From: Vreelandella subglaciescola
GTDB lineage: Bacteria > Pseudomonadota > Gammaproteobacteria > Pseudomonadales > Halomonadaceae
Direction: 5' to 3'
NCBI RefSeq assembly: GCF_900142895.1
Contig: NZ_LT670847.1
Span: forward strand, 868,001-932,000
DNA length: 64,000 bases
In this document: piece after piece, positions 1-64,000 of the stretch
How positions within the stretch are numbered: the first letter of the stretch is position 1
How the letters are laid out: every line of letters begins with the position of its first letter
Notes under the pieces: generated by a model
What the model saw: only the letters and a program-made list of their open reading frames with translations
Database searches by the model: none
Told to the model about the DNA's origin: nothing
Made by a program: the position numbers and the translations under genes

Positions 1-1
1 A

Positions 2-15
2 GCCGGAAATCCGGC
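2..15 (-). terminator. Possible mdh terminator hairpin, cut by window edge
   Basis: A six-base inverted repeat, GCCGGA-AA-TCCGGC, lies immediately downstream of the malate dehydrogenase stop codon on the minus strand. A factor-independent terminator would need a following T tract, which would lie outside the window, so this stays a candidate. Confidence 0.3.
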
Positions 16-17
16 CA

Positions 18-992
18 TTAACCCAGCAGGTGCTCTACCGCCGTGCGTTCTTCACGCAGTTCTTTCTCGGTGGCCTGCATTCTTTCCTTGCTGAACGCAT
101 CCAGCTCGAAACCCTGAACGATTTCATAGCTGCCGCCCTTGCAGCGCACCGGGTAGGAATAAATGATGCCTTCCTCGATGCCGTAACTGCCATCGGATGG
201 AATCGACATGCTGACGATGCCATCACAGCCCAGCGCCCAGTCGCGCATATGGTCGATGGCCGCCGAGGCTGCCGAGGCCGCCGAAGACGCACCACGCGCC
301 TTGATGATGGCCGCGCCGCGCTGCTGTACGGTGGGGATGAAGTCGTTTTCGTACCAGTCGCGCTCAACCAGATCCAGGGCCGGCTTGCCGTCCACCTGGC
401 ACTGAGAAATATCCGGGTACTGGGTCGCGCTGTGGTTGCCCCAGACAATCATGCTGTCAACGTCGGTCACGTGCTTGCCGGTCTTTTGTGCCAGCTGGGT
501 CAGCGCGCGGTTGTGGTCCAGGCGAGTCATCGCGGTGAACTGGCCGGCATCAAGGTCCGGCGCGTTGCACGAGGCGATCAGCGCGTTGGTGTTGGCCGGG
601 TTACCCACGACCAGCACACGCACGTCGTTGCTGGCACTGTCGTTCAGCGCCTTGCCCTGCACGGAGAAAATGGCCGCGTTGGCTTCCAGCAGGTCTTTAC
701 GCTCCATGCCCGGGCCACGCGGGCGAGAGCCCACCAGCAGCGCATAGTCGGCATCCTTGAACGCGACGTTGGCATCATCGGTGGCAACGATATCGCGCAC
801 CAGCGGGTAGGCGCAGTCGTTGACTTCCATGACCACACCGTTCATGGCCTCCATGGCCTGGGGGATTTCCAGCAGCTGGAGAATGACGGGCTGATCCGGC
901 CCCAGCATATCGCCTGCGGCAATGCGGAAAATAAGAGAATAGCTAATCTGGCCGGCACCGCCGGTAATCGCAATACGGACTGGATCTTTCAT
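18..992 (-). CDS. mdh: Malate dehydrogenase
   Basis: NAD-dependent malate dehydrogenase of about 324 residues, interconverting malate and oxaloacetate in the TCA cycle in the cytoplasm. The N-terminal Rossmann loop reads [12 protein letters not shown]. The substrate and catalytic region is visible as TRLDHNRA and [12 protein letters not shown], the latter carrying the active-site histidine. The protein is of the longer cytosolic-like MDH type common in Proteobacteria, not the ~312-residue E. coli type. Two ATGs sit in tandem. The AAGGAG ribosome site is only two bases from the first but five from the second, so the second (992) is preferred over 995. The gene is transcribed alone and is divergent from the RND pump operon. 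Confidence 0.95.
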
Positions 993-995
993 CAT

Positions 996-1230
996 GGCTC
1001 CTTGGTTATTTCGCCTTGGGGTTCGGCCACGCCGAACGCTGCGACGCCTTGATATTATGCGTCGGGCGGTAAAAACTCAATCAGACCTGTGGCTTAGGCT
1101 CTCGTAGACAAATCGTGGGAGAACAGTTGCCCCGACGCCTTGCTATCGGTCAGGCTAAGCGCTTTCGAGCTCAGCGCTGTATAGGTTTGTCTGGCGTGGC
1201 TGTGTCTCCCTCCCACATACGGATACGTTC
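996..1230. promoter_or_regulatory. Divergent mdh / RND-pump intergenic region with a palindrome
   Basis: This 235-base gap separates mdh (minus strand) from the RND pump (plus strand) and should hold both promoters. A perfect seven-base inverted repeat, GTTCGGC-CAC-GCCGAAC, lies at 1021-1037, inside what would be the mdh leader. It could be an operator or a leader hairpin. A weak sigma-70-like pair for mdh is TTGAGT (complement of 1075-1080) with CATAAT (complement of 1054-1059), but the 15-base spacing is short. No clear promoter was found for the pump genes. Confidence 0.35.
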
Positions 1231-2352
1231 ATGCGGCAACAGCGATTTTCCCGGCTGCCTTTTTCCTACGTACTGGCAAGCCTGCTTTTACTCGCCCTGG
1301 TACTCTGGCTCGCACTGGGTGATTTCAATGCCTTCAAGGATGAGGCGCCCGAGGACACTACCACGCCGCCCGCCCCCACGCGCGTTGAAACACGCCGGCT
1401 CGAAAGCGTAGATTACACCCCCACCCGGGTGGTACAGGGCGCGCTTGAAGCCAACCGCGACGTCGCGCTGCGCGCCAGTGTCGAAGGCCTGGTGAAAGAC
1501 AAGCCCGTCAAGCAGGGCGCCAGCGTCAGCGCCGGCGAGACGCTGCTCGTACTGGACAACGACGCTCTTCCCGAGCGCTTGGCGGAAGCCCGCGATAACG
1601 TTGAGCTGGCTCGCGCCGAGCTGGCCGGAGCGCAACAATTGCGCCAGCGCGAGCTGATCTCGAAGCCCGAGCTTTTGCGCCTGCGCGCCGCCCTCAGCCA
1701 ACGTGTGGCCGAAACGGCACGGCTGAAAAAACAGCAGGCCGACACCCGCCCGCAAGCCCCCTTTGACGGCACGCTTGATCGCGTCAGCGTCACACTGGGC
1801 GAGCTGTTACAGCCCGGCGAAGAATGGGGGCGGCTGATCGACGACGCTACGCTCAAAGGTATCGGCTGGGTGTCGCAGCAAGACGTGGCTCCGCTCGCAG
1901 CAGGCCAGCCCGTCACCACCCGCCTGTTAAGCGGCGACACCCTGCAGGGCACGCTGACCCACGTGGCCAGCCGCGCCGCTGAAGATACCCGCAGCTTTTA
2001 CCTTGAAGTGACGCTTAACAACCCCGAGCACCGGCGCTTGGCCGGCGGCAGCGCCGAACTGACCATTGCCCTGCCCTCGCGCCAGGTGCACACGCTTTCG
2101 CCGGCGCTGTTACAACTGACGACCAACGGCGAGCTGGCCGTCAAACACGTTGACGACGACGGCCTCGTTGAACAAACCGCCGTCGAGCTGATCAGCGCTG
2201 ACACCCGGCAAGCCTACGTCGCCGGGCTGCCCGACAGCGTGCGCCTGATCACCCTGGGCGCGGGGCTGGTGGAGCCCGGCGAGCGCGTGGAAAGCGTTCC
2301 TGAAGACGCCTCTCAAGAACGACAGGGAGCCGCCCATGCGCCAGCTGATTGA
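1231..2352 (+). CDS. RND efflux pump periplasmic adaptor (membrane fusion protein)
   Basis: A 373-residue HlyD/AcrA-type membrane fusion protein linking an inner-membrane RND pump to an outer-membrane channel. Residues about 10-30 form one hydrophobic N-terminal anchor with no lipobox cysteine. Residues about 70-115 form the first half of the barrel-sandwich (lipoyl-like) domain, followed by a short helical hairpin (about 110-165) and the second half with a QAPFDGTLDRV motif near 175. A beta-barrel domain and a membrane-proximal domain follow. Its last 17 bases overlap the start of the RND permease, so the two are translationally coupled. The Shine-Dalgarno sequence is weak. No TolC-like gene follows, so the outer-membrane partner must be encoded elsewhere. 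The substrate cannot be inferred. Confidence 0.88.
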   Translation: MRQQRFSRLPFSYVLASLLLLALVLWLALGDFNAFKDEAPEDTTTPPAPTRVETRRLESVDYTPTRVVQGALEANRDVALRASVEGLVKDKPVKQGASVSAGETLLVLDNDALPERLAEARDNVELARAELAGAQQLRQRELISKPELLRLRAALSQRVAETARLKKQQADTRPQAPFDGTLDRVSVTLGELLQPGEEWGRLIDDATLKGIGWVSQQDVAPLAAGQPVTTRLLSGDTLQGTLTHVASRAAEDTRSFYLEVTLNNPEHRRLAGGSAELTIALPSRQVHTLSPALLQLTTNGELAVKHVDDDGLVEQTAVELISADTRQAYVAGLPDSVRLITLGAGLVEPGERVESVPEDASQERQGAAHAPAD

Positions 2353-5300
2353 TGCGGCCATCACCTATTCGCGCACGACGCTAATGCTGCTGGTGGGGCT
2401 GTTGCTGGCCGGCATTGCCGCGTGGCAGGTCATTCCCAAGGAAGCCAACCCCGACGTCACAATCCCGATTATTTACGTGTCGATGACCCTTGAAGGCGTC
2501 AGCCCCGAGGACGGCGAGCGCCTGCTGATTCGCCCCATGGAACAGGAGCTGCGCGGCATCGAGGGGCTGCACAAGTTCACCGCTCAGGCGAGCGAGGGTC
2601 ACGCCTCGATTACGCTTGAGTTTGACGCCGGCTTTGATGCCGACACCGCCCTGTCCGACGTCCGCGAGAAAGTCGATATCGCCCGCAGCAGCCTGCCCTC
2701 CGAGGCCGAGGAGCCGCGTGTCACCGAGGTCAACGTCTCCGAGTTTCCGGTATTGACGCTGGGGCTTTCCGGCCAGCTTGACCTGCGCGAACGGGTCGCC
2801 GTCGCACGACGCTTGAAAGAAGAGATCGAAGGCATTGCCGACGTTCTCGAGGTCGAGATTGCCGGCGAACGCGACGACCTGCTGGAAATCATCGTCGACC
2901 CGCTGGTGCTGTCCAGCTACCAGCTGAACTTTGACACACTGCTCAACAACGTACGCAACAATAACCGGCTGGTTGCCGCGGGCAGTCTGGACACCGGCGC
3001 CGGGCGCACCGCGCTCAAGGTGCCCGGTATCATTGAAAACCTCGACGACGTAATGAGCATACCGATCAAGGTCGAAGACGACCGCGTGGTCACCTTTGGC
3101 GACGTCGCCTGGATCAACCCCACGTTCAAGGACCCCGAAGGCTTTGCCCGCATTGCCGGCAAGCCCGCCGTGGTGCTGGAAATTTCCAAACGCGCCGGCG
3201 CCAACATCATCGCCACCATTCGCGCCGTTGACGAATTGATGGACACCGCCAGCACAGAATTTCCCGAGGCGCTCAGCCTCACCACCATTCTGGACCAATC
3301 GACCACGGTCGAAGACATGCTCGGCGAGCTGTTGAACAACGTCATGACCGCCGTGCTGCTGGTGCTCATCGTGGTCGTCGCGGCCATGGGCTGGCGTACT
3401 TCGCTACTCGTGGGGCTGACCATTCCCGGCGCGTTTCTGACCGGCATCATGCTGATCTGGGCGTTGGGTTTTACGCTTAACATCGTGGTGCTGTTCGCGC
3501 TGATTCTGGTGGCCGGTATGCTGGTTGACGGCGCGATTGTGGTCAGCGAGCTGGCCGACCGCCACCTGCGCGAAGGCATGGCCCCGCGGGAGGCCTGGCT
3601 GGCCGCCGCCACGCGCATGAGCTGGCCGGTGATTGCCTCAACGGCCACCACGCTGGTGGTTTTCATGCCGCTGCTGTTCTGGCCGGGCGTGGTCGGACAG
3701 TTCATGAAATACCTGCCCGCCACGGTGATCCTCTGCCTGCTGGCATCGCTTGCCATGGCGCTGGTGTTCCTGCCCACGCTGGGCAGCCTATTCACCCGCC
3801 AAAACGTCTCTCACCGTTCGCCCGACGGCCACCGCACTGCCGGTAATACGACTTTCGGACGTGGCTACCGCCGCGTGCTGACCCGATTACTCAGCCACCC
3901 CGGCTGGGTTGTGCTCATCGCCGTGTTGCTGATGGGCGTATCCTACAGCGGCTATGCGCGTTTTAATCACGGGGTCGAGTTTTTCCCCAGCGTCGAACCC
4001 GACAGCGCCCAGCTACTGGTGCGTGCCCGGGGCGATTTTTCCGCGCAGGAAACCGATGCCATCGTGCAACGCGTAGAGCAACGCCTGGGCGGCATGAACG
4101 AGGTTGAAGCGCTTTACGCCCGCTCCTTTGCCACGCCCAACGAGCAAATGGGCAACGACGTGATTGGCGTACTGCAATTTCAGTTCACCGATTGGTACAA
4201 GCGCCGCCCGGCGCAGGCGATACTCGACGACATGGCGCGTCGCACCGCATCACTGCCCGGCATCGTCATAGAGTCCCAGGAGCAGGAAAAGGGCCCGAGC
4301 AGCGGCAAGCCCATCGTGCTGGAAATCAGCGCCACCGACCCGCAGCAAGCCAGCGCAGCGGTAGACCAGTTAAAAGCGACCATGCGCGAGCTCGGCGGCT
4401 TTATCGACGTGGAAGATGATCGTAGCCTGCCGGGCGTGGAATGGCGCATCAAGGTAGACCGCGAAGCCGCCGCTCGGCTGGGGGCCGACGTCACCACCGT
4501 GGGCAGCGCCGTACAGCTTTTGACCAACGGGCTGAAAGTGGCCGAGTATCGCCCGCCCACCGCCAATGATGAGGTGGATATCCGCGTGCGGCTGCCAAAA
4601 GGCTGGCGCTCGCTCAATCAGCTTGAGCGGCTGACCATCAACACTCCGCGCGGGCAGGTGCCCATTACCCACTTCGTCGAGATTGCGCCCGCGCCCAAGG
4701 TGAGCACGCTGAGCCGTATCAACGGGCGCCGGGCGATTACCCTCAAGGCCGATATGGCGCCCGATGCCCAGGCCACAGAACGCCTGGCAGCACTCTTTGA
4801 CGCGACGCAAGACACGCTGCCAGACGGCGTGCAGGTCAACGTGGCCGGCGAGCAGCAGGATCAGCAGGAGGCGTCGCAGTTTCTTTTTAGCGCCTTTGGT
4901 GTGGCGATTGCGCTGATGGCGCTGATTCTGGTCACCCAGTTCAACAGCTTTTATCAGGCCGCATTGGTGCTCTCGGCCATCGTATTCTCTACCGCTGGCG
5001 TGCTGATCGGGCTATGGGTAACCGGCCAGGCGTTTGGCGTGGTGATGGTCGGCATGGGGATTATTGCGCTGGCGGGGATCGTGGTGAACAACAACATTGT
5101 GCTGATCGACACCTACAACGAGCTGCGTGGCGAAGGCATGACGCCGGCCACCGCCGCGCTTGAAGCGGGCTGTTTGCGCCTGCGTCCGGTACTCCTGACG
5201 GCGATTACCACGGTGCTGGGGCTGATGCCGATGGTGCTCGGCATCAACGTCAATCTGCTGGCGCCGGCGCTGGGGTTCAACGCGCCCTCGACGCAGTGGT

Positions 5301-5440
5301 GGGGGCAAATGTCCAGCGCGATTGCCGGCGGGCTGACCTTCGCCACCGGGCTTACGCTGTTACTCACCCCCTGCATGCTGGTACTTGGCGAACGCCGCAA
5401 GCGTCAGACGCTACCCGCCGCTGAACAAGCACCCGGTTAA
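2336..5440 (+). CDS. RND-family multidrug efflux permease
   Basis: A 1034-residue AcrB/HAE1-like proton-driven RND permease of full family length, with about 12 membrane helices and two large periplasmic loops. It opens with a first helix near residues 15-33 followed by the PNVTIP-like stretch EANPDVTIPIIYVS. The transmembrane-4 motif reads GMLVDGAIVVSELADRH, so the usual tandem Asp pair of AcrB is Asp398-Gly399. In TM10 the position of AcrB Lys940 reads VVNNNIVLID (Asn918-920). The proton relay therefore differs from AcrB; related RND subgroups also carry Asn there. It is cotranscribed with the upstream adaptor. Its stop overlaps the stop of rsd on the other strand by four bases (TTAA). Confidence 0.93.
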   Translation: MRQLIDAAITYSRTTLMLLVGLLLAGIAAWQVIPKEANPDVTIPIIYVSMTLEGVSPEDGERLLIRPMEQELRGIEGLHKFTAQASEGHASITLEFDAGFDADTALSDVREKVDIARSSLPSEAEEPRVTEVNVSEFPVLTLGLSGQLDLRERVAVARRLKEEIEGIADVLEVEIAGERDDLLEIIVDPLVLSSYQLNFDTLLNNVRNNNRLVAAGSLDTGAGRTALKVPGIIENLDDVMSIPIKVEDDRVVTFGDVAWINPTFKDPEGFARIAGKPAVVLEISKRAGANIIATIRAVDELMDTASTEFPEALSLTTILDQSTTVEDMLGELLNNVMTAVLLVLIVVVAAMGWRTSLLVGLTIPGAFLTGIMLIWALGFTLNIVVLFALILVAGMLVDGAIVVSELADRHLREGMAPREAWLAAATRMSWPVIASTATTLVVFMPLLFWPGVVGQFMKYLPATVILCLLASLAMALVFLPTLGSLFTRQNVSHRSPDGHRTAGNTTFGRGYRRVLTRLLSHPGWVVLIAVLLMGVSYSGYARFNHGVEFFPSVEPDSAQLLVRARGDFSAQETDAIVQRVEQRLGGMNEVEALYARSFATPNEQMGNDVIGVLQFQFTDWYKRRPAQAILDDMARRTASLPGIVIESQEQEKGPSSGKPIVLEISATDPQQASAAVDQLKATMRELGGFIDVEDDRSLPGVEWRIKVDREAAARLGADVTTVGSAVQLLTNGLKVAEYRPPTANDEVDIRVRLPKGWRSLNQLERLTINTPRGQVPITHFVEIAPAPKVSTLSRINGRRAITLKADMAPDAQATERLAALFDATQDTLPDGVQVNVAGEQQDQQEASQFLFSAFGVAIALMALILVTQFNSFYQAALVLSAIVFSTAGVLIGLWVTGQAFGVVMVGMGIIALAGIVVNNNIVLIDTYNELRGEGMTPATAALEAGCLRLRPVLLTAITTVLGLMPMVLGINVNLLAPALGFNAPSTQWWGQMSSAIAGGLTFATGLTLLLTPCMLVLGERRKRQTLPAAEQAPG

Positions 5441-5928
5441 GCGGTGCCCGGCGCGGCCTGCTGCGGGCTATTGACCGCGTGCAGCCGCGCCACCAGCTGG
5501 TCTTCCAGAGCAAAACGCTCGGTCAACCCTTTGGCCAGGCGGTCAAGCCAGGCCGGCAAACGAGCCATGTTATGCTCGCAGCGCACCGGCGTGGCGTAGT
5601 CGTCATCAAAGGCCAGCGTCAGCTCAGTGGACATGTCGAGCCGCTCCAGCAGCTTTCCGGCAAGCCCTACAGCCGGCGCGTCGTTGAAGGCTTTGGCTTC
5701 CTGGGCCAGCTGCGGGTAGACCTTGAAGTGGCCAGAGCTGATGTAGTCCATCAGGTGTTCGCTAAAGCGGTCGATGCGTGCCTTGCTGACTTCGGTCAGG
5801 TCATCGTCGCAGGCGTCTTGCAGCTCAATAAAAGCCACCAGCAGCGCCCGGCGCTGTTCCAGCAAATGATCGATAACGGTGTGAACGCCGCCCCAGCGCT
5901 CCAACGCATTTTTATAATTTTTAAACAT
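5437..5928 (-). CDS. rsd: Anti-sigma-70 factor Rsd/AlgQ
   Basis: A 163-residue Rsd/AlgQ-family protein. Family members bind the housekeeping sigma-70 subunit, favour alternative sigma factors in stationary phase and interact with HPr. The N-terminal MFKNYKNALERWGGVHTVID stretch and the central LVAFIELQD stretch are typical, and the whole chain is helical with no membrane segment. An in-frame start exists seven codons upstream, but AAGGAG lies eight bases before the internal ATG at 5928, so that start is chosen. The gene is convergent with and touches the RND permease gene. Confidence 0.9.
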   Translation of the reverse strand: MFKNYKNALERWGGVHTVIDHLLEQRRALLVAFIELQDACDDDLTEVSKARIDRFSEHLMDYISSGHFKVYPQLAQEAKAFNDAPAVGLAGKLLERLDMSTELTLAFDDDYATPVRCEHNMARLPAWLDRLAKGLTERFALEDQLVARLHAVNSPQQAAPGTA

Positions 5929-6007
5929 GGCGTATCTCCTTGGCAACAATCTCTTTACACACAGACACCTTACCTACAGTCGAGACTCACCTTTCCCCAT
6001 GCGGCTG

Positions 6008-6520
6008 TCAATTGCCACACGCAGGGCGTTTCAACGCTCGCCACAGCATCGCCAGCGGAAACGCCGCTAACACGACAAATCCGGCAAGCGTCCACGCCGG
6101 CAGTGACAGTCCCAGAAACGCCGCGTCGATGCTGGCGCACTCGCCGGAGCCGGAGAGTACCGTGGCCACCACTTCCTGCATCGGCAGCACATCCACCATG
6201 TAATCAAGCCCCGGGCCGCAGCTGGGCACCTGATCCGGCGGCAGCGACTGCAGCCACACATGGCGTCCGGCGACAAAAGCGCCGCCAGCCACCGCTACAA
6301 ACGCCAGCAAGGCGTAAATCGCACGCCCCACACGCCCGGCCGGGTTATGCATTGCCGCCACGGCCAGTACCAGCCCCGTGGCTATTACGCCGACGCGCTG
6401 AAAAATGCATAGCGGGCAGGGTTCAAGCCCGCCAATGTGCTCCAGGCCCAGCGCTACGGCCATCATCAGCACGCACAGCGCCAGGCCGCCAAGGGCCAGG
6501 CGGCGGAAAGACAACGTCAT
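6008..6520 (-). CDS. dsbB: Disulfide bond formation protein B
   Basis: A 170-residue inner-membrane quinone reductase that reoxidises periplasmic DsbA. Four hydrophobic segments are visible, at about residues 8-26, 41-60, 67-85 and 143-162. The first redox pair is the CPLC motif near residue 35. The second pair lies in the large periplasmic loop (PSCGPG, then SGECAS about 26 residues on). The start codon overlaps the gshA stop as ATGA, so translation is coupled to gshA. A dsbG gene lies elsewhere in the window (39.9 kb). Confidence 0.95.
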   Translation of the reverse strand: MTLSFRRLALGGLALCVLMMAVALGLEHIGGLEPCPLCIFQRVGVIATGLVLAVAAMHNPAGRVGRAIYALLAFVAVAGGAFVAGRHVWLQSLPPDQVPSCGPGLDYMVDVLPMQEVVATVLSGSGECASIDAAFLGLSLPAWTLAGFVVLAAFPLAMLWRALKRPACGN

Positions 6521-8157
6521 GAGGCTTCTCCGGCACTCAGCGGCGTTATCGCACGCGACTCGCGGGCGCGGGCAAAATAGTCGGCCATAAAGTCGTCAAA
6601 GCGCGGCTCGTCGACTGCTTCCATGTCGCGCTGCTGCTGATGCGACGTCACCGCCTGCTGCGCAAGCAGCGCGTCGTCAAGCGTGGTCGAGGTCTGGCGG
6701 CGCAGCCTGTCGGCCTGCTCCTTGGCCAGTGACAACACCACATCGTTGAACGACGCCCCCTCACCACGCATCCGCTCAAGCAGCTGGGCCGAGGGCGTCA
6801 GCGCGGCGTCCTGCAGGCGCGGCGCCAGCGCGGCCAGCGCGTCAAGGTGCGGCGTGCCGTCTTCTGCGGCGTCCAGCAGCTCAGCGACCGACTGCATATC
6901 GCCAACGATCTGCTCGCCCCACTCGCGCACGCCAATGGCTTCGCCGTTGTTGCTCAGGCGCAGCGCCGGATCGCGGCCGCGTTCGACCACCAGCCGACGG
7001 TTATCGTCCAGATGATCGCACTCTTCGTCGGAAATCCACGGGCTGTCGCTCAACAGGCACCACATCAGGAAGGTATCCAGAAAGCGCATCTGGGTTTCTG
7101 TCACGCCCAGCGGATCAAACGGGTTCAGATCGAGGCAGCGCACTTCGATGTACTCCACGCCCCGGGCTTCCAGCGCCTGGCTGGGCGTTTCGCCCTGGCT
7201 GGCCACGCGCTTGGGGCGAATATCGCTGTAATACTCGTTCTCGATCTGCAGAATATTGGCGTTGAGCTGGCGCCAGTCGCCGCCTTCGTTGACCCCCAGC
7301 GCCTGATAGTCGGGCCACGGCGTCGAGATGGCGTTGCGCAACGTATTGACGTAGTTGGACAGCGAATTGAAGCAGATTTTAAGCTGCTCCTGCACCTTGT
7401 TCTGGTAGCCCAGATCCGACATCCGCAGCGTGGTGGCAAAAGGTGCCACGTAGGTATCGTCGCCCAGCGGTTCCAGCTTGTCGGGCACGCGGCGGCCGTC
7501 AAGAAAGCTTTTGTCGATGGCCGGTGAGGCGCCAAACAAGTACAGCAGCAGCCAGCTGTGGCGGCGGAAATTGCGGATCAGGCCGAAATAGCGCGTCGAG
7601 CGGTAATCGTTGAACGGTGTCTCGGTCTGGCCTTCCACGTCGCGCAGCGCCTGCCACATCTCGTCGGGCAGCGAGACGTTGTAATGCACCCCGGCAATGG
7701 CCTGCATGATGCGCCCGTAGCGCACGTCGAGGCCCTTGCGGTACACGTGCTTCATCACCCCGGAGTTGGAACTGCCGAAATCGGCGATGGGTACGCTGTC
7801 GTTGCCTGAAAGCTTTGACGGCATGCTCGCCGGCCAGATCCACTCGCTATCCATGTGCCGATAGCTGTAAGCGTGCAGATCCGCGAGAAACGCCAGCGCC
7901 GCCCGAGGCTGGCAGAATACCGGTGTGATGTATTCCAGCAGCGACTCGGAATAATCGGTAGTAATGCTTGGGTGCGTCAGTTTTGAGCCCAGCGCCTCGG
8001 GGTGCGGGGTCTGCACAATGTGGCCACTCGCCTCCACGCGCAGCCCTTCTTTCTCGATGCCTCGCCGCAGGTGGCCCAGGCGCCCGGCGCGCGCCGCGGG
8101 CAACAGCTGTTCAATACGGTGCGCAAGCGTGGACGGCACGGTGAGTGGTTCAGACAA
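6517..8157 (-). CDS. gshA: Glutamate-cysteine ligase
   Basis: A roughly 546-residue class 1 (gammaproteobacterial) glutamate-cysteine ligase, the ATP-dependent first step of glutathione synthesis in the cytoplasm. The HLRRGIEKEGLRVE segment near residue 30 is the conserved N-terminal substrate/metal region. The core shows THPSITTDYSESLLEYIT and GARGVEYIEVRCLDLNPF-like blocks. Length is close to the 518 residues of E. coli. An in-frame GTG exists at 8166, but AAGGAG overlaps it and lies eight bases before a TTG at 8157, so TTG is the likelier start. It is cotranscribed with dsbB through an ATGA overlap. Confidence 0.93.
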   Translation of the reverse strand: MSEPLTVPSTLAHRIEQLLPAARAGRLGHLRRGIEKEGLRVEASGHIVQTPHPEALGSKLTHPSITTDYSESLLEYITPVFCQPRAALAFLADLHAYSYRHMDSEWIWPASMPSKLSGNDSVPIADFGSSNSGVMKHVYRKGLDVRYGRIMQAIAGVHYNVSLPDEMWQALRDVEGQTETPFNDYRSTRYFGLIRNFRRHSWLLLYLFGASPAIDKSFLDGRRVPDKLEPLGDDTYVAPFATTLRMSDLGYQNKVQEQLKICFNSLSNYVNTLRNAISTPWPDYQALGVNEGGDWRQLNANILQIENEYYSDIRPKRVASQGETPSQALEARGVEYIEVRCLDLNPFDPLGVTETQMRFLDTFLMWCLLSDSPWISDEECDHLDDNRRLVVERGRDPALRLSNNGEAIGVREWGEQIVGDMQSVAELLDAAEDGTPHLDALAALAPRLQDAALTPSAQLLERMRGEGASFNDVVLSLAKEQADRLRRQTSTTLDDALLAQQAVTSHQQQRDMEAVDEPRFDDFMADYFARARESRAITPLSAGEAS

Positions 8158-8293
8158 GGGAGACACTCCTTGTTAAGCGGCTCGCCGTCGCGAGCCTGAA
8201 TGAAAGCGGCAAACTCTACCGCACAAGCTAAAACACAGGCCGAGCGCACGCTTTAGCCTACGTTGGCCGCACGGTCTTTGACGCACAATATGG

Positions 8294-8310
8294 TGTCGCC
8301 CGAGGCGACA
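8294..8310 (-). terminator. Probable tex terminator hairpin
   Basis: A perfect seven-base inverted repeat, TGTCGCC-CGA-GGCGACA, begins 11 bases after the tex stop codon and precedes gshA. There is no strong T tract, so it may act with Rho or only as an mRNA 3' end. Confidence 0.45.
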
Positions 8311-8321
8311 TTCAAGCGCGC

Positions 8322-10715
8322 TTATTTATCGCCACGCGCTTTTAACAGCGCCGCGCCTAGCGCGCCCATGGATTCAGGGGCGTTTTGTGCGCCTTTTGAT
8401 GAGCTCTTATTCGAACCTTGCTGACTGCGGCGCGACCTGACCGCCGGTTTGTCGCTAGCAGCGTCGGCGCCCGTATCCGTGTCGGGCTGATCGTCCAGGC
8501 GCATGGAAAGCCCGATGCGCTTGCGCGGGATATCCACGCTCATGACCTTGACGCTGGTGATATCGCCGGCCTTGACCACGCTGCGCGGGTCTTCCACAAA
8601 GCGGTTCGCCAGTGCCGAAATATGCACCAGGCCATCCTGATGCACGCCGACGTCAACAAAGGCGCCAAAGTGGGTGACGTTGGTCACAGTGCCTTCGAGC
8701 ACCATGCCCAACTCAAGATCCTTGAGCGTTTCCACGCCCTCGCGGAACTCGGCCGCCTTGAACTCGGGGCGCGGATCGCGGCCGGGCTTATCCAGCTCGG
8801 CGAGAATATCCGTCACCGTGGGCACGCCGAAGCGGTCATCGGCGAAGTCAGCAGGGGCAAGCGCCTTGAGCGCGGCACTATCGCCGATCAGGCCTTTGAC
8901 ATCGCGCTTGCTCTGGGTGGCAATACGCTCGACCAGCGGGTAGGCCTCGGGGTGGACGGCGCTGGCGTCCAGCGGGTTGGCGCCGTTGGTGACGCGCAAA
9001 AAGCCGGCACACTGCTCGAAGGTTTTGGGCCCGAGGCGGCTCACATCCAGCAGCGCCTTGCGGCTTTTAAACGCGCCGCGCTGGTTGCGCTCGGCAACGA
9101 TGTTATCGGCCAGCGTTGACGACAGCCCCGCCACTCGTGACAGCAACGCGCTGGAGGCGGTATTGAGATCGACGCCCACGGCGTTGACGCAGTCTTCGAT
9201 CACCGCTTCCAGGCTTTTGGACAGCTGCAGCTGCGAGACATCGTGCTGGTACTGGCCCACGCCGATGGACTTGGGCTCGATCTTGACCAGCTCGGCCAGC
9301 GGGTCCTGCAGGCGCCGGCCAATAGACACCGCGCCGCGCACGGTGACGTCAAGGTCGGGCATTTCGCGGGAGGCATACTCCGAGGCCGAATACACCGAAG
9401 CGCCGGCCTCCGACACCATCACCTTGCTGACCCGCTGCCCGGGCGCCAGCGCCTTGACCAGCTCGCCGGCGAGCTTATCGCTCTCGCGGCTGGCGGTACC
9501 GTTGCCCACGGCAATCAGCTCGACGCCGTGCTGCTGCGCAAGGCGTACAAGCTCGGCCAGAGACTCGCGCCAGCGGTTTTGCGGCGCGTGGGGGTAAATC
9601 GTGGTGTTGGCCAGAAACTGCCCGGTGGCATCCACCACCGCTACCTTGCAGCCGGTACGCAGGCCGGGATCCAGCGCCAGCGTGACCCTGGGGCCCGCCG
9701 GCGCGGCCAGCAGCAGGTCTTTGAGGTTGGCGGCAAACACCTCGATGGCGGTAAGCTCGGCCTGCTCGCGCAGGCGGCCCAACAGCTCGGTTTCAAGCGC
9801 GGTATACAGCTTGACTCGCCACGTCCAGCGCACCACTTCGGTGAGCCACCGTTTTCCAGGGCTGTCCTCAGGACGATCTCCCGCGCGGCGCGTGGCGCTT
9901 GGCGCAGCCAGCGTAATGCCAATCTGTTTGGCGATCGCCACCTGGGCAGGATGAATCGGCGCGTCGTCTTCACCGGGCAGACGGATGGCTAGGCTCAAAA
10001 CACCTTCATTGCGCCCGCGGAACATGGCCAGCGCTCTGTGCGATGGCGCCTTGGCGAGTTTTTCGTCGTGCTCGAAGTAGTCGGCAAACTTGGCGCCTTC
10101 TTCTGCCTTGCCGTCGAGTACGCGAGACGACAGCTCGCCTTCCTGCCACAGCCGCTCGCGCAGCTGGCCAATCAACTCGGGGTCTTCGGCAAAGCGCTCC
10201 ATCAAGATCTGCTTGGCGCCGTCAAGGGCGGCCTTGGCGTCGTCAATCGCGGGGGTATCGCCGTCGGCGGCGCGCAGGTAGCTTTGCGCTTCACTCTCGG
10301 GATCAAGGTCGGGGTTGCCCAGCAGCGCATCGGCCAGCGGCTCGAGGCCGGCTTCGCGGGCAATTTGTGCCTTGGTGCGGCGCTTTTTCTTGAACGGGCG
10401 GTACAGATCCTCAAGGCGCTGTTTGGTGTCCGCCGCGCTGAGGCTGGCGCTCAGCTCGGGGCTCAGCTTGCCCTGTTCGTCAATCGCGGCAATCACCGCC
10501 ACGCGGCGTTCTTCGAGTTCGCGCAGGTAGCGCAGGCGTTCGTCCAACAGGCGCAGCTGCACATCGTCCAGCGCGCCAGTGACTTCTTTACGGTAGCGAG
10601 CAATAAAGGGCACGGTGGCGCCCTCGTCGAGTAACGCCACCGTTGCCGCTACCTGGGCGGTGCGAACGCTTAGCTCGTCCGCCAGGCGGTTCATAATACG
10701 CTGATTGACATCCAT
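8322..10715 (-). CDS. tex: Tex-family transcription accessory protein (S1 RNA-binding)
   Basis: A 797-residue Tex protein, a cytoplasmic nucleic-acid-binding factor conserved across bacteria and linked to transcription. The order is an N-terminal helical Tex domain (VPFIARYRKEVTG near residue 35), a YqgF/RuvC-like nuclease-fold domain (LDPGLRTGCKVAVVDATG near residue 350), helix-hairpin-helix motifs (VNAVGVDLNTAS and LGPKTFEQCAGFLR) and a C-terminal S1 domain (VTNVTHFGAFVDVGVHQDG, residues about 655-725). A Ser-, Asn- and Lys-rich tail follows. Identity to E. coli Tex is evident throughout. The first possible start is a TTG at 10724; ATG 10715 is preferred. No good Shine-Dalgarno sequence is visible. 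Confidence 0.93.
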   Translation of the reverse strand: MDVNQRIMNRLADELSVRTAQVAATVALLDEGATVPFIARYRKEVTGALDDVQLRLLDERLRYLRELEERRVAVIAAIDEQGKLSPELSASLSAADTKQRLEDLYRPFKKKRRTKAQIAREAGLEPLADALLGNPDLDPESEAQSYLRAADGDTPAIDDAKAALDGAKQILMERFAEDPELIGQLRERLWQEGELSSRVLDGKAEEGAKFADYFEHDEKLAKAPSHRALAMFRGRNEGVLSLAIRLPGEDDAPIHPAQVAIAKQIGITLAAPSATRRAGDRPEDSPGKRWLTEVVRWTWRVKLYTALETELLGRLREQAELTAIEVFAANLKDLLLAAPAGPRVTLALDPGLRTGCKVAVVDATGQFLANTTIYPHAPQNRWRESLAELVRLAQQHGVELIAVGNGTASRESDKLAGELVKALAPGQRVSKVMVSEAGASVYSASEYASREMPDLDVTVRGAVSIGRRLQDPLAELVKIEPKSIGVGQYQHDVSQLQLSKSLEAVIEDCVNAVGVDLNTASSALLSRVAGLSSTLADNIVAERNQRGAFKSRKALLDVSRLGPKTFEQCAGFLRVTNGANPLDASAVHPEAYPLVERIATQSKRDVKGLIGDSAALKALAPADFADDRFGVPTVTDILAELDKPGRDPRPEFKAAEFREGVETLKDLELGMVLEGTVTNVTHFGAFVDVGVHQDGLVHISALANRFVEDPRSVVKAGDITSVKVMSVDIPRKRIGLSMRLDDQPDTDTGADAASDKPAVRSRRSQQGSNKSSSKGAQNAPESMGALGAALLKARGDK

Positions 10716-10782
10716 ATATCGCAACTAACTCATGCAGCAATGAAGAGAGGCCACAAGGTATCACACTCGCTGATTCATCGCT

Positions 10783-11280
10783 TTACGCGGGCACAAAACG
10801 CAGCGCCGCGCCGTTGTTGCACCAGCGAAGGCCGGTAGGCTTGGGGCCATCGTCAAAAATATGCCCCTGGTGGCCGCCGCAGCGCGCGCAGTGGTACTCG
10901 GTACGCGGCCATATCATGCTGAAGTCGAGCTCGCTGAGCAGATGCCCTTCCACGTGCTTGAAAAAGCTCGGCCAGCCGGTGCCGGAGTCGTATTTCATGG
11001 CGCTTTGAAACAGCACCAGATCGCACCCCGCGCAGCGAAACTCACCGTCGCGGGTTTCCTTATCCAGCGGGCTGGAAAACGCGGCTTCCGTGCCGCTTTC
11101 GCGCAGCACGTTATAGGCTTTGTCTGACAAGCGCTCACGCCATTCGGCGTCGGAAAGCGATAGCGGCTCGATGCTTTCTGCGGCGCTCAAGTCAACGCTT
11201 GGATAACCAAACGACACGCTGGGCAGCGCGCCTACAACGCCGGTTAAACCGGCAAGTCCCAGAAAGTGGCGGCGGTTCAT
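10783..11280 (-). CDS. msrB: Exported peptide-methionine (R)-S-oxide reductase MsrB
   Basis: A 165-residue MsrB that reduces the R form of methionine sulfoxide in proteins. The zinc site is CAGC plus CARCGG. The catalytic cysteine sits in GLRWCNNGAALRF, where most MsrBs have RYCxNS. The start at 11280 follows AGGAG by eight bases; the reading frame is open for 27 more codons upstream but lacks such a signal. The N-terminus MNRRHFLGLAGLTGVVGA has a twin-arginine motif followed by a hydrophobic stretch, so Tat export to the periplasm is predicted, unlike the cytosolic E. coli MsrB. It appears monocistronic. Confidence 0.92.
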   Translation of the reverse strand: MNRRHFLGLAGLTGVVGALPSVSFGYPSVDLSAAESIEPLSLSDAEWRERLSDKAYNVLRESGTEAAFSSPLDKETRDGEFRCAGCDLVLFQSAMKYDSGTGWPSFFKHVEGHLLSELDFSMIWPRTEYHCARCGGHQGHIFDDGPKPTGLRWCNNGAALRFVPA

Positions 11281-11445
11281 GGCAAATCTCCTGTACGCTC
11301 GATAAATCCATCTAACGTTATACAGCCTATAGACGTATAAAAAACGGCGTATAACCATCACTCTTTTTATGACTACGCCCGCCGCTCAGGGTTCGCTTTT
11401 TTTGCACGTTTTTGCGCGCAAGTGCCGGCACCTTGCGGACAAAGC

Positions 11446-12324
11446 CTAATGCACCGTGGGTGACGGCGCATCGGGATTACCGTCAAGCAGCGCCTCTACG
11501 TCTGCTGCGGTATAGCGGTAGCGCGAATGGCAGAAATGGCACTGGGTATCGATCTCACCCTGCTCCTGGACAATCTCGCGCAACTCGCTGGCGCCGAGGG
11601 TCAAGAGTCCGTTGGCCATGCGCTCCCGCGAGCAGGTGCAGCCGAAATACAGCGCCTTGGGATCAAACACGCGCACGGTTTCTTCATGATAAAGCCGGTA
11701 CAGTACCTCGCGCTGCTCAAGCCCTAACAGCTCTTCGGGCTTGATGGTGTCGGCGAGCTGCACGCTGCGCTCCCAGGCGTCGACGTCCTGATTTTTCGCT
11801 TCGCTGGGCAAACGTTGCAGCAGTAGCCCGCCGGCACGTTTCTCATCAGCTTCCAGCCACAGCCGGGTAGGCAGCTGCTCGGACTGGGTAAAGTAATCTT
11901 CCAGGCAGCCGGCCAGGGTGGGATGGTCGAGTGCGACCACGCCCTGGTAGCGATTGCCGTCGCGCGGGTCGAGGGTGATCACGATCTGGCCGTTACCCAC
12001 CAGCTCGCGAAACGCCGCGGCGGACTCCGGCAGCGCGGCGTCTTCGGCCAACCGGGCAATGGCGCGTAGCTCGCCGCCGGGGTTGGACTCGGCCATCAGC
12101 AATGAGAGCGCACCCTCGCCGCGCACCTCGATGCTCAACATGCCGTCGAGCTTGACGGTGTCGGTCAACAGCGCCACCGCCGACAATAGCTCGCCCAGCA
12201 GCACGTTCACCGCGTGGGGGTAGGCATGGCGGCTGAGCACGTCGTCGTAGGCTTTTTCCAGCGTGACGATTTCGCCGCGCACGTTGGTGTTATCAAACAG
12301 GAAGCGTTGTATCTGGTCAGACAT
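11446..12324 (-). CDS. hslO: Redox-regulated chaperone Hsp33
   Basis: A 292-residue Hsp33 holdase, activated when oxidation releases zinc from its C-terminal cysteine cluster. The zinc ligands are visible as C229-x-C231 (GCTCSRER) and C262-x2-C265 (CHFCHS). The N-terminal chaperone domain begins [16 protein letters not shown]. The stretch downstream of hslR and yrfG in the same orientation reproduces the E. coli yrfG-hslR-hslO order. A weak ribosome site (AACGAG) precedes the ATG. Confidence 0.95.
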
Positions 12325-12382
12325 GAAACTCGTTATCCAATTGGTAAAAGCGCGTTAACAAAAATCCACAGGGCGCGACGGA

Positions 12383-12772
12383 TTATTCGCCCTGGTTACG
12401 CTGGAAGTTCTTGATCTCGCGGCGCTGTTTTTTATCCGGCCGCTTGAGTGGGTGCTGCATGACCTGCTGGCTCAGCCGGCGCGCCTCGACCTCGCGTTCG
12501 CGGCGCTCGATGCTTTCCGGCGTTTCCGCGTAGAGTTTGCGCGCCTCGGGGGCGCCGCGGCGTTGGCCGGAGATTCCAGTCACGCGGACCTCAAACACGT
12601 CAAAGCCCTGGGGTACACGAATCAGCGCGTCCATCTCCACCAGCTTGCTGGTTTTGGCGCGTGCGCCGTCGTAGTGCACCTTGCCGCCTTCCACGGCTTT
12701 TTTGGCCAGCTGGCGGGTCTTGAAAAACCGCGCGGCCCAGAGCCATTTATCCAAGCGTACGCTATCACTCAT
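12383..12772 (-). CDS. hslR: Ribosome-associated heat-shock protein Hsp15
   Basis: A 129-residue S4-domain RNA-binding protein. The E. coli family member binds free 50S subunits carrying a nascent chain after heat shock and helps recycle them. The S4 motif occupies residues about 4-65 (VRLDKWLWAARFFKTRQLA, then GGKVHYDGARAKTSK). The C-terminal third is strongly basic and charged. AGGAGG lies seven bases from the ATG. It lies between yrfG (37 bases upstream) and hslO (58 bases downstream), probably as one operon. Confidence 0.94.
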   Translation of the reverse strand: MSDSVRLDKWLWAARFFKTRQLAKKAVEGGKVHYDGARAKTSKLVEMDALIRVPQGFDVFEVRVTGISGQRRGAPEARKLYAETPESIERREREVEARRLSQQVMQHPLKRPDKKQRREIKNFQRNQGE

Positions 12773-12809
12773 CAGCGGCCCTCCTTCTGTTATTCACTAC
12801 TGACTTCTC

Positions 12810-13493
12810 TTACTGGCTTCTCTGGCGGTTCAATACCGGCGCGTCGCCGGGGAATATCTCGGCAAAACGGTCAAGCGCGATAAACTCCTGAAGCTCTCGT
12901 TCGGGGCGCTGGCTATCCGGGCGCTTGATGCCCAGCAGGTGACGAATGCCGTAGGTTTGGGCGCTTTTCAGCACGCGCGGATTATCGTCGATGAACAGCG
13001 TGCGTGCCGGATCAAACGGCTCCTGCTCTTGCAGCGCATGCCAGAACGCCTGATCCTCCTTGGCCGCACCCACATCCTGAGATGAGACGATGGCATCAAG
13101 GTAGGGCTCAAGCCCGGTCAGCGGCAGCTTGAGCGCCAGGCTGGCACGATCGGCGTTGGTGGCCAGTATTACCCTCGGGTGAGCCTGTTTGAGCCACTGG
13201 AGAAAGTCCAGCGCGTCGCCGCGCAGGCCGATCAGGTGCTGCACTTCGCGCTTGAGCGCGACCACATCCACGTCAAGCTCGCGGCTCCAATAGGCCAGGC
13301 TGTACCAGTCAAGCGTGCCCTGCTCACCGACGATGCGCGCCTGCAGCTCGCGCTGGGAGGCCTCGTCAAGCTGGTGCAGCTCGACGTAGCGACGCGGCAA
13401 ATGCTCCAGCCAGAAATGGCTGTCAAAGTGCAAATCCAACAGCGTACCGTCCATATCCAGCAATACGGTATCGATTGTCTGCCAATCCATCAT
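12810..13493 (-). CDS. yrfG: HAD-family GMP/IMP nucleotidase YrfG
   Basis: A 227-residue haloacid dehalogenase-like phosphatase. The E. coli orthologue hydrolyses GMP and IMP. HAD motif I is LLDMDGTLLDL, motif II is ILATNADR, motif III includes the lysine of GAAKEDQAFW and motif IV is LFIDDNPRVL. The start at 13493 follows AGGAG by five bases; the frame remains open six codons further upstream. Position next to hslR-hslO and divergent nudE supports the assignment. Confidence 0.88.
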   Translation of the reverse strand: MMDWQTIDTVLLDMDGTLLDLHFDSHFWLEHLPRRYVELHQLDEASQRELQARIVGEQGTLDWYSLAYWSRELDVDVVALKREVQHLIGLRGDALDFLQWLKQAHPRVILATNADRASLALKLPLTGLEPYLDAIVSSQDVGAAKEDQAFWHALQEQEPFDPARTLFIDDNPRVLKSAQTYGIRHLLGIKRPDSQRPERELQEFIALDRFAEIFPGDAPVLNRQRSQ

Positions 13494-13623
13494 CGCCGCT
13501 CCTGTGTGCATCGATCTGTGTGCATGGGCTGTCTACGCCGGTCAGGTCAGGCGTGCTATTGTAGCCTAACGGACGTTTCTCAACGACCGCCGATCAACCT
13601 CGGATGCCAGCCACGGAGATATC

Positions 13624-14235
13624 ATGTCAGCGCACGATTCATCCGCTATCAAGCCCCCGCAAAAGCCGCAGATCCTGTCCTGTCAGCGCGTTGCCCAAAG
13701 CCGCCTGTTTAACGTCGAGGCGATCGACCTGCGTTTCTCCAACGGCGAAGAACGCCAGTTCGAACGCCTGGCCGGCAGTGGCAGCGGCGCGGTGATGATC
13801 GTCGCCATGCCCGACCCGGACAATGTGCTGCTGATCCACGAATACGCCGCGGGCTTTGAAGACTATGTACTGACGCTGCCCAAGGGGCTGATTGACCCCG
13901 GTGAAGACGCCGCCACCGCCGCCAACCGCGAGCTGATGGAAGAATGCGGCGTGGGTGCTCGGCGCATTGAGCCGCTGTGCGAGCTGTCGCTGGCGCCGAA
14001 CTACATGCGCCACCGCATGAACGTGCTGCTGGCCACCGACCTCTACGAAAAGCGCCTGCCCGGCGACGAGCCCGAACCGCTGGTGGTCGAATCCCACTCG
14101 CTCGAGGACATCGACGCCCTGCTGGCCCGGGAAGACTTCCACGAAGCCCGCGCCATTGCCGCGCTGTATATAGCCCGCGACCGGCTGCGTGCCGAGCGCG
14201 ATGCGGAAGAAACGCTATACCGGCAGGATTTTTGA
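13624..14235 (+). CDS. nudE: ADP compounds hydrolase NudE (Nudix)
   Basis: A 203-residue Nudix hydrolase of the NudE group, which cleaves ADP-ribose, NADH and diadenosine polyphosphates. The Nudix box occupies residues 88-110 and fits GX5EX7REUXEEXGU, with RELMEE as the metal-binding core. GGAG lies five bases before the ATG. It is divergent from yrfG, as nudE and yrfG are also neighbours in E. coli. Its 3' end overlaps the 3' end of thiQ by 21 bases on opposite strands. Confidence 0.92.
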   Translation: MSAHDSSAIKPPQKPQILSCQRVAQSRLFNVEAIDLRFSNGEERQFERLAGSGSGAVMIVAMPDPDNVLLIHEYAAGFEDYVLTLPKGLIDPGEDAATAANRELMEECGVGARRIEPLCELSLAPNYMRHRMNVLLATDLYEKRLPGDEPEPLVVESHSLEDIDALLAREDFHEARAIAALYIARDRLRAERDAEETLYRQDF

Positions 14236-14889
14236 GGCATCCTGTGCCACCAGCCGGCCGTCCTCTAGCTGATAGCAGCTATCCGCCAGTGCGCGGATGT
14301 CTTCCGGGTCGTGGCTGACCAGCAGCACCGCGACGCCGGCGTTCTGCTGGCGTTTCACCAGTGCCCAGAGCGCTTCGCGATTGGTGCGATCAAGGCCGCT
14401 GAACGGCTCGTCGAGCAATAGCAGGCGCGGTTGCCTCAACAGCGCACGCAGCAGGGCCACGCGCTGGCGCTGGCCGCCGGAAAGCTCGGCCGGCAGGCGG
14501 TTGTAAAGCCCGCCCAGCCCCACGTCTTCAAGCCCGTCATGAATCTGCTGGCGCTGGCCTGCCGTCAGTTTCAGGTTGGCCGCCAGCCCCGCACCGATGT
14601 TGGCCCATACGGGCAGGTGCTCAAACAGGTTGTGTTCCTGAAACACCGTGGTCATCCCTCGCTGCCAGGGCGGCTGGCTCAGCAGGTCGGCATCGTTCCA
14701 GCACAGTGCCCCGCCGCCAGGCTCAAGAAACCCCGCCAACAGATTCAACAGCGTGCTTTTGCCCGAGCCCGACGGCCCCTGAACCGCCAGACAGTGGGAA
14801 GGCGCCAGGGTAAAACTGAAGCTGAAATCCGGGGTTTCGCCCGGCGCTTTTTGCGCGTAATGAAAGCTCAGACTACGGCACGACAGCAT
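14215..14889 (-). CDS. thiQ: Thiamine ABC transporter ATP-binding protein ThiQ
   Basis: A 224-residue ABC ATPase for thiamine/TPP uptake. Walker A is GPSGSGKST, the signature is LSGGQRQR, Walker B is LLLLDEPFSGLD and the H-loop is VSHDPED. The real start is taken as ATG 14889 (MLSCRSLSFHY), which matches the family's usual length and overlaps thiP by 17 bases; the frame is open further upstream but that part is not protein-like. It is the last gene of the thi(B)PQ operon and converges on nudE. Confidence 0.92.
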   Translation of the reverse strand: MLSCRSLSFHYAQKAPGETPDFSFSFTLAPSHCLAVQGPSGSGKSTLLNLLAGFLEPGGGALCWNDADLLSQPPWQRGMTTVFQEHNLFEHLPVWANIGAGLAANLKLTAGQRQQIHDGLEDVGLGGLYNRLPAELSGGQRQRVALLRALLRQPRLLLLDEPFSGLDRTNREALWALVKRQQNAGVAVLLVSHDPEDIRALADSCYQLEDGRLVAQDASKILPV

Positions 14890-16555
14890 GGCGCGACTCC
14901 GGTGAAGGTTGGCGGTGCCAGGGGTAGCGCGGCGCGCGCCGCGTGAGCGCCGACACCACGGTAAAGGTGGCGACCACCCAGAACAGCAGCACCACGGCGG
15001 TGGCCGCGGCACTTTGCCAGCGGTAGCCGCCGAGTTCCTGATACAGCAGCATAGGCAACGTGGGCGCGGTGGGACTGCCAAACAGCGCGATGACGCTGAA
15101 GTCGCCCAGCGACAGCGTCATCGCATACGCCAGCGCCAGCCCCAGCGGGCGACGCAGCCGCGGCCAGACCAGCCAGCGAAACCGCGCCCAGCCGTGAATG
15201 CCCAGCTGTTCGGCGACCCGCCATTGCGCCAACGGCAGCGCAAGCAGTGCCCCGCGCAGTACCTGCATGGCAAACGGCAGCGCCATCAGCGCATTCACCA
15301 GCACCACCAGCGCGTAGCCGTCAAGGCCGCCGCCCAGGCTCGGGCGCAGGAGTAGAAACAGCCCCGTTCCCATCACCAGCGCCGGCAGCACTAAAATCAG
15401 CTGGCCGCTGCCTTCCATCACGCCGGCGACACCGTGCCGGCCGCGTGCCCGTAGCCAGCCGCTGCCGCCCAGTAACGCAAGCGCAAGCAGCACGGCGCCC
15501 AGGCCGGCACACAGCGCCATAACGAGGCTTCTCAGGCTGGCCGGCCAGAGCCGCTGCTGGGTCATGATATCCGGCAATCCCGCCACGCCCGCAGCCACAA
15601 CAGCGACCAGCGGCGGCAACAGCAGCAGCGCCAGCCCGCCGATGCTCAGGCTGTCGGTCAGGCGCGACAGGCCGTACATATCACGGCGGCGCCATTTGGC
15701 GGTCAGCGGCGCGGGGGCATCACCGGCTACCAGCGACGGTGTCCCGCCCTGCGCCAGCGCCACGCCCCAAAGCCCAAGGCACACGACCAGCTGAGCCAGC
15801 GCGAGCAACGCCGCGAGGGCGACGTCATTATCGAACTTCAGCGCCTGATACAGCGCCACTTCCAGGGTACTGCTGCCCGGCCCGCCGCCCAGAGTCATCA
15901 CAATAGCAAAACTGGTAAAGCACAGCGTGAAGACCAGCGCGGCCAGCTGCGGCAGCACACGGCGAATGGCCGGCCATTCCAGCGTGCGCCAGATAGCCCC
16001 GCGGGAAAGTCCCAGCTGGGCGGTTAGCCGCCAATGGGCGTCCGGGCTGCGCTCAAGCGCTTGCAGCATCAGTCGTGCCGCCAGTGGCAGGTTGTAAAAT
16101 ACGTGCGCCAGCACAATGCCCGAAAGCCCGTATAAATAGCCCGATGGCGAGCCAGTCAGCCATTTCCAAAGCGGCGCGGCCACGCCTTGCCGCCCATGCA
16201 CGGCGACGAGGCCAAACAGCGCAATCAACGTGGGAATGACCAGTGAAAGCTCCATCACCCGCAGCAAAAAGCCACGCCCCCAAAAGCGCGGGCGGCGCGC
16301 CAGCGCGATGGCCACCGGCACTCCCAGCCCGACTGAAAACAGCGTCGAAAGGCCGGCCTGCCACAGCGTAAAACGCAGCACGCCGGCCAGATACGGCTCT
16401 TGCCACAGCTGCGCAACGTCCAGGCCGGGCGCCTGCCAGAGCAGCGCACCCAAGCTGCCAAGCCCCAGCCCCATGACCAGCACAAACGCGACCAGCCCGC
16501 CCAGCAGCGGCACGCGTCCGAGCGGGCGCGCGCTTAACTGCTGGCGTTGAGCCAT
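14873..16555 (-). CDS. thiP: Thiamine ABC transporter permease ThiP
   Basis: A 560-residue fused double permease with about 12 membrane helices and two binding-protein-dependent transport modules. EAA-type loops are visible as AQLGLSRGAIWRTLEWPAI and AEQLGIHGWARFRWLVWP. It starts 22 bases inside the 3' end of a thiB fragment, the normal overlap in a thiBPQ operon, and overlaps thiQ at its own end. Because the upstream thiB here is only a 3' fragment joined to an island, the native thiB promoter no longer reads directly into thiPQ. The complete ThiB-encoding gene is 12.7 kb away. Confidence 0.93.
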   Translation of the reverse strand: MAQRQQLSARPLGRVPLLGGLVAFVLVMGLGLGSLGALLWQAPGLDVAQLWQEPYLAGVLRFTLWQAGLSTLFSVGLGVPVAIALARRPRFWGRGFLLRVMELSLVIPTLIALFGLVAVHGRQGVAAPLWKWLTGSPSGYLYGLSGIVLAHVFYNLPLAARLMLQALERSPDAHWRLTAQLGLSRGAIWRTLEWPAIRRVLPQLAALVFTLCFTSFAIVMTLGGGPGSSTLEVALYQALKFDNDVALAALLALAQLVVCLGLWGVALAQGGTPSLVAGDAPAPLTAKWRRRDMYGLSRLTDSLSIGGLALLLLPPLVAVVAAGVAGLPDIMTQQRLWPASLRSLVMALCAGLGAVLLALALLGGSGWLRARGRHGVAGVMEGSGQLILVLPALVMGTGLFLLLRPSLGGGLDGYALVVLVNALMALPFAMQVLRGALLALPLAQWRVAEQLGIHGWARFRWLVWPRLRRPLGLALAYAMTLSLGDFSVIALFGSPTAPTLPMLLYQELGGYRWQSAAATAVVLLFWVVATFTVVSALTRRAPRYPWHRQPSPESRHAVVP

Positions 16556-16877
16556 TCACGGATCCATTCGCGGCGGTGTTCCTGCACCTCATCGGGGCTG
16601 AAGGTAAAGCCGTCAGGGTCGATCAGGCGGTCAAACGCCGGCGGCAGTTCGTCGTCAAGTTCAATGGCGGGATACATCACGTTGCCCAGCGGAATATGGC
16701 GCTGAAAATCGGGCGTCAGCATGAATTGCATAAATGCCCGGGCAAGTTCGGGGTTCTCCGCATTGCGGGTGATCGCGGCGGTTTCCACTTGCAGGTAGTG
16801 GCCTTCCGCAAATTCGGCGGCCTGATAGCGGTCGGTGTCTTCTACCGCCATGTGATACGCCGGCGAGGTGCTGTACG
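16500..16877. repeat. Left copy of a 378-bp thiB/thiP direct repeat bounding the island
   Basis: This segment (start of thiP plus the last ~340 bases of thiB) recurs in the same orientation at 29163-29540, with a constant offset of 12663 bases and no indels. About 14 substitutions fall in the 317 bases after 16560 and a few more before, so identity is about 95%. Homology stops abruptly after CTGTACG at 16877. The two copies enclose the cytochrome-oxidase island. Confidence 0.9.
16534..16877 (-). pseudogene. thiB: thiB 3' fragment (truncated thiamine-binding protein)
   Basis: This encodes the last ~114 residues of the periplasmic thiamine-binding protein, ending EWLNASS, and overlaps the thiP start by 22 bases. 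Upstream of 16877 the sequence changes to unrelated DNA, so the signal peptide and the first two-thirds are missing. Over the shared part it differs from the complete thiB at 29197-30216 by one amino acid (Asp for Ala after LTP) plus many silent changes. It should be non-functional but keeps the thiP translation start intact. Confidence 0.93.
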
Positions 16878-16961
16878 CGCGTGCACAACCATCAACATAA
16901 TGGCGCCGGCAGCCAGCACGCCAAAGAGTTCTTTCGGGGTTGTGGTGTCCTGATGATACAT
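16878..16961 (-). pseudogene. Truncated 28-codon ORF at the island edge
   Basis: An ATG at 16961 opens a frame beginning MYHQDTTTPKELFGVLAAGA and continuing with a hydrophobic stretch (IMLMVVHA). It runs without a stop into the thiB fragment, so its 3' end has been lost at the island junction. It follows sco by about 100 bases in the same direction. I do not recognise it; it could be the start of a small membrane protein of the oxidase cluster. Confidence 0.4.
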
Positions 16962-17057
16962 AGTGTCTGTTCCGGCGAGTGTATTGTCAGCCGGGCAGTT
17001 TAAGCGAGCGCCGCCAGAATGTCAGTGTAACCTTGGCAGAACTGCCCCCGGACCGGA

Positions 17058-17723
17058 TCAGGAACGGGCGTTTTCGCGATTGGCTTTTGCCCATTCATAA
17101 ATGCGCTCGAAAGCGTCAGCCATTTCCTCCGGATGATGGGGTGACTGGATCAGCGCCGCCAACTCGCCATCCGGATTCAATAAGGCAAAGTGTCCGCTAT
17201 GGTCGACCAGCAGTTCACCGTCCACCTCGCGTTGCGTGAAGACCGCACTCAGGCTTTTAGCCAGTTCCCGCAGTGTTTCCAGATCCCCGGTCAGGCCGTG
17301 AAAGTTCTCACCAAAGAAGGCGGTATAGTCCTTGAGCTGGTCCGGCGTGTCATGTTCTGGGTCAGCGCTGATCAGCAGATAGTCTGGCTGCGGCAGTTCA
17401 TTCGACAGTAGCTTATTGGTACGCTGAAGATTGGCCATGGCAGTCGGACACACATCCGGACAGTTGGTGTAGCCCACAAACGCAAAGGTCCATCGGCCCC
17501 GGAGGCTTTCCCGGGTAACGGTTTCCCCGTTTTCGTCGGTCAGCGTGAACTCTGCCAGGGGTCGTGGCTGGTCATAGACATAGGTGTTCATTTCGGCAAG
17601 ATCCGGAGCAGATTGCGGCTCCCCGCCATCCACCAAAAAAACCTGCCGGCCCACCACCAGGCCAAAGATCAGAATTACGAGAAGTAGAAGAGCAACCAAC
17701 GTTACCTGTACTGAACGATTCAT
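17058..17723 (-). CDS. SCO1/SenC/PrrC copper chaperone
   Basis: A 221-residue SCO-family protein that delivers copper to the CuA centre of cytochrome c oxidase subunit II. One N-terminal membrane anchor spans residues about 8-28. The thioredoxin-like domain follows, with the copper/redox motif NCPDVCP near residue 88 and the copper-ligand histidine in DHSGHF near residue 170. GGAG lies just before the ATG. It is the last intact gene of the oxidase cluster on this strand, 42 bases after ctaB. Codon use is less G+C-rich than in the flanking core genes. Confidence 0.92.
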   Translation of the reverse strand: MNRSVQVTLVALLLLVILIFGLVVGRQVFLVDGGEPQSAPDLAEMNTYVYDQPRPLAEFTLTDENGETVTRESLRGRWTFAFVGYTNCPDVCPTAMANLQRTNKLLSNELPQPDYLLISADPEHDTPDQLKDYTAFFGENFHGLTGDLETLRELAKSLSAVFTQREVDGELLVDHSGHFALLNPDGELAALIQSPHHPEEMADAFERIYEWAKANRENARS

Positions 17724-17765
17724 CCTAGCTCCACTCAGCAGACTCCAAAGTATCCCGGCACCCAG

Positions 17766-18686
17766 TCAGAAAAACACATAGTGATCGAAAAGAAGTATCA
17801 CAAACAGGGCCATCAGGTAAGTGATGGAGTATTTGAAGGTGTTTAGTGCTACTCGGCGATCGTCGCCTTTTAGTAACCGTATGGCGTAGTTGAGGAAGCG
17901 TAGACCGAGAACAAGGGCGCCAGCCAAGTATATCCAGCCCGACATGCCTGTAACGAAGGGTAGCATGCTAACCGCCAGCAGCATCAGGGTGTACAGCAGT
18001 ATGTGCAGTTCCGTGTATTTATTGCCGTGGGTGACCGGCAGCATGGGAATGCCTGCCTTCGCGTACTCTTCTTTGCGGTGAATGGCCAGTGCCCAAAAAT
18101 GCGGTGGGGTCCAGGCGAAAATAATCAGAACCAGCAATAATGCATGGCCTTCTACTTGCCCTGTTACCGCCGTCCAGCCGAGCAGGGGCGGCATAGCGCC
18201 CGCGAGACCGCCGATGGTGATGTTCTGAGGCGTGGCCCGTTTGAGGAACAGCGTGTAAACACCGGCATAACCCACCAGAGAGGCCAGAGTGAGCCAGGCG
18301 GTGAGATGGTTTACCTGCCACATCAGTACCGCCATTCCCACACAGGCCAACGCAGTGGCGAACACGATCGCCTCCACCGGGGAGATCTTACCGGTAGCCA
18401 CCGGGCGCTTGCGGGTGCGGGCCATCACCGTGTCAATCTTCTGGTCGACCACGTGGTTGACTACGGCTGCCGCTCCGGCAAGGAAGGCAATGCCCATGTT
18501 GCCCCAGATCAGCACACCCAGGCCGGGCAATCTGGAGGTGGCCAGCAGCATGCCGATGACCGACGTCAGGATCATCAGGGCCACGACTCTGGGCTTGGTC
18601 AGCTCCAGGTAATCCCGCCACGAAATAGCGCGCGTGGATTGGCTGGAAACTCGCTGGGCCGGCAGTACGTCCACTTGCTCACTCAT
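17766..18686 (-). CDS. cyoE: Protoheme IX farnesyltransferase
   Basis: A 306-residue UbiA-family membrane prenyltransferase (CyoE/CtaB) that converts haem B to haem O for haem-copper oxidases. About nine membrane helices are present. The first Asp-rich prenyl-diphosphate site reads NHVVDQKIDTVMARTRKRP, with WTPPHFWALAI in the central region. The start overlaps the ctaA stop as ATGA. Together with ctaA it would supply haem A to the now-broken oxidase in this cluster. Confidence 0.95.
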   Translation of the reverse strand: MSEQVDVLPAQRVSSQSTRAISWRDYLELTKPRVVALMILTSVIGMLLATSRLPGLGVLIWGNMGIAFLAGAAAVVNHVVDQKIDTVMARTRKRPVATGKISPVEAIVFATALACVGMAVLMWQVNHLTAWLTLASLVGYAGVYTLFLKRATPQNITIGGLAGAMPPLLGWTAVTGQVEGHALLLVLIIFAWTPPHFWALAIHRKEEYAKAGIPMLPVTHGNKYTELHILLYTLMLLAVSMLPFVTGMSGWIYLAGALVLGLRFLNYAIRLLKGDDRRVALNTFKYSITYLMALFVILLFDHYVFF

Positions 18687-19816
18687 GCCGTAACCTCCTG
18701 ATGCATTATTGTGGTATGTGTTGCTGTTGAGAGTTGCGCCTGCGGCAGCAGATGGTGCCGCCAGATCAGGTATATCACTGACAGCAGTAGCCCGGCGCCC
18801 ATGGCGTTGTGGGCAACTGCAACAGGGAGGGGAATATGAAACAGTACATTGCCAAGCCCTAAAGCAATCTGGGTTGCCAGTGCCGTGGCAACCAGTCGCA
18901 CCGGGCCATGCAGTTCCCGACTGTTATTCCGGCGCCAGATCCATGCCAGTAAAATGCCGAAATAGGCCAGCACCAGCAGGGCACCTGCCCGGTGGGTTAC
19001 CTGGATCGCCACCCGGCCACCCGCCGTGAGCTGCCCGCCCAGGTAGTTGGGACCGACGTGCTGGGTGATATCAAAACCATGCCGGAAATCCATACCTTCC
19101 GGCCACCACTGGCCCTGGCAGGTGGGCAGATCTGTGCAGGCCACAGCCGCATAATTCGCAGCCGTCCAGGCGCCCAGGGCAATCTGCAGAATAATGAGAA
19201 GCAGACCGCCGTAAAGCCAGGGGCGAAGGCGGGCCAAGCTGGAAGCTGACGCGGCGGGTCCCGAAGGGGCTTCGGGCGTTACCCGGGCAGAGGTGGACTG
19301 AGCTGCCGGGAACGCCCGTAGCCGGAATACCAACACGGCAAGCAAACTCAGTGTGGTGAAGCCGCCAAGCAGGTGCAGGGCAACCACCTGCGGCCATAGC
19401 TTCAATGTAACCGTCCACATACCAAAGGCACCCTGAAGCAGGATGAAGCCGGCAATGAAAAGCGGCAGTTTGAAGGGCACGCCGCTGCGGCGATGACGCA
19501 GTGCGCAGGCGGCCAGGCCAAACACCACCAACCCCAATGTTCCGGCTGCGTAGCGGTGGATCATTTCCGTCCAGCCTTTCACCACATCCACCGGTGTTTC
19601 CGGGAAACGGGTGTTGGCAATGGCAATGTGCGTTTCGCTCTGGGGCACGGTCATGAATCCGTAACATCCGGGCCAGTCGGGGCACCCCAGCCCCGCATCC
19701 ACCAAGCGGGTCCAAGCACCCAACATGATCACCACAACCGCCAGAACCACCGCGAAGGTGGCCCAGTTCACCATGGCGTGTGCCTTTGGCTGGCGACGGC
19801 GGGTCGGATGATTCAA
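18683..19816 (-). CDS. ctaA: Heme A synthase (CtaA/COX15)
   Basis: A 377-residue membrane haem A synthase acting after CyoE. Eight hydrophobic segments are visible, with conserved GxWTRLVDAGLGCPDWPGC near residue 35 and histidines in EMIHRYAAG, HLLGG, THRAGA and HNAMGA that fit the haem ligand pattern. The start is a TTG at 19816 with a strong AGGAGG seven bases upstream; the next in-frame ATG is 14 codons later. It overlaps cyoE by four bases. Confidence 0.93.
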   Translation of the reverse strand: MNHPTRRRQPKAHAMVNWATFAVVLAVVVIMLGAWTRLVDAGLGCPDWPGCYGFMTVPQSETHIAIANTRFPETPVDVVKGWTEMIHRYAAGTLGLVVFGLAACALRHRRSGVPFKLPLFIAGFILLQGAFGMWTVTLKLWPQVVALHLLGGFTTLSLLAVLVFRLRAFPAAQSTSARVTPEAPSGPAASASSLARLRPWLYGGLLLIILQIALGAWTAANYAAVACTDLPTCQGQWWPEGMDFRHGFDITQHVGPNYLGGQLTAGGRVAIQVTHRAGALLVLAYFGILLAWIWRRNNSRELHGPVRLVATALATQIALGLGNVLFHIPLPVAVAHNAMGAGLLLSVIYLIWRHHLLPQAQLSTATHTTIMHQEVTA

Positions 19817-20225
19817 GGTGGCGCCTCCTGGCTGGCTCTCAGTCGACCTTTGACAGTTTGAGCAGATGTTTCAGGTCCTTGAGCATGTCCTTGCCGGAAT
19901 GTTCAGGGCCATAGTGCATCATTACGTTGCCAAAGGGATCCACCAGCACAATGCGCGGTTCCTGTTCGGGGTTTACCGCTGCAGGCCACGCCGGGGTTGC
20001 GCCACGCGCCGGCACCAGGCGCTCCATTAATCGGTAATCGGTCGCCAGGCGGGCATCCAGATCATCGTTAACGCTGCCCAGTACCGCTGCTCTGGACACA
20101 CGATTTGCGTTTTTACCCAGCGCAACGTTCGCTTGTCGAGCCAGATACAACAGCTCTTTGAAGTGGTTATAGTTTCCCGGACACACAAACGCAGGTAATC
20201 TCACCTGCCCATCGAGGTGTGTGTC

Positions 20226-20525
20226 ATGAGCCAGAAAAAAGCCAATTCCTATACCGCTGAATTTAAAGAGGCCGCCGTCAAATTGGCGACGGAATCAAAT
20301 CAACCGGTGACCCAATCTGCCAGGGAGCTGGGCGTTAACGTCAATACGCTGCATACCTGGGTCGACAAGTACTCTGGTAAACGAGAGGTCGGCAGTTCCG
20401 GCCAGGTGAATGACCCGCACCTGTATGAAGAGCTGAAACAGCTGCGGCGCGAGAATGCTCGCCTCAAGGAGGAACGCGAACTGCTAAAAAAGGCGGCGGC
20501 CTTCTTCGCCAAGGAATCTCGCTGA
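20226..20525 (+). CDS. IS3 orfA: helix-turn-helix protein
   Basis: A 99-residue OrfA with an N-terminal helix-turn-helix ([15 protein letters not shown], then [19 protein letters not shown]) and a C-terminal leucine-zipper-like helix ending [16 protein letters not shown]. In IS3 elements OrfA regulates transposition, and frameshifting at the A6G run near its end yields the OrfAB transposase. The start at 20226 is preferred to a GTG-like codon at 20217. Confidence 0.85.
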
Positions 20526-20572
20526 GGTACGCCTTCATCGAAGCACACCAGAGAGCGTTCGATACTGCCCTG

Positions 20573-21388
20573 ATGTGCCGAGTGTTTGAGGTGTCTCGCA
20601 GTGGTTACTATGAGTGGCGCTCTCGGCCACCCTGCCAGCGAGATCAGCAAGATGAGGCGTTGAAGGCGAGGATCCGAGACCACCATACGCAGAGCCGGGC
20701 AACCTACGGCACGCGGCGTATCCAGCAGACACTGGCCAGTGAGGGCGAGGCGATCAGCCGTCGTCGGCTTGCCAGGCTAATGAGAGAGGAAGGCTTGGTG
20801 TGTAAGACACGGCGGAAATTTAAGGCGACCACGAATTCAAAGCACGGCAAGCCGGTTGCTTCGAATCTTCTGAATCGCACCTTCTCGGCCGCGCAGCCGG
20901 ATCAAGCCTATGTCGGTGACATCACCTACATTCCGACACGGGAAGGCTGGCTCTACCTGGCCGTCTTCATCGACCTCTACTCGCGAGCGGTGGTGGGCTG
21001 GTCGATGGATAGCCGCATGCCCGCCTCACTGGTACATGATGCGCTGACCATGGCCGTCCGGAAGCGGCAGCCAGAAAATGGGTTGCTGGTACATAGTGAC
21101 CGAGGTAGCCAGTATGCCTCCGATAGTTTTCAGTGGTTGCTAAAGCAGCATGACTTCCGGTGCAGCATGAGCCGAAAGGGGAATTGCTGGGATAACGCAC
21201 CCTCCGAGAGCTTCTTTCACACCCTGAAGACTGAGCTGGTGTACCACGAAGATTTCAGAACGCGAGAAAAGGCGAAACAAGCCATTTTCGAGTATATCGA
21301 AGTGTTTTATAACCGAGTTCGGCTGCACTCCAGCAACGGCTACATGAGTCCGATGGACTATGAGTCAGAGCGACGAACGGCCGCTTGA
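20573..21388 (+). CDS. IS3 orfB: DDE transposase domain
   Basis: The rve integrase-core part of the transposase, with D in [11 protein letters not shown] in HSDRGSQY and the glutamate in [13 protein letters not shown], which form the DDE triad 35 residues apart in the D-E step as is typical of the family. The frame extends upstream of the listed ATG to about 20500, so the natural product is probably the OrfA-OrfB fusion made by -1 frameshifting. It appears intact. Confidence 0.9.
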
Positions 21389-21732
21389 AAATGTGTCCGG
21401 AAAACTGTTGCCAGATCACTTCACAGCGGTTGTCACACTCGCCGGCTGCGACCACAAGCAGCCACTGGGGATCCGTCTGGCCCCTGCTGAAACGCTCGGC
21501 CAGCGGTTTTCCCGACAGTGTCTCAAGATGGAGGTCCGCCACCGGCACCGTGGGCTGGATCAGCGCACCCAGGTTGGTGTGTTCCGTCGGGTTCAGCCAG
21601 CCGGTATAGAACATAACGGTGGCCAGAATCATCGGTCCGAACCCCAGGGCAAACAGAAGAAATGCCGTACGCCGGCCTCTGCGGGCCTGCGTGGGAGTGG
21701 GTTGGCGTTTTTGTTGATCTTGCGATATCTGG

Positions 21733-22470
21733 CTAGCCACTGTCATTGCCACTACGAGCTCCTGTTTTTCTATAACTCGCTACTACACTCAATATAGTCA
21801 GCACTATGGCAAGCGCAAACCACTGAGTGGCATATCCGTAGTGAGTTTGTGGCCCCATCCGGTCCGGCTGCCAATCGGCGCGGTACGCTCCTGGCTGTTC
21901 GTTGTCCTGGAGCCGGATGATGGCACTGGGAAGTTCTGCAACCTCGGCTCTCGCAACCGCCCCGGGAAGCGATTGCACCCGTCGTGGCCAGCCACTGTCC
22001 TTTGCTGATGAATCGGACAGCACCGGTGGTTCCGGGTACTCACTGACCCGTCCGGTCAGGGTAGAAACGCCCTCAGGCGGAGTTACATCGGGGAGCTCAT
22101 TGCGTGTTCTGGGCGCCGCTATCCATCCTCTGTTGACCAGTACCGGTGGGCCTTCAAGGGGAAAAAAAACGGTCAGCACTTCGTAACCGACTATGCCATC
22201 GCGGGTTCGGTTGTCCAGCAGCCAGCTGCGCTCACCGAAAAGCCCGGTCACCGTCAGCGGCCTGCCCTTCTCCAGCCCGCTGGCGACCAGCTCCGGCCAG
22301 TCCATGTCACGCGCCTCCTGTTGCCACTGATCGAGCATCACCTGCTTTTCTTCCGCCCGGTTCAGTTGCCAGATACCCAGACTCACCAATAACGGTAAAA
22401 AAATCGCCGCAAAAACCATCAATCGCCAGTCTGGCTGCCATCGCCGAGCGTGGTGTTTTGCGTCAGTCAT
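21733..22470 (-). CDS. SURF1-family cytochrome oxidase assembly protein
   Basis: A 245-residue SURF1/Shy1-family protein that assists haem A insertion into subunit I. It has the expected two membrane anchors (residues about 16-33 and 213-231) with a periplasmic domain between. Family motifs include LGIWQLNRAEEKQ near the first helix and VNRGWIAAP in the middle. Its end overlaps the start of the next cluster gene by 20 bases. It appears intact although its client oxidase is not. Confidence 0.92.
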   Translation of the reverse strand: MTDAKHHARRWQPDWRLMVFAAIFLPLLVSLGIWQLNRAEEKQVMLDQWQQEARDMDWPELVASGLEKGRPLTVTGLFGERSWLLDNRTRDGIVGYEVLTVFFPLEGPPVLVNRGWIAAPRTRNELPDVTPPEGVSTLTGRVSEYPEPPVLSDSSAKDSGWPRRVQSLPGAVARAEVAELPSAIIRLQDNEQPGAYRADWQPDRMGPQTHYGYATQWFALAIVLTILSVVASYRKTGARSGNDSG

Positions 22471-22551
22471 GGTCTGCTACAGTGAATCTGAGCAACACCA
22501 TACGGCGACATATCAAACAAATACGCATCTGCCGACATCACAGGCGATCTT

Positions 22552-22755
22552 ATGCTCAAAACGCTCATCATTATTCTCATGCTCGCCGTCATTGTGAGCC
22601 TGTTCAGCGGTCTGTTTTTTCTCATCAAAGATGGCGGAAAAACCAACCGCGTGGTGAATTCTCTGGCTATCCGGGTCACGCTGAGCGTCCTTCTCCTGTC
22701 GGTTATTCTTTTGACCCTGTGGCATGGGGACCTGTCGCTGCACTCAACCCCCTGA
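22552..22755 (+). CDS. Small twin-transmembrane protein (DUF2909-like)
   Basis: A 67-residue protein of two hydrophobic helices (residues about 3-26 and 40-58) joined by a short polar loop, KDGGKTNRVVNSLAIR. Proteins of this form occur next to coxC in pseudomonad-type oxidase clusters. It is encoded on the plus strand, opposite to the rest of the cluster, between SURF1 and coxC. The function is not known; the setting suggests a small assembly or stability partner of the oxidase. Confidence 0.75.
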   Translation: MLKTLIIILMLAVIVSLFSGLFFLIKDGGKTNRVVNSLAIRVTLSVLLLSVILLTLWHGDLSLHSTP

Positions 22756-23580
22756 GAATGCTCCCGGCGCCGTCATAGCACATACACGAACACAAATAGC
22801 CCCAGCCAGATCACGTCCACGAAGTGCCAGTACCAGGAGGCAGCCTCAAACCCAAAGTGATTGTCTGAGGTAAAATGCCCTTTGTTAATGCGAATGAACA
22901 TAATGCTCAGCATCAGGGTGCCCAGCATGACGTGAACGCCGTGGAAACCGGTGAGCATGAAAAATGTGGTGCCGTAAATGCCGGACTGAAGAGTCAGACC
23001 GAGCTCCTCATAGGCATGCATATACTCTTCTGCCTGCAGGAACAGAAAACCCAGCGCTAACATGATTGTAGCCGCGAGCCAGATCTTCAGTTTTTTCCGG
23101 TGATTCGCCTTAAGCGCGTGATGGGCAACCGTTACGGTCAAAGAGGAAGTGACCAGAAGGATGGTGTTTACCAGCGGCAAACCCCAGGCCCCGATCACGG
23201 ATTCAGCCGCGGGATAGGCTTCCGGATCCGGGTTATTAATTAAAGGCCAGGTGGCCTGAAAGCCCTCCCAGAGCATATTGGAACTCCCCCGATCGCCTTC
23301 CCCCCCAAGCCAGGGCACGGCAAACATACGGGTATAGAATAACGCACCAAAAAAAGCCCCAAAGAACATGACTTCGGAGAAAATAAACCAGCTCATGCCC
23401 CAGCGGAACGAGCGGTCCATTTGTGGGCTATAAAGGCCAGACCGGCTTTCTTTGATCACGCTGCCGAACCAGCCAAACAGCATGTAAATCATGATCAGCA
23501 CGCCGGCTGTAGTGGCATAGTCAATTTGGCCAGCTGGTTTTGAGTGTATGATCACTCCGAGAGAAAATCAGGTGGACATA

Positions 23581-24755
<1,175 letters not shown>

Positions 24756-24935
24756 CCACTACAGGCCGCAAATACAATCCAGGCGCTGCCGGTACTTTCT
24801 CCCTGGTTGCTGTTGACCATAATCGAGGCCGTCCCGTACAGAGTCACCCCCAAGCCAACCGTCGCAACAATAGGCCACTTGCTCTGTTCGGGAACATAGT
24901 ATGTCTGATAATCCGCCATAGCAGTCTCCGATGGC

Positions 24936-25574
24936 TTATCCATTATCGATTGCTGTTGTGTATTCCCGGGCATTGATCATTGCTATATTTAAGATGGTTT
25001 CCAGAGGCGTACGTCTAACGGCCGTTGGCTCACCCTGGTCATAAAGCGTATAGGACAACGTCAGTTTGGTGATGTAATCAGGAAGATCAGGGTCGACGAT
25101 AAAGACCAGAGGCATTTCCGCGCTCTGCCCAGCCGCCAACGGCTGCTGATTAAAGCAGAAACATTCGGTTTTATGAAAATACAGCGTGCCCTCGGATGGC
25201 GACAGACTGGGTATCGCCTGCGCCACCATATCCTGGTCGGTTGGATTCTCGGCGTAAAAATTCATGGTGGTCGGCTCACCGGGGTGCACTTCAACGCTGT
25301 GGGCTACTGGCCGAAAAATCCAGGGCATATCCGGGCCGTTCTGCGCCAGAAACTGAACCTTGACGGTGCGCTTCATGTCAGCAGCGGCGGTTTCGGTGGA
25401 CTCATAGCGGCCACTGGTTTTGCCATTGATGCCAGTGATATCACAGAACACGTCATACAGAGGCACCAGTGCAAAACCGAAAGCAAACATCCCGACAACG
25501 CCAACCATACACCAGCCAATAACCCGCGAGTTGCTCCGTGGCTTGGTGGGTTTATTTTGCAGTTGATCTGCCAT
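24936..25574 (-). CDS. ctaG: Cytochrome c oxidase assembly protein CtaG/Cox11
   Basis: A 212-residue Cox11-type copper chaperone for the CuB site of oxidase subunit I. One N-terminal membrane helix (residues about 20-40) is followed by a periplasmic immunoglobulin-like domain. The copper motif CFCF is present in HKTECFCFNQQPL near residue 143. AGGAGG lies ten bases before the ATG and overlaps the coxA remnant's stop region, as in an operon. It appears intact. Confidence 0.94.
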   Translation of the reverse strand: MADQLQNKPTKPRSNSRVIGWCMVGVVGMFAFGFALVPLYDVFCDITGINGKTSGRYESTETAAADMKRTVKVQFLAQNGPDMPWIFRPVAHSVEVHPGEPTTMNFYAENPTDQDMVAQAIPSLSPSEGTLYFHKTECFCFNQQPLAAGQSAEMPLVFIVDPDLPDYITKLTLSYTLYDQGEPTAVRRTPLETILNIAMINAREYTTAIDNG

Positions 25575-25586
25575 GCTGCCTGCCTC

Positions 25587-25738
25587 CTATTTCACATCCG
25601 GTGGAGTGGAAAAGGTGTGATAAGGCGCCGGAGAAGGTATCTCCCACTCGAGCCCTTCTGCGCCTTCCCAGGGCTTAGCGGGGGCCTTTTTACCGCCTCT
25701 GGCACACTTCACAACAATCAGCAGGAACAACAACTGAG
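25587..25738 (-). pseudogene. coxA: C-terminal remnant of cytochrome c oxidase subunit I
   Basis: Fifty in-frame codons before a TAG stop encode a final hydrophobic stretch (QLLFLLIVV), then GLEWEIPSPAPYHTFSTPP, the characteristic end of bacterial COX1. All of the upstream coxA, including the haem and CuB ligands, is missing and replaced by an IS1380 copy at 25739. This is too short to be found as an ordinary gene. It sits directly upstream of ctaG, as expected for coxA. Confidence 0.9.
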
Positions 25739-27455
25739 CCCGCCTTATTCACCGGGCTGAGACAGAAAAGAAGATGGCGAGCAGTTTCTCTTGTAGAATC
25801 AATATGTTCCTAACCGAACTTGACTCAAGAGGACCACTCGCCATGGGTGAAAGCCTATCCCCCTGGACCCCGTCATGCAACGGGTCCATCCGCGTCGAGC
25901 TCAGCGGCCATCGCACCACCAGCGACAGCGGTGCTTTGCTGTTGCGTGAAGCCCTCGACAACAGCGGCATGATCGATGCGCTGGACGACCATCTGGTCGA
26001 TCATCGCGACCCGGATCGCGTCCGCCACTCGTTAGCCAGCCAGCTGCGTACCCTGGTGCTGCAGCGTTCGATGGGCTGGATCGACCTCAGCGATACCGAT
26101 ACGCTTCGCCGTGACCCGCTCTGGCAGCTAGCCTGCAGTGATGCCCGCGGGACAACGCCGTTGGCTCAGGACCGGCCATCTCAAGCGACGCTGTCGCGGC
26201 TGCTGACGTGCCTGGGCCGCGACGACAATATCGATACCGTGCATGAGGGCCTGCTGCGGCTGGCGGTCTGGCGACTGACCTCGCTGAACGGCGGCGAACG
26301 CCCCGAGCATCTGACGCTGGACATCGACGGCTTGCCGATCGACGTTCACGGCCACCAGGGCGGTTCGGCGTTTCATGGACTTTACGGGGCCAGAATCTAC
26401 TCGCCTTTGGTGGCCTCGCTGGCAGAGACCGGCGACATGGTGGGCGGCCTGCTGCGTGAAGGTAACGCCGGCCCAGCCGAGAATGCCGATACCTGGATCC
26501 CACATCTGGTGCGGCGACTCAACGAGAGCACCGGGGCCAAGGTCAAGGTGCGCATCGACGCCGGCTTCACCGACAACGACACGCTTGAGGCGCTGGAAGA
26601 TCGCGACATCGAGTATCTGGGCCGGTTGCGCAGTCATACGGGCCTGCAGACACTGGCAGCGCCACATCTGAAGCGGCCACGCGGCCGGCCCCCCGAGCAA
26701 CCTCGGGAATGGTGCCATGACCTGGCGTACCAAGCCGGTACCTGGCCGGCGCCGCGGCGCGTGGTGCTGGTGGTACAAGAGCGGCCCGATGATCTGCTGC
26801 TGCATGCCTTCTTTTTGGTCACCAATCTCGGCAAGTTCGACTGGCCGCCGGAAAAGGTCCTGGCGCTTTATCGCAAGCGCGGCAGCGCCGAAGCCCACAT
26901 GGGCGAGGTGAAGTCGTCGCTCGATATGCATCTCTCCTCGACTGATCGCGGTGTCTCCACCGTCCAGGACGTCATGGCCCGCAACGAGGTAAACCTGCTG
27001 CTGACTCTCTGCGCTTATCAGGTGCTACACGGGCTGCGTTGCCTGTTGGAACGACAGACCCGGCAGGGCTGGAGCCTGAAGCGGATGCGCGAGCAGGTGC
27101 TCAAGGTGGCCGCCACGCTGACAGTGCACGCCCGGCGTATCACCGTGCACCTCGGCGATGCCGCCGACAAATGGTGGCCATCCTTACTGAAGGGGTTGCC
27201 GCGGCTGACGGCATTGACCTGACACGTCGCATTACTCAGCCTTTTCCAGCAGACAAAACGGCCACTATGGAGGCCGACGACCACGGCTGCGCCGTCACTC
27301 GAAACCAATGAACTTCAGTTATAAATATCACGGCATTGATACGATAAAGCTATGTGCTAATCGGCTACTCAGCGACCGTATGACATAAAAGCCGGTCGGT
27401 CCCGGTCACCACGGGACGTAAAACGCTCGTTCGGCGTCCTGATGAATAAGGCGGG
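25739..27455 (+). mobile_element. IS1380-family element, copy A (1717 bp)
   Basis: A complete 1717-bp element with termini CCCGCCTTATTCA on both ends. It carries one transposase gene. The 5-bp flanks differ (CTGAG left, GTACA right), and they lie in two different genes: the end of coxA on the left and coxB on the right. That pattern fits recombination between two like-oriented copies with loss of the DNA between. Three further copies are at 48991, 53435 and 55549. Confidence 0.95.
25843..27222 (+). CDS. IS1380-family transposase (copy A)
   Basis: A 459-residue DDE transposase of the IS1380 family. Acidic motifs are LTLDIDGLPIDVHG, VRIDAGFTDNDTLEAL and KRGSAEAHMGEVKSS. The start ATG at 25843 (MGESLSPW) follows AAGAGGACC. 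The frame is open further upstream but includes non-conserved IS end sequence. It looks intact and is identical at protein level to copy D. Confidence 0.92.
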   Translation: MGESLSPWTPSCNGSIRVELSGHRTTSDSGALLLREALDNSGMIDALDDHLVDHRDPDRVRHSLASQLRTLVLQRSMGWIDLSDTDTLRRDPLWQLACSDARGTTPLAQDRPSQATLSRLLTCLGRDDNIDTVHEGLLRLAVWRLTSLNGGERPEHLTLDIDGLPIDVHGHQGGSAFHGLYGARIYSPLVASLAETGDMVGGLLREGNAGPAENADTWIPHLVRRLNESTGAKVKVRIDAGFTDNDTLEALEDRDIEYLGRLRSHTGLQTLAAPHLKRPRGRPPEQPREWCHDLAYQAGTWPAPRRVVLVVQERPDDLLLHAFFLVTNLGKFDWPPEKVLALYRKRGSAEAHMGEVKSSLDMHLSSTDRGVSTVQDVMARNEVNLLLTLCAYQVLHGLRCLLERQTRQGWSLKRMREQVLKVAATLTVHARRITVHLGDAADKWWPSLLKGLPRLTALT

Positions 27456-27690
27456 GTACATGTCTACCAGGGTGGCGGTGGCGGGAATCGCCATGATGAC
27501 CAGAATGACAAGGGGTATGAGCGTCCAGAGAACCTCAACCAGGGGGTGTTCATGGAAGTTTGCCGGCTTTGCGCCCTTGGATTTGCGATGAGCGAAAATA
27601 GACCAGAACATGACCCCGAATACCACGACGCCGATAGCGACGCAGATCCAGAAAATAGTCATGTGAAGGTTGAAGATATCGTTACTGGTA

Positions 27691-28771
27691 AGTGCTTATC
27701 CATATATTTTCAGGCATAATACTGGCAAATTCTCCCCTTTAGGATGGCAACATGGCAAGGCGCTTCATCCCTTCCCTGGCAGAAGCCGACCGGCAGGCGT
27801 TGGCACATGTCCATCAGTACGGTCAGAAGCGTGCCTCGCGCCGCCGCGCTCATGCGATCCTCTTGAGCGACCAAGGCTATACCATCACCCAAATCAGCGA
27901 TATTTTGGAGGTCGGAAGAAACACCCTGACGATCTGGTTTCAGAAGTGGGAGACCTCGGGTCTCGAAGAACTCGTCGATAAACCTCGGAGCGGTCGCACC
28001 CCGATCCTTGATGACAGCGATAGAGAGCGGCTTCAGGCCTTGATAGAAGAGCACCCTCATCAGCTGCGCACTCTGCAGGCCCGACTGCAGGAAGAAACAG
28101 GAAAAACCTTTAGCACGGGCACCTTGCGCCGAGCGTTGAAAAAAAAATCTCAATAGCTTCAAGCGCATTCGGCATTCACTGAAGGGCCGTCGTGATGAGA
28201 CAGATTTTCGCCATACGCAGGGCCTTCTGACAGTGCTCCAGGAGAGCGAAGATCAAGGCGAACACGAGCTTTACTATTTCGATGAATCCGGCTTTTCCCA
28301 GACGTCATCAGTACCCTATGCATGGAGCCCTGTCGGTAAGCCATGGGAAGTGACGGCGTACTCGCATAGCCATAGGCTGAACGTGCTGGGGTTCCTTAGC
28401 CGAACAGGGAAGCTGGTTTACCACACCACCACCGAGTCGGTTACGACGGAGACCGTCATCGAGGCATTTGATCAATTTGTGGCTCAGAAAGATCCCGATG
28501 CCTTCGCCATCGTCGTGTTGGACAATGCCAGCATGCATCGCTCCAAAGCGTTTAAGCGCAAGATTCTGGAATGGATGTCGCATCGCGTGCATCTGGTTTA
28601 CCTATCCGCTTACTCGCCAGAGCTGAACTTGATCGAGATCCTGTGGCGGCAGGTCAAATACCACTGGCTGCCCATCGATGCTTATCTCTCGTTTGACCGG
28701 CTCTGCGATGCAGTCCATCGACAGCTCAGGAGCTACGGCACGGAGCGCACGATTAATTATGCGTAGACACT
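27691..28771 (+). mobile_element. IS630-family element (1081 bp) in coxB
   Basis: The ends read AGTGCTTATCC (left) and, read inward, AGTGTCTACGC (right). They are flanked by the TA dinucleotide duplication (27689-27690 and 28772-28773) expected of IS630/Tc1-mariner-type insertion. It carries a transposase in two frames. Confidence 0.92.
27752..28766 (+). CDS. IS630-family transposase, split by a frameshift at an A9 run
   Basis: The first frame (27752-28156) encodes an N-terminal helix-turn-helix DNA-binding part starting MARRFIPSLAEADRQALAHV and ends just after an A9 tract at about 28138-28146. The second frame continues with NSFKRIRHSLKGRR and the catalytic core: YYFDESGFS, VVLDNASMHRS and ELNLIEILWRQVK, the DDE triad. 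A +1 (or -2) slip on the A9 run joins them. Programmed frameshifting is known in some IS630 elements, so this may be functional. Confidence 0.88.
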
Positions 28772-28877
28772 TACCGGTCACCCCCGGGGTCATGTTTACC
28801 GTCCAGTCCGCCATGGACAAAGCGGGAAACAGCAAACCACCTGACAGGGCACCTACCCGCTGAGCGTACACACGCAT

Positions 28878-29162
28878 ACTGTGTCTCCACAGAGTGTCAT
28901 TCTTGTCGGATTTTGCCTAATCCCTCTATTTTTTTCGACCGACGCTCGCATTCGCCGGGCGATTCAGGGTGAAAGCCTGCTTATAGATACTCAAACCGAG
29001 TATAGACACAGATCCGAAAAACACTAAAAAAACAAGATAAATATATAAAGACTAATATACGAAATTTTGAGACGAAGACCGAATATGAAATTCAGGTGGT
29101 CGCTAACAGACCGACGCCTGTGGGCTCTGGCATGGCCACTGCTGACCGCTACCTTCCATCAC
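28878..29162. promoter_or_regulatory. A+T-rich region upstream of coxB with a truncated plus-strand ORF
   Basis: About 285 bases between the coxB start and the right thiB repeat. Positions ~28985-29085 are strikingly A+T-rich (runs such as AAAAAACACTAAAAAAACAAG) and are the likely promoter region of the oxidase cluster. On the plus strand an ATG at 29085 opens MKFRWSLTDRRLWALAWPLL, which resembles the start of a MATE-type transporter. It is cut by the repeat and stops at 29210, so it is a fragment with low-confidence identity. Confidence 0.4.
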
Positions 29163-29540
29163 GCCTGCGGCGGCAAGCGTCCCAGCGGTCGCGCGCTTAA
29201 CTGCTGGCGTTGAGCCATTCACGGATCCATTCGCGGCGGTGTTCCTGCACCTCATCGGGGCTGAAGGTAAAGCCGTCGGGGTCGATCAGGCGGTCAAACG
29301 CCGGCGGCAGTTCGTCGTCAAGTTCAATGGCGGGATACATCACATTGCCCAGCGGAATGTGGCGCTGAAAAGCGGGCGTCAGCATGAACTGCATGAACGC
29401 GCGGGCAAGCTCAGGGTTTTCTGCATTGCGGGTGATCGCGGCGGTTTCCACTTGCAGGTAGTGGCCTTCCGCAAATTCGGCGGCCTGATAGCGGTCAGTG
29501 TCTTCTACCGCCATGTGATACGCCGGCGAGGTACTGTACG
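29163..29540. repeat. Right copy of the thiB/thiP direct repeat bounding the island
   Basis: This is the counterpart of 16500-16877, in the same orientation and about 95% identical. It contains the last part of the complete thiB plus the first ~16 codons of thiP (MAQRQQLSARPLGR). After those codons the sequence diverges into island DNA, so thiP is truncated here while thiB is truncated at the left copy. Confidence 0.9.
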
Positions 29541-30216
29541 ACAGCACCATGGGTGCCTCGCCGTTCATGAACAGCGAGAAATACGCCTGGCTCCAGCCAC
29601 TGGCCACGGTCAGCACATGCTGGTTGAGCTGCTGCCACGCTTCGCCGGCGTCTTCCCCGTAAACGTGCTTGATCCACAACAGCAGCCCGAGGCCGGGCAC
29701 GCTGGTACGCGGGTCGGAAATGATCACTTTCAGATCATCGGGCGCGTCGAGCAGCGCCTGAAAGCTTGCGGGCGGGTTGGGCAGCGCTTCGGTGTCGTAA
29801 ACAAAGGCGAACTGCCCCCAGTCATAGGGCAAAAAGGTCTCGTCGTCCCAGTCAATGGGCAACGTAAGCGCCGCGGTGTCCGCGCCGTGGGGAACCAACA
29901 GTTCCAGGTCCCGGGCTTCCTCCATCAGGTTCATATCCAGGCCCAGCACCACGTCGGCCGCGGTACTTTCACCCTCAAGGCGCAGGCGCTGCAGAATATC
30001 CACGCCGCCATCAAGCGCCACAAAGGTGACCGTGCAGTCATCGCACTGTGCTTCAAAGGCTTTTTTCACCTGAGGGCCAGGCCCCCAGTCCGCGACAAAC
30101 GAGATGTAGGTATAAACCGTAAGCGTACGCGGCGCGGCAAATGCGCCCGGCGCAGCGGCTATCCCAAGCGCAAGGCAAAGCCCCAGTGCTGGAACAAAAC
30201 GACAATGACGATGCAT
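29197..30216 (-). CDS. thiB: Thiamine ABC transporter substrate-binding protein ThiB
   Basis: A complete 339-residue periplasmic thiamine/TPP-binding protein. A signal peptide spans residues 1 to about 27 (ALGLCLALGIAAAPGAFA). The mature chain starts RTLTVYTYISFVADWGPGP, typical of ThiB (TbpA), with WSQAYFSLF and VLSYSTSPAYH ligand-loop regions further on. Downstream only the first codons of thiP remain before island DNA, so it is physically separated from thiPQ at 14.2-16.6 kb. All three proteins are still encoded, so transport could persist if both transcripts are made. Confidence 0.93.
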   Translation of the reverse strand: MHRHCRFVPALGLCLALGIAAAPGAFAAPRTLTVYTYISFVADWGPGPQVKKAFEAQCDDCTVTFVALDGGVDILQRLRLEGESTAADVVLGLDMNLMEEARDLELLVPHGADTAALTLPIDWDDETFLPYDWGQFAFVYDTEALPNPPASFQALLDAPDDLKVIISDPRTSVPGLGLLLWIKHVYGEDAGEAWQQLNQHVLTVASGWSQAYFSLFMNGEAPMVLSYSTSPAYHMAVEDTDRYQAAEFAEGHYLQVETAAITRNAENPELARAFMQFMLTPAFQRHIPLGNVMYPAIELDDELPPAFDRLIDPDGFTFSPDEVQEHRREWIREWLNASS

Positions 30217-30241
30217 GGCAAAATCCGGTGAAGTATCGAGC

Positions 30242-30258
30242 CCGGGCGTTACGCCCGG
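30242..30258 (-). promoter_or_regulatory. Palindrome in the thiB leader
   Basis: A perfect inverted repeat, CCGGGCG-TTA-CGCCCGG, lies about 26 bases upstream of the thiB start. It could be an mRNA hairpin or protein-binding site. No thi-box (TPP riboswitch) sequence was recognised here. Confidence 0.4.
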
Positions 30259-30312
30259 TTAATGCGAATGCCAGTGTAGCAAATCCCCTGCCGTCACCCA
30301 TGCCGCTGCCTT

Positions 30313-30339
30313 TAAAAACGCCACGCCGTGGAGCGTGCG
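30313..30339 (-). terminator. Rho-independent terminator after lon
   Basis: Downstream of the lon stop on the minus strand is a G+C-rich hairpin CGCACGC-TCCACG-GCGTGGCG with one bulge, followed directly by TTTTT. This is a good intrinsic terminator separating lon from thiB. Confidence 0.65.
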
Positions 30340-30362
30340 TACCATTACGTCACCGGATGGCG

Positions 30363-32834
30363 TTAAAACACCACGTTGGCGACGTCCTGGTAACGGTCAG
30401 CGAAGTGTACCGTCATGCCTTCACGGAGGAAGTCAGGCAACTCGTCATAGTCGCGGCGGTTGGCAGCGGGCAGTATCACCTCGAAGATGCTGCTTCTGCG
30501 GGCGGCAATGACTTTTTCGCGGATGCCGCCCACCGGCAGTACCTGCCCGGTCAGCGTGAGCTCGCCGGTCATCGCCAGTGGCCGGTTGATCGACTGGTGC
30601 CGGGCCAGCGAAAGTAACGCCGTGGTCATCGATACGCCGGCAGACGGGCCATCCTTGGGCGTGGCGCCTTCGGGTACGTGCAGGTGAATAAAGGCCGAAT
30701 CGAAGAAATCCTGCTGTGCACCGTGTTCCTTTAAATGGCCCAGGGTGTAGCTGTAGGCAATATTGGCGGACTCTTTCATCACGTCGCCCAGCTGGCCGGT
30801 GAGCTTGAAGCCGCGGTCCAGCGAGTGCACCTTGCTGGCTTCTATCGGCAGCGTCGTCCCGCCCATCGCCGTCCAGGCAAGGCCGGTTACCACGCCTTCG
30901 CCCTTGAGCACTTTCTCCTTGCGGAAAATCGGCGCGCCGAGGAAGTCTTCAAGGTTTTTCACCGATACCTTGACGGTTTCATCCTCGCTTTCCAGCAGCT
31001 GTACCGTGGCCTTGCGCACAATGCGGTGGAGCTGTTTTTCCAACTGCCGCACGCCGGCTTCCCGGGCGTAGCCTTCAATCACCTGCTTGAGCGCTGCATC
31101 GGTCAGATTGATGCGTTTTTTGCTCAGGTTATTGCGCTTGAGCAGCTTCGGCCACAGGTGGTTTTTGGCAATCGCCACTTTTTCCTCGGCAATATAGCCG
31201 GAGAGGCGAATCTGCTCCATGCGGTCCAGCAGCGCCCGCGGAATGGAATCCACGGCGTTCGCGGTGCACACAAACAGCACCTTGGAAAGGTCCATGCGCA
31301 CGTCAAGGTAGTGGTCGAGAAAGTCCACGTTCTGCTCGGGGTCGAGTACTTCCAACAGCGCCGAGGCCGGATCGCCCTGAAACGACTGGCCGAGCTTGTC
31401 GATCTCGTCGAGCATGATCACCGGATTTTCGACCTCGACTTCCTTGAACGCCTGCACAAACTTGCCCGGAATGGCGCCAACGTAGGTGCGGCGGTGGCCT
31501 TTTATTTCAGCCTCGTCGCGCATCCCGCCGACCGAGAAGCGGTAGAACTTGCGCCCCAGCGCATCGGCAATGGAGCGCCCGACCGAGGTTTTACCCACCC
31601 CGGGCGGACCGACCAGCAGCACAATCGAGCCGCCTACGTCGCCCTTGAACGTGCCTTCGGCGAGAAACTCGACGATGCGCTCTTTTACCTCGTCCAGCCC
31701 GTTGTGATCGCGGTTGAGCACCTCACGGGCATGATTCAAGTCCAGCTTGTCGTCGCTGGTCAGCCCCCAGGGCAGGCAGGTGAGCCAGTCCAGATAATTG
31801 CGCGTGGTGCCGTATTCCGGCGAGCCGGTTTCCAGCACGCTGAGCTTGCCCAGTTCCTCGTCGATGCGCTCCTGCACGCGCTCGGGCACGGTAAGGCCCG
31901 TCAGCCGCGCGCGGAAGGTATCCACATCGTTTTCGCGGTCGTCTTTGGAGATACCCAGCTCGCGCTGAATTACCTTGAGCTGCTCGCGCAGGAAGAACTC
32001 GCGCTGACGATCCTGCATCTGCGCGTTGACCTGCTCGCTGATCTCGCTCTGCAGCTGGGCGACGTCAATTTCCTTGCGCAACAGCGGCAGCACTTTTTGC
32101 ATCCGCTCAATCACCGGAAGCGTCGCCAGCACGCTCTGCAGCTCGTGCCCCTTGGCCGAGGTAATCGCCGCGGCAAAGTCGGTCAGCGGGCCCGGCTGGT
32201 TGGGACTGAAGCGGTTGAGGTAGTGCTTGAGCTCTTCGCCGTAAAGCGGGTTAAGCGGCAACAACTCCTTGATGCCGTTGATGATCGCCATGGCGTAAGC
32301 GCGGGTTTCTTCATTTTCCGCGTCGACCGGCTCCTTGGGGTAGGTAACTTCCACCAGATACGGCGGCTTTTTGGACAGCCAGCGCGTAATTTTAAAGCGC
32401 TGAACCCCTTGGGCGATGAACTGGATCTGCTGGTCTTCGGCCTTGAGCTTGTGCACCTTGACGGCGGTGCCAAATTCGGGGAAATCATTCTCGCCGGGCG
32501 CGCCATCTTTGCCATCGCCCACAAACGCCACGCCAATGGTGTGATGCGGCGTGTTGTTCACCCGACGCATGGTCTCTTCCCAGCGCTCGCGATTGATTAA
32601 CAGCGGCTGTACCTGCGCGGGGAAAAACGGGCGATTATTGATGGGCAGCAGATAAATACGCTCGGGCAGCATTTCGCTTGCCGGCACCATAGGGTTGACG
32701 CGCTCGCCGTCAGAACGATGCTCGTGCGCGGAATCATCTTCGCCCTGCTTCTCGGTCTCGTCGTAGGCCGAGGTTTCGTCTTGCGCTACCCACTGGGGAG
32801 CCTGGTCGTCGCGGTCAAAATCCTGGTCGCTCAT
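30363..32834 (-). CDS. Lon-type ATP-dependent protease
   Basis: An 823-residue homo-oligomeric cytoplasmic AAA+ protease. The order is an acidic N-terminal extension (about 55 residues, rich in Asp/Glu), a Lon substrate-binding domain beginning YLLPINNRPFFPAQVQPL, an AAA+ domain with Walker A GPPGVGKTSVGRS and Walker B PVIMLDEIDK, and a C-terminal protease domain with catalytic Ser731 (KDGPSAGV) and Lys774 (GIREKVIA). The Ser-Lys spacing equals that of E. coli Lon. The long acidic N-terminus and the absence of clpX next door suggest it may be a second, AsrA-like Lon and not the clpX-linked one. GGAGGG precedes the ATG. Confidence 0.93.
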   Translation of the reverse strand: MSDQDFDRDDQAPQWVAQDETSAYDETEKQGEDDSAHEHRSDGERVNPMVPASEMLPERIYLLPINNRPFFPAQVQPLLINRERWEETMRRVNNTPHHTIGVAFVGDGKDGAPGENDFPEFGTAVKVHKLKAEDQQIQFIAQGVQRFKITRWLSKKPPYLVEVTYPKEPVDAENEETRAYAMAIINGIKELLPLNPLYGEELKHYLNRFSPNQPGPLTDFAAAITSAKGHELQSVLATLPVIERMQKVLPLLRKEIDVAQLQSEISEQVNAQMQDRQREFFLREQLKVIQRELGISKDDRENDVDTFRARLTGLTVPERVQERIDEELGKLSVLETGSPEYGTTRNYLDWLTCLPWGLTSDDKLDLNHAREVLNRDHNGLDEVKERIVEFLAEGTFKGDVGGSIVLLVGPPGVGKTSVGRSIADALGRKFYRFSVGGMRDEAEIKGHRRTYVGAIPGKFVQAFKEVEVENPVIMLDEIDKLGQSFQGDPASALLEVLDPEQNVDFLDHYLDVRMDLSKVLFVCTANAVDSIPRALLDRMEQIRLSGYIAEEKVAIAKNHLWPKLLKRNNLSKKRINLTDAALKQVIEGYAREAGVRQLEKQLHRIVRKATVQLLESEDETVKVSVKNLEDFLGAPIFRKEKVLKGEGVVTGLAWTAMGGTTLPIEASKVHSLDRGFKLTGQLGDVMKESANIAYSYTLGHLKEHGAQQDFFDSAFIHLHVPEGATPKDGPSAGVSMTTALLSLARHQSINRPLAMTGELTLTGQVLPVGGIREKVIAARRSSIFEVILPAANRRDYDELPDFLREGMTVHFADRYQDVANVVF

Positions 32835-32957
32835 GCGCCCTCCGTAAACAAAGGCTGGCGGTCTAGCCGCCAGGCAGTGCTAGTGGAATGCGGGCACAGG
32901 GAGGAAACTTCAAGTGGAGGCGCAGGTGAAGGCGTGGGCCGCGCGTGCTAATTACCC

Positions 32958-34208
32958 TTACCAATCCGGCAGCGCGCGGCCGTTAACTCGCCAGGTGCCC
33001 TTCACCAGATCAAAGGTCAGCTCCCGGGCATTCAGCGGCAGGCCAAGCCACAGTGCGGCCACCGTGGGCGCCTCGTGCCAGGTGATATCACCGTCCAGCC
33101 GGTCGAGAAAACGCGCCTGCATCGCCGGCTGGTCAAGCGCGGTAATGCTGAGCTCGTCAAGCGCACGGGCATCGAAAAACAACGCGCCGTTGGCCTCCAC
33201 GGGAATCCCCAGCAGCGGACTTTTCAGAGCAATCTGGCGGATATCCAGGCGCGGCGAGTCGGCCAGCACGTCCAATAACGCCGGCTCCAGGCGCTGTAAT
33301 ACCCCTTCGGCCACGGGCATGTCGCTATCGCCCCAGGCGGTTTCCTGACGCAGCTGGGCAAACACCCGGCGCACGGCGTCGGCGTTCAGGCGTGAAAGCG
33401 TCACCTCCACGCGGCCGTTGAGCGCCGACGTATCCGGCGCTTCCTCGGTCAGCAGTACGTCGTCCAGCGTCAGTTCGCCGTCAATGCGCAGTTCGCGTTC
33501 ATCCAGCGCCATATCGGTATGTACGACCAGCGGGGCAAAGGCCAGATCGAGTTTGGGGTGGCTAAGCGTCAGCTGTTCGATGCGCAGCTTATCGTGCTGG
33601 TTGAAGTGATAAGCGCCGTCAATGTAGGTATAACGACTTTCAAGCGTGACCGGGCCAAGGGCCAAGCGGGCGTCATGATCGGTCAGCGTTAGCTGATCCA
33701 GACCGGCATTCAAACGCCAGTCACCGTAGACGCCGCGCAGCTGAAGCCGGGCGCCTTTTACGGCAAGTTCACGGCCGTGCTGAGTGATGACCAGAGGCGC
33801 CAGCGCCACGTGCATTTCGGAGCGCCCGGTATAGGTGTGGTAGCGCCCTTCCCAGCGCGGCACGGAAGGCGCTGAAACGTTGCCCACCGCCTGCTGCAGC
33901 GCGCCGTCCAGACGCGGGCGCAGCGTGCCGGTGATGTCACTGGCAAGTACGCCATGACGGGCATCGTAGTTCAGTTCCAGCCGCCAGGGGCGACCCAGCA
34001 GCGGCGAGAGCAGAATGCTTCCCTGAGAGCTGAGCCAGCCGGGATCGCTGCTGATACGCTTGACGCGCCATTCACCCCGCGCTTCCAAATCGGCAAGCGC
34101 CTGGCTCAGGCTGCGTTCAAACAGTACGCTGGAGACCAGCTGCGCCACCAGCCAGACAACCGTCAGCGCCGCCAGCACGGGAACAATGAGCCGTTCCTTA
34201 CGCATCAA
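32958..34208 (-). CDS. DUF945 (YdgA-like) protein
   Basis: A 416-residue protein of the DUF945/YdgA family. An N-terminal hydrophobic anchor (residues about 6-28) precedes a long predominantly beta chain with repeated short segments (for example VHTDMALDERELRIDGELTL). It is probably anchored to the inner membrane and exposed in the periplasm. Family function is not established. The gene lies alone between lon and pgpA in the same orientation. Confidence 0.75.
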   Translation of the reverse strand: MMRKERLIVPVLAALTVVWLVAQLVSSVLFERSLSQALADLEARGEWRVKRISSDPGWLSSQGSILLSPLLGRPWRLELNYDARHGVLASDITGTLRPRLDGALQQAVGNVSAPSVPRWEGRYHTYTGRSEMHVALAPLVITQHGRELAVKGARLQLRGVYGDWRLNAGLDQLTLTDHDARLALGPVTLESRYTYIDGAYHFNQHDKLRIEQLTLSHPKLDLAFAPLVVHTDMALDERELRIDGELTLDDVLLTEEAPDTSALNGRVEVTLSRLNADAVRRVFAQLRQETAWGDSDMPVAEGVLQRLEPALLDVLADSPRLDIRQIALKSPLLGIPVEANGALFFDARALDELSITALDQPAMQARFLDRLDGDITWHEAPTVAALWLGLPLNARELTFDLVKGTWRVNGRALPDW

Positions 34209-34265
34209 GCCTCCCTCGTGCTAGTGGCGCCAGTCTTCCTTCTGCCCGGGCGAATGCGGCCAACG

Positions 34266-34739
34266 CTAGTGCAGCCAGAACCACAGGTGCATGGTACTCC
34301 AGGCATAAAGCCCGGCCATGACGTCGTCGATCATGATGCCAAAACCGCCCGCCACGCGGCGGTCTGCCCAGCGAATTGGCCAGGGTTTGAAGACGTCGAA
34401 AATACGGAATATGACAAAGCCCCAGAGCGCCGCCTCCCAGGAAAACGGCACCGCGGCCATGGTAATCCAGTAGCCGACAAACTCGTCCCAGACAATGCCG
34501 GAATGATCGTGTACGCCTAAATCAATGGAGGTTTTGTCGCACAGCCAGACGCCGACGACAAAGGCCACAAACACGATACCGAGATACCAGCTGAGCGTCA
34601 GGTCGGCCATCAGCCAGTAAAACGGAATGGCCGCCAGCGTGCCGAACGTGCCTGGCGCCCAAGGCGCCGCGCCGCTGCCCAGGCCAAAGGCAAAAAAGTG
34701 CGTGGGGCGTCGCCAGACGCTGCCCGGTGCGCGATTCAT
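34266..34739 (-). CDS. pgpA: Phosphatidylglycerophosphatase A
   Basis: A 157-residue inner-membrane phosphatase that makes phosphatidylglycerol from its phosphate. It has about four hydrophobic segments. PgpA family motifs are GSGAAPWAPGTFGTL near residue 22, VHDHSGIVWDEFVGYW near 78 and FRIFDVFKPWPI near 113. The start overlaps the thiL stop as ATGA, the same thiL-pgpA arrangement as in E. coli. Confidence 0.93.
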   Translation of the reverse strand: MNRAPGSVWRRPTHFFAFGLGSGAAPWAPGTFGTLAAIPFYWLMADLTLSWYLGIVFVAFVVGVWLCDKTSIDLGVHDHSGIVWDEFVGYWITMAAVPFSWEAALWGFVIFRIFDVFKPWPIRWADRRVAGGFGIMIDDVMAGLYAWSTMHLWFWLH

Positions 34740-35746
34740 CGGCTATCTCCCGGCACGGTGGCAGAAGCGGGGGCAAAATGCTGCCAGCCATGATAATCGC
34801 CCGCCGCGGCATCAACGCTGCCGTCACCCGAGCTGACCGCCCCCGGCGCCACGCAGCGGCCAACGGCGCTGAGTGCGAGCCCCTGCGCGTCCAGTGCCGC
34901 CTGCGCCCGGGCAAAATTCTCCGGCGCAATGGTGATCAGCAATTCATAGTCGTCACCGCCGGAAAGCGCGGCGCGGCGGGCCGCGTCTGCGCCCAGCGCC
35001 GCCGTTAGTCCTTCTGCCAGCGGCACGGCGTCGGCGTCAAGCTGCACGTCGACGTTCGAGGCGCGGCGAATATGCCCCAGATCCGCCAGCAGGCCATCGG
35101 AAATATCCATGGCGCTGGTGGCCAGCCCGCGCAGCGCCATGCCGGCCTCAAGCCGGGGCTCGGGCAGCAGGTAGCGGCGCAGCAGCGGGTGCGACAAATC
35201 ACGCTCGCCGCGCTGCCAGAGTTCCAGTCCGCCCGCGCCGCCGCCCAACGCGCCGGTCACCGCGACGACATCGCCGACCACCGCCCCGCTGCGCTTGAGC
35301 GCCTGGCCGGTGGGTACGTCGCCCATCACCGTCACGCTGATGGCCAGCGTGCCCGAGGTCACGTCGCCGCCCACCAGGGTGGAATCGTACGCCGCGCAGC
35401 CGCCCAGAAAGCCCTGTGCGTAACCGCTGAGCCAGGCGTCCGCAGCGTCTTCATCAGCAAAGCGCCGCGCATCCAACGTCAGCGCCATCCAGCACCAGCG
35501 CGCACGCGCGCCCATGGCTGCGAGATCGCTCACGGCAACGGCAAGCGCACGGTGGCCCACGGCGCTGGCCGGCGCATCATCGGGAAAATGCACGTTCGTG
35601 ACCGAGGTATCCACGCTCACGGCAAGTTCATGCCCGGCGCGCGGTACCAGCAGTGTGGCATCGTCACCAATCCCCAGCGCCACGCGGCTGTCTGCCGCGC
35701 CGGGTGCGGTGAAGTAATGTCGAATCAGGTCGAATTCGGCAAGCAC
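34736..35746 (-). CDS. thiL: Thiamine-monophosphate kinase
   Basis: A 336-residue ATP-dependent kinase converting thiamine monophosphate to the active diphosphate. It begins EFDLIRHYF and carries GIGDDATLL, SVDTSVTNVHF and later MDISDGLLADLGHI with DDYELL, the ATP/Mg and substrate blocks of the PurM-like ThiL fold. It sits downstream of nusB and overlaps pgpA, the conserved nusB-thiL-pgpA order. The thiamine transporter ThiBPQ is also in this window. Confidence 0.95.
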   Translation of the reverse strand: MLAEFDLIRHYFTAPGAADSRVALGIGDDATLLVPRAGHELAVSVDTSVTNVHFPDDAPASAVGHRALAVAVSDLAAMGARARWCWMALTLDARRFADEDAADAWLSGYAQGFLGGCAAYDSTLVGGDVTSGTLAISVTVMGDVPTGQALKRSGAVVGDVVAVTGALGGGAGGLELWQRGERDLSHPLLRRYLLPEPRLEAGMALRGLATSAMDISDGLLADLGHIRRASNVDVQLDADAVPLAEGLTAALGADAARRAALSGGDDYELLITIAPENFARAQAALDAQGLALSAVGRCVAPGAVSSGDGSVDAAAGDYHGWQHFAPASATVPGDSR

Positions 35747-35798
35747 GACGTCCCCTTAAGCATGGTGGCCCCTTAAACGCGTTGGCAGGCGTCAACGC

Positions 35799-36296
35799 TT
35801 AGCGACGCCGTGCGCTAACTTCAGCGCTACGCAGGCGGTTCGCCAGCTTGTCCAGAATGCCGTTGACGTATTTATGCCCGTCGGTGGCCCCAAACGATTT
35901 GGCCAGTTCCACGCCTTCGTTGATGACCACGCGATACGGCACTTCCATGCGCCGCGACAGCTCGTAGGCGCCAAGGCGCAGGATAGCGAGCTCTACCGCG
36001 TCCAGATCCTCAAGCCGACGGTCAAGCAGCGGCGAAATCTCACGGTCAAGCTCGCCCTTGAAGCGGGCGGTGTTATGCAGCAGCTCATGAAACAGCGCCT
36101 GATCAGCAATGCCCATGACGGTCACCCAGTTTTCGTGGGGCTCAAGATCGTCATCGGGTTTCTGGCTTCTGAACTCGGCTTCGATGGTGGTCATCGACTT
36201 GTGCGTCATCTGCCACTGATAAAGCCCCTGCACGGCAAGCTCACGCGCGGCATGGCGGCTCTGCTGAGCAGATGACGACTTGCGTTTCTGGCTCAT
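35799..36296 (-). CDS. nusB: Transcription antitermination factor NusB
   Basis: A 165-residue all-helical NusB that joins NusE (S10) on boxA RNA in rRNA antitermination. The N-terminal basic arginine-rich segment [18 protein letters not shown] and the C-terminal [20 protein letters not shown] are the signature parts. Its start overlaps the ribH stop by four bases, so ribH and nusB are translationally coupled. Confidence 0.95.
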
Positions 36297-36778
36297 TGAG
36301 CCTCCCCCATCGTGCGCAACAGCGAGACCATTTCCATCGCCGCCATGGCAGCGTCGGTGCCCTTGTTGCCCGCCTTGGTGCCGGCGCGCTCAATGGCCTG
36401 TTCGATGGATTCCACCGTGAGTACGCCATTGGCCACGGGCGTATCAAACTCCAGCTGCAGAGTATTCATCGCCGTGTTGCAGCCGCCCGCCACGTATTCA
36501 AAGTGCGGGGTGCCGCCACGGATCACGGCGCCGAGCGCAATGACCGCGTCGGGCTTGACCACATTGAGCACGCGCTTGATGGCCAGCGGCAATTCCCAGG
36601 CGCCCGGGGTATGAATCAGTTGAATGTTCTCGGGGTCGACGCCGTGGCGCACCAGGCTATCGACGGCGCCTTCCACCAGGCTATCAACCACGTGGTGGTT
36701 AAAGCGCCCCACCACGATGGCGTAGCGGCCGTTGACGTCAAAAAAGTTGCCTTCTACTTGAGCGAGCGGTTCCATCAT
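36293..36778 (-). CDS. ribH: 6,7-dimethyl-8-ribityllumazine synthase
   Basis: A 161-residue lumazine synthase, the penultimate step of riboflavin synthesis. Motifs include the substrate-binding [10 protein letters not shown], the phosphate loop [17 protein letters not shown] and the conserved PVANGVLT segment. It is 23 bases downstream of ribBA and overlaps nusB. Confidence 0.95.
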
Positions 36779-36801
36779 GTCTTCCTGCTGATACGGGGCG
36801 G

Positions 36802-37944
36802 TTAAGCCTTGTCGTTCGGTCCGAGGCGCTCAACGACTTCAAGATCGAAGCCGGAAAGCGCGGAGAATTTCCACGGCGAGCTGAGCAGGCGCATTTTGCC
36901 CACACCCAAATGCCGCAGAATCTGCGAGCCGGTGCCAATAGTTAGATAGTTGCCTGCGCCGTCGGAGTCGCTGGTGCGCGGCCGGCGCACGCGGTCGAGA
37001 AAGACGTCGAGCTGGTCTTTCAGATCCTGCGACGGGCCGTTTTCGTCGATCAGGACAAACACGCCGGGTTCGTTGCCGGCAATTTCCGCCAGCGCCCGAC
37101 CGGCATTCCAACGATTCTTGTCGTCCTGTTGCAAGCCCAGCACGTCGCGCAGGGTGTCGGCCAGATGCACGCGCACCGTGGTGGGCGCATCGGGCGTGGG
37201 CTGGCCGTTGACCAGCGCCAGATGGTGCGCGCCCTGAATACGGTCGCGGAACACGTGCAGCGTCATGTCGCCGTGGGCGGTGCGCTGGGGGCGCGACTCC
37301 AGCAGATCCACCGTTTGCTCGTTGACGATACGGTAGTGGATCAAATCGGCGATGGTGCCCATCTTGATGCCGTGCGCTTCGGCAAAGGCTTCAAGCTCGG
37401 GGCGGCGCGCCATGCTGCCGTCGTCGTTCATCACCTCGCAAATTACGCCGCTGGGGTCGCAGCCGGCGAGCGACGCCAGGTCGCACGCGGCCTCGGTATG
37501 GCCGGCGCGGCGCAGTACGCCGCCGGGCTCGGCCATCAGCGGGAAAATATGCCCGGGCTGAACAATATCGGTCGCTTTGGCGTGTGTGGCCACTGCGGCC
37601 TGCACCGTACGTGCGCGGTCGGCGGCCGAGATTCCCGTGGTCACCCCTTCGGTGGCCTCGATGGACAGCGTGAACTTGGTCCCGAAACCCGAGTTGTTAT
37701 CGCGCACCATCAGCGGCAGGCTCAGCTGCTCGCAGCGCTCGCGGGTCATGGGCAAACAGATCAGCCCACGGGCAAAACGCGCCATGAAGTTGATATGTTC
37801 GGCCTCAACCTTCTCGGCGGCCATGATGATATCGCCTTCGTTTTCGCGATCCTCGTCGTCCATGAGGATCACCATTTTTCCCTGGCGAATGTCTTCTACC
37901 AGATCGGCGATGGGGGCCAGCCCCCCAGCGGAGGATTGCGCCAT
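36802..37944 (-). CDS. ribBA: 3,4-dihydroxy-2-butanone 4-phosphate synthase with degenerate GTP cyclohydrolase II domain
   Basis: A 380-residue two-domain protein. The N-terminal RibB domain (residues about 10-205) has the acidic loop [16 protein letters not shown] and the RRAGHTEA substrate motif and should form 3,4-dihydroxy-2-butanone 4-phosphate. The C-terminal domain has RibA-like sequence, but the zinc-binding Cys cluster (C-x10-C-x-C, normally near a CDCG motif) is absent; the corresponding stretch reads [17 protein letters not shown] cyclohydrolase II activity is therefore unlikely. A separate ribA elsewhere would be needed. The ATG at 37944 has GGGAG six bases upstream; the frame is open 64 codons further but non-conserved. 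Confidence 0.9.
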
Positions 37945-38086
37945 GGAATCTCCCAGAGTTTTTCGCAATGCCGAAACGCCACACTGCGTGTATGACTGTC
38001 GTGTGTGGCTATCGTGTGTGATTACCGTATATGACCACGTAATCGGTAATGGGTAATGGGCAAATAGCGACGTGAATAGACGCGCG
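37945..38086 (-). promoter_or_regulatory. ribD-ribBA intergenic region
   Basis: A 142-base gap within an otherwise compact rib cluster. It contains a short imperfect repetition of GTGTGTGGCTATCGTGTGTG-like units at about 38000-38030. I looked for the conserved FMN-riboswitch blocks and did not find them. It may carry a promoter for ribBA-ribH-nusB. Confidence 0.35.
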
Positions 38087-39268
38087 TCAGGGTACCTTGG
38101 TATCGCTCGGTGCGCTAGTCGGCAGCGGCGAGGCAATTATCCGAAAGTCTTGCCCTACGGCGCGGATATCGTGAATGTGCAGCCGGCGCTGGTCGGCCAT
38201 ACGCTCAAGCCCCGGCAGCGCAAACAGTCCGCGGGCACCCGTGCCCAACAGCGTCGGCGCCATGAACAGCCACAGTTCGTCAATCAGGCCGGCGTCGAGC
38301 ATTGCCCCGGCCAGAGTGGCGCCGGTTTCCAGCAACAGTTCGTTGACCTCTTCAGCGGTGGCCAGGTGCGCCATCAGCGCGGCCAGATCCACCCGCCCGT
38401 CGGCGTTTGCCCCAAGCGTGACCACCTCGGCGCCGGCAGCTTCCAGGGCAGCGCATTTTTCCGCCGCGTGGCCGTTATCTTCGACGTCGCCGGGCACCGT
38501 GACCACCAAAGTGCGCCCCGGCTCGCGCAGGCACGCCGCCGCCAGCGGCAGGCGCAGGTGCGTATCGAGGATCACCCTGAGCGGCTGACGGCTCGCTACG
38601 TCTTCGGCGTTATCCAGCCCCAGCTGGGCGGCGCGCAGAGTCAGGCGCGAGTCGTCCATGATGACCGAGTCCACGCCGCTCAACACCGCGCTGGAACGCG
38701 CCCGCAGGCGCTGCACCTGACGGCGGGCGTCGGGGCCGGTAATCCACTGGGATTCGCCCGACCCCATCGCCGTGCGCCCGTCCAGGCTCATGGCCATTTT
38801 CAGCCGCACAAAGGGGCGGCCTGTTTCCATTCGCGCGATAAAACCGGGGTTCAGCTGCCGCGCCTCGTCATGCAGCAGCCCTGTATCGACCTGAATACCC
38901 GCGTCTTCGAGTATCGCCACGCCACGCCCGCTCACCTGCGGATTGGGGTCCTGCATGGCCACTACTACCCGCGCCACGCCGGCACGTACCAGCGCCAGCG
39001 CACAGGGGCCGGTGCGCCCGGTGTGCGAGCAGGGCTCAAGGGTGACGTAGGCGGTCGCGCCACGCGCACGTTCGCCGGCAGCGGCCAGCGCATTGACTTC
39101 AGCATGGGCCTCGCCCGCGCGGCGATGAAAGCCCTCGCCTACCACTTCACCGTCATGCGTCAGTACGCAGCCCACTCGCGGGTTCGGGTCGCTGGTATAA
39201 AGCCCCTGCTCCGCCAGGCGCAGCGCCCGGGCCATGTGGCGGTGATCATCCTCAGAAAACGCGACCAT
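38087..39268 (-). CDS. ribD: Bifunctional riboflavin deaminase/reductase RibD
   Basis: A 393-residue enzyme for the second and third steps of riboflavin synthesis. The N-terminal zinc deaminase domain shows HAEVNAL and PCSHTGRTGPC (residues about 50-85). The C-terminal reductase domain begins FVRLKMAMSLDGRTA with GVDSVIMDDSRLT for NADPH and substrate binding. It lies just after nrdR (3 bases apart). No riboflavin synthase gene follows, unlike the common ribD-ribE-ribBA-ribH order. Confidence 0.95.
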   Translation of the reverse strand: MVAFSEDDHRHMARALRLAEQGLYTSDPNPRVGCVLTHDGEVVGEGFHRRAGEAHAEVNALAAAGERARGATAYVTLEPCSHTGRTGPCALALVRAGVARVVVAMQDPNPQVSGRGVAILEDAGIQVDTGLLHDEARQLNPGFIARMETGRPFVRLKMAMSLDGRTAMGSGESQWITGPDARRQVQRLRARSSAVLSGVDSVIMDDSRLTLRAAQLGLDNAEDVASRQPLRVILDTHLRLPLAAACLREPGRTLVVTVPGDVEDNGHAAEKCAALEAAGAEVVTLGANADGRVDLAALMAHLATAEEVNELLLETGATLAGAMLDAGLIDELWLFMAPTLLGTGARGLFALPGLERMADQRRLHIHDIRAVGQDFRIIASPLPTSAPSDTKVP

Positions 39269-39271
39269 ACG

Positions 39272-39766
39272 CTAGCGCCCCTCGTCGGGCGTCGTTTGTG
39301 TCGTATCTGGATCGGTCGTTTGCGACAGGCGGTCGATTTCAGCACGAAACTCGTTTAAATCCTGAAATTTGCGGTAGACCGAGGCAAACCGGATGTAGGC
39401 CACCTGATCCAGCGTGTTAAGCGCCTGCATGACCAGTTCGCCAATGTCGCGCGCGTTAATTTCACGATCTCCACGCGCCCGCAGCGTCTGACGAATGCGC
39501 TCCACCGCGGCCTCGATGGCCTCGGCGCTGACCGGGCGCTTTTCCAGCGCGCGCAGCATGCCCGCACGCAGCTTGTGTTCGTCAAAGCTTGCCCGGGAAT
39601 CGTCGGACTTCACCACCCGGGGCATCACCAGCTCGGCGGTCTCGTAGGTGGTAAAGCGCTCATGGCAGCGGGCGCACTGGCGGCGGCGGCGCACCTGATC
39701 GCCATCGGCCACCAGACGCGAGTCGGTCACGCGGGTGTCGTTGTCACCGCAAAAAGGGCAATGCAT
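39272..39766 (-). CDS. nrdR: Transcriptional repressor NrdR
   Basis: A 164-residue repressor of ribonucleotide reductase genes that senses ATP/dATP. The zinc ribbon reads [15 protein letters not shown] with the second pair in CARCHERF. An ATP-cone domain (residues about 49-139) follows, beginning [18 protein letters not shown]. It is placed immediately upstream of ribD, a conserved pairing in Proteobacteria. Confidence 0.96.
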
Positions 39767-39948
39767 GGAATTAACCTGTCAGGAATACGTCTTACCTGTT
39801 AAATATCAGTGGCGTTAGCCGGCCATTGTAACGATTTGGCACACAATCTGCAGTATTTATCGAATTTTGCCGACCGTTGGCATAATTCGGGGCTAATCCT
39901 GACCTGCCAGAATAGCGACGATTTCCCCTACATTTAAAGGTATCAACC

Positions 39949-40752
39949 ATGACTTCACGGCTACTGCATCTCACCAACCGCCGCACACTATCGGCAGGCC
40001 TGATGGTCGGACTAAGTGCTGGCGGGCTGAGCTCGGCCGCATTTGCCGACGACGAACTCCCCGCCGCCGTTCAGGCGCTCACCGATCAGGGAATCGAAAT
40101 TCACCAGCGCTTTGACGCACCCGGCGGCCTGACCGGCTTCGGCGCCAGTGCGCAGGGTCAGGAAATGGCCGTGTACCTCACCCCCGACGGCAAGCACACC
40201 CTTGTCGGCACGTTGATGGACGAAAACGGCAACAACCTCACCGAGCCGCAGCTGGACAAGCACGTCCGTGCGCCGCTTGAGGCTAAAACCTGGGCACTGC
40301 TGGAAGATAGCCACTGGATCCAGGACGGCGACACAAGCGCGCCGCGCATTATTTATACCTTTACCGACCCCAACTGCCCCTACTGCCAGCAGCTGTGGGA
40401 AGCCGCCCGCCCCTGGGTAGAGGCCGGCCAGGTTCAGCTGCGCCATATCATGGTCGGCATTCTTGCCGCCGACAGCCCGGCCAAAGCTGCGACCATCCTC
40501 GCTGCCGACAACCCGTCAACCGCCCTGCGCGACCAGAAACAGGGCGAGGAAATCACCCCCAGCGCGCAGCCACGCGAATATGAAGAACAGGTGTATGCCA
40601 ACAACCAGCTGTTTGAAAGCCTCGGCCTCTACGCCACCCCCACCAGCGCCTATCAGCGCAACACCAATGATGGCAGCGTACGCATCGAACGCGTGCAAGG
40701 CATGCCCGGCAAAGCTGACCTGATCAAGATGATGGGCAGCGAAGCGCCGTAG
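39949..40752 (+). CDS. dsbG: Thiol:disulfide interchange protein DsbG
   Basis: A 267-residue periplasmic DsbC/DsbG-type protein. The signal peptide ends near AAFADD (about residue 34). After an N-terminal dimerisation-like domain comes a thioredoxin domain with the active site FTDPNCPYCQQ and a TPTSAY loop matching the cis-proline region. DsbG protects single cysteines from over-oxidation and isomerises disulfides. It is divergent from nrdR across a 182-base gap that holds no other gene. Confidence 0.9.
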   Translation: MTSRLLHLTNRRTLSAGLMVGLSAGGLSSAAFADDELPAAVQALTDQGIEIHQRFDAPGGLTGFGASAQGQEMAVYLTPDGKHTLVGTLMDENGNNLTEPQLDKHVRAPLEAKTWALLEDSHWIQDGDTSAPRIIYTFTDPNCPYCQQLWEAARPWVEAGQVQLRHIMVGILAADSPAKAATILAADNPSTALRDQKQGEEITPSAQPREYEEQVYANNQLFESLGLYATPTSAYQRNTNDGSVRIERVQGMPGKADLIKMMGSEAP

Positions 40753-40780
40753 AGGCCTGCCGGAGTTCGATGGGGATGCG

Positions 40781-40806
40781 GTCGCGCGGCGGAGCCGCCC
40801 TCCTAC
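40781..40806. repeat. REP palindrome at the 3' end of the RAYT gene
   Basis: Read on the minus strand, this unit starts with the conserved GTAGGAGGGCGG and forms the hairpin GGCGGCTCCGCC followed by GCGCGAC. The GTAG head supplies the TAG stop codon of the RAYT gene. It is the same family as the units at 41315-41532 and 45344-46118. Confidence 0.8.
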
Positions 40807-41237
40807 AACCACACTGCATCCCAATATGGGTATTGGCCTATATTGTCGACCAAACCTGCTCGGATTGGATTAGCCACAATATAACGCGCCACCTTGCGAA
40901 TATCTTCTTCGGCACGGAGGGCATGATCATGAAAGCCGTCGTCCCAAACTGACTGTCCAATGGCGATAGATACCTTGGCTTTATAAAGCCTGACAGCCTG
41001 GGACAGGTCCCCGTCAAGTTTTAGCAGCCAATGCACATGATCAGGCATAACAACAAAAGATTGAGTGGCGCCATGTCGACAAACGGCTTCTTCTCTAAAT
41101 GCACGGCACGCTGCTCTGGCATAGCGGTAATCAAGAAATATAGCCGCTCGATGTCTTGTCACCATGGTGACATGATAATAATGTCCAGCCAGTGAATGAC
41201 GTCCTTTGCGCAGTGAGACCTGCCCCGGAGCTGTCAT
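40803..41237 (-). CDS. REP-associated tyrosine transposase (RAYT)
   Basis: A 144-residue Y1/HUH transposase-like protein of the RAYT (TnpA_REP) group related to IS200/IS605 enzymes. Typical segments are GHYYHVTMVTRHR near the start, the HUH motif VVMPDHVHWLLKL, the catalytic-tyrosine helix region DGFHDHALRAEEDIRKVARYI and VANPIRAGLVD. RAYTs act on REP palindromes; here the gene is framed by REP units on both sides and its stop codon lies within one. The start is set at ATG 41237; the frame continues upstream into REP sequence and is not coding. Confidence 0.9.
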   Translation of the reverse strand: MTAPGQVSLRKGRHSLAGHYYHVTMVTRHRAAIFLDYRYARAACRAFREEAVCRHGATQSFVVMPDHVHWLLKLDGDLSQAVRLYKAKVSIAIGQSVWDDGFHDHALRAEEDIRKVARYIVANPIRAGLVDNIGQYPYWDAVWL

Positions 41238-41314
41238 GGCATACCTCTTCCCTTGAGTGATGCCTTTCACTGTAGTTCGTAGTGCGCCGTCTTGCTGACC
41301 AGCGATAAAGGCCC

Positions 41315-41532
41315 GGTCGCGCGGCACTTGTGCCCGGGGTATGGGTAGAGCCGCCCTCCTACGGCAGTATTGCAACGAGCCAGGGTTTCGTAGGAGGCCG
41401 GTTCACCGGGCGACGCAGGCCAGAGGCCTGCCGGGGTTCGGTGGGGATGCCATCGCGCGGCGGAGCCGCCCTCCTACGGCAATATTGCAACGAGTCAGGT
41501 TTTCGTAGGAGGCCGGCTTTGCCGGGCGATGC
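41315..41532. repeat. Cluster of four REP units upstream of the RAYT
   Basis: Four GTAG-headed palindromes alternate in orientation at 41315-41361 (inverted, with an enlarged loop containing CACTTGTGCCCGGGG), 41390-41416 (direct), 41452-41477 (inverted) and 41505-41532 (direct). Pairs are separated by about 30 bases of similar spacer (GCAATATTGCAACGAG-like). This is a BIME arrangement between the RAYT and the TsdA-like gene. Short frames crossing it are artefacts of the repeats. Confidence 0.82.
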
Positions 41533-41547
41533 AGCCCCAAGCGCGTT

Positions 41548-42528
41548 TTAGCCGTCGATGGGCTTGGGATGCTCGCCAAAGTCGGTGTGGTCGCCCAAGC
41601 GTTTGCCGTCAACTTTCTGGCCGTATACGCCATTGTGCTGGTGGAAGAGTTCCTCGACTTCATCGGTGGAATCCACCGTGCGGCGGCGCGGGTCCTGCGG
41701 GCGTTCGTGGCTGTTCACAAACGCCGCGACGTCCCACGCGTCCTGATCGCTCAGCGAGTACGGCTTGCTCAGCGGCATGTTGGCCTTGATGAAGTTGGCC
41801 GCGGTGTTGATACGGTGCATGCCCGCGCCCCAGTTGTAGGCGCCGTCGCCCCACAACGGCGGGAACACCGTACGCTCACCGACGAACTGGCCAGCGCCGT
41901 TGTCGCCATGGCAAACGGCACACTCGTTGGCGTAGACCTCGGCACCGCGCTCGCGGTCGGGCTCTTGAGCCGCGTCTTCCAGGCTCGGGTAGCTGCGCCC
42001 CGGCAGCGAGGTGTTATTGGGCGCCTTGGTGGCCATCCAGTGCATGTAGGTTTGAATGGCAACCAGCGGCTCACTGCCTTTTTCGGGCGCCTTGCCGTTC
42101 ATCGAGTAGGTAAAGCAGCCCTGAATACGATCGGACAGCGTGTTGACCTTGTCGTTTTTACCCCGATACGCCGGATACACGCCGTAGGCCGCCCACATGG
42201 GCGCGGAGTGTGCCAGCCGGCCCGCATCAAGGTGGCAGTTGGAACAGTTCTGCTTGTTGAATACGTTTTCGCCGCGTAGCGCCTGCGTATTAACGAACAG
42301 ATCACGTCCCAAACGCACCATCTCGTCGTACTGGCTGTCGGACAGCTCGGATTCTTCCGGCGGCGTGAAGGTGACTTCGCCATCGGGCGGCTCGGGCAGC
42401 TGAACTTGATAGTCACGCTCAACGCCGCCGTCCTGGGCCATGGCGGAAAGCGACAGACCCAGCGCCGAAACGCCGAGCGCAGAAACTACCGTGCCGGCCA
42501 TTAGCAGGCGGGATTTGTACAGGCTCAT
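41548..42528 (-). CDS. TsdA-like dihaem cytochrome c (probable thiosulfate dehydrogenase)
   Basis: A 326-residue periplasmic dihaem cytochrome c with an N-terminal signal sequence (cleavage near AMAQD). Haem sites are C95SNC-H99 and C203AVC-H207. The block after the first haem (LDAGRLAHSAPMWAAYGVYP, then DRIQGCFTYSMNGK) matches the TsdA family, and Cys138 sits where TsdA uses an unusual cysteine haem ligand. Met251 in ANMP is a plausible ligand for the second haem. TsdA couples two thiosulfates to tetrathionate. Its ATG overlaps the stop of the upstream dihaem cytochrome, matching tsdBA operons. Confidence 0.78.
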   Translation of the reverse strand: MSLYKSRLLMAGTVVSALGVSALGLSLSAMAQDGGVERDYQVQLPEPPDGEVTFTPPEESELSDSQYDEMVRLGRDLFVNTQALRGENVFNKQNCSNCHLDAGRLAHSAPMWAAYGVYPAYRGKNDKVNTLSDRIQGCFTYSMNGKAPEKGSEPLVAIQTYMHWMATKAPNNTSLPGRSYPSLEDAAQEPDRERGAEVYANECAVCHGDNGAGQFVGERTVFPPLWGDGAYNWGAGMHRINTAANFIKANMPLSKPYSLSDQDAWDVAAFVNSHERPQDPRRRTVDSTDEVEELFHQHNGVYGQKVDGKRLGDHTDFGEHPKPIDG

Positions 42529-43214
42529 TGACCGTCCTCCTCTTGCTGGGCACCACGCGCCTCAAGGCGCTCGGGAAGCGTTGCGTAGTATTCCGCGATC
42601 ATGTCGATCTGGTCGTCATTCAGGCGGTTGGCCACTCCCGCCATCAGCTCATTGGGATCGTTGTGGCGCTTTCCGTTGCGCCAGTGCTCAAGCTGCGCCT
42701 TCAGATAGGCTTCGTGCTGGCCGGCCAACGGCGGAAAGCTTGCGCCCACGCCCTGGCCGTTGGGGCCGTGGCACTGGCTGCAGGCGGGAATGAACTTGTC
42801 GTCTTCCCAGTCGCCGCGATCAGCCAGCCACTCGGCGGCATCGTCCGGGTCGGCGGCGTGGTAGGCGGTCGGCAGCTCGGGCCAGTCTTCAAGCCCTGCG
42901 TAATATGCCGACACGTCGGCAATTTTCTGCTCGTCGAGCATGCTGGCAAACGCGGCCATGCTGGCGTTGTTACGCTCGCCACTTTTGAAGTCGTGCAGCT
43001 GCTTGGCGATGTACGCTTCCGGCAGCCCGGCCAAGCGCGGCCAGGATTCCGCCTTCGCGTTATTCTTGCCCATGCCGTCGGCCTGGTGGCAAGCCACACA
43101 GGTGGCAGATACCTGCTTGCCCGCCTCGGGGTCGCCCTCAAGCGCCGAGGCGGTGCCGGCGTAAACTCCGGCACTCAGTAGCAGGCTAAGCCCGCTGAGC
43201 ATTTTTTTATTCAT
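42525..43214 (-). CDS. Cytochrome c4-type dihaem protein (TsdB-like electron acceptor)
   Basis: A 229-residue dihaem cytochrome c with a signal peptide (to about ASALEG). Haem motifs CVACH and CSQCH each lead a c4-like domain, with axial methionines likely in ASMLDE-type and NELMAGV segments. It is directly upstream of and overlaps the TsdA-like gene by four bases, so it probably accepts its electrons (TsdB role) or passes them to oxidases. GGGAG lies six bases before the ATG at 43214. Confidence 0.82.
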   Translation of the reverse strand: MNKKMLSGLSLLLSAGVYAGTASALEGDPEAGKQVSATCVACHQADGMGKNNAKAESWPRLAGLPEAYIAKQLHDFKSGERNNASMAAFASMLDEQKIADVSAYYAGLEDWPELPTAYHAADPDDAAEWLADRGDWEDDKFIPACSQCHGPNGQGVGASFPPLAGQHEAYLKAQLEHWRNGKRHNDPNELMAGVANRLNDDQIDMIAEYYATLPERLEARGAQQEEDGQ

Positions 43215-43279
43215 CACGGTCTCCCTTGCGTTATCGTCTCCCCGCGGCCATCACGCTGCCCGGGGGTGGGTGTGCCGTT

Positions 43280-44599
43280 TTATCCTTCGTCAGGGATTAC
43301 GGCCGGCACAATAAATTCTACAGCAAGCCCCTCGCCTGCCGGGCTGTGAAAGGCCAGGCGCCCGCCAAAGCGCTCGGCAATAGCGGCCACAATGGCAAGC
43401 CCCAGCCCGCTGCCTTCGGCGTTGCTGGCACGCCAGAAGCGGCGCGTCAGCTGTTCAAGCCCATGGGGCGAAAGCCCTTTGCCGGCATCGCGCACGCAGA
43501 ACGCCAGCTCGTTTGACGACGCCAGCAAACGCGCCTCAAGCCATACCGGGGTATCCGGCGGGCCGTGGCGCAGGGCGTTATCCAGCACGTTGCGCAGCGT
43601 CGTGACGGCAAGCGCGTGGGGCACTAACAGCCGCGCATCCGGCCACTGAAAAGGCAGCTCAATGCGTTCGGAATGCCCGGTGTCTTCCACCGCGCAGGCC
43701 GCAATAGTGGCGACGTCGCTGGTGTCACCCACGTCCGGGTGGCGGCCTTCCACCCGTGCCAGCAACAACAGCTGATCAAGCGTATTGTTCAGCCGCACAA
43801 TGCCCTGCTCTGCATAGTGTAATGCATCAAGCGCGGCCTGCCCTTTTACACGTTTGGCTACCTGCACGTGGGTCTTGATCGCCGTCAGCGGGGTGCGCAG
43901 CTCGTGAGCGGCATCGCTGGTAAAGCGCTGCTCACGGGTAAAGGCTTGCTCCACACGCGCAAGCAGGCCATTGAGGGTATCGATCAGCGGGCGTATTTCC
44001 GCCGGCAGGCCGCGCACCTCCACCGGAGAAAGTGCCTCCGGGTCGCGGTGCGCAAGCGACTCGCGCAGGCGTGAAAGCGGCGCCAGCCCGCGCCAGACCG
44101 ACAGCCACAGCGCCACCAGGCTACCCAGCAGCGCGACAATAAACGGCACCACCGCTACGCGCAGCACGCCGTTCATCAGGGTGTCGCGTTCGTCCAGACG
44201 GTCGGCAGTGGTAATGGTCAGCCCGCCGCGTTCATAGGTGAACACGCGCCAGGTAATGCCGTCTTCGCGACGGTAGGCGTGGCCCGGTTTTCCCGGCGCC
44301 AGCACGTCTTGCATATCGCGGTGGGTACGCGCCATGACGTTGCCGCGCGGCGAGTGTACCTGGCAGGCCAGCCCTTCGATGGAGGGGATTGAAAGCGAGC
44401 GGCGGTCGGCATCTTGCCAAACCTCCGGCGGCAGCTGCAGCATCAGCCCCGCGACCATCCTTGCGGACTGCGCGAGACGCTGATCAAGGGTTTCCACCAG
44501 CTTGTCTTCCAGATCGCGCATCAGCCACGCCGCGGCGCTGGCCCATAGCAGGGCAAGGGTTAGCCCCAGCGTCAGCAGCAGGCGCGCGCGCAGGCTCAC
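43280..44599 (-). CDS. Sensor histidine kinase (QseC/PmrB-like)
   Basis: A 439-residue membrane kinase. Two membrane helices (about 8-26 and 148-167) flank a periplasmic sensor loop of about 120 residues. A HAMP-type linker and the dimerisation helix with phospho-acceptor His232 (SDAAHELRTPLTAIK) follow. The ATPase domain has an N box (LDNALRHGP), G1 (VRDAGKGLS) and G2 (GSGLGLAIV). It overlaps the response regulator gene by four bases. The stimulus is unknown. Confidence 0.92.
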   Translation of the reverse strand: MSLRARLLLTLGLTLALLWASAAAWLMRDLEDKLVETLDQRLAQSARMVAGLMLQLPPEVWQDADRRSLSIPSIEGLACQVHSPRGNVMARTHRDMQDVLAPGKPGHAYRREDGITWRVFTYERGGLTITTADRLDERDTLMNGVLRVAVVPFIVALLGSLVALWLSVWRGLAPLSRLRESLAHRDPEALSPVEVRGLPAEIRPLIDTLNGLLARVEQAFTREQRFTSDAAHELRTPLTAIKTHVQVAKRVKGQAALDALHYAEQGIVRLNNTLDQLLLLARVEGRHPDVGDTSDVATIAACAVEDTGHSERIELPFQWPDARLLVPHALAVTTLRNVLDNALRHGPPDTPVWLEARLLASSNELAFCVRDAGKGLSPHGLEQLTRRFWRASNAEGSGLGLAIVAAIAERFGGRLAFHSPAGEGLAVEFIVPAVIPDEG

Positions 44600-45273
44600 G
44601 GCAAGGTCACGGCGTCGGCGCGACCGAGGCGATAGCCCAGCCCGCGCACGGTTTCGATCAGGCCATTGCCCAGCTTGCGGCGCAGGTGGTGAATGTGAAC
44701 GTTGAGCGCGTTGCTTTCCACATCATCGTTGAGCCCGTAGAGGCTGTCTTTCAGCTGGCTGGCGGAAAGCACGCTGCGCGGGGCGTACAAAAAAGCTTCC
44801 AGCAGCACCAGCTCGCGGCGCGAAAGCGCCACCGGCTCGCCGTTAACGCTGATCTGGCGGGCGGCGGGGTCCAGCGTCAGCGCACCGTGGCGGATCAGCC
44901 CGCTGGCACGCCCGGCGGCGCGGCGCAGCAGCGCGTAAAGCCTGGCCACCAGCTCGTCCAGATCAAAGGGTTTGATCAGGTAGTCATCCGCGCCGCTGTG
45001 CAGGCCATCGACCCGGTCGCGCACGGCGTCTCGGGCGGTGAGAATCAGCACCGGCGTTTGCACGCCGGCGGCGCGCCACTCTTCCAGCAGCTGCATGCCG
45101 TCGCCGTCGGGCAGGCCGCGGTCCAGAATCACCACGTCGCTTTGCACGGACTGCATGGCCCGACGCGCTTCTTTGATGGTTGGCACGCTGTCCACGACAA
45201 AATCAACGGTCGCCAGACCCGCACGGATCCCCGAGGCCACCAAGGCATCATCTTCTACCAGCAATACATGCAT
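44596..45273 (-). CDS. OmpR-family response regulator (QseB-like)
   Basis: A 225-residue response regulator: a receiver domain with acidic Glu7-Asp8-Asp9, phospho-acceptor Asp51 (VILDRGLPDGDG) and Lys in KPFDLDEL, then a winged-helix DNA-binding domain ending LRRKLGNGLIETVRGLGYRL. AAGGAG lies five bases before ATG 45273; the frame is open ten codons further upstream without a signal. It is transcribed with the kinase. Target genes are not evident. Confidence 0.93.
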   Translation of the reverse strand: MHVLLVEDDALVASGIRAGLATVDFVVDSVPTIKEARRAMQSVQSDVVILDRGLPDGDGMQLLEEWRAAGVQTPVLILTARDAVRDRVDGLHSGADDYLIKPFDLDELVARLYALLRRAAGRASGLIRHGALTLDPAARQISVNGEPVALSRRELVLLEAFLYAPRSVLSASQLKDSLYGLNDDVESNALNVHIHHLRRKLGNGLIETVRGLGYRLGRADAVTLP

Positions 45274-45343
45274 AGCGGCTCCTTCCCTGTTGGCGTGCAG
45301 CATGCCAAAGCAGGATTAAGCGTAGATTAAACGGTACTAACAT

Positions 45344-46118
45344 CGCCCGGCAAAGCCGGCCTCCTACGAAAACCTGGCCAGTGTCTCCCGCCTTTGTAGG
45401 AGGGCAGCTTGCTGCGCGACCGCATCCCCACCGAACCCGGCAGGCCTTTGGCCTGCATCGCCCGGCAAAGCCGGCCTCCTACGAAAACCTGGCCAGTGTC
45501 TCCCGCCTTTGTAGGAGGGCAGCTTGCTGCACGACCGCATCCCCACCGAACCCGGCAGGCCTTTGGCCTGCATCGCCCGGCAAAGCCGGCCTCCTACGAA
45601 AACCTAGCCAGTGTCTCCCGCCTTTGTAGGAGGGCAGCTTGCTGCGCGACCGCATCCCCACCGAACCCGGCAGGCCTTTGGCCTGCATCGCCCGGATGCT
45701 TTAAATAAAATCGGGGCCTCCTACGAAAACCTAGCCAGTGTCTCCCGCCTTTAATAGGAGGGCAGCTTGCTGCACGACCGCATCCTCACCGAACCCGGCA
45801 GGCCTTTGGCCTGCATCGCCCGGCAAAGCCGGCCTCCTACGAAAACCTAGCCAGTGTCTCCCGCCTTTGTAGGAGGGCAGCTTGCTGCGCGACCGATGGA
45901 GACACATCACCCAGAACGGGCCACGGGCCTGCATCGCCCGGCACTTGTGCCCGAGATGTGGGTAAAGCCGGCCTCCTACGAAAACCTGGCCAGTGTCTCC
46001 CGCCTTTGTAGGAGGGCAGCTTGCTGCGCGACCGATGGAGACACATCACCCAGAACGGGCCACGGGCCTGCCTAGCCCTGATGCTTTAAATGAAATCGGG
46101 GCCTCCTACGAAAACCTG
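45344..46118. repeat. Tandem REP/BIME array with 115-bp period and variable loops
   Basis: About six and a half tandem units occupy the whole 0.8-kb gap between the response regulator and the MotB-like gene. Units begin at 45344, 45459, 45574 and 45689 (exact period 115), then 45817 and 45935, with a last partial one near 46072. Each holds two GTAG-headed REP palindromes of opposite orientation plus spacer GTGTCTCCCGCCTTT and a second palindrome GGCAGGCCTTTGGCCTGC. Loops differ: short AAA loops, an ATGCTTTAAATAAAATC loop at ~45695 and a CACTTGTGCCCG-type loop at ~45940. No gene is encoded. Confidence 0.88.
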
Positions 46119-46137
46119 TGTGGTGCCGGCTTTCGCA

Positions 46138-47163
46138 CTACTCCACGTGGATAACGACTTCGACCCGGCGGTTGCGCGCGCGGCCTTCCAGGGTGTCGTT
46201 GTCGGCCAGCGGACGCGTGGCGGCCAGCCCCACGGCGCGCAGACGGCCGGTCGTGACGCCGGCATCTTCCAGCACCTGCACAATGGCGATGGCGCGCGCG
46301 CTGGAAAGCGCCCAGTTGGAGGGATATTCCTCGGTATCGATCGAGCGGCTGTCCGAGTGCCCCTCTACCGAGACATCGCCGTCGTAGCGCTCGATGGTCT
46401 CCACCAGGCTTGCCACCAACGCCTCGCCGGCGTCGCTCAGCCCCGCCTCGGCGCTTTCAAACAGCAGCTGATTCTGTACGCGCAGGTTGATGCCTTCGCT
46501 CACGCGGGAGGCTTCCACCCCGTCCAGATCGGGCAGATACGGCGCGGACTCCTGACGCTCGGGCAGCGTTTCAGCCAGCGTGGGGCCGCCCTGCAGCGCT
46601 TCCGGCTCCACCGTTTGCACGTTAACCGGCGGTCTGTCGGTCAGCACGATCATATAGTCTGCAAGCATATAGTCTGCCAGCGGCGCAGTCAGATCAGCAC
46701 TATCAGCCAGCAACAGCTTGGGTAGCGCCATGGCAGGCAGCTCGGCATCGGGCTCTTGCACCGAGGCTTTGGCACGCGCCAGCAGCGGCGGCGGTACGGG
46801 TGCGCGATCGGGCAGGCCGGCTACGCCAAGCGCTGCGCTGATGGCCCAGGCGGCGAGCTCTCCCGGCTCAGTGGCACCAGCCACATATACCGGCCCGGCC
46901 TGCTCAGCAAAGGCATCGGGCAGCGGTACGCCAAGCGTTGCCGAGGCATCTTCCACCAGTACGGGCGGCGCCTCAGACATCGCTTCGTGGGTCAGCCAGC
47001 CGGGGTTGGCCGCCTCTGCCGCGACGATAATGATCACAAAAAGCGCCACCAACAGCGTCATGATGTCGATGTAGCTCACCAGCCAGGCGCTATCGCTATC
47101 GTCTTCCGAACGTACCTGTAACAGCGAGTCGTGTTTCGGGCCGGCGTGGTGGTCTTCAAGCAT
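46138..47163 (-). CDS. MotB/OmpA-family membrane protein with long linker
   Basis: A 341-residue protein with one N-terminal membrane helix bearing the MotB-like proton-channel motif (WLVSYIDIMTLL, Asp33). A linker of about 165 residues rich in Ala, Pro and acidic residues follows, then a C-terminal OmpA/MotB peptidoglycan-binding domain (residues ~215-341; VEGHSDSRS and NWALSSARA motifs). It resembles MotB, but the linker is unusually long and no motA/exbB-like partner is adjacent. It is divergent from a lipoprotein and a FlgO-like gene, which hints at a flagellar or envelope-stator role. Confidence 0.82.
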   Translation of the reverse strand: MLEDHHAGPKHDSLLQVRSEDDSDSAWLVSYIDIMTLLVALFVIIIVAAEAANPGWLTHEAMSEAPPVLVEDASATLGVPLPDAFAEQAGPVYVAGATEPGELAAWAISAALGVAGLPDRAPVPPPLLARAKASVQEPDAELPAMALPKLLLADSADLTAPLADYMLADYMIVLTDRPPVNVQTVEPEALQGGPTLAETLPERQESAPYLPDLDGVEASRVSEGINLRVQNQLLFESAEAGLSDAGEALVASLVETIERYDGDVSVEGHSDSRSIDTEEYPSNWALSSARAIAIVQVLEDAGVTTGRLRAVGLAATRPLADNDTLEGRARNRRVEVVIHVE

Positions 47164-47275
47164 TAAGGTTATCGCTCATTCAAGTTTTCGTCTGCGTGGC
47201 CGATGGGGTGAAGGCATGGCAAAATAGTTTACCCAATGCCCCAATTCAGTTTTTATCGCGAGAAGGAACCCGCCA

Positions 47276-48043
47276 GTGCCGATCACACTGCCTCCGTCAT
47301 GTTTTTCCGTGCGCCGCGCTTCAGGCGGTCGGCCACCGCGCTGGCTCGCCCCGCTGGCGCTTGCTGCCCTTGCACTGCCGCTTGGCGGCTGCTTTTATGC
47401 CAACACCTCTCAGGCACCGATCGCCACCACCTATCCTTACAGCGAGCAGCAGCGCATGCAGGCCGCTCACCACTGGGACGTGCTTGCCGGCCACGAAGCC
47501 AGCGGCCTTCTGGCCCAAAGTCGGCTGCGTCTGCGTGACATTTACATCCGCGGCGATGTCAATATGCCCGAGGGCATGCACGTGGGCGGCGAGTTCAACC
47601 GCGGCTTTGAAGACCTGCTAACCAGCCGGCTGGTTTCCCGCGGGGCAAGCGTTACCACCGCCCCGACGGCCAACAGCGTGACGCTGGAGTTTCGCGTGGA
47701 AGTGGTCAACCACCGCGACCGCGGCTTTATTCGCCCGCCACAAGGTGCCTTCACGGCGCTGACCAGCGGCATTGCCGTGGCCACCATCCCCTTCAACCAG
47801 TGGAGCGAACCGGCGCTGGGCCTGATACCCGCCGCCATTGGCGCAGATATTACCAGCGGCACCTGGACGTATGAAGGCAATGAAGAAACCATCATTACCG
47901 TACAGGCCGTGGAAGGCGAGCGCATCCTCTACTCATCGTCCAATATTTACTACACCAACCGCGGCGACCGCCGCCACTACGCGCCCTATCGCGTGCCCCA
48001 AGCGCCCGCCACGCCCACCGTTTCTGTTTCTGATACCTGGTAA
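47276..48043 (+). CDS. Outer-membrane-type lipoprotein of unknown function
   Basis: A 255-residue lipoprotein. The signal peptide ends in the lipobox LPLGGC with Cys39; the following Phe does not suggest inner-membrane retention. The mature part has a GFEDLLTSRLVSRGASV segment and a long beta-rich C-terminus. The start is a GTG at 47276 with AAGGAA seven bases upstream, and no in-frame ATG lies before the lipobox. It is followed four bases later by the FlgO-like gene. I do not recognise a named family. Confidence 0.72.
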   Translation: MPITLPPSCFSVRRASGGRPPRWLAPLALAALALPLGGCFYANTSQAPIATTYPYSEQQRMQAAHHWDVLAGHEASGLLAQSRLRLRDIYIRGDVNMPEGMHVGGEFNRGFEDLLTSRLVSRGASVTTAPTANSVTLEFRVEVVNHRDRGFIRPPQGAFTALTSGIAVATIPFNQWSEPALGLIPAAIGADITSGTWTYEGNEETIITVQAVEGERILYSSSNIYYTNRGDRRHYAPYRVPQAPATPTVSVSDTW

Positions 48044-48047
48044 CGCC

Positions 48048-48629
48048 ATGCCCACGCTTTTTTCGCTACGCTTATGTTTACCCTGCCGCCGCCTGCTGCG
48101 CGGCGTGCTGATAACCTGCTCGGCGCTGCTGTTTAGCGGCTGCAGCACCTTTGGCCAGTCGTCCCTGCAACCCGAGCCGGTGCCCGACCTTTCCGAGCTG
48201 GCGCACGACGCCGCCGCACAAATGGTCGCCAGCAACCCCGATATGACTCGCTATAGCCCGATGATTGCCGCCACCTTTGTGGATATCGACAACCTCACTC
48301 AGTCTTCCACCTTCGGACGCATCAGCTCGGAACTGATGGCCTCGGCACTTTCCCGCCAGGGCATCAAGGTGCGCGAAGTCAAAATGCGCGACAGCCTTTT
48401 CATCGAGGAACAGGTCGGTGAGCTGATTTTATCGCGTCAGGTGCAACGGCTCAGCAAACGCTACGACGCGCGCTCGATTTTGATGGGCACCTACGCCCAG
48501 GGGCAGGACTATGTGTACGTCAGCGCCCGGGTGGTACGCTCCACCGATGCGCTGGTGCTGGGTACCGCAGACTTTCGCCTGCCGCTGAACAACAACACCC
48601 GCACTTTGCTGGGCACGGGTGGTTGGTAA
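48048..48629 (+). CDS. FlgO-like outer-membrane lipoprotein
   Basis: A 193-residue lipoprotein with lipobox LLFSGC (Cys32). The core, PMIAATFVDIDNLTQSSTFGR followed by SELMASALSRQGIKVREV and DARSILMGTYAQ, matches the FlgO family. FlgO proteins in Vibrio lie in the outer membrane and support flagellar motility. The correct start is ATG 48048; the frame is open 70 codons upstream but there overlaps the preceding gene. It forms a pair with the preceding lipoprotein, opposite a MotB-like gene. Confidence 0.8.
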   Translation: MPTLFSLRLCLPCRRLLRGVLITCSALLFSGCSTFGQSSLQPEPVPDLSELAHDAAAQMVASNPDMTRYSPMIAATFVDIDNLTQSSTFGRISSELMASALSRQGIKVREVKMRDSLFIEEQVGELILSRQVQRLSKRYDARSILMGTYAQGQDYVYVSARVVRSTDALVLGTADFRLPLNNNTRTLLGTGGW

Positions 48630-48646
48630 AATAGCCGGCGGGTAAC

Positions 48647-48675
48647 AACGCCGCGCCGGCTAGCGGCGCGGCGTT
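48647..48675. terminator. Bidirectional terminator-like hairpin
   Basis: An 11-base perfect inverted repeat, AACGCCGCGCC / GGCGCGGCGTT with a 7-base loop, lies between the converging FlgO-like gene and the fragment gene at 48660. There are no long T tracts, but the stem is strong. Confidence 0.5.
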
Positions 48676-48990
48676 GGCCAGTGAAATTCCTGCGCTAACC
48701 GCGCCGGGTCATGAGCACCGGGCGCGGTTTCCGGCACACACCGGCCAAGCGCCTCACGCAGGCGCTCAAGAGCAGCCGCTCCGGTAGCATCGCCAACCTC
48801 GCGCTCCCACCACTCTCGGTGTACCGCACGTACCTGCACCGGCACCGTTTCAAGCCCCAGATACTGCGCCATGGCCAACCGGTGCAGCCCACGGTTGATT
48901 TTCAGCAGCAGGCCACCCCGGCTGACGGCCACTCCCAGCGCCAGGCACGACGTACCGGATACCGGCCAACGCCGCTGCCTATCATATAAG
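48660..48990 (-). pseudogene. 3' remnant of an unrecognised gene cut by IS1380 copy B
   Basis: About 110 codons of a gene whose 5' end has been replaced by IS1380 DNA at 48991. The remaining product includes LLLKINRGLHRLAMAQYLGL and VPVQVRAVHREWWEREV, which recall ParB-like nuclease-fold proteins that handle a target residue in an LxNGxHR-type motif. This identity is tentative. The apparent start codon is supplied by the IS end. Confidence 0.5.
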
Positions 48991-50707
48991 CCCGCCTTAT
49001 TCATCAGGACGCCGAACGAGCGTTTTACGTCCCGTGGTGACCGGGACCGACCGGCTTTTATGTCATACGGTCGCTGAGTAGCCGATTAGCACATAGCTTT
49101 ATCGTATCAATGCCGTGATATTTATAACTGAAGTTCATTGGTTTCGAGTGACGGCGCAGCCGTGGTCGTCGGCCTCCATAGTGGCCGTTTTGTCTGCTGG
49201 AAAAGGCTGAGTAATGCGACGTGTCAGGTCAATGCCGTCAGCCGCGGCAACCCCTTCAGTAAGGATGGCCACCATTTGTCGGCGGCATCGCCGAGGTGCA
49301 CGGTGATACGCCGGGCGTGCACTGTCAGCGTGGCGGCCACCTTGAGCACCTGCTCGCGCATCCGCTTCAGGCTCCAGCCCTGCCGGGTCTGTCGTTCCAA
49401 CAGGCAACGCAGCCCGTGTAGCACCTGATAAGCGCAGAGAGTCAGCAGCAGGTTTACCTCGTTGCGGGCCATGACGTCCTGGACGGTGGAGACACCGCGA
49501 TCAGTCGAGGAGAGATGCATATCGAGCGACGACTTCACCTCGCCCATGTGGGCTTCGGCGCTGCCGCGCTTGCGATAAAGCGCCAGGACCTTTTCCGGCG
49601 GCCAGTCGAACTTGCCGAGATTGGTGACCAAAAAGAAGGCATGCAGCAGCAGATCATCGGGCCGCTCTTGTACCACCAGCACCACGCGCCGCGGCGCCGG
49701 CCAGGTACCGGCTTGGTACGCCAGGTCATGGCACCATTCCCGAGGTTGCTCGGGGGGCCGGCCGCGTGGCCGCTTCAGATGTGGCGCTGCCAGTGTCTGC
49801 AGGCCCGTATGACTGCGCAACCGGCCCAGATACTCGATGTCGCGATCTTCCAGCGCCTCAAGCGTGTCGTTGTCGGTGAAACCCGCGTCGATGCGTACCT
49901 TGACCTTGGCCCCGGTGCTCTCGTTGAGTCGCCGCACCAGATGTGGGATCCAGGTATCGGCATTCTCGGCTGGGCCGGCGTTACCTTCACGCAGCAGACC
50001 GCCCACCATGTCGCCGGTCTCTGCCAGCGAGGCCACCAAAGGCGAGTAGATTCTGGCCCCGTAAAGTCCATGAAACGCCGAACCGCCCTGGTGGCCGTGG
50101 ACGTCGATCGGCAAGCCGTCGATGTCCAGCGTCAGATGCTCGGGGCGTTCGCCGCCGTCCAGCGAGGTCAGTCGCCAGACCGCCAGCCGCAGCAGGCCCT
50201 CATGCACGGTATCGATATTGTCGTCGCGGCCCAGGCACGTCAGCAGCCGCGACAGCGTCGCTTGAGATGGCCGGTCCTGAGCCAACGGCGTTGTCCCGCG
50301 GGCATCACTGCAGGCTAGCTGCCAGAGCGGGTCACGGCGGAGCGTGTCGGTATCGCTGAGGTCGATCCAGCCCATCGAACGCTGCAGCACCAGGGTACGC
50401 AGCTGGCTGGCTAACGAGTGGCGGACGCGATCCGGGTCGCGATGATCGACCAGATGGTCGTCCAGCGCATCGATCATGCCGCTGTTGTCGAGGGCTTCAC
50501 GCAACAGCAAAGCACCGCTGTCGCTGGTGGTGCGATGGCCGCTGAGCTCGACGCGGATGGACCCGTTGCATGACGGGGTCCAGGGGGATAAGCTTTCACC
50601 CATGGCGAGTGGTCCTCTTGAATTGTGTTCGTTCAGGAACATCTTGATTCTACAAGAGAAACTGCTCGCCATCTTCTTTTCTGTCTCAGCCCGGTGAATT
50701 AGGCGGG
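48991..50707 (-). mobile_element. IS1380-family element, copy B (1717 bp)
   Basis: A full-length copy in minus orientation. The right end reads GAATTAGGCGGG where copies A and D have GAATAAGGCGGG. The 5-bp flanks ATAAG and ATACC do not match, and the neighbours on each side belong to different genes. This suggests deletion between two insertions, as for copy A. Confidence 0.93.
49224..50603 (-). CDS. IS1380-family transposase (copy B)
   Basis: A 459-residue transposase with the same DDE motifs as copy A (LDIDGLPIDVHG, RIDAGFTDNDT, GSAEAHMGEV). It differs from the other copies by an Asp for Asn in SLDGGERPEH. Several silent differences show it is the most diverged copy. It appears intact. Confidence 0.92.
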   Translation of the reverse strand: MGESLSPWTPSCNGSIRVELSGHRTTSDSGALLLREALDNSGMIDALDDHLVDHRDPDRVRHSLASQLRTLVLQRSMGWIDLSDTDTLRRDPLWQLACSDARGTTPLAQDRPSQATLSRLLTCLGRDDNIDTVHEGLLRLAVWRLTSLDGGERPEHLTLDIDGLPIDVHGHQGGSAFHGLYGARIYSPLVASLAETGDMVGGLLREGNAGPAENADTWIPHLVRRLNESTGAKVKVRIDAGFTDNDTLEALEDRDIEYLGRLRSHTGLQTLAAPHLKRPRGRPPEQPREWCHDLAYQAGTWPAPRRVVLVVQERPDDLLLHAFFLVTNLGKFDWPPEKVLALYRKRGSAEAHMGEVKSSLDMHLSSTDRGVSTVQDVMARNEVNLLLTLCAYQVLHGLRCLLERQTRQGWSLKRMREQVLKVAATLTVHARRITVHLGDAADKWWPSLLKGLPRLTALT

Positions 50708-50873
50708 ATACCGCCTGCTTCTTTCTGGCATGTTAATCTGTCATTATGCAATTTCAATCCGCCTTCACTTTTCTTTGGGTATCTGTAAATGCTGAATAAA
50801 AAGACGCTTTCTGCTTTGGGTTTCTCCGGCCTTCTAGCCAGCGGTGCTGCTAGTGCAGCTTCATTTGGTCTAG

Positions 50874-52448
50874 CAGTCTGTCGGACTTGATGTTGATAAA
50901 GGCATTGAGACGTAGGTCTTTCAACCATCCCTTATGTTGGTGATGGTATATGACCCTTAACCTGCCCCTCGGCTTCTACTCTGCGAGGTGATTATCCGTC
51001 GTTACCGGCTGAGCGCTACGCGCCTCAGCCCGCTGCCAACCGGTGCATCCGTTTAATGTTCCATGCCATGGTGACCAGCCGCCACTCACCGCTGACATTC
51101 TCCAGCCCTCGCAGCGAGACCTGCCGGAACCCCATCACGTGTTTAATGATCCCGAAGACCGGTTCCACGGTATGTTTACGCAACGCGTAAAGCGCTCGCC
51201 CCGCCTGTGTCTTCAAGTGGTGTGCCATTTGCTCAACAGGCTCCTTGCTCGCTGGAGTAGGCGGGTCAGCGGCAAAGCGCTCAAGGACCGGGGGATGGTG
51301 GACATCGCGCTTCATTGCTATCAGAGGCTTGATACGGTGGTCGTGGCAGGCTTGAACATTGGCAGCACTGAAGTAGCCGGTATCGGCCAGTAAGTGGTCT
51401 GGTTTTGCTAACGGTGCGGGGAGTCTCGCCAACGCCGTCAGTAGCGGCATGACCTGCTGTTTGTCGTTGGTCGCTTGGGTGACATGGGTATGAGTCACCA
51501 GCATGCTGTCAGTATCGACTGCGGCCTGGGCGTTATAGCATTGATCGAAGCCCTTGCCGGTGACCGGCATGATGCGTGACTGCGGATCAGTAAGGTTAAC
51601 CTGATCTTTGTCACGCGGGCCACCTGTTGGCGGTTCAGGGTCACGTCCGCGAGGTTTCTTTCCCGTCTTCCGCTGCGCATCACGCCGTGCCACCTTTTCC
51701 TGGTAGGCCGCTTTTTCAGCGGCCTCACGCTCCTTGGCCCGAGCCTCGATCTTGGTCTTCGCTACGGCGATCGCTTCCAAGCGTGCTTCACGCCGGGCTA
51801 TCTCGGCAGGAATATCCATGCCGTCGGCCGCGTCATCCTTGTCCGCCGATGCAGCCCGCTGGGTCAGCGCCTTCACCTCAGCCTTGAACTGCGCCTCCAG
51901 TTTCTTGGCATGACCATATGACAATGCCTTGTGCTTGCTGGCATTGGCGTTGAGTTTGGTGCCGTCCAAGGCGATGGTGCCGAGCGTGAGTAGCTTCATT
52001 TCTCGGGCCAGCAGCAGAACTTGAACGAACAGCTGCTCCAGTTCCGGCAGAAAACGCCGACGAAAGGTAGCCAGGGTGTCGTGATCGGGGTGGGTGTTGG
52101 CGGCCAAATAGCGAAACGCCACCGAGTCATAGGTGGCACGCTCAATCTTGCGACTGGAGACCACGCCGGTAGCGTAGCCGTAGACCAACAGGTTCAGCAG
52201 TACCGCGGGATGATGGGCCTTGGAGCCCCGGCCCGCGTAACGCCGAGTCAGGGCTGAGAGGTCCAGTTGCTCGACGACATCGACGACGAACCGCGCCAAG
52301 TGGCCATCCGGCAACCACTCGTCTACCGAAGGCGGCAGTAAGTAATCGGTCTGACGGTCCACAGGGATAAAGCGGCTCATGGCGATGTTCTCAGTTCGGG
52401 GTGACAGCGGTTAGTATCTCACGGTGCGGCGGAAAGTCCGACAGACTG
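50874..52448 (-). mobile_element. IS1182-family element (1575 bp)
   Basis: Perfect inverted termini CAGTCTGTCGGACTT / AAGTCCGACAGACTG are flanked by a 4-bp palindromic target duplication CTAG (50870-50873 and 52449-52452). It is inserted just after the signal-peptide codons of the autotransporter. It carries one transposase gene; the 150 bases between its left end and the transposase stop are non-coding. Confidence 0.93.
51025..52380 (-). CDS. IS1182-family transposase
   Basis: A 451-residue IS4/IS5-superclass DDE transposase of the IS1182 group. The N-terminal part reads YLLPPSVDEWLPDGHLARFV. The first catalytic block is TIALDGTKLNANASKHKALS, the second LADTGYFSAANV and the last (with Glu) VEPVFGIIKHVMGFRQ. 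A charged coiled segment with a KKPRGRDPEPP linker lies between. It appears intact. Confidence 0.93.
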   Translation of the reverse strand: MSRFIPVDRQTDYLLPPSVDEWLPDGHLARFVVDVVEQLDLSALTRRYAGRGSKAHHPAVLLNLLVYGYATGVVSSRKIERATYDSVAFRYLAANTHPDHDTLATFRRRFLPELEQLFVQVLLLAREMKLLTLGTIALDGTKLNANASKHKALSYGHAKKLEAQFKAEVKALTQRAASADKDDAADGMDIPAEIARREARLEAIAVAKTKIEARAKEREAAEKAAYQEKVARRDAQRKTGKKPRGRDPEPPTGGPRDKDQVNLTDPQSRIMPVTGKGFDQCYNAQAAVDTDSMLVTHTHVTQATNDKQQVMPLLTALARLPAPLAKPDHLLADTGYFSAANVQACHDHRIKPLIAMKRDVHHPPVLERFAADPPTPASKEPVEQMAHHLKTQAGRALYALRKHTVEPVFGIIKHVMGFRQVSLRGLENVSGEWRLVTMAWNIKRMHRLAAG

Positions 52449-53434
52449 CTAGATGAGTTGATTCAGGTAGGCGCTACGCTGCCTGATATCAGCAGCCAGG
52501 TGAATGGCGCTGACTTGAGCCAGTCAAGCGGCACCATCACCCCAAGCGATAGCGCAGGCGAACCCTTGACAATCAGTACGCTCGATGGCGGATCCTTGGG
52601 TGACGCTCTGAAACGCCAAAACACGTTATTAAACATCAACGGCAACCAAGTACGTGTCAGCACTAGCGCCAGTAGCCTGGAAAACGCTTACGATGATGCC
52701 GGACAAAATCATACCTTCAACATTACTGCCGTAGTCGAGTCCCGCCCGATCTCCATCCAATGGGAAGGCCCCCTCAATGACATTGAAACCCAGAACACCT
52801 TCGACGTGACGCTGAACAATCAACCTGTCACTTTTAAGCTGGCGCCGGGCACTACGCTGGAAGATTTTGACGGCAATACGCCGTTTGAGCTATTCGATAA
52901 AAACGGCGATCTGCTTTTACAGGGAAAGCTGAACAATATTTCTGCTGGCCAAATTGAAAAAATCGCCGCTGACCTGGGCATTCTCAATGCTGACCTTGCC
53001 CTGCGTGCCGCACAAAAGCAGTTTATGGCACAGAGCTTTGGTATTATCAGCACACAAATTGACAATGCCATGCAGCCTACACTTGGCGGCGCCACAGGAA
53101 ACGGGAAACTATACGAACGTAGGGAAGGCATCAATGCCTGGGTTTCCACAGAAGTCAGGGATCTTTCAGGCAAAACCGCCAATACCAGTTATGATGGCGA
53201 CTCCAAGACCGCCATGGTGGGCGTTGAGCAAAAAGCAGGAAGCCTGCTTACCGGTGTTGCAGCAGGGCATAATAGCGTCGACATTACCAACAACAGCTTT
53301 GGCGAATCTGAAGCCAGGCTGAGCGGCAGCTTTCTTGCTCCCTACGGTGCGGTATCCTTGCTGAATGACAAGCTTGTGCTGGATGGCATTCTGCTATACC
53401 AAGACCTTGAAGGTGATTTCAGCAACAGCTTCAA

Positions 53435-55151
53435 CCCGCCTTATTCATCAGGACGCCGAACGAGCGTTTTACGTCCCGTGGTGACCGGGACCGACCGGCT
53501 TTTATGTCATACGGTCGCTGAGTAGCCGATTAGCACATAGCTTTATCGTATCAATGCCGTGATATTTATAACTGAAGTTCATTGGTTTCGAGTGACGGCG
53601 CAGCCGTGGTCGTCGGCCTCCATAGTGGCCGTTTTGTCTGCTGGAAAAGGCTGAGTAATGCGACGTGTCAGGTCAATGCCGTCAGCCGCGGCAACCCCTT
53701 CAGTAAGGATGGCCACCATTTGTCGGCGGCATCGCCGAGGTGCACGGTGATACGCCGGGCGTGCACTGTCAGCGTGGCGGCCACCTTGAGCACCTGCTCG
53801 CGCATCCGCTTCAGGCTCCAGCCCTGCCGGGTCTGTCGTTCCAACAGGCAACGCAGCCCGTGTAGCACCTGATAAGCGCAGAGAGTCAGCAGCAGGTTTA
53901 CCTCGTTGCGGGCCATGACGTCCTGGACGGTGGAGACACCGCGATCAGTCGAGGAGAGATGCATATCGAGCGACGACTTCACCTCGCCCATGTGGGCTTC
54001 GGCGCTGCCGCGCTTGCGATAAAGCGCCAGGACCTTTTCCGGCGGCCAGTCGAACTTGCCGAGATTGGTGACCAAAAAGAAGGCATGCAGCAGCAGATCA
54101 TCGGGCCGCTCTTGTACCACCAGCACCACGCGCCGCGGCGCCGGCCAGGTACCGGCTTGGTACGCCAGGTCATGGCACCATTCCCGAGGTTGCTCGGGGG
54201 GCCGGCCGCGTGGCCGCTTCAGATGTGGCGCTGCCAGTGTCTGCAGGCCCGTATGACTGCGCAACCGGCCCAGATACTCGATGTCGCGATCTTCCAGCGC
54301 CTCAAGCGTGTCGTTGTCGGTGAAGCCGGCGTCGATGCGCACCTTGACCTTGGCCCCGGTGCTCTCGTTGAGTCGCCGCACCAGATGTGGGATCCAGGTA
54401 TCGGCATTCTCGGCTGGGCCGGCGTTACCTTCACGCAGCAGGCCGCCCACCATGTCGCCGGTCTCTGCCAGCGAGGCCACCAAAGGCGAGTAGATTCTGG
54501 CCCCGTAAAGTCCATGAAACGCCGAACCGCCCTGGTGGCCGTGAACGTCGATCGGCAAGCCGTCGATGTCCAGCGTCAGATGCTCGGGGCGTTCGCCGCC
54601 GTTCAGCGAGGTCAGTCGCCAGACCGCCAGCCGCAGCAGGCCCTCATGCACGGTATCGATATTGTCGTCGCGGCCCAGGCACGTCAGCAGCCGCGACAGC
54701 GTCGCTTGAGATGGCCGGTCCTGAGCCAACGGCGTTGTCCCGCGGGCATCACTGCAGGCTAGCTGCCAGAGCGGGTCACGGCGAAGCGTATCGGTATCGC
54801 TGAGGTCGATCCAGCCCATCGAACGCTGCAGCACCAGGGTACGCAGCTGGCTGGCTAACGAGTGGCGGACGCGATCCGGGTCGCGGTGATCGACCAGATG
54901 GTCGTCCAGCGCATCGATCATGCCGCTGTTGTCGAGGGCTTCACGCAACAGCAAAGCACCGCTGTCGCTGGTGGTGCGATGGCCGCTGAGCTCGACGCGG
55001 ATGGACCCGTTGCATGACGGGGTCCAGGGGGATAAGCTTTCACCCATGGCGAGTGGTCCTCTTGAATTGTGTTCGTTCAGGAACATCTTGATTCTACAAG
55101 AGAAACTGCTCGCCATCTTCTTTTCTGTCTCAGCCCGGTGAATTAGGCGGG
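53435..55151 (-). mobile_element. IS1380-family element, copy C (1717 bp)
   Basis: A full-length copy with a clear 5-bp target duplication TTCAA (53430-53434 and 55152-55156). It is inserted in the autotransporter beta-barrel region between Asn of SFN and SVDLDGH. Its ends carry the same GAATTAGG variant as copy B. Confidence 0.95.
53668..55047 (-). CDS. IS1380-family transposase (copy C)
   Basis: A 459-residue transposase. From the MGESLSPW start it matches copies A and D at protein level; the leader upstream (RIKMFLNEHNS) is shared with copy B, so copy C has a B-type left leader with an A/D-type body. It appears intact. Confidence 0.92.
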   Translation of the reverse strand: MGESLSPWTPSCNGSIRVELSGHRTTSDSGALLLREALDNSGMIDALDDHLVDHRDPDRVRHSLASQLRTLVLQRSMGWIDLSDTDTLRRDPLWQLACSDARGTTPLAQDRPSQATLSRLLTCLGRDDNIDTVHEGLLRLAVWRLTSLNGGERPEHLTLDIDGLPIDVHGHQGGSAFHGLYGARIYSPLVASLAETGDMVGGLLREGNAGPAENADTWIPHLVRRLNESTGAKVKVRIDAGFTDNDTLEALEDRDIEYLGRLRSHTGLQTLAAPHLKRPRGRPPEQPREWCHDLAYQAGTWPAPRRVVLVVQERPDDLLLHAFFLVTNLGKFDWPPEKVLALYRKRGSAEAHMGEVKSSLDMHLSSTDRGVSTVQDVMARNEVNLLLTLCAYQVLHGLRCLLERQTRQGWSLKRMREQVLKVAATLTVHARRITVHLGDAADKWWPSLLKGLPRLTALT

Positions 55152-55548
55152 TTCAACTCTGTGGATCTTGACGGCCACCGCTTCGGGGCACGCGCAGCTG
55201 CTACCTATTACTTTCCTCGCTTCAGTAACGAGACCATACTGGCCGGCATTACCGCAGGCGGCGCATACATGAAAGATAGCATGGACGGCAAAGCGCTAGG
55301 CACCGAGGAAGATTATGGTATCGAGTTAGGCGAAGCCTTTGGCGGGATTAAACTTATTAAAGAATTTTCTACTGGCCGCATCTATAGTAGCGCCAAATAC
55401 TATGAAGACGTAACCAGTAATGTCGACAACTCGGCTAAACTGCTTGAGAACGATGATGACAGCCGTACCGAACTATTGATTGGTGCTACACACCGCCTCG
55501 GCGACAATATGGATTTTAACATTGCCGCGAGAACTACCGTCGCCTCAA

Positions 55549-57265
55549 CCCGCCTTATTCACCGGGCTGAGACAGAAAAGAAGATGGCGAGCAGTTTCTC
55601 TTGTAGAATCAATATGTTCCTAACCGAACTTGACTCAAGAGGACCACTCGCCATGGGTGAAAGCCTATCCCCCTGGACCCCGTCATGCAACGGGTCCATC
55701 CGCGTCGAGCTCAGCGGCCATCGCACCACCAGCGACAGCGGTGCTTTGCTGTTGCGTGAAGCCCTCGACAACAGCGGCATGATCGATGCGCTGGACGACC
55801 ATCTGGTCGATCATCGCGACCCGGATCGCGTCCGCCACTCGTTAGCCAGCCAGCTGCGTACCCTGGTGCTGCAGCGTTCGATGGGCTGGATCGACCTCAG
55901 CGATACCGATACGCTTCGCCGTGACCCGCTCTGGCAGCTAGCCTGCAGTGATGCCCGCGGGACAACGCCGTTGGCTCAGGACCGGCCATCTCAAGCGACG
56001 CTGTCGCGGCTGCTGACGTGCCTGGGCCGCGACGACAATATCGATACCGTGCATGAGGGCCTGCTGCGGCTGGCGGTCTGGCGACTGACCTCGCTGAACG
56101 GCGGCGAACGCCCCGAGCATCTGACGCTGGACATCGACGGCTTGCCGATCGACGTTCACGGCCACCAGGGCGGTTCGGCGTTTCATGGACTTTACGGGGC
56201 CAGAATCTACTCGCCTTTGGTGGCCTCGCTGGCAGAGACCGGCGACATGGTGGGCGGCCTGCTGCGTGAAGGTAACGCCGGCCCAGCCGAGAATGCCGAT
56301 ACCTGGATCCCACATCTGGTGCGGCGACTCAACGAGAGCACCGGGGCCAAGGTCAAGGTGCGCATCGACGCCGGCTTCACCGACAACGACACGCTTGAGG
56401 CGCTGGAAGATCGCGACATCGAGTATCTGGGCCGGTTGCGCAGTCATACGGGCCTGCAGACACTGGCAGCGCCACATCTGAAGCGGCCACGCGGCCGGCC
56501 CCCCGAGCAACCTCGGGAATGGTGCCATGACCTGGCGTACCAAGCCGGTACCTGGCCGGCGCCGCGGCGCGTGGTGCTGGTGGTACAAGAGCGGCCCGAT
56601 GATCTGCTGCTGCATGCCTTCTTTTTGGTCACCAATCTCGGCAAGTTCGACTGGCCGCCGGAAAAGGTCCTGGCGCTTTATCGCAAGCGCGGCAGCGCCG
56701 AAGCCCACATGGGCGAGGTGAAGTCGTCGCTCGATATGCATCTCTCCTCGACTGATCGCGGTGTCTCCACCGTCCAGGACGTCATGGCCCGCAACGAGGT
56801 AAACCTGCTGCTGACTCTCTGCGCTTATCAGGTGCTACACGGGCTGCGTTGCCTGTTGGAACGACAGACCCGGCAGGGCTGGAGCCTGAAGCGGATGCGC
56901 GAGCAGGTGCTCAAGGTGGCCGCCACGCTGACAGTGCACGCCCGGCGTATCACCGTGCACCTCGGCGATGCCGCCGACAAATGGTGGCCATCCTTACTGA
57001 AGGGGTTGCCGCGGCTGACGGCATTGACCTGACACGTCGCATTACTCAGCCTTTTCCAGCAGACAAAACGGCCACTATGGAGGCCGACGACCACGGCTGC
57101 GCCGTCACTCGAAACCAATGAACTTCAGTTATAAATATCACGGCATTGATACGATAAAGCTATGTGCTAATCGGCTACTCAGCGACCGTATGACATAAAA
57201 GCCGGTCGGTCCCGGTCACCACGGGACGTAAAACGCTCGTTCGGCGTCCTGATGAATAAGGCGGG
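55549..57265 (+). mobile_element. IS1380-family element, copy D (1717 bp)
   Basis: A full-length copy with 5-bp target duplication CTCAA (55544-55548 and 57266-57270). It is inserted near the very end of the autotransporter, splitting off the last 17 codons. It is in the opposite orientation to copy C, from which it is only about 400 bases away. Confidence 0.95.
55653..57032 (+). CDS. IS1380-family transposase (copy D)
   Basis: A 459-residue transposase identical in protein sequence to copy A. The upstream autotransporter frame happens to read through the IS end into the transposase frame, giving a 623-codon open frame from 55161; this fusion is incidental. The likely start is ATG 55653, after AAGAGGACC. 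Confidence 0.92.
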   Translation: MGESLSPWTPSCNGSIRVELSGHRTTSDSGALLLREALDNSGMIDALDDHLVDHRDPDRVRHSLASQLRTLVLQRSMGWIDLSDTDTLRRDPLWQLACSDARGTTPLAQDRPSQATLSRLLTCLGRDDNIDTVHEGLLRLAVWRLTSLNGGERPEHLTLDIDGLPIDVHGHQGGSAFHGLYGARIYSPLVASLAETGDMVGGLLREGNAGPAENADTWIPHLVRRLNESTGAKVKVRIDAGFTDNDTLEALEDRDIEYLGRLRSHTGLQTLAAPHLKRPRGRPPEQPREWCHDLAYQAGTWPAPRRVVLVVQERPDDLLLHAFFLVTNLGKFDWPPEKVLALYRKRGSAEAHMGEVKSSLDMHLSSTDRGVSTVQDVMARNEVNLLLTLCAYQVLHGLRCLLERQTRQGWSLKRMREQVLKVAATLTVHARRITVHLGDAADKWWPSLLKGLPRLTALT

Positions 57266-57384
57266 CTCAAGCGATACGGAATATCAGGCCGTACAGGCAA
57301 CAATGTCGTACAGCTTCTAGCGCCATGGATATTGGCTGACTGCGGTTAGCTGGCGAACTACCAGCCATGTCATTTAATAATATA

Positions 57385-57416
57385 CTGAGGCTGCCTTGCT
57401 GGCAGCCTCAGTGTTT
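57385..57416 (+). terminator. Strong Rho-independent terminator after the autotransporter
   Basis: An 11-base perfect stem, CTGAGGCTGCC-TTGCT-GGCAGCCTCAG, is followed by TGTTT. It begins 65 bases after the autotransporter stop and isolates it from the capsule operon. About 105 bases remain between it and kpsC for that operon's promoter. Confidence 0.75.
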
Positions 57417-57520
57417 CAGGTTCATTTTTCATCAGCGCTCTCACGGGCAATCCCACTGATAATATTATGCAAAACCCGTGCTAAAAGTAACGTGCTTAAG
57501 GCACCTGGAATCCAACATTC

Positions 57521-59533
57521 ATGGTATTACTAACCGCAGGCTACACCTCGCCGGGCATTGGCAAAATCACCGCGCTAAGCGCATTTTTGCCCGAATTTTC
57601 CGCGTTCACACGCCTGCGCTTACTGGCGAAAAAGCCTGATGCCATTATCGGCTGGGGACTTAAGCCCACCAGTCGTAAAGCCCGGCAGTATGCGCTGAAG
57701 CACGACATCCCCTATGTGGCGCTGGAGGACGGCTTTTTACGCTCATTGGGGCCGGGAAGCAGCGGCTACCAACCCAACAGCCTCATTGTCGACTCACGGA
57801 GCATCTACTACGACGCTTCGCGCCCTTCCGACCTGGAAGTATCCCTGAACGAAGTAACGTTCACAGCCGAGGAACTTAACGAGGCCAAGCATAGCATCGC
57901 ACTGCTGCAACATTATCGACTGTCCAAATACAATCACGCACCGGATGAACTGCCCGCCAACCTGCCTGACACTAACGTGCTGGTCGTTGACCAAACCGCC
58001 GGAGATGCCTCCATAACCTGCGGGCAAGCCAATGCCGCGACTTTTGATGAAATGCTGACCGCTGCCCTGACACAGCACCCGGACAGCACTCTTTGGGTCA
58101 AGACTCATCCCGATGTCATCAGCGGGAAAAAGCAAGGTCACCTATCCCGAGCGGTCGAGCACCCACGCTGCCACCTGATTGGCGACGACGTGAACCCCTG
58201 GGCCCTGTTTGACCAGGTCGATGAGGTTTACACGGTGACCAGCCAGCTGGGCTTTGAAGCGCTAATGGCCGGCAAACAGGTACACTGTTTCGGTCTGCCG
58301 TTTTACGCCGGCTGGGGACTCACGCACGATGCCCAGCCTTGCCCGCGCAGGCGGCGGTCTCGCACGCTTACCGAGGTGTTCGCTGCGGCGTACTTGCGCT
58401 ATTGTCGCTACGCCAACCCTTACACGGGCCAGCCTTCGACGCTACGCGATACCATCGCGCTAATTGCCGACCAACGTCGTCAGCGCGAACGTTGTCGCGG
58501 CCACTGGCTGGCCTGCGGCTTTTCCGGCTGGAAGCGCCGCTTTGTCGGCGACTTTACCGGCGACGCCAACTCGCTGATACATTACGCCAGACCGGCGCTA
58601 ATGCCCGCTTCTCAGGCGCCGTTGCTGGCTTGGTCATCTAACATTGAGGCGGATCTTATCGCGCACACGCGCCACCAAAAAGCTCCTTTGTGGCGCATGG
58701 AAGACGGATTTATCCGCTCTGCCGGGCTCGGCGTTGACCTGACGCGCCCTCTATCGCTGGTACTCGACCGACAAGGGATTTACTACGACCCGCGCCAACC
58801 CAGCGATCTGGAAACGCTGCTTAATACCACTACCTTCAGTCAGGATTTACTGATCCGCGCCCATGCGCTACGCCAGCGGCTGGTTGCCTTACGATTATCC
58901 AAATATAACCTCTCTGGACGAAAAACACGGCATAACAGCTTCCCGCCAAACCGCACATGTATACTTGTGCCAGGACAGGTTGAAAGCGACGCCTCGATAG
59001 CCGCCGGCTCACCAGAAATAAGCACCAACAGCGCCCTGCTTAAAGCAGTTCGCCACGCACAACCCCACGCGTACATTTTATATAAAGCGCATCCTGATGT
59101 ACTCTCCGGCGCTCGGATAGGCGAGCTGGATGACAGTGCCAGGCATTTTTACGACCTTGATGTGAGCCACGAAGAGATCACCGGTCTGCTTGAGTGCGTT
59201 GACAGCGTGCATACCATGAGCTCGTTAACCGGATTTGAAGCACTGCTGCGTGGCTGCACCGTGCACACCTACGGCCTGCCCTTTTACGCCGGCTGGGGGT
59301 TAACGCACGACGCCATGCACTGCGCCAGGCGCACCCGTCCGCTAAGTCTGGAGGCGCTGATTGCAGGTACCCTGATCCTGTACCCGCACTACGTGGACCC
59401 AGCCAGCGGCCAATTGTGTAACGCCGAAACAGTCATCACGCTGCTGGAAAACGCCACCTGCAGGCCCAACCGCCTGACGTGGCGCCAGCAACTCTATCGC
59501 CTCTACCGGAACCGGTTCATAGGAAGACATTAA
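57521..59533 (+). CDS. kpsC: Capsule poly-Kdo linker glycosyltransferase KpsC
   Basis: A 670-residue cytoplasmic protein with two tandem homologous modules (residues about 1-330 and 340-660), as in KpsC. KpsC extends the beta-Kdo linker that joins ABC-dependent (group 2/3) capsule to its lysophosphatidylglycerol anchor. Each module repeats the same blocks: ALEDGFLRSLGPG and RMEDGFIRSAGLG, then VKTHPDVISG and YKAHPDVLSG, then GLPFYAGWGLTHDA in both. The start at 57521 has only a weak ribosome site. It is the first gene of an operon continuing past the window edge. Confidence 0.93.
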   Translation: MVLLTAGYTSPGIGKITALSAFLPEFSAFTRLRLLAKKPDAIIGWGLKPTSRKARQYALKHDIPYVALEDGFLRSLGPGSSGYQPNSLIVDSRSIYYDASRPSDLEVSLNEVTFTAEELNEAKHSIALLQHYRLSKYNHAPDELPANLPDTNVLVVDQTAGDASITCGQANAATFDEMLTAALTQHPDSTLWVKTHPDVISGKKQGHLSRAVEHPRCHLIGDDVNPWALFDQVDEVYTVTSQLGFEALMAGKQVHCFGLPFYAGWGLTHDAQPCPRRRRSRTLTEVFAAAYLRYCRYANPYTGQPSTLRDTIALIADQRRQRERCRGHWLACGFSGWKRRFVGDFTGDANSLIHYARPALMPASQAPLLAWSSNIEADLIAHTRHQKAPLWRMEDGFIRSAGLGVDLTRPLSLVLDRQGIYYDPRQPSDLETLLNTTTFSQDLLIRAHALRQRLVALRLSKYNLSGRKTRHNSFPPNRTCILVPGQVESDASIAAGSPEISTNSALLKAVRHAQPHAYILYKAHPDVLSGARIGELDDSARHFYDLDVSHEEITGLLECVDSVHTMSSLTGFEALLRGCTVHTYGLPFYAGWGLTHDAMHCARRTRPLSLEALIAGTLILYPHYVDPASGQLCNAETVITLLENATCRPNRLTWRQQLYRLYRNRFIGRH

Positions 59534-59534
59534 C

Positions 59535-60773
59535 TTGGCACTCGAAAAGCGTACTTTCTTGTTTTTACAGGGCGTTTGCTCGCCTTTTAACACGCGTCTG
59601 GCTTCACGTCTGGAAGACGACGGACATCGAGTGATCAAGCTGAACTTCAACGCTGGCGATATTGCCTATTGGGGGCGCCAGGGCCATCATCGACACCTGT
59701 TTCGGGGTCGCCCCGAGGCGCTTGGCGACTACGTTAAAACACTCTGGCAGCGCTACGGCGTTACCGACCAGATTGCCTTTGGCGACCGCCGTCCTATTCA
59801 CCGATCGGCGGTCGAAAACGCCCCGCAGTCCGGCATACGCACCCACGTTTTTGAAGAAGGCTACTTTCGCCCATTCTGGATCACTCTGGAGCGCGAGGGT
59901 GTCAACGGCCACTCGCTACTGCCCCGAGACCCACAGTGGTTCTGGGACGTGGGTCGCTCGCTCCCCGAGCCGCCGCCGCCCACGCGTTTCAAGTCACGCT
60001 TTAAAGTACGTGCTCTACACGACGTGTGCTACCACGTTGCCGGCCTGACCAACCCGCTGGTCGCCCCGCACTACCGTAACCACTCGTCGATTATCGCCCC
60101 GCAGGAATATGCCGGCTATATACGACGCTTTGCGTGGCTACGTTACTGGAAAGCACGAGATCATGCCCGCATCCGCTCGCTGCTGTTGAGCCGACGGCCG
60201 TTTTTCATCCTGCCGCTGCAGCTAAATACCGACGCCCAGATTCGCGACCACTCGGTCTACGCCAACATGCAGGAGGTGATTGCCGCCACACTTGCCTCCT
60301 TTGCTGCCCATGCGCCGGAAAAGGCTGTGCTGTGTATTAAAAACCACCCGCTTGACCAGGGGCTTAATCACTATGCGCAGCTCGTCCTTCGGCTCGCCAG
60401 GGAATACGACATCGAGCAGCGCGTGGTTTACCTGGAATCGGGCGACCTCAACCGGATCACACGCCATGCGGCGGGGACTGTCACCGTCAACAGTACGACG
60501 GGGCTGGTGTCGATTGGCCAGAACTGTCCCACGATTGCGCTTGGCGACCCAATTTACCAGCTCGCGGGATTGACCTTTCAAGGCTCACTGAAAGATTTCT
60601 GGCAGCATCCGGAGCCCCCTTCCCCCGAGCTGTTTACATACTTTCATCGTACCGTCATGCATACTACGCAGATAAACGGCGGCTTCTATAATCAACCGGG
60701 TCTCGACTTGGCCGCCGACGGTGCTGCCCAGCGTTTATCCGCCTCTACATCTCCACTCGAACAGCTGCTCTAG
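59535..60773 (+). CDS. kpsS: Capsule Kdo transferase/export protein KpsS
   Basis: A 412-residue KpsS-like protein. KpsS adds the first beta-Kdo to the phosphatidylglycerol acceptor. It opens FLFLQGVCSPFNTRLASRLE, has FEEGYFRPFWITLE, then FILPLQLNTDAQIRDHS and later IKNHPLD and VNSTTGLVSIGQNCPTIALG, the usual C-terminal nucleotide-sugar region. The start is a TTG one base after the kpsC stop, with AGGAAG upstream, and no better start is nearby. It is in the same operon as kpsC. Confidence 0.9.
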   Translation: MALEKRTFLFLQGVCSPFNTRLASRLEDDGHRVIKLNFNAGDIAYWGRQGHHRHLFRGRPEALGDYVKTLWQRYGVTDQIAFGDRRPIHRSAVENAPQSGIRTHVFEEGYFRPFWITLEREGVNGHSLLPRDPQWFWDVGRSLPEPPPPTRFKSRFKVRALHDVCYHVAGLTNPLVAPHYRNHSSIIAPQEYAGYIRRFAWLRYWKARDHARIRSLLLSRRPFFILPLQLNTDAQIRDHSVYANMQEVIAATLASFAAHAPEKAVLCIKNHPLDQGLNHYAQLVLRLAREYDIEQRVVYLESGDLNRITRHAAGTVTVNSTTGLVSIGQNCPTIALGDPIYQLAGLTFQGSLKDFWQHPEPPSPELFTYFHRTVMHTTQINGGFYNQPGLDLAADGAAQRLSASTSPLEQLL

Positions 60774-60775
60774 CC

Positions 60776-61579
60776 ATGCCACAGCCTACAGCCACCCCTG
60801 CAACGACGATCCTGATTACCGGTGCCACCGGTGCGATTGGCGGCGCGCTTGCCGAGCGCTATGCCGTGCCCGGCGCGCACCTGATACTGCACGGACGCCG
60901 GCAGGATACCCTCGATGCTTTGGCACAGCGCTGCCGTGAACACGGCGCCTCAGTAGAGGTCTCACACGCGGATCTCACACAGGCCACCGCGCTGAGCGCA
61001 TGGCTGGATGCCGTTTGCGCGGCTCAAGTGCCGGATATCGTTATTGCCTGTGCAGGGAAGAACACACACCCGACGGCAGCGTGTGAGCTCGAGCCCCTCG
61101 CAGACGTTCAGGCGCTGCTCGAGATTAACCTGCAGACACCTATTGCCATGGCGCAGCACCTCGTGCCCCGCATGCGTGCCCGCGGCCGTGGGCAGTTGGT
61201 ATTTATCAGTTCGCTGGCGGCCTGGCACGGGCTACCCACCTCTCCCACATACAGCGCCAGCAAAGCCGGCATCAAAGCCTACGCCGAGGGGCTTCGCAGC
61301 TGGCTAAAACCCTGCGGCATTGGCGTCACGGTGGTCATGCCAGGCTACGTTACCTCGCCGATGTGTCAGGCCATGCCCGGCCCCAAGCCCTGGAAGTGGG
61401 CACCCGAGCGTGCGGCGCGCGTCATTCAGCGCGGTATCAGCGCTAACCGCGCGCGCATCGCTTTTCCTGTCTGGCTCAGTCTGGGCACCCACTGGCTGGC
61501 CATTTTGCCCGCCGGCATCTCGCAGTGGCTGCTCAGGCGACTGGGGTTTGACCGCCTGGAAGAAACGCCCGATGACTAG
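60776..61579 (+). CDS. Short-chain dehydrogenase/reductase in capsule operon
   Basis: A 267-residue classical SDR. The NAD(P)-binding glycine motif is TGATGAIGGALAE (residues about 15-27), the structural NxxG equivalent is CAGKN and the catalytic Ser-Tyr-Lys are in FISSLAAW and TYSASKAG. A hydrophobic C-terminal stretch (LAILPAGISQWLLRRLGF) could hold it at the membrane. It lies two bases after kpsS and overlaps the next gene by eight bases. By position it resembles the SDR (WcbP) between the KpsS-like and membrane proteins in Burkholderia capsule clusters. The substrate is unknown; a ketoacyl or ketoglyceryl group made by the following PKS is one possibility. Confidence 0.88.
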   Translation: MPQPTATPATTILITGATGAIGGALAERYAVPGAHLILHGRRQDTLDALAQRCREHGASVEVSHADLTQATALSAWLDAVCAAQVPDIVIACAGKNTHPTAACELEPLADVQALLEINLQTPIAMAQHLVPRMRARGRGQLVFISSLAAWHGLPTSPTYSASKAGIKAYAEGLRSWLKPCGIGVTVVMPGYVTSPMCQAMPGPKPWKWAPERAARVIQRGISANRARIAFPVWLSLGTHWLAILPAGISQWLLRRLGFDRLEETPDD

Positions 61580-63158
61580 CCCGTTTTACCTCCTGCTGAC
61601 TGCGGGCCTGGCCGGCACGCTGCTGATTGAGGCACTGCTTGCCCCACGCCCGTGCCCTTTCTGGCAGCGCGGCGGTGCCGCAGCAAGCGTCCATCTGGGC
61701 AGCTGGCTGCTCACCTTTGGCGCCTTTTTTGCTGTGCTCCAGCGCCCCGGGCTGGCCGTCGTGACGCTGCTCGCGCTACAGCTGGTCGTGGTCCAATCCA
61801 GCAATACCAAGTCGCAAACGCTCAACGAACCTTTTATTTGCCACGATTTCGAGTATTTCTGGGATGCGATACGCCATCCGCGTCTGTACGTGCCGTTTTT
61901 CGGCGTTAGGCTGGCCATCGCGGCCAGCACTGCCGGCGTTGTGGCCATTGCCGCCTTCTTTTACTGGGAAGCCTCCGCCGTCAGCCAGTGGGGGGGCTGG
62001 GCTTTTTTAGCAACGTGTGGGGGGCTGTGTGTCTCGGGTGCGGTGCTGATCGCGCTGGGACTCAGGCGGCTGGACGCGATTACGCTCCATCCTGCCCACG
62101 ACCTTGAAACACTAGGCCTGTTTGCCTCGCTCTGGGCCTACGGCGTCGCGCTGCTGCGCTCGTCAGCCCCACCGCCCGACGCATCGCCCTTTTACCACGA
62201 CACCGTCGCACCGCCGGCCGCGCCAACCACTGTGCTACCGCATACCGTGCTGGTACAAAGCGAATCCTTCAGCGACCCACGTAGCTGGTGCCCCGACGTG
62301 GCCGATGATCTGCTGCCACACTGGGACCTTAGCGGTCGTCAGGCGCAGCAGCGGGGCACGCTCAGTGTCCCCGCCTGGGGTGCAAATACCGTGCGCACCG
62401 AATGCGCAGTGCTGACCGGCCTGACGCCAGAACAGTGGGGCATTCGCCAGTTCAATCCTTACCGCACCCTGGCCCGCCGGCATTTTCCCAGCCTTGCTGC
62501 AACCTTCAAAAAAGCGGGGTACCGCACCGTTTGCGTTCATCCCTACCCCGCCAGCTTTTACTTTCGCCACCGGGTCATGCCACAGCTGGGATTCGATACC
62601 TTTATCGACGTCGAGGACTTTTCCCCCGACGACCGCAACGGACAGTATATCGGCGACGCCGCGGTGGCCCGGAAAGTCGCTGCGCTACTCGACGACAGCG
62701 CCGATGCGCCGCTGTTTATTTTTGTCATTACCATGGAAAACCACGGCCCGCTCGATCTGGAGCGGCCCCGGCACGACGCACTCGCTGATACCTTGCCACG
62801 CGCGCCTTGGCCTTTGCCCGCACACCAGCGTAACCTTGCCGTCTATCTGCACCACCTCCGCCAGGCTGATGCCATGCTGGAAACGCTAACCCGTGCGCTG
62901 GGTCAGGGCTCGCGCCCGGGCGTTCTAGGCTGGTACGGCGATCATGTGCCCATTCTGCCCCAAGCCTACGCCTACTATTCAGCGCCTACGGGTGAAACCC
63001 CCTATATGCTATGGTCATCACAAAAAAATCAACGTGATAGACACCCCACTACGCCACAACGACTCGCCGCGAACGAGCTGGGCAGCGTGCTGTTGCAACA
63101 CGTCTGGCAGGCGGCCTCTGGCCGACAAGGACCAAGAAAAGATTCGGAGTACCAATGA
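61572..63158 (+). CDS. LtaS-like membrane phosphoglycerol transferase / sulfatase-family protein
   Basis: A 528-residue protein with about five membrane helices in the first 230 residues and an external alkaline-phosphatase/sulfatase-fold domain. Catalytic features are HTVLVQSESFSDP, the nucleophile region NTVRTECAVLTGLTP, FVITMENHGPLDL and the metal-binding WYGDHVPILP. LtaS-type enzymes transfer glycerol phosphate from phosphatidylglycerol. In a capsule operon it may modify the lipid anchor or polymer. The start is ATG 61572, overlapping the SDR stop; the longer open frame upstream lies inside the SDR gene and is not protein-like. Confidence 0.85.
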   Translation: MTSPFYLLLTAGLAGTLLIEALLAPRPCPFWQRGGAAASVHLGSWLLTFGAFFAVLQRPGLAVVTLLALQLVVVQSSNTKSQTLNEPFICHDFEYFWDAIRHPRLYVPFFGVRLAIAASTAGVVAIAAFFYWEASAVSQWGGWAFLATCGGLCVSGAVLIALGLRRLDAITLHPAHDLETLGLFASLWAYGVALLRSSAPPPDASPFYHDTVAPPAAPTTVLPHTVLVQSESFSDPRSWCPDVADDLLPHWDLSGRQAQQRGTLSVPAWGANTVRTECAVLTGLTPEQWGIRQFNPYRTLARRHFPSLAATFKKAGYRTVCVHPYPASFYFRHRVMPQLGFDTFIDVEDFSPDDRNGQYIGDAAVARKVAALLDDSADAPLFIFVITMENHGPLDLERPRHDALADTLPRAPWPLPAHQRNLAVYLHHLRQADAMLETLTRALGQGSRPGVLGWYGDHVPILPQAYAYYSAPTGETPYMLWSSQKNQRDRHPTTPQRLAANELGSVLLQHVWQAASGRQGPRKDSEYQ

Positions 63159-64000
63159 CTAAACGCGTGGCCATCATTGGCGCCGCCTACCGCTTTCCCG
63201 GCACAACGCCCGAGACGTTCTGGCACGACCTGAAAAAAGAAAAGGACTTTGTCACCCAGGTGGCGTCCGACCGCTGGAGCCAAGAGGTTTTTCAGCATCC
63301 TGATCGACGGCACCCGGGCACCAGCGTGACCTTTGCCGCTGGAAGCCTTGGCGACATCAGCGGCTTTGATGCCGAGTTTTTTGGTATCTCACCCCGTGAA
63401 GCGGCCCATATGGACCCCCAGCAGCGCATCCTGCTGGAGCTTGCCTGGGAAAGCCTGGAAGACGCCGGCATGGTACCGGCCAAACTGCGCGGCACCCAGT
63501 GCGGCGTGTATTTGGGCATCGCCAGCCAGGACTACTCCTACCGGTTTGCCGATGACATGTCGGCCATTGACTCATCGTCGGCCACCGGCAACACCGCAAG
63601 CGTAGCGGCCAACCGCCTGTCGTACCTGTTTGACCTGCACGGCCCCAGCCTCTCGCTGGACACGGCCTGCTCGTCGTCGCTGGTGGCGTTTCACCAGGCG
63701 TGCCAGGCGATTCGCAGCGGCGATATTTCCATGGCGATTACCGGGGGCATCAGCCTGCACCTGCATCCTTACGGTTTCCTGATCTTTTCCAAGGCCGGGA
63801 TGCTTTCCTCCTCGGGGCGCTGCCGGGTCTTCGACGCTGACGGTGATGGCTACGTGCGCTCGGAGGGCGGCGGGCTTTTCATACTCAAGGAGTATGAGCA
63901 GGCGCTCGCTGATAACGACCGCATACTCGCCGTCGTCGCCGGTTCGGCAATGAATACCGACGGCCGTAAAGCCGGACTGACGGTGCCCGACCCGGCGGCG
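63155..64000 (+). CDS. Type I polyketide synthase, N-terminal ketosynthase (cut by window end)
   Basis: The first 282 codons of a large modular protein; the frame is open at the window edge. It begins MTKRVAIIGAAYRFPGTTPE, the standard KS opening, with FFGISPREAAHMDPQQRILLE and the active-site cysteine Cys172 in LDTACSSSLVAFHQA, then GRCRVFDADGDGYVRSEG. The His motifs of the KS and any AT, KR or ACP domains lie beyond the window. The ATG overlaps the stop of the LtaS-like gene (ATGA) and has GGAG upstream, so it is in the kpsC operon. It is comparable in position to WcbR of Burkholderia pseudomallei capsule I. Confidence 0.92.
   Translation, partial: MTKRVAIIGAAYRFPGTTPETFWHDLKKEKDFVTQVASDRWSQEVFQHPDRRHPGTSVTFAAGSLGDISGFDAEFFGISPREAAHMDPQQRILLELAWESLEDAGMVPAKLRGTQCGVYLGIASQDYSYRFADDMSAIDSSSATGNTASVAANRLSYLFDLHGPSLSLDTACSSSLVAFHQACQAIRSGDISMAITGGISLHLHPYGFLIFSKAGMLSSSGRCRVFDADGDGYVRSEGGGLFILKEYEQALADNDRILAVVAGSAMNTDGRKAGLTVPDPAA

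What the first reader, a model, noticed from the sequence alone, without database searches (positions are those of the whole stretch)
57521..64000. Capsule lipid-anchor module: kpsC-kpsS-SDR-LtaS-like-type I PKS in one overlapping operon
Kdo-linker enzymes that act on phosphatidylglycerol are followed, with 1-2 base gaps or overlaps, by a reductase, a membrane phosphoglycerol transferase and a polyketide synthase. As I recall, Burkholderia pseudomallei capsule I has the same order (wcbO KpsS-like, wcbP SDR, wcbQ membrane protein, wcbR PKS/FAS-like). A plausible reading is that PKS, SDR and LtaS-like enzyme build or attach a special lipid or acyl substituent on capsule. Its chemistry is, to my knowledge, not established.
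Basis: partly seen in the sequence, partly recalled or inferred. Interest (0 to 1): 0.75.

Follow-up and report, generated by a model that had tools for sequence, protein, structure and literature searches.

The report
Likely sphingolipid module in capsule operon
A salt-loving bacterium carries, in one operon with its capsule-linker enzymes, a set of genes that most likely builds a sphingolipid with a phosphoglycerol head as the greasy foot on which its sugar capsule is made, which would give a job to a gene set so far known only as 'lipid carrier' genes.

Summary
The operon kpsC-kpsS-SDR-LtaS-like-PKS continues with the rest of a 2466-aa reducing PKS without thioesterase, an alpha-oxoamine synthase (AOS) and an RfaH-like gene. 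The set equals wcbOPQRT / rkpAGHIJ, already called lipid-carrier genes in print, so it is a new member of a known kind. The chemistry can now be proposed: PKS-linked AOSs are sister to AOSs from loci two of which hold sphingolipid genes, and in 2025 a PKS-AOS pair (PfSgaAB) was shown to make sphinganines plus probable phosphoglycerol-sphinganines, in a paper that never mentions capsules. The LtaS-like protein, nearest to phosphoglycerol transferases, tracks the Kdo transferases: in 199 genomes of one genus both occur in the same 8, this AOS in 7 of them. Best reading: PKS-AOS-SDR make sphinganine, the LtaS-like enzyme adds phosphoglycerol, KpsS/KpsC use this lyso-PG mimic. Shown: gene content, co-distribution, conserved residues. 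Inferred: the last two steps. Against: unresolved topology; LtaS-like without PKS/AOS in 3 capsule genomes; PKS-AOS without capsule genes in a few.

The parts
57521..59533 (+). kpsC: two-domain beta-Kdo transferase (670 aa), extends the Kdo linker
   Evidence: PF05159 318.7 bits, 3 stretches; only set found in the genome
59535..60773 (+). kpsS / wcbO-type: first beta-Kdo transferase onto the lipid (412 aa, TTG start)
   Evidence: PF05159 272.7 bits; NCBIfam KpsS model 262.1 bits, below its cut-off 600
60776..61579 (+). SDR (wcbP-type), predicted 3-ketosphinganine reductase
   Evidence: PF00106 124 bits; S-Y-K motif in the sequence; same subtype beside AOSs of the sister clade in L139 and L141
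61572..63158 (+). LtaS-like membrane enzyme (wcbQ-type), predicted phosphoglycerol transferase: five hydrophobic helices + sulfatase-fold domain
63155..64000 (+). PKS (wcbR/rkpA-type), first 282 of 2466 aa; the gene continues to 70555 outside the window (L002 6155-13555)
   Evidence: KS, AT, DH, ER, KR, ACP; active-site motifs

Best explanation
The operon makes and uses a dedicated capsule lipid anchor. (1) The iterative, fully reducing PKS makes a saturated long acyl chain on its ACP from malonyl units. (2) The AOS releases it by decarboxylative condensation with an amino acid, most likely serine, giving 3-ketosphinganine. (3) The SDR reduces this to sphinganine. (4) The LtaS-like enzyme moves glycerol-phosphate from phosphatidylglycerol to the sphinganine 1-hydroxyl, giving a phosphoglycerol-sphinganine, a mimic of lyso-phosphatidylglycerol. 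(5) KpsS and KpsC put the Kdo linker on its glycerol, and the capsule is built and exported by KpsMTED. Steps 1-3 rest on family evidence plus published chemistry of a PKS-AOS pair of the same kind; steps 4-5 are inference from enzyme family, operon and co-distribution.
Against: LtaS-like beside KpsS without PKS/AOS in the fetched stretch and without WcbT-type AOS in the genome: G303, G317, G327. PKS-AOS without PF05159: G012 and G169 (71% complete), and a weaker pair in G437. No LtaS-like gene found in G265, G167, G262, G012, G169 nor in loci L075, L079-L081. The whole model incl. TM part matches EptA, periplasmic as I recall, whereas KpsS works at the cytoplasmic face (PMC7694667); loop charges point the other way, so topology is open. 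The window SDR has no sphingolipid name visible among 120 listed relatives. Against the PDB the AOS scores a Thermus AONS/KBL (224.6) slightly above SPT (214.0). The phosphoglycerol structure in PMC12134224 rests on exact mass, and the abundance of two of the three did not rise with sphinganine. A 2005 title speaks of a 'phospholipid anchor' on S. meliloti 1021 capsule (title only).
Confidence: 0.6

Rival explanations
1. PKS-AOS-SDR make a sphingolipid that is a free envelope lipid or secreted metabolite; the capsule sits on ordinary (lyso-)PG and the neighbours are only co-regulated.
For: E. coli K5 KpsS/KpsC use (lyso-)PG (PMC7694667 passages); PfSgaAB products were found as free lipids and act on a host (PMC12134224); PKS-AOS without PF05159 in G012, G169.
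Against: In the genus of G190 KpsC/S-type, LtaS-like and AOS genes share the same few genomes; [quoted passage not shown] WcbT-type AOS in 9 family codes of the sample, 8 of them with PF05159.
Confidence: 0.2
2. The LtaS-like enzyme decorates the polysaccharide with glycerol-phosphate (GacH-like), as suggested for Cobetia; it has nothing to do with the lipid.
For: Cobetia marina capsule carries Man-6-P-glycerol and its authors link this to WcbQ (PMC11766843 passages); nearest fold is GacH, a polysaccharide glycerol-phosphate transferase; LtaS-like occurs with KpsS without PKS/AOS in 3 genomes.
Against: It stays with KpsC/KpsS and mostly the SDR in distant genomes even where PKS-AOS lie elsewhere (G400, about 2 Mb away on one contig; G095, other contig), so it follows the linker genes; Burkholderia capsule I and S. 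meliloti K antigens are, as I recall, not so modified.
Confidence: 0.15
3. Anchor swap: the capsule is started on PG in the cytoplasm, and after export the LtaS-like enzyme transfers capsule-Kdo-glycerophosphate from PG to the sphinganine on the periplasmic side.
For: Fits the usual periplasmic side of LtaS/EptA folds (side recalled) and the chemistry of phosphoglycerol transfer.
Against: No LtaS-family enzyme is known to me to move so large a head group; free phosphoglycerol-sphinganines in PMC12134224 suggest the plain transfer.
Confidence: 0.08
4. The PKS makes an acyl decoration of the capsule, or the AOS is a biotin-type (BioF) or other enzyme.
For: BioF is the best NCBIfam model for the AOS, 331.7 bits, but below its cut-off 426.45.
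Against: The tree puts it outside the BioF rows; PKS upstream of the AOS in 79 of 80 loci; no sugar acyltransferase among the operon genes.
Confidence: 0.03

Closest known systems
wcb operon wcbPQRT of Cobetia marina KMM 1449 (PMC11766843, passages) and wcb genes of Burkholderiaceae
   Same: Same families beside kpsSC, kpsETMD and PAPS genes; named there as capsule lipid biosynthesis
   Different: Authors leave the lipid open ('probably fatty acids') and give WcbQ a role on the chain; the window has no deacetylase gene between PKS and AOS as in L156 and L157
rkp-1 region (rkpU, rkpA, rkpG, rkpH, rkpI, rkpJ) of Sinorhizobium
   Same: Export gene, PKS, AOS, SDR, LtaS-like, KpsS in S. meliloti Ak57 (the matching of rkp names to genes is by order); [quoted passage not shown]
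   Different: SDR of the KDSR-like type; gene order differs; LtaS-like only distantly alike (109.5 bits to the window protein)
PfSgaA-SgaB-SgaC of Pseudomonas fluorescens MYb115 (PMC12134224)
   Same: Iterative PKS + AOS with SPT activity + SDR; products sphinganines and probable phosphoglycerol sphinganines
KpsS/KpsC Kdo linker of E. coli K5 on (lyso-)PG (PMC7694667, passages)
   Same: The same two Kdo transferases acting on a phosphoglycerol lipid
   Different: E. coli acceptor is a glycerophospholipid; PKS, AOS and LtaS-like partners are not part of that system as I know it
GacH / LtaP / LtaS phosphoglycerol transferases
   Same: Fold, conserved catalytic residues, membrane part
   Different: Acceptor here unknown, predicted a sphingoid base

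Membership tests
wcb/rkp-1 capsule lipid module | KpsS-type, SDR, LtaS-like, PKS and AOS genes together at a capsule locus | tested here: met
   named relatives L154-L156; L157 has all but a KpsS gene in the stretch
wcb/rkp-1 capsule lipid module | ABC-type capsule export in the same genome | tested here: met
   ABC ATPase, ABC2 permease and Poly_export genes in L092; the KpsE assignment rests on position, Pfam GNVR 21.6 bits is below its cut-off 27.7
wcb/rkp-1 capsule lipid module | needed for capsule | not testable with these tools
   only titles of 1997 and 2009 papers seen in reference lists
Sga-type PKS sphinganine pathway | single-module KS-AT-DH-ER-KR-ACP PKS without thioesterase followed by AOS | tested here: met
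Sga-type PKS sphinganine pathway | AOS has serine palmitoyltransferase activity | not testable with these tools
   K286 invariant; tree and neighbours of sister rows
Sga-type PKS sphinganine pathway | KDSR-type reductase | tested here: inconclusive
   rhizobial SDR relatives named 3-dehydrosphinganine reductase; window SDR is another subtype, no such name seen
LtaS/GacH phosphoglycerol transferases | sulfatase fold with conserved metal-site and Thr residues | tested here: met
   (roles of the residues recalled)
LtaS/GacH phosphoglycerol transferases | catalytic domain outside the cytoplasm | tested here: inconclusive
   EptA-like whole fold against loop charges
LtaS/GacH phosphoglycerol transferases | transfers glycerol-phosphate from PG | not testable with these tools
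   needs biochemistry
BioF / biotin AOS | falls with BioF, bio neighbours | tested here: not met
   below NCBIfam cut-off; outside rows L117, L118, L120, which lie beside a BioB-like ORF read by eye
swf sponge-symbiont PKS | reductase-sulfotransferase partner SwfB, HATGT and DPQ[IV]R KS motifs (PMC3908369) | tested here: not met
   HGTGT and DPQQR in the KS; no such partner among the genes scanned

The most novel reading that the evidence does not exclude
Many Gram-negative capsules (halophile, Burkholderia-type, Sinorhizobium, Pseudomonas) are anchored not on a glycerophospholipid but on a polyketide-made phosphoglycerol-sphinganine; the LtaS-like protein (WcbQ/RkpI) is the phosphoglycerol transferase that turns a sphingoid base into the KpsS acceptor, and the 'secondary-metabolite' sphingolipids of PfSgaAB are the free pool of a capsule anchor.
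Probability: 0.45. Interest if true: 0.85.

Novelty: new member of a known kind. Interest (0 to 1): 0.68.

Why it matters
The job of rkpAGHIJ and wcbPQRT is given in the papers seen only as making 'a lipid carrier or anchor' (PMC3557214, PMC11766843). Joining that with the 2025 PKS-sphingolipid work gives each gene a reaction and a mass that can be looked for at the capsule reducing end. If right, sphingolipids are a structural part of the capsule in bacteria not counted as sphingolipid producers, which would bear on symbiosis, immune recognition and capsule-based products.

Tried and rejected
BioF/biotin function for the AOS: not borne out by the tree and neighbours. Acyl decoration of sugar: no enzyme for it seen in the operon. 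A separate PKS cluster: the PKS ends and is followed by the AOS and RfaH-like gene. E. coli-type element GGCGGTAG (recalled) upstream of kpsC: none between 57033 and 57520. FA hydroxylase PF04116 in the own genome: none. Name search with the LtaS-like alignment: relatives are called 'LTA synthase family protein' or the like (best 120 of a capped candidate set), no help for function. Literature searches: in the listings I saw no paper stating a capsule-sphingolipid link; brought PMC12134224. Only open-licence PMC papers are searched, so this is no proof of absence in print. The fold listings are led by the catalytic domain; the TM part was not searched alone.

Limits: the 80 loci come from exact peptide patterns of the window AOS and so are mostly near relatives. 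The 500-bit line between WcbT-type and other AOSs was set after seeing the scores (lowest above 513.9, next below 461.2). One search examined 36 genomes: 17 WcbT-type, 2 with weaker PKS-linked AOS (G041 with, G322 without LtaS-like) and 17 of the 65 PF05159-positive WcbT-negative genomes, picked by me mainly from the upper part of the list, not at random. Searches used limits 1e-110, 1e-40 and 1e-20. Fisher tests take no account of kinship. In that genus the LtaS-like matches of G549 and G586 are partial, the fetched stretch of G586 showed no KpsS or SDR, that of G549 only PKS-AOS, and G523 was not fetched. The tree left out rows used (plant LCB2a, own L146, L116 and several near relatives). 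In the SDR tree two rows (L139_13391, L141_16517) were badly trimmed, and the PKS KR row is very long; their places mean nothing. Motifs were read by eye; the DH motif of the window has D where G is usual. Loop charges come from a plain hydropathy script, and loop 3 and the C-terminal side hold as many D+E as K+R. PF05159 matches were cut off in the listing, so counts of KpsS paralogues are lower bounds.
Full report
What is there. The window is G000:C1:868001-932000 of a 3.11-Mb single-contig genome; the nearest AOS relatives are Halomonas and Vreelandella. The five genes of the finding are real, in order and tightly packed. Reading on in the genome the PKS is 2466 aa with KS, AT, DH, ER, KR and ACP and no thioesterase hit; an alpha-oxoamine synthase (PF00155, BioF/SPT family) follows 33 bases later, and an RfaH-like gene (TIGR01955, 168.2 bits, cut-off 144.5) starts at the AOS stop. 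Then come PAPS-type genes, glycosyltransferases, rml genes and kpsE-T-M-D-like genes, much as described for Cobetia marina (PMC11766843, passages). The genome has a single KpsC/KpsS set and two PPTase-family matches.

PKS. Active-site motifs of KS, AT, DH, KR and ACP and the ER and KR nucleotide motifs are kept in the window protein, with D for G in the DH motif; the AT motifs GHSVGE and YAFH point to malonyl-CoA by recalled rules. A methyltransferase-like stretch between DH and ER is degenerate in the window protein (LLEAGPCAPALG) but looks better kept in L126 and L130 (by eye). A fully reducing iterative PKS without thioesterase needs another enzyme for release; the AOS is the natural one.

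AOS. It has the PLP lysine (K286, invariant in 4 of 4 rows). Against the PDB it scores 224.6 bits to a Thermus AONS/KBL and 214.0 to a serine palmitoyltransferase, which does not decide. In the tree, 17 PKS-linked AOSs and 4 AOSs from other loci (L139-L142) form one side of a branch with 100/99 support against 8 other rows, among them BioF and the two PDB references. Of the four sister rows, L139 has a sphingolipid delta-4 desaturase hit (PF08557, 26.1 bits, cut-off 23), a fatty acid desaturase and a PF04116 hydroxylase nearby; L142 has inositol-phosphate synthase, a KDSR-like SDR and a CTP transferase; L141 has an adjacent SDR and scores 238.2 to SPT and 191.2 to the next family; L140 was not annotated. 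Rows L117, L118, L120 lie beside a BioB-like ORF (by eye).

Published chemistry. PMC12134224 (abstract, sections 7, 8 and 15 read whole; other passages) reports that the PKS-AOS pair PfSgaAB of Pseudomonas fluorescens MYb115 makes C24, C26 and C28 sphinganines, that PfSgaB condenses acyl-CoA with L-serine with virtually exclusive preference over alanine and glycine, that a KDSR-like SDR (PfSgaC) lies in the cluster, and that lipids 154 Da heavier are most likely phosphoglycerol sphingolipids. The authors find 6,101 homologous putative clusters, mostly in Burkholderia. Its main text has no occurrence of 'capsul', 'polysaccharide' or 'LTA synthase'. Its locus tags leave room for four genes between SDR (RS19775) and AOS (RS19800); on the Pseudomonas plasmid L154 exactly four lie there: LTA synthase family, GNAT, capsular protein, dioxygenase. 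That parallel is inference.

SDR. Relatives of the rhizobial L079 SDR are named 3-dehydrosphinganine reductase in 18 of 120 listed rows (two names cut but readable; a further one cut to '3-de'), the rest bearing general names or none. The window SDR is of another subtype, with no such name visible in 120 rows, but that subtype occurs beside the sister-clade AOSs in L139 and L141.

Co-occurrence. In 398 genomes of the phylum PF05159 occurs in 80 and the WcbT-type AOS in 17 (18 loci), of which 15 have PF05159, against 65 of the other 381, Fisher 1.1e-9 without correction for kinship. The LtaS-like protein is in 12 of these 15, 0 of the 2 without PF05159, and 3 of 17 hand-picked controls, p = 0.001. 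In the 199-genome sample of another genus in the same order, PF05159 is in 8, LtaS-like in the same 8 (two partial), and the AOS (over 600 bits) in 7 of these 8; a weaker AOS (424 bits) stands in G437 without PF05159. Of the 8, seven were fetched in part: G569, G530, G588, G400 and G547 show kpsC-kpsS-SDR-LtaS-like in a row, G586 parts of it, the G549 stretch only PKS-AOS; in G400 the PKS-AOS pair lies about 2 Mb from the block. In the phylum sample the linker genes with SDR and LtaS-like lie on another contig than PKS-AOS in G095, G185 and G151, the last two on short contigs. Named records agree: S. meliloti Ak57 (export gene, PKS, AOS, SDR, an ORF missing from the record's table that is LtaS-like with 169.4 bits, KpsS), Paraburkholderia (KpsS, SDR, LTA synthase, PKS, deacetylase, AOS, GNAT) and Caballeronia (SDR, LTA synthase, PKS, deacetylase, AOS, export genes).

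Against the reading. Three capsule genomes pair LtaS-like with KpsS without a WcbT-type AOS (G303, G317, G327). G012 and G169 have PKS-AOS without PF05159, and G012 carries two such loci, one near an FA hydroxylase and a lipid-A-type acyltransferase, so the PKS lipid can have a life without this capsule linker. G265, G167, G262, L075 and L079-L081 lack a detected LtaS-like gene. In L075, G262 and G265 two KpsS-type genes are present, in G167 one full-length match was listed; this possible trade-off was noticed after the fact. Three of the 12 LtaS-like matches contain one stop codon.

Verdict. The locus is a member of the wcb/rkp capsule-lipid module. What I did not find in the listings is the joined reading: sphinganine made by PKS-AOS-SDR, phosphoglycerol added by the LtaS-like enzyme, Kdo added by KpsS/KpsC. 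I put the sphingoid base at about 0.85, the phosphoglycerol step by the LtaS-like enzyme at about 0.65, its use as capsule anchor at about 0.65.

Noticed in passing
window 49224-57032: A 482-aa transposase-like ORF twice (49224-50672, 53668-55116) and again inside ORF 55161-57032; 482-aa ORFs also at 25774-27222 and L003 10711-12159 (PF13701; identity not checked). ORF 52401-53525 and the start of ORF 55161 look by eye like pieces of one autotransporter-like surface protein split by insertions.
   Followed up: no
L075 13247-14086; L134 1909-2730; L154 15366-16409: Lipid hydroxylase-type genes (PF04116, phytanoyl-CoA dioxygenase family) near PKS-AOS loci, as if some members hydroxylate the base.
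   Followed up: partly
G265, G262, L075 against LtaS-like-positive genomes: Three of four examined capsule loci or genomes with PKS-AOS but no LtaS-like gene hold two KpsS-type genes, as if a second glycosyltransferase replaced the phosphoglycerol step (G167 is the exception).
   Followed up: partly
L134, L135 (G012): Two PKS-AOS loci in a genome without PF05159, one near an FA hydroxylase, a lipid-A-type acyltransferase and a GT4: perhaps a PKS sphingolipid for another purpose.
   Followed up: partly
L156 13025-13939, L157 13018-13944: A gene annotated UDP-3-O-acyl N-acetylglycosamine deacetylase between PKS and AOS in two Burkholderiaceae, absent in the window; a GNAT gene follows the AOS in L156.
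   Followed up: no
L002 14908-15444: RfaH-like gene at the operon end, found in 37 of 80 relatives' loci; no GGCGGTAG element just upstream of kpsC.
   Followed up: partly
L154: A Pseudomonas plasmid typed as mobilizable carries the capsule-lipid module with kdsA, kdsB and a KpsF-type gene.
   Followed up: no
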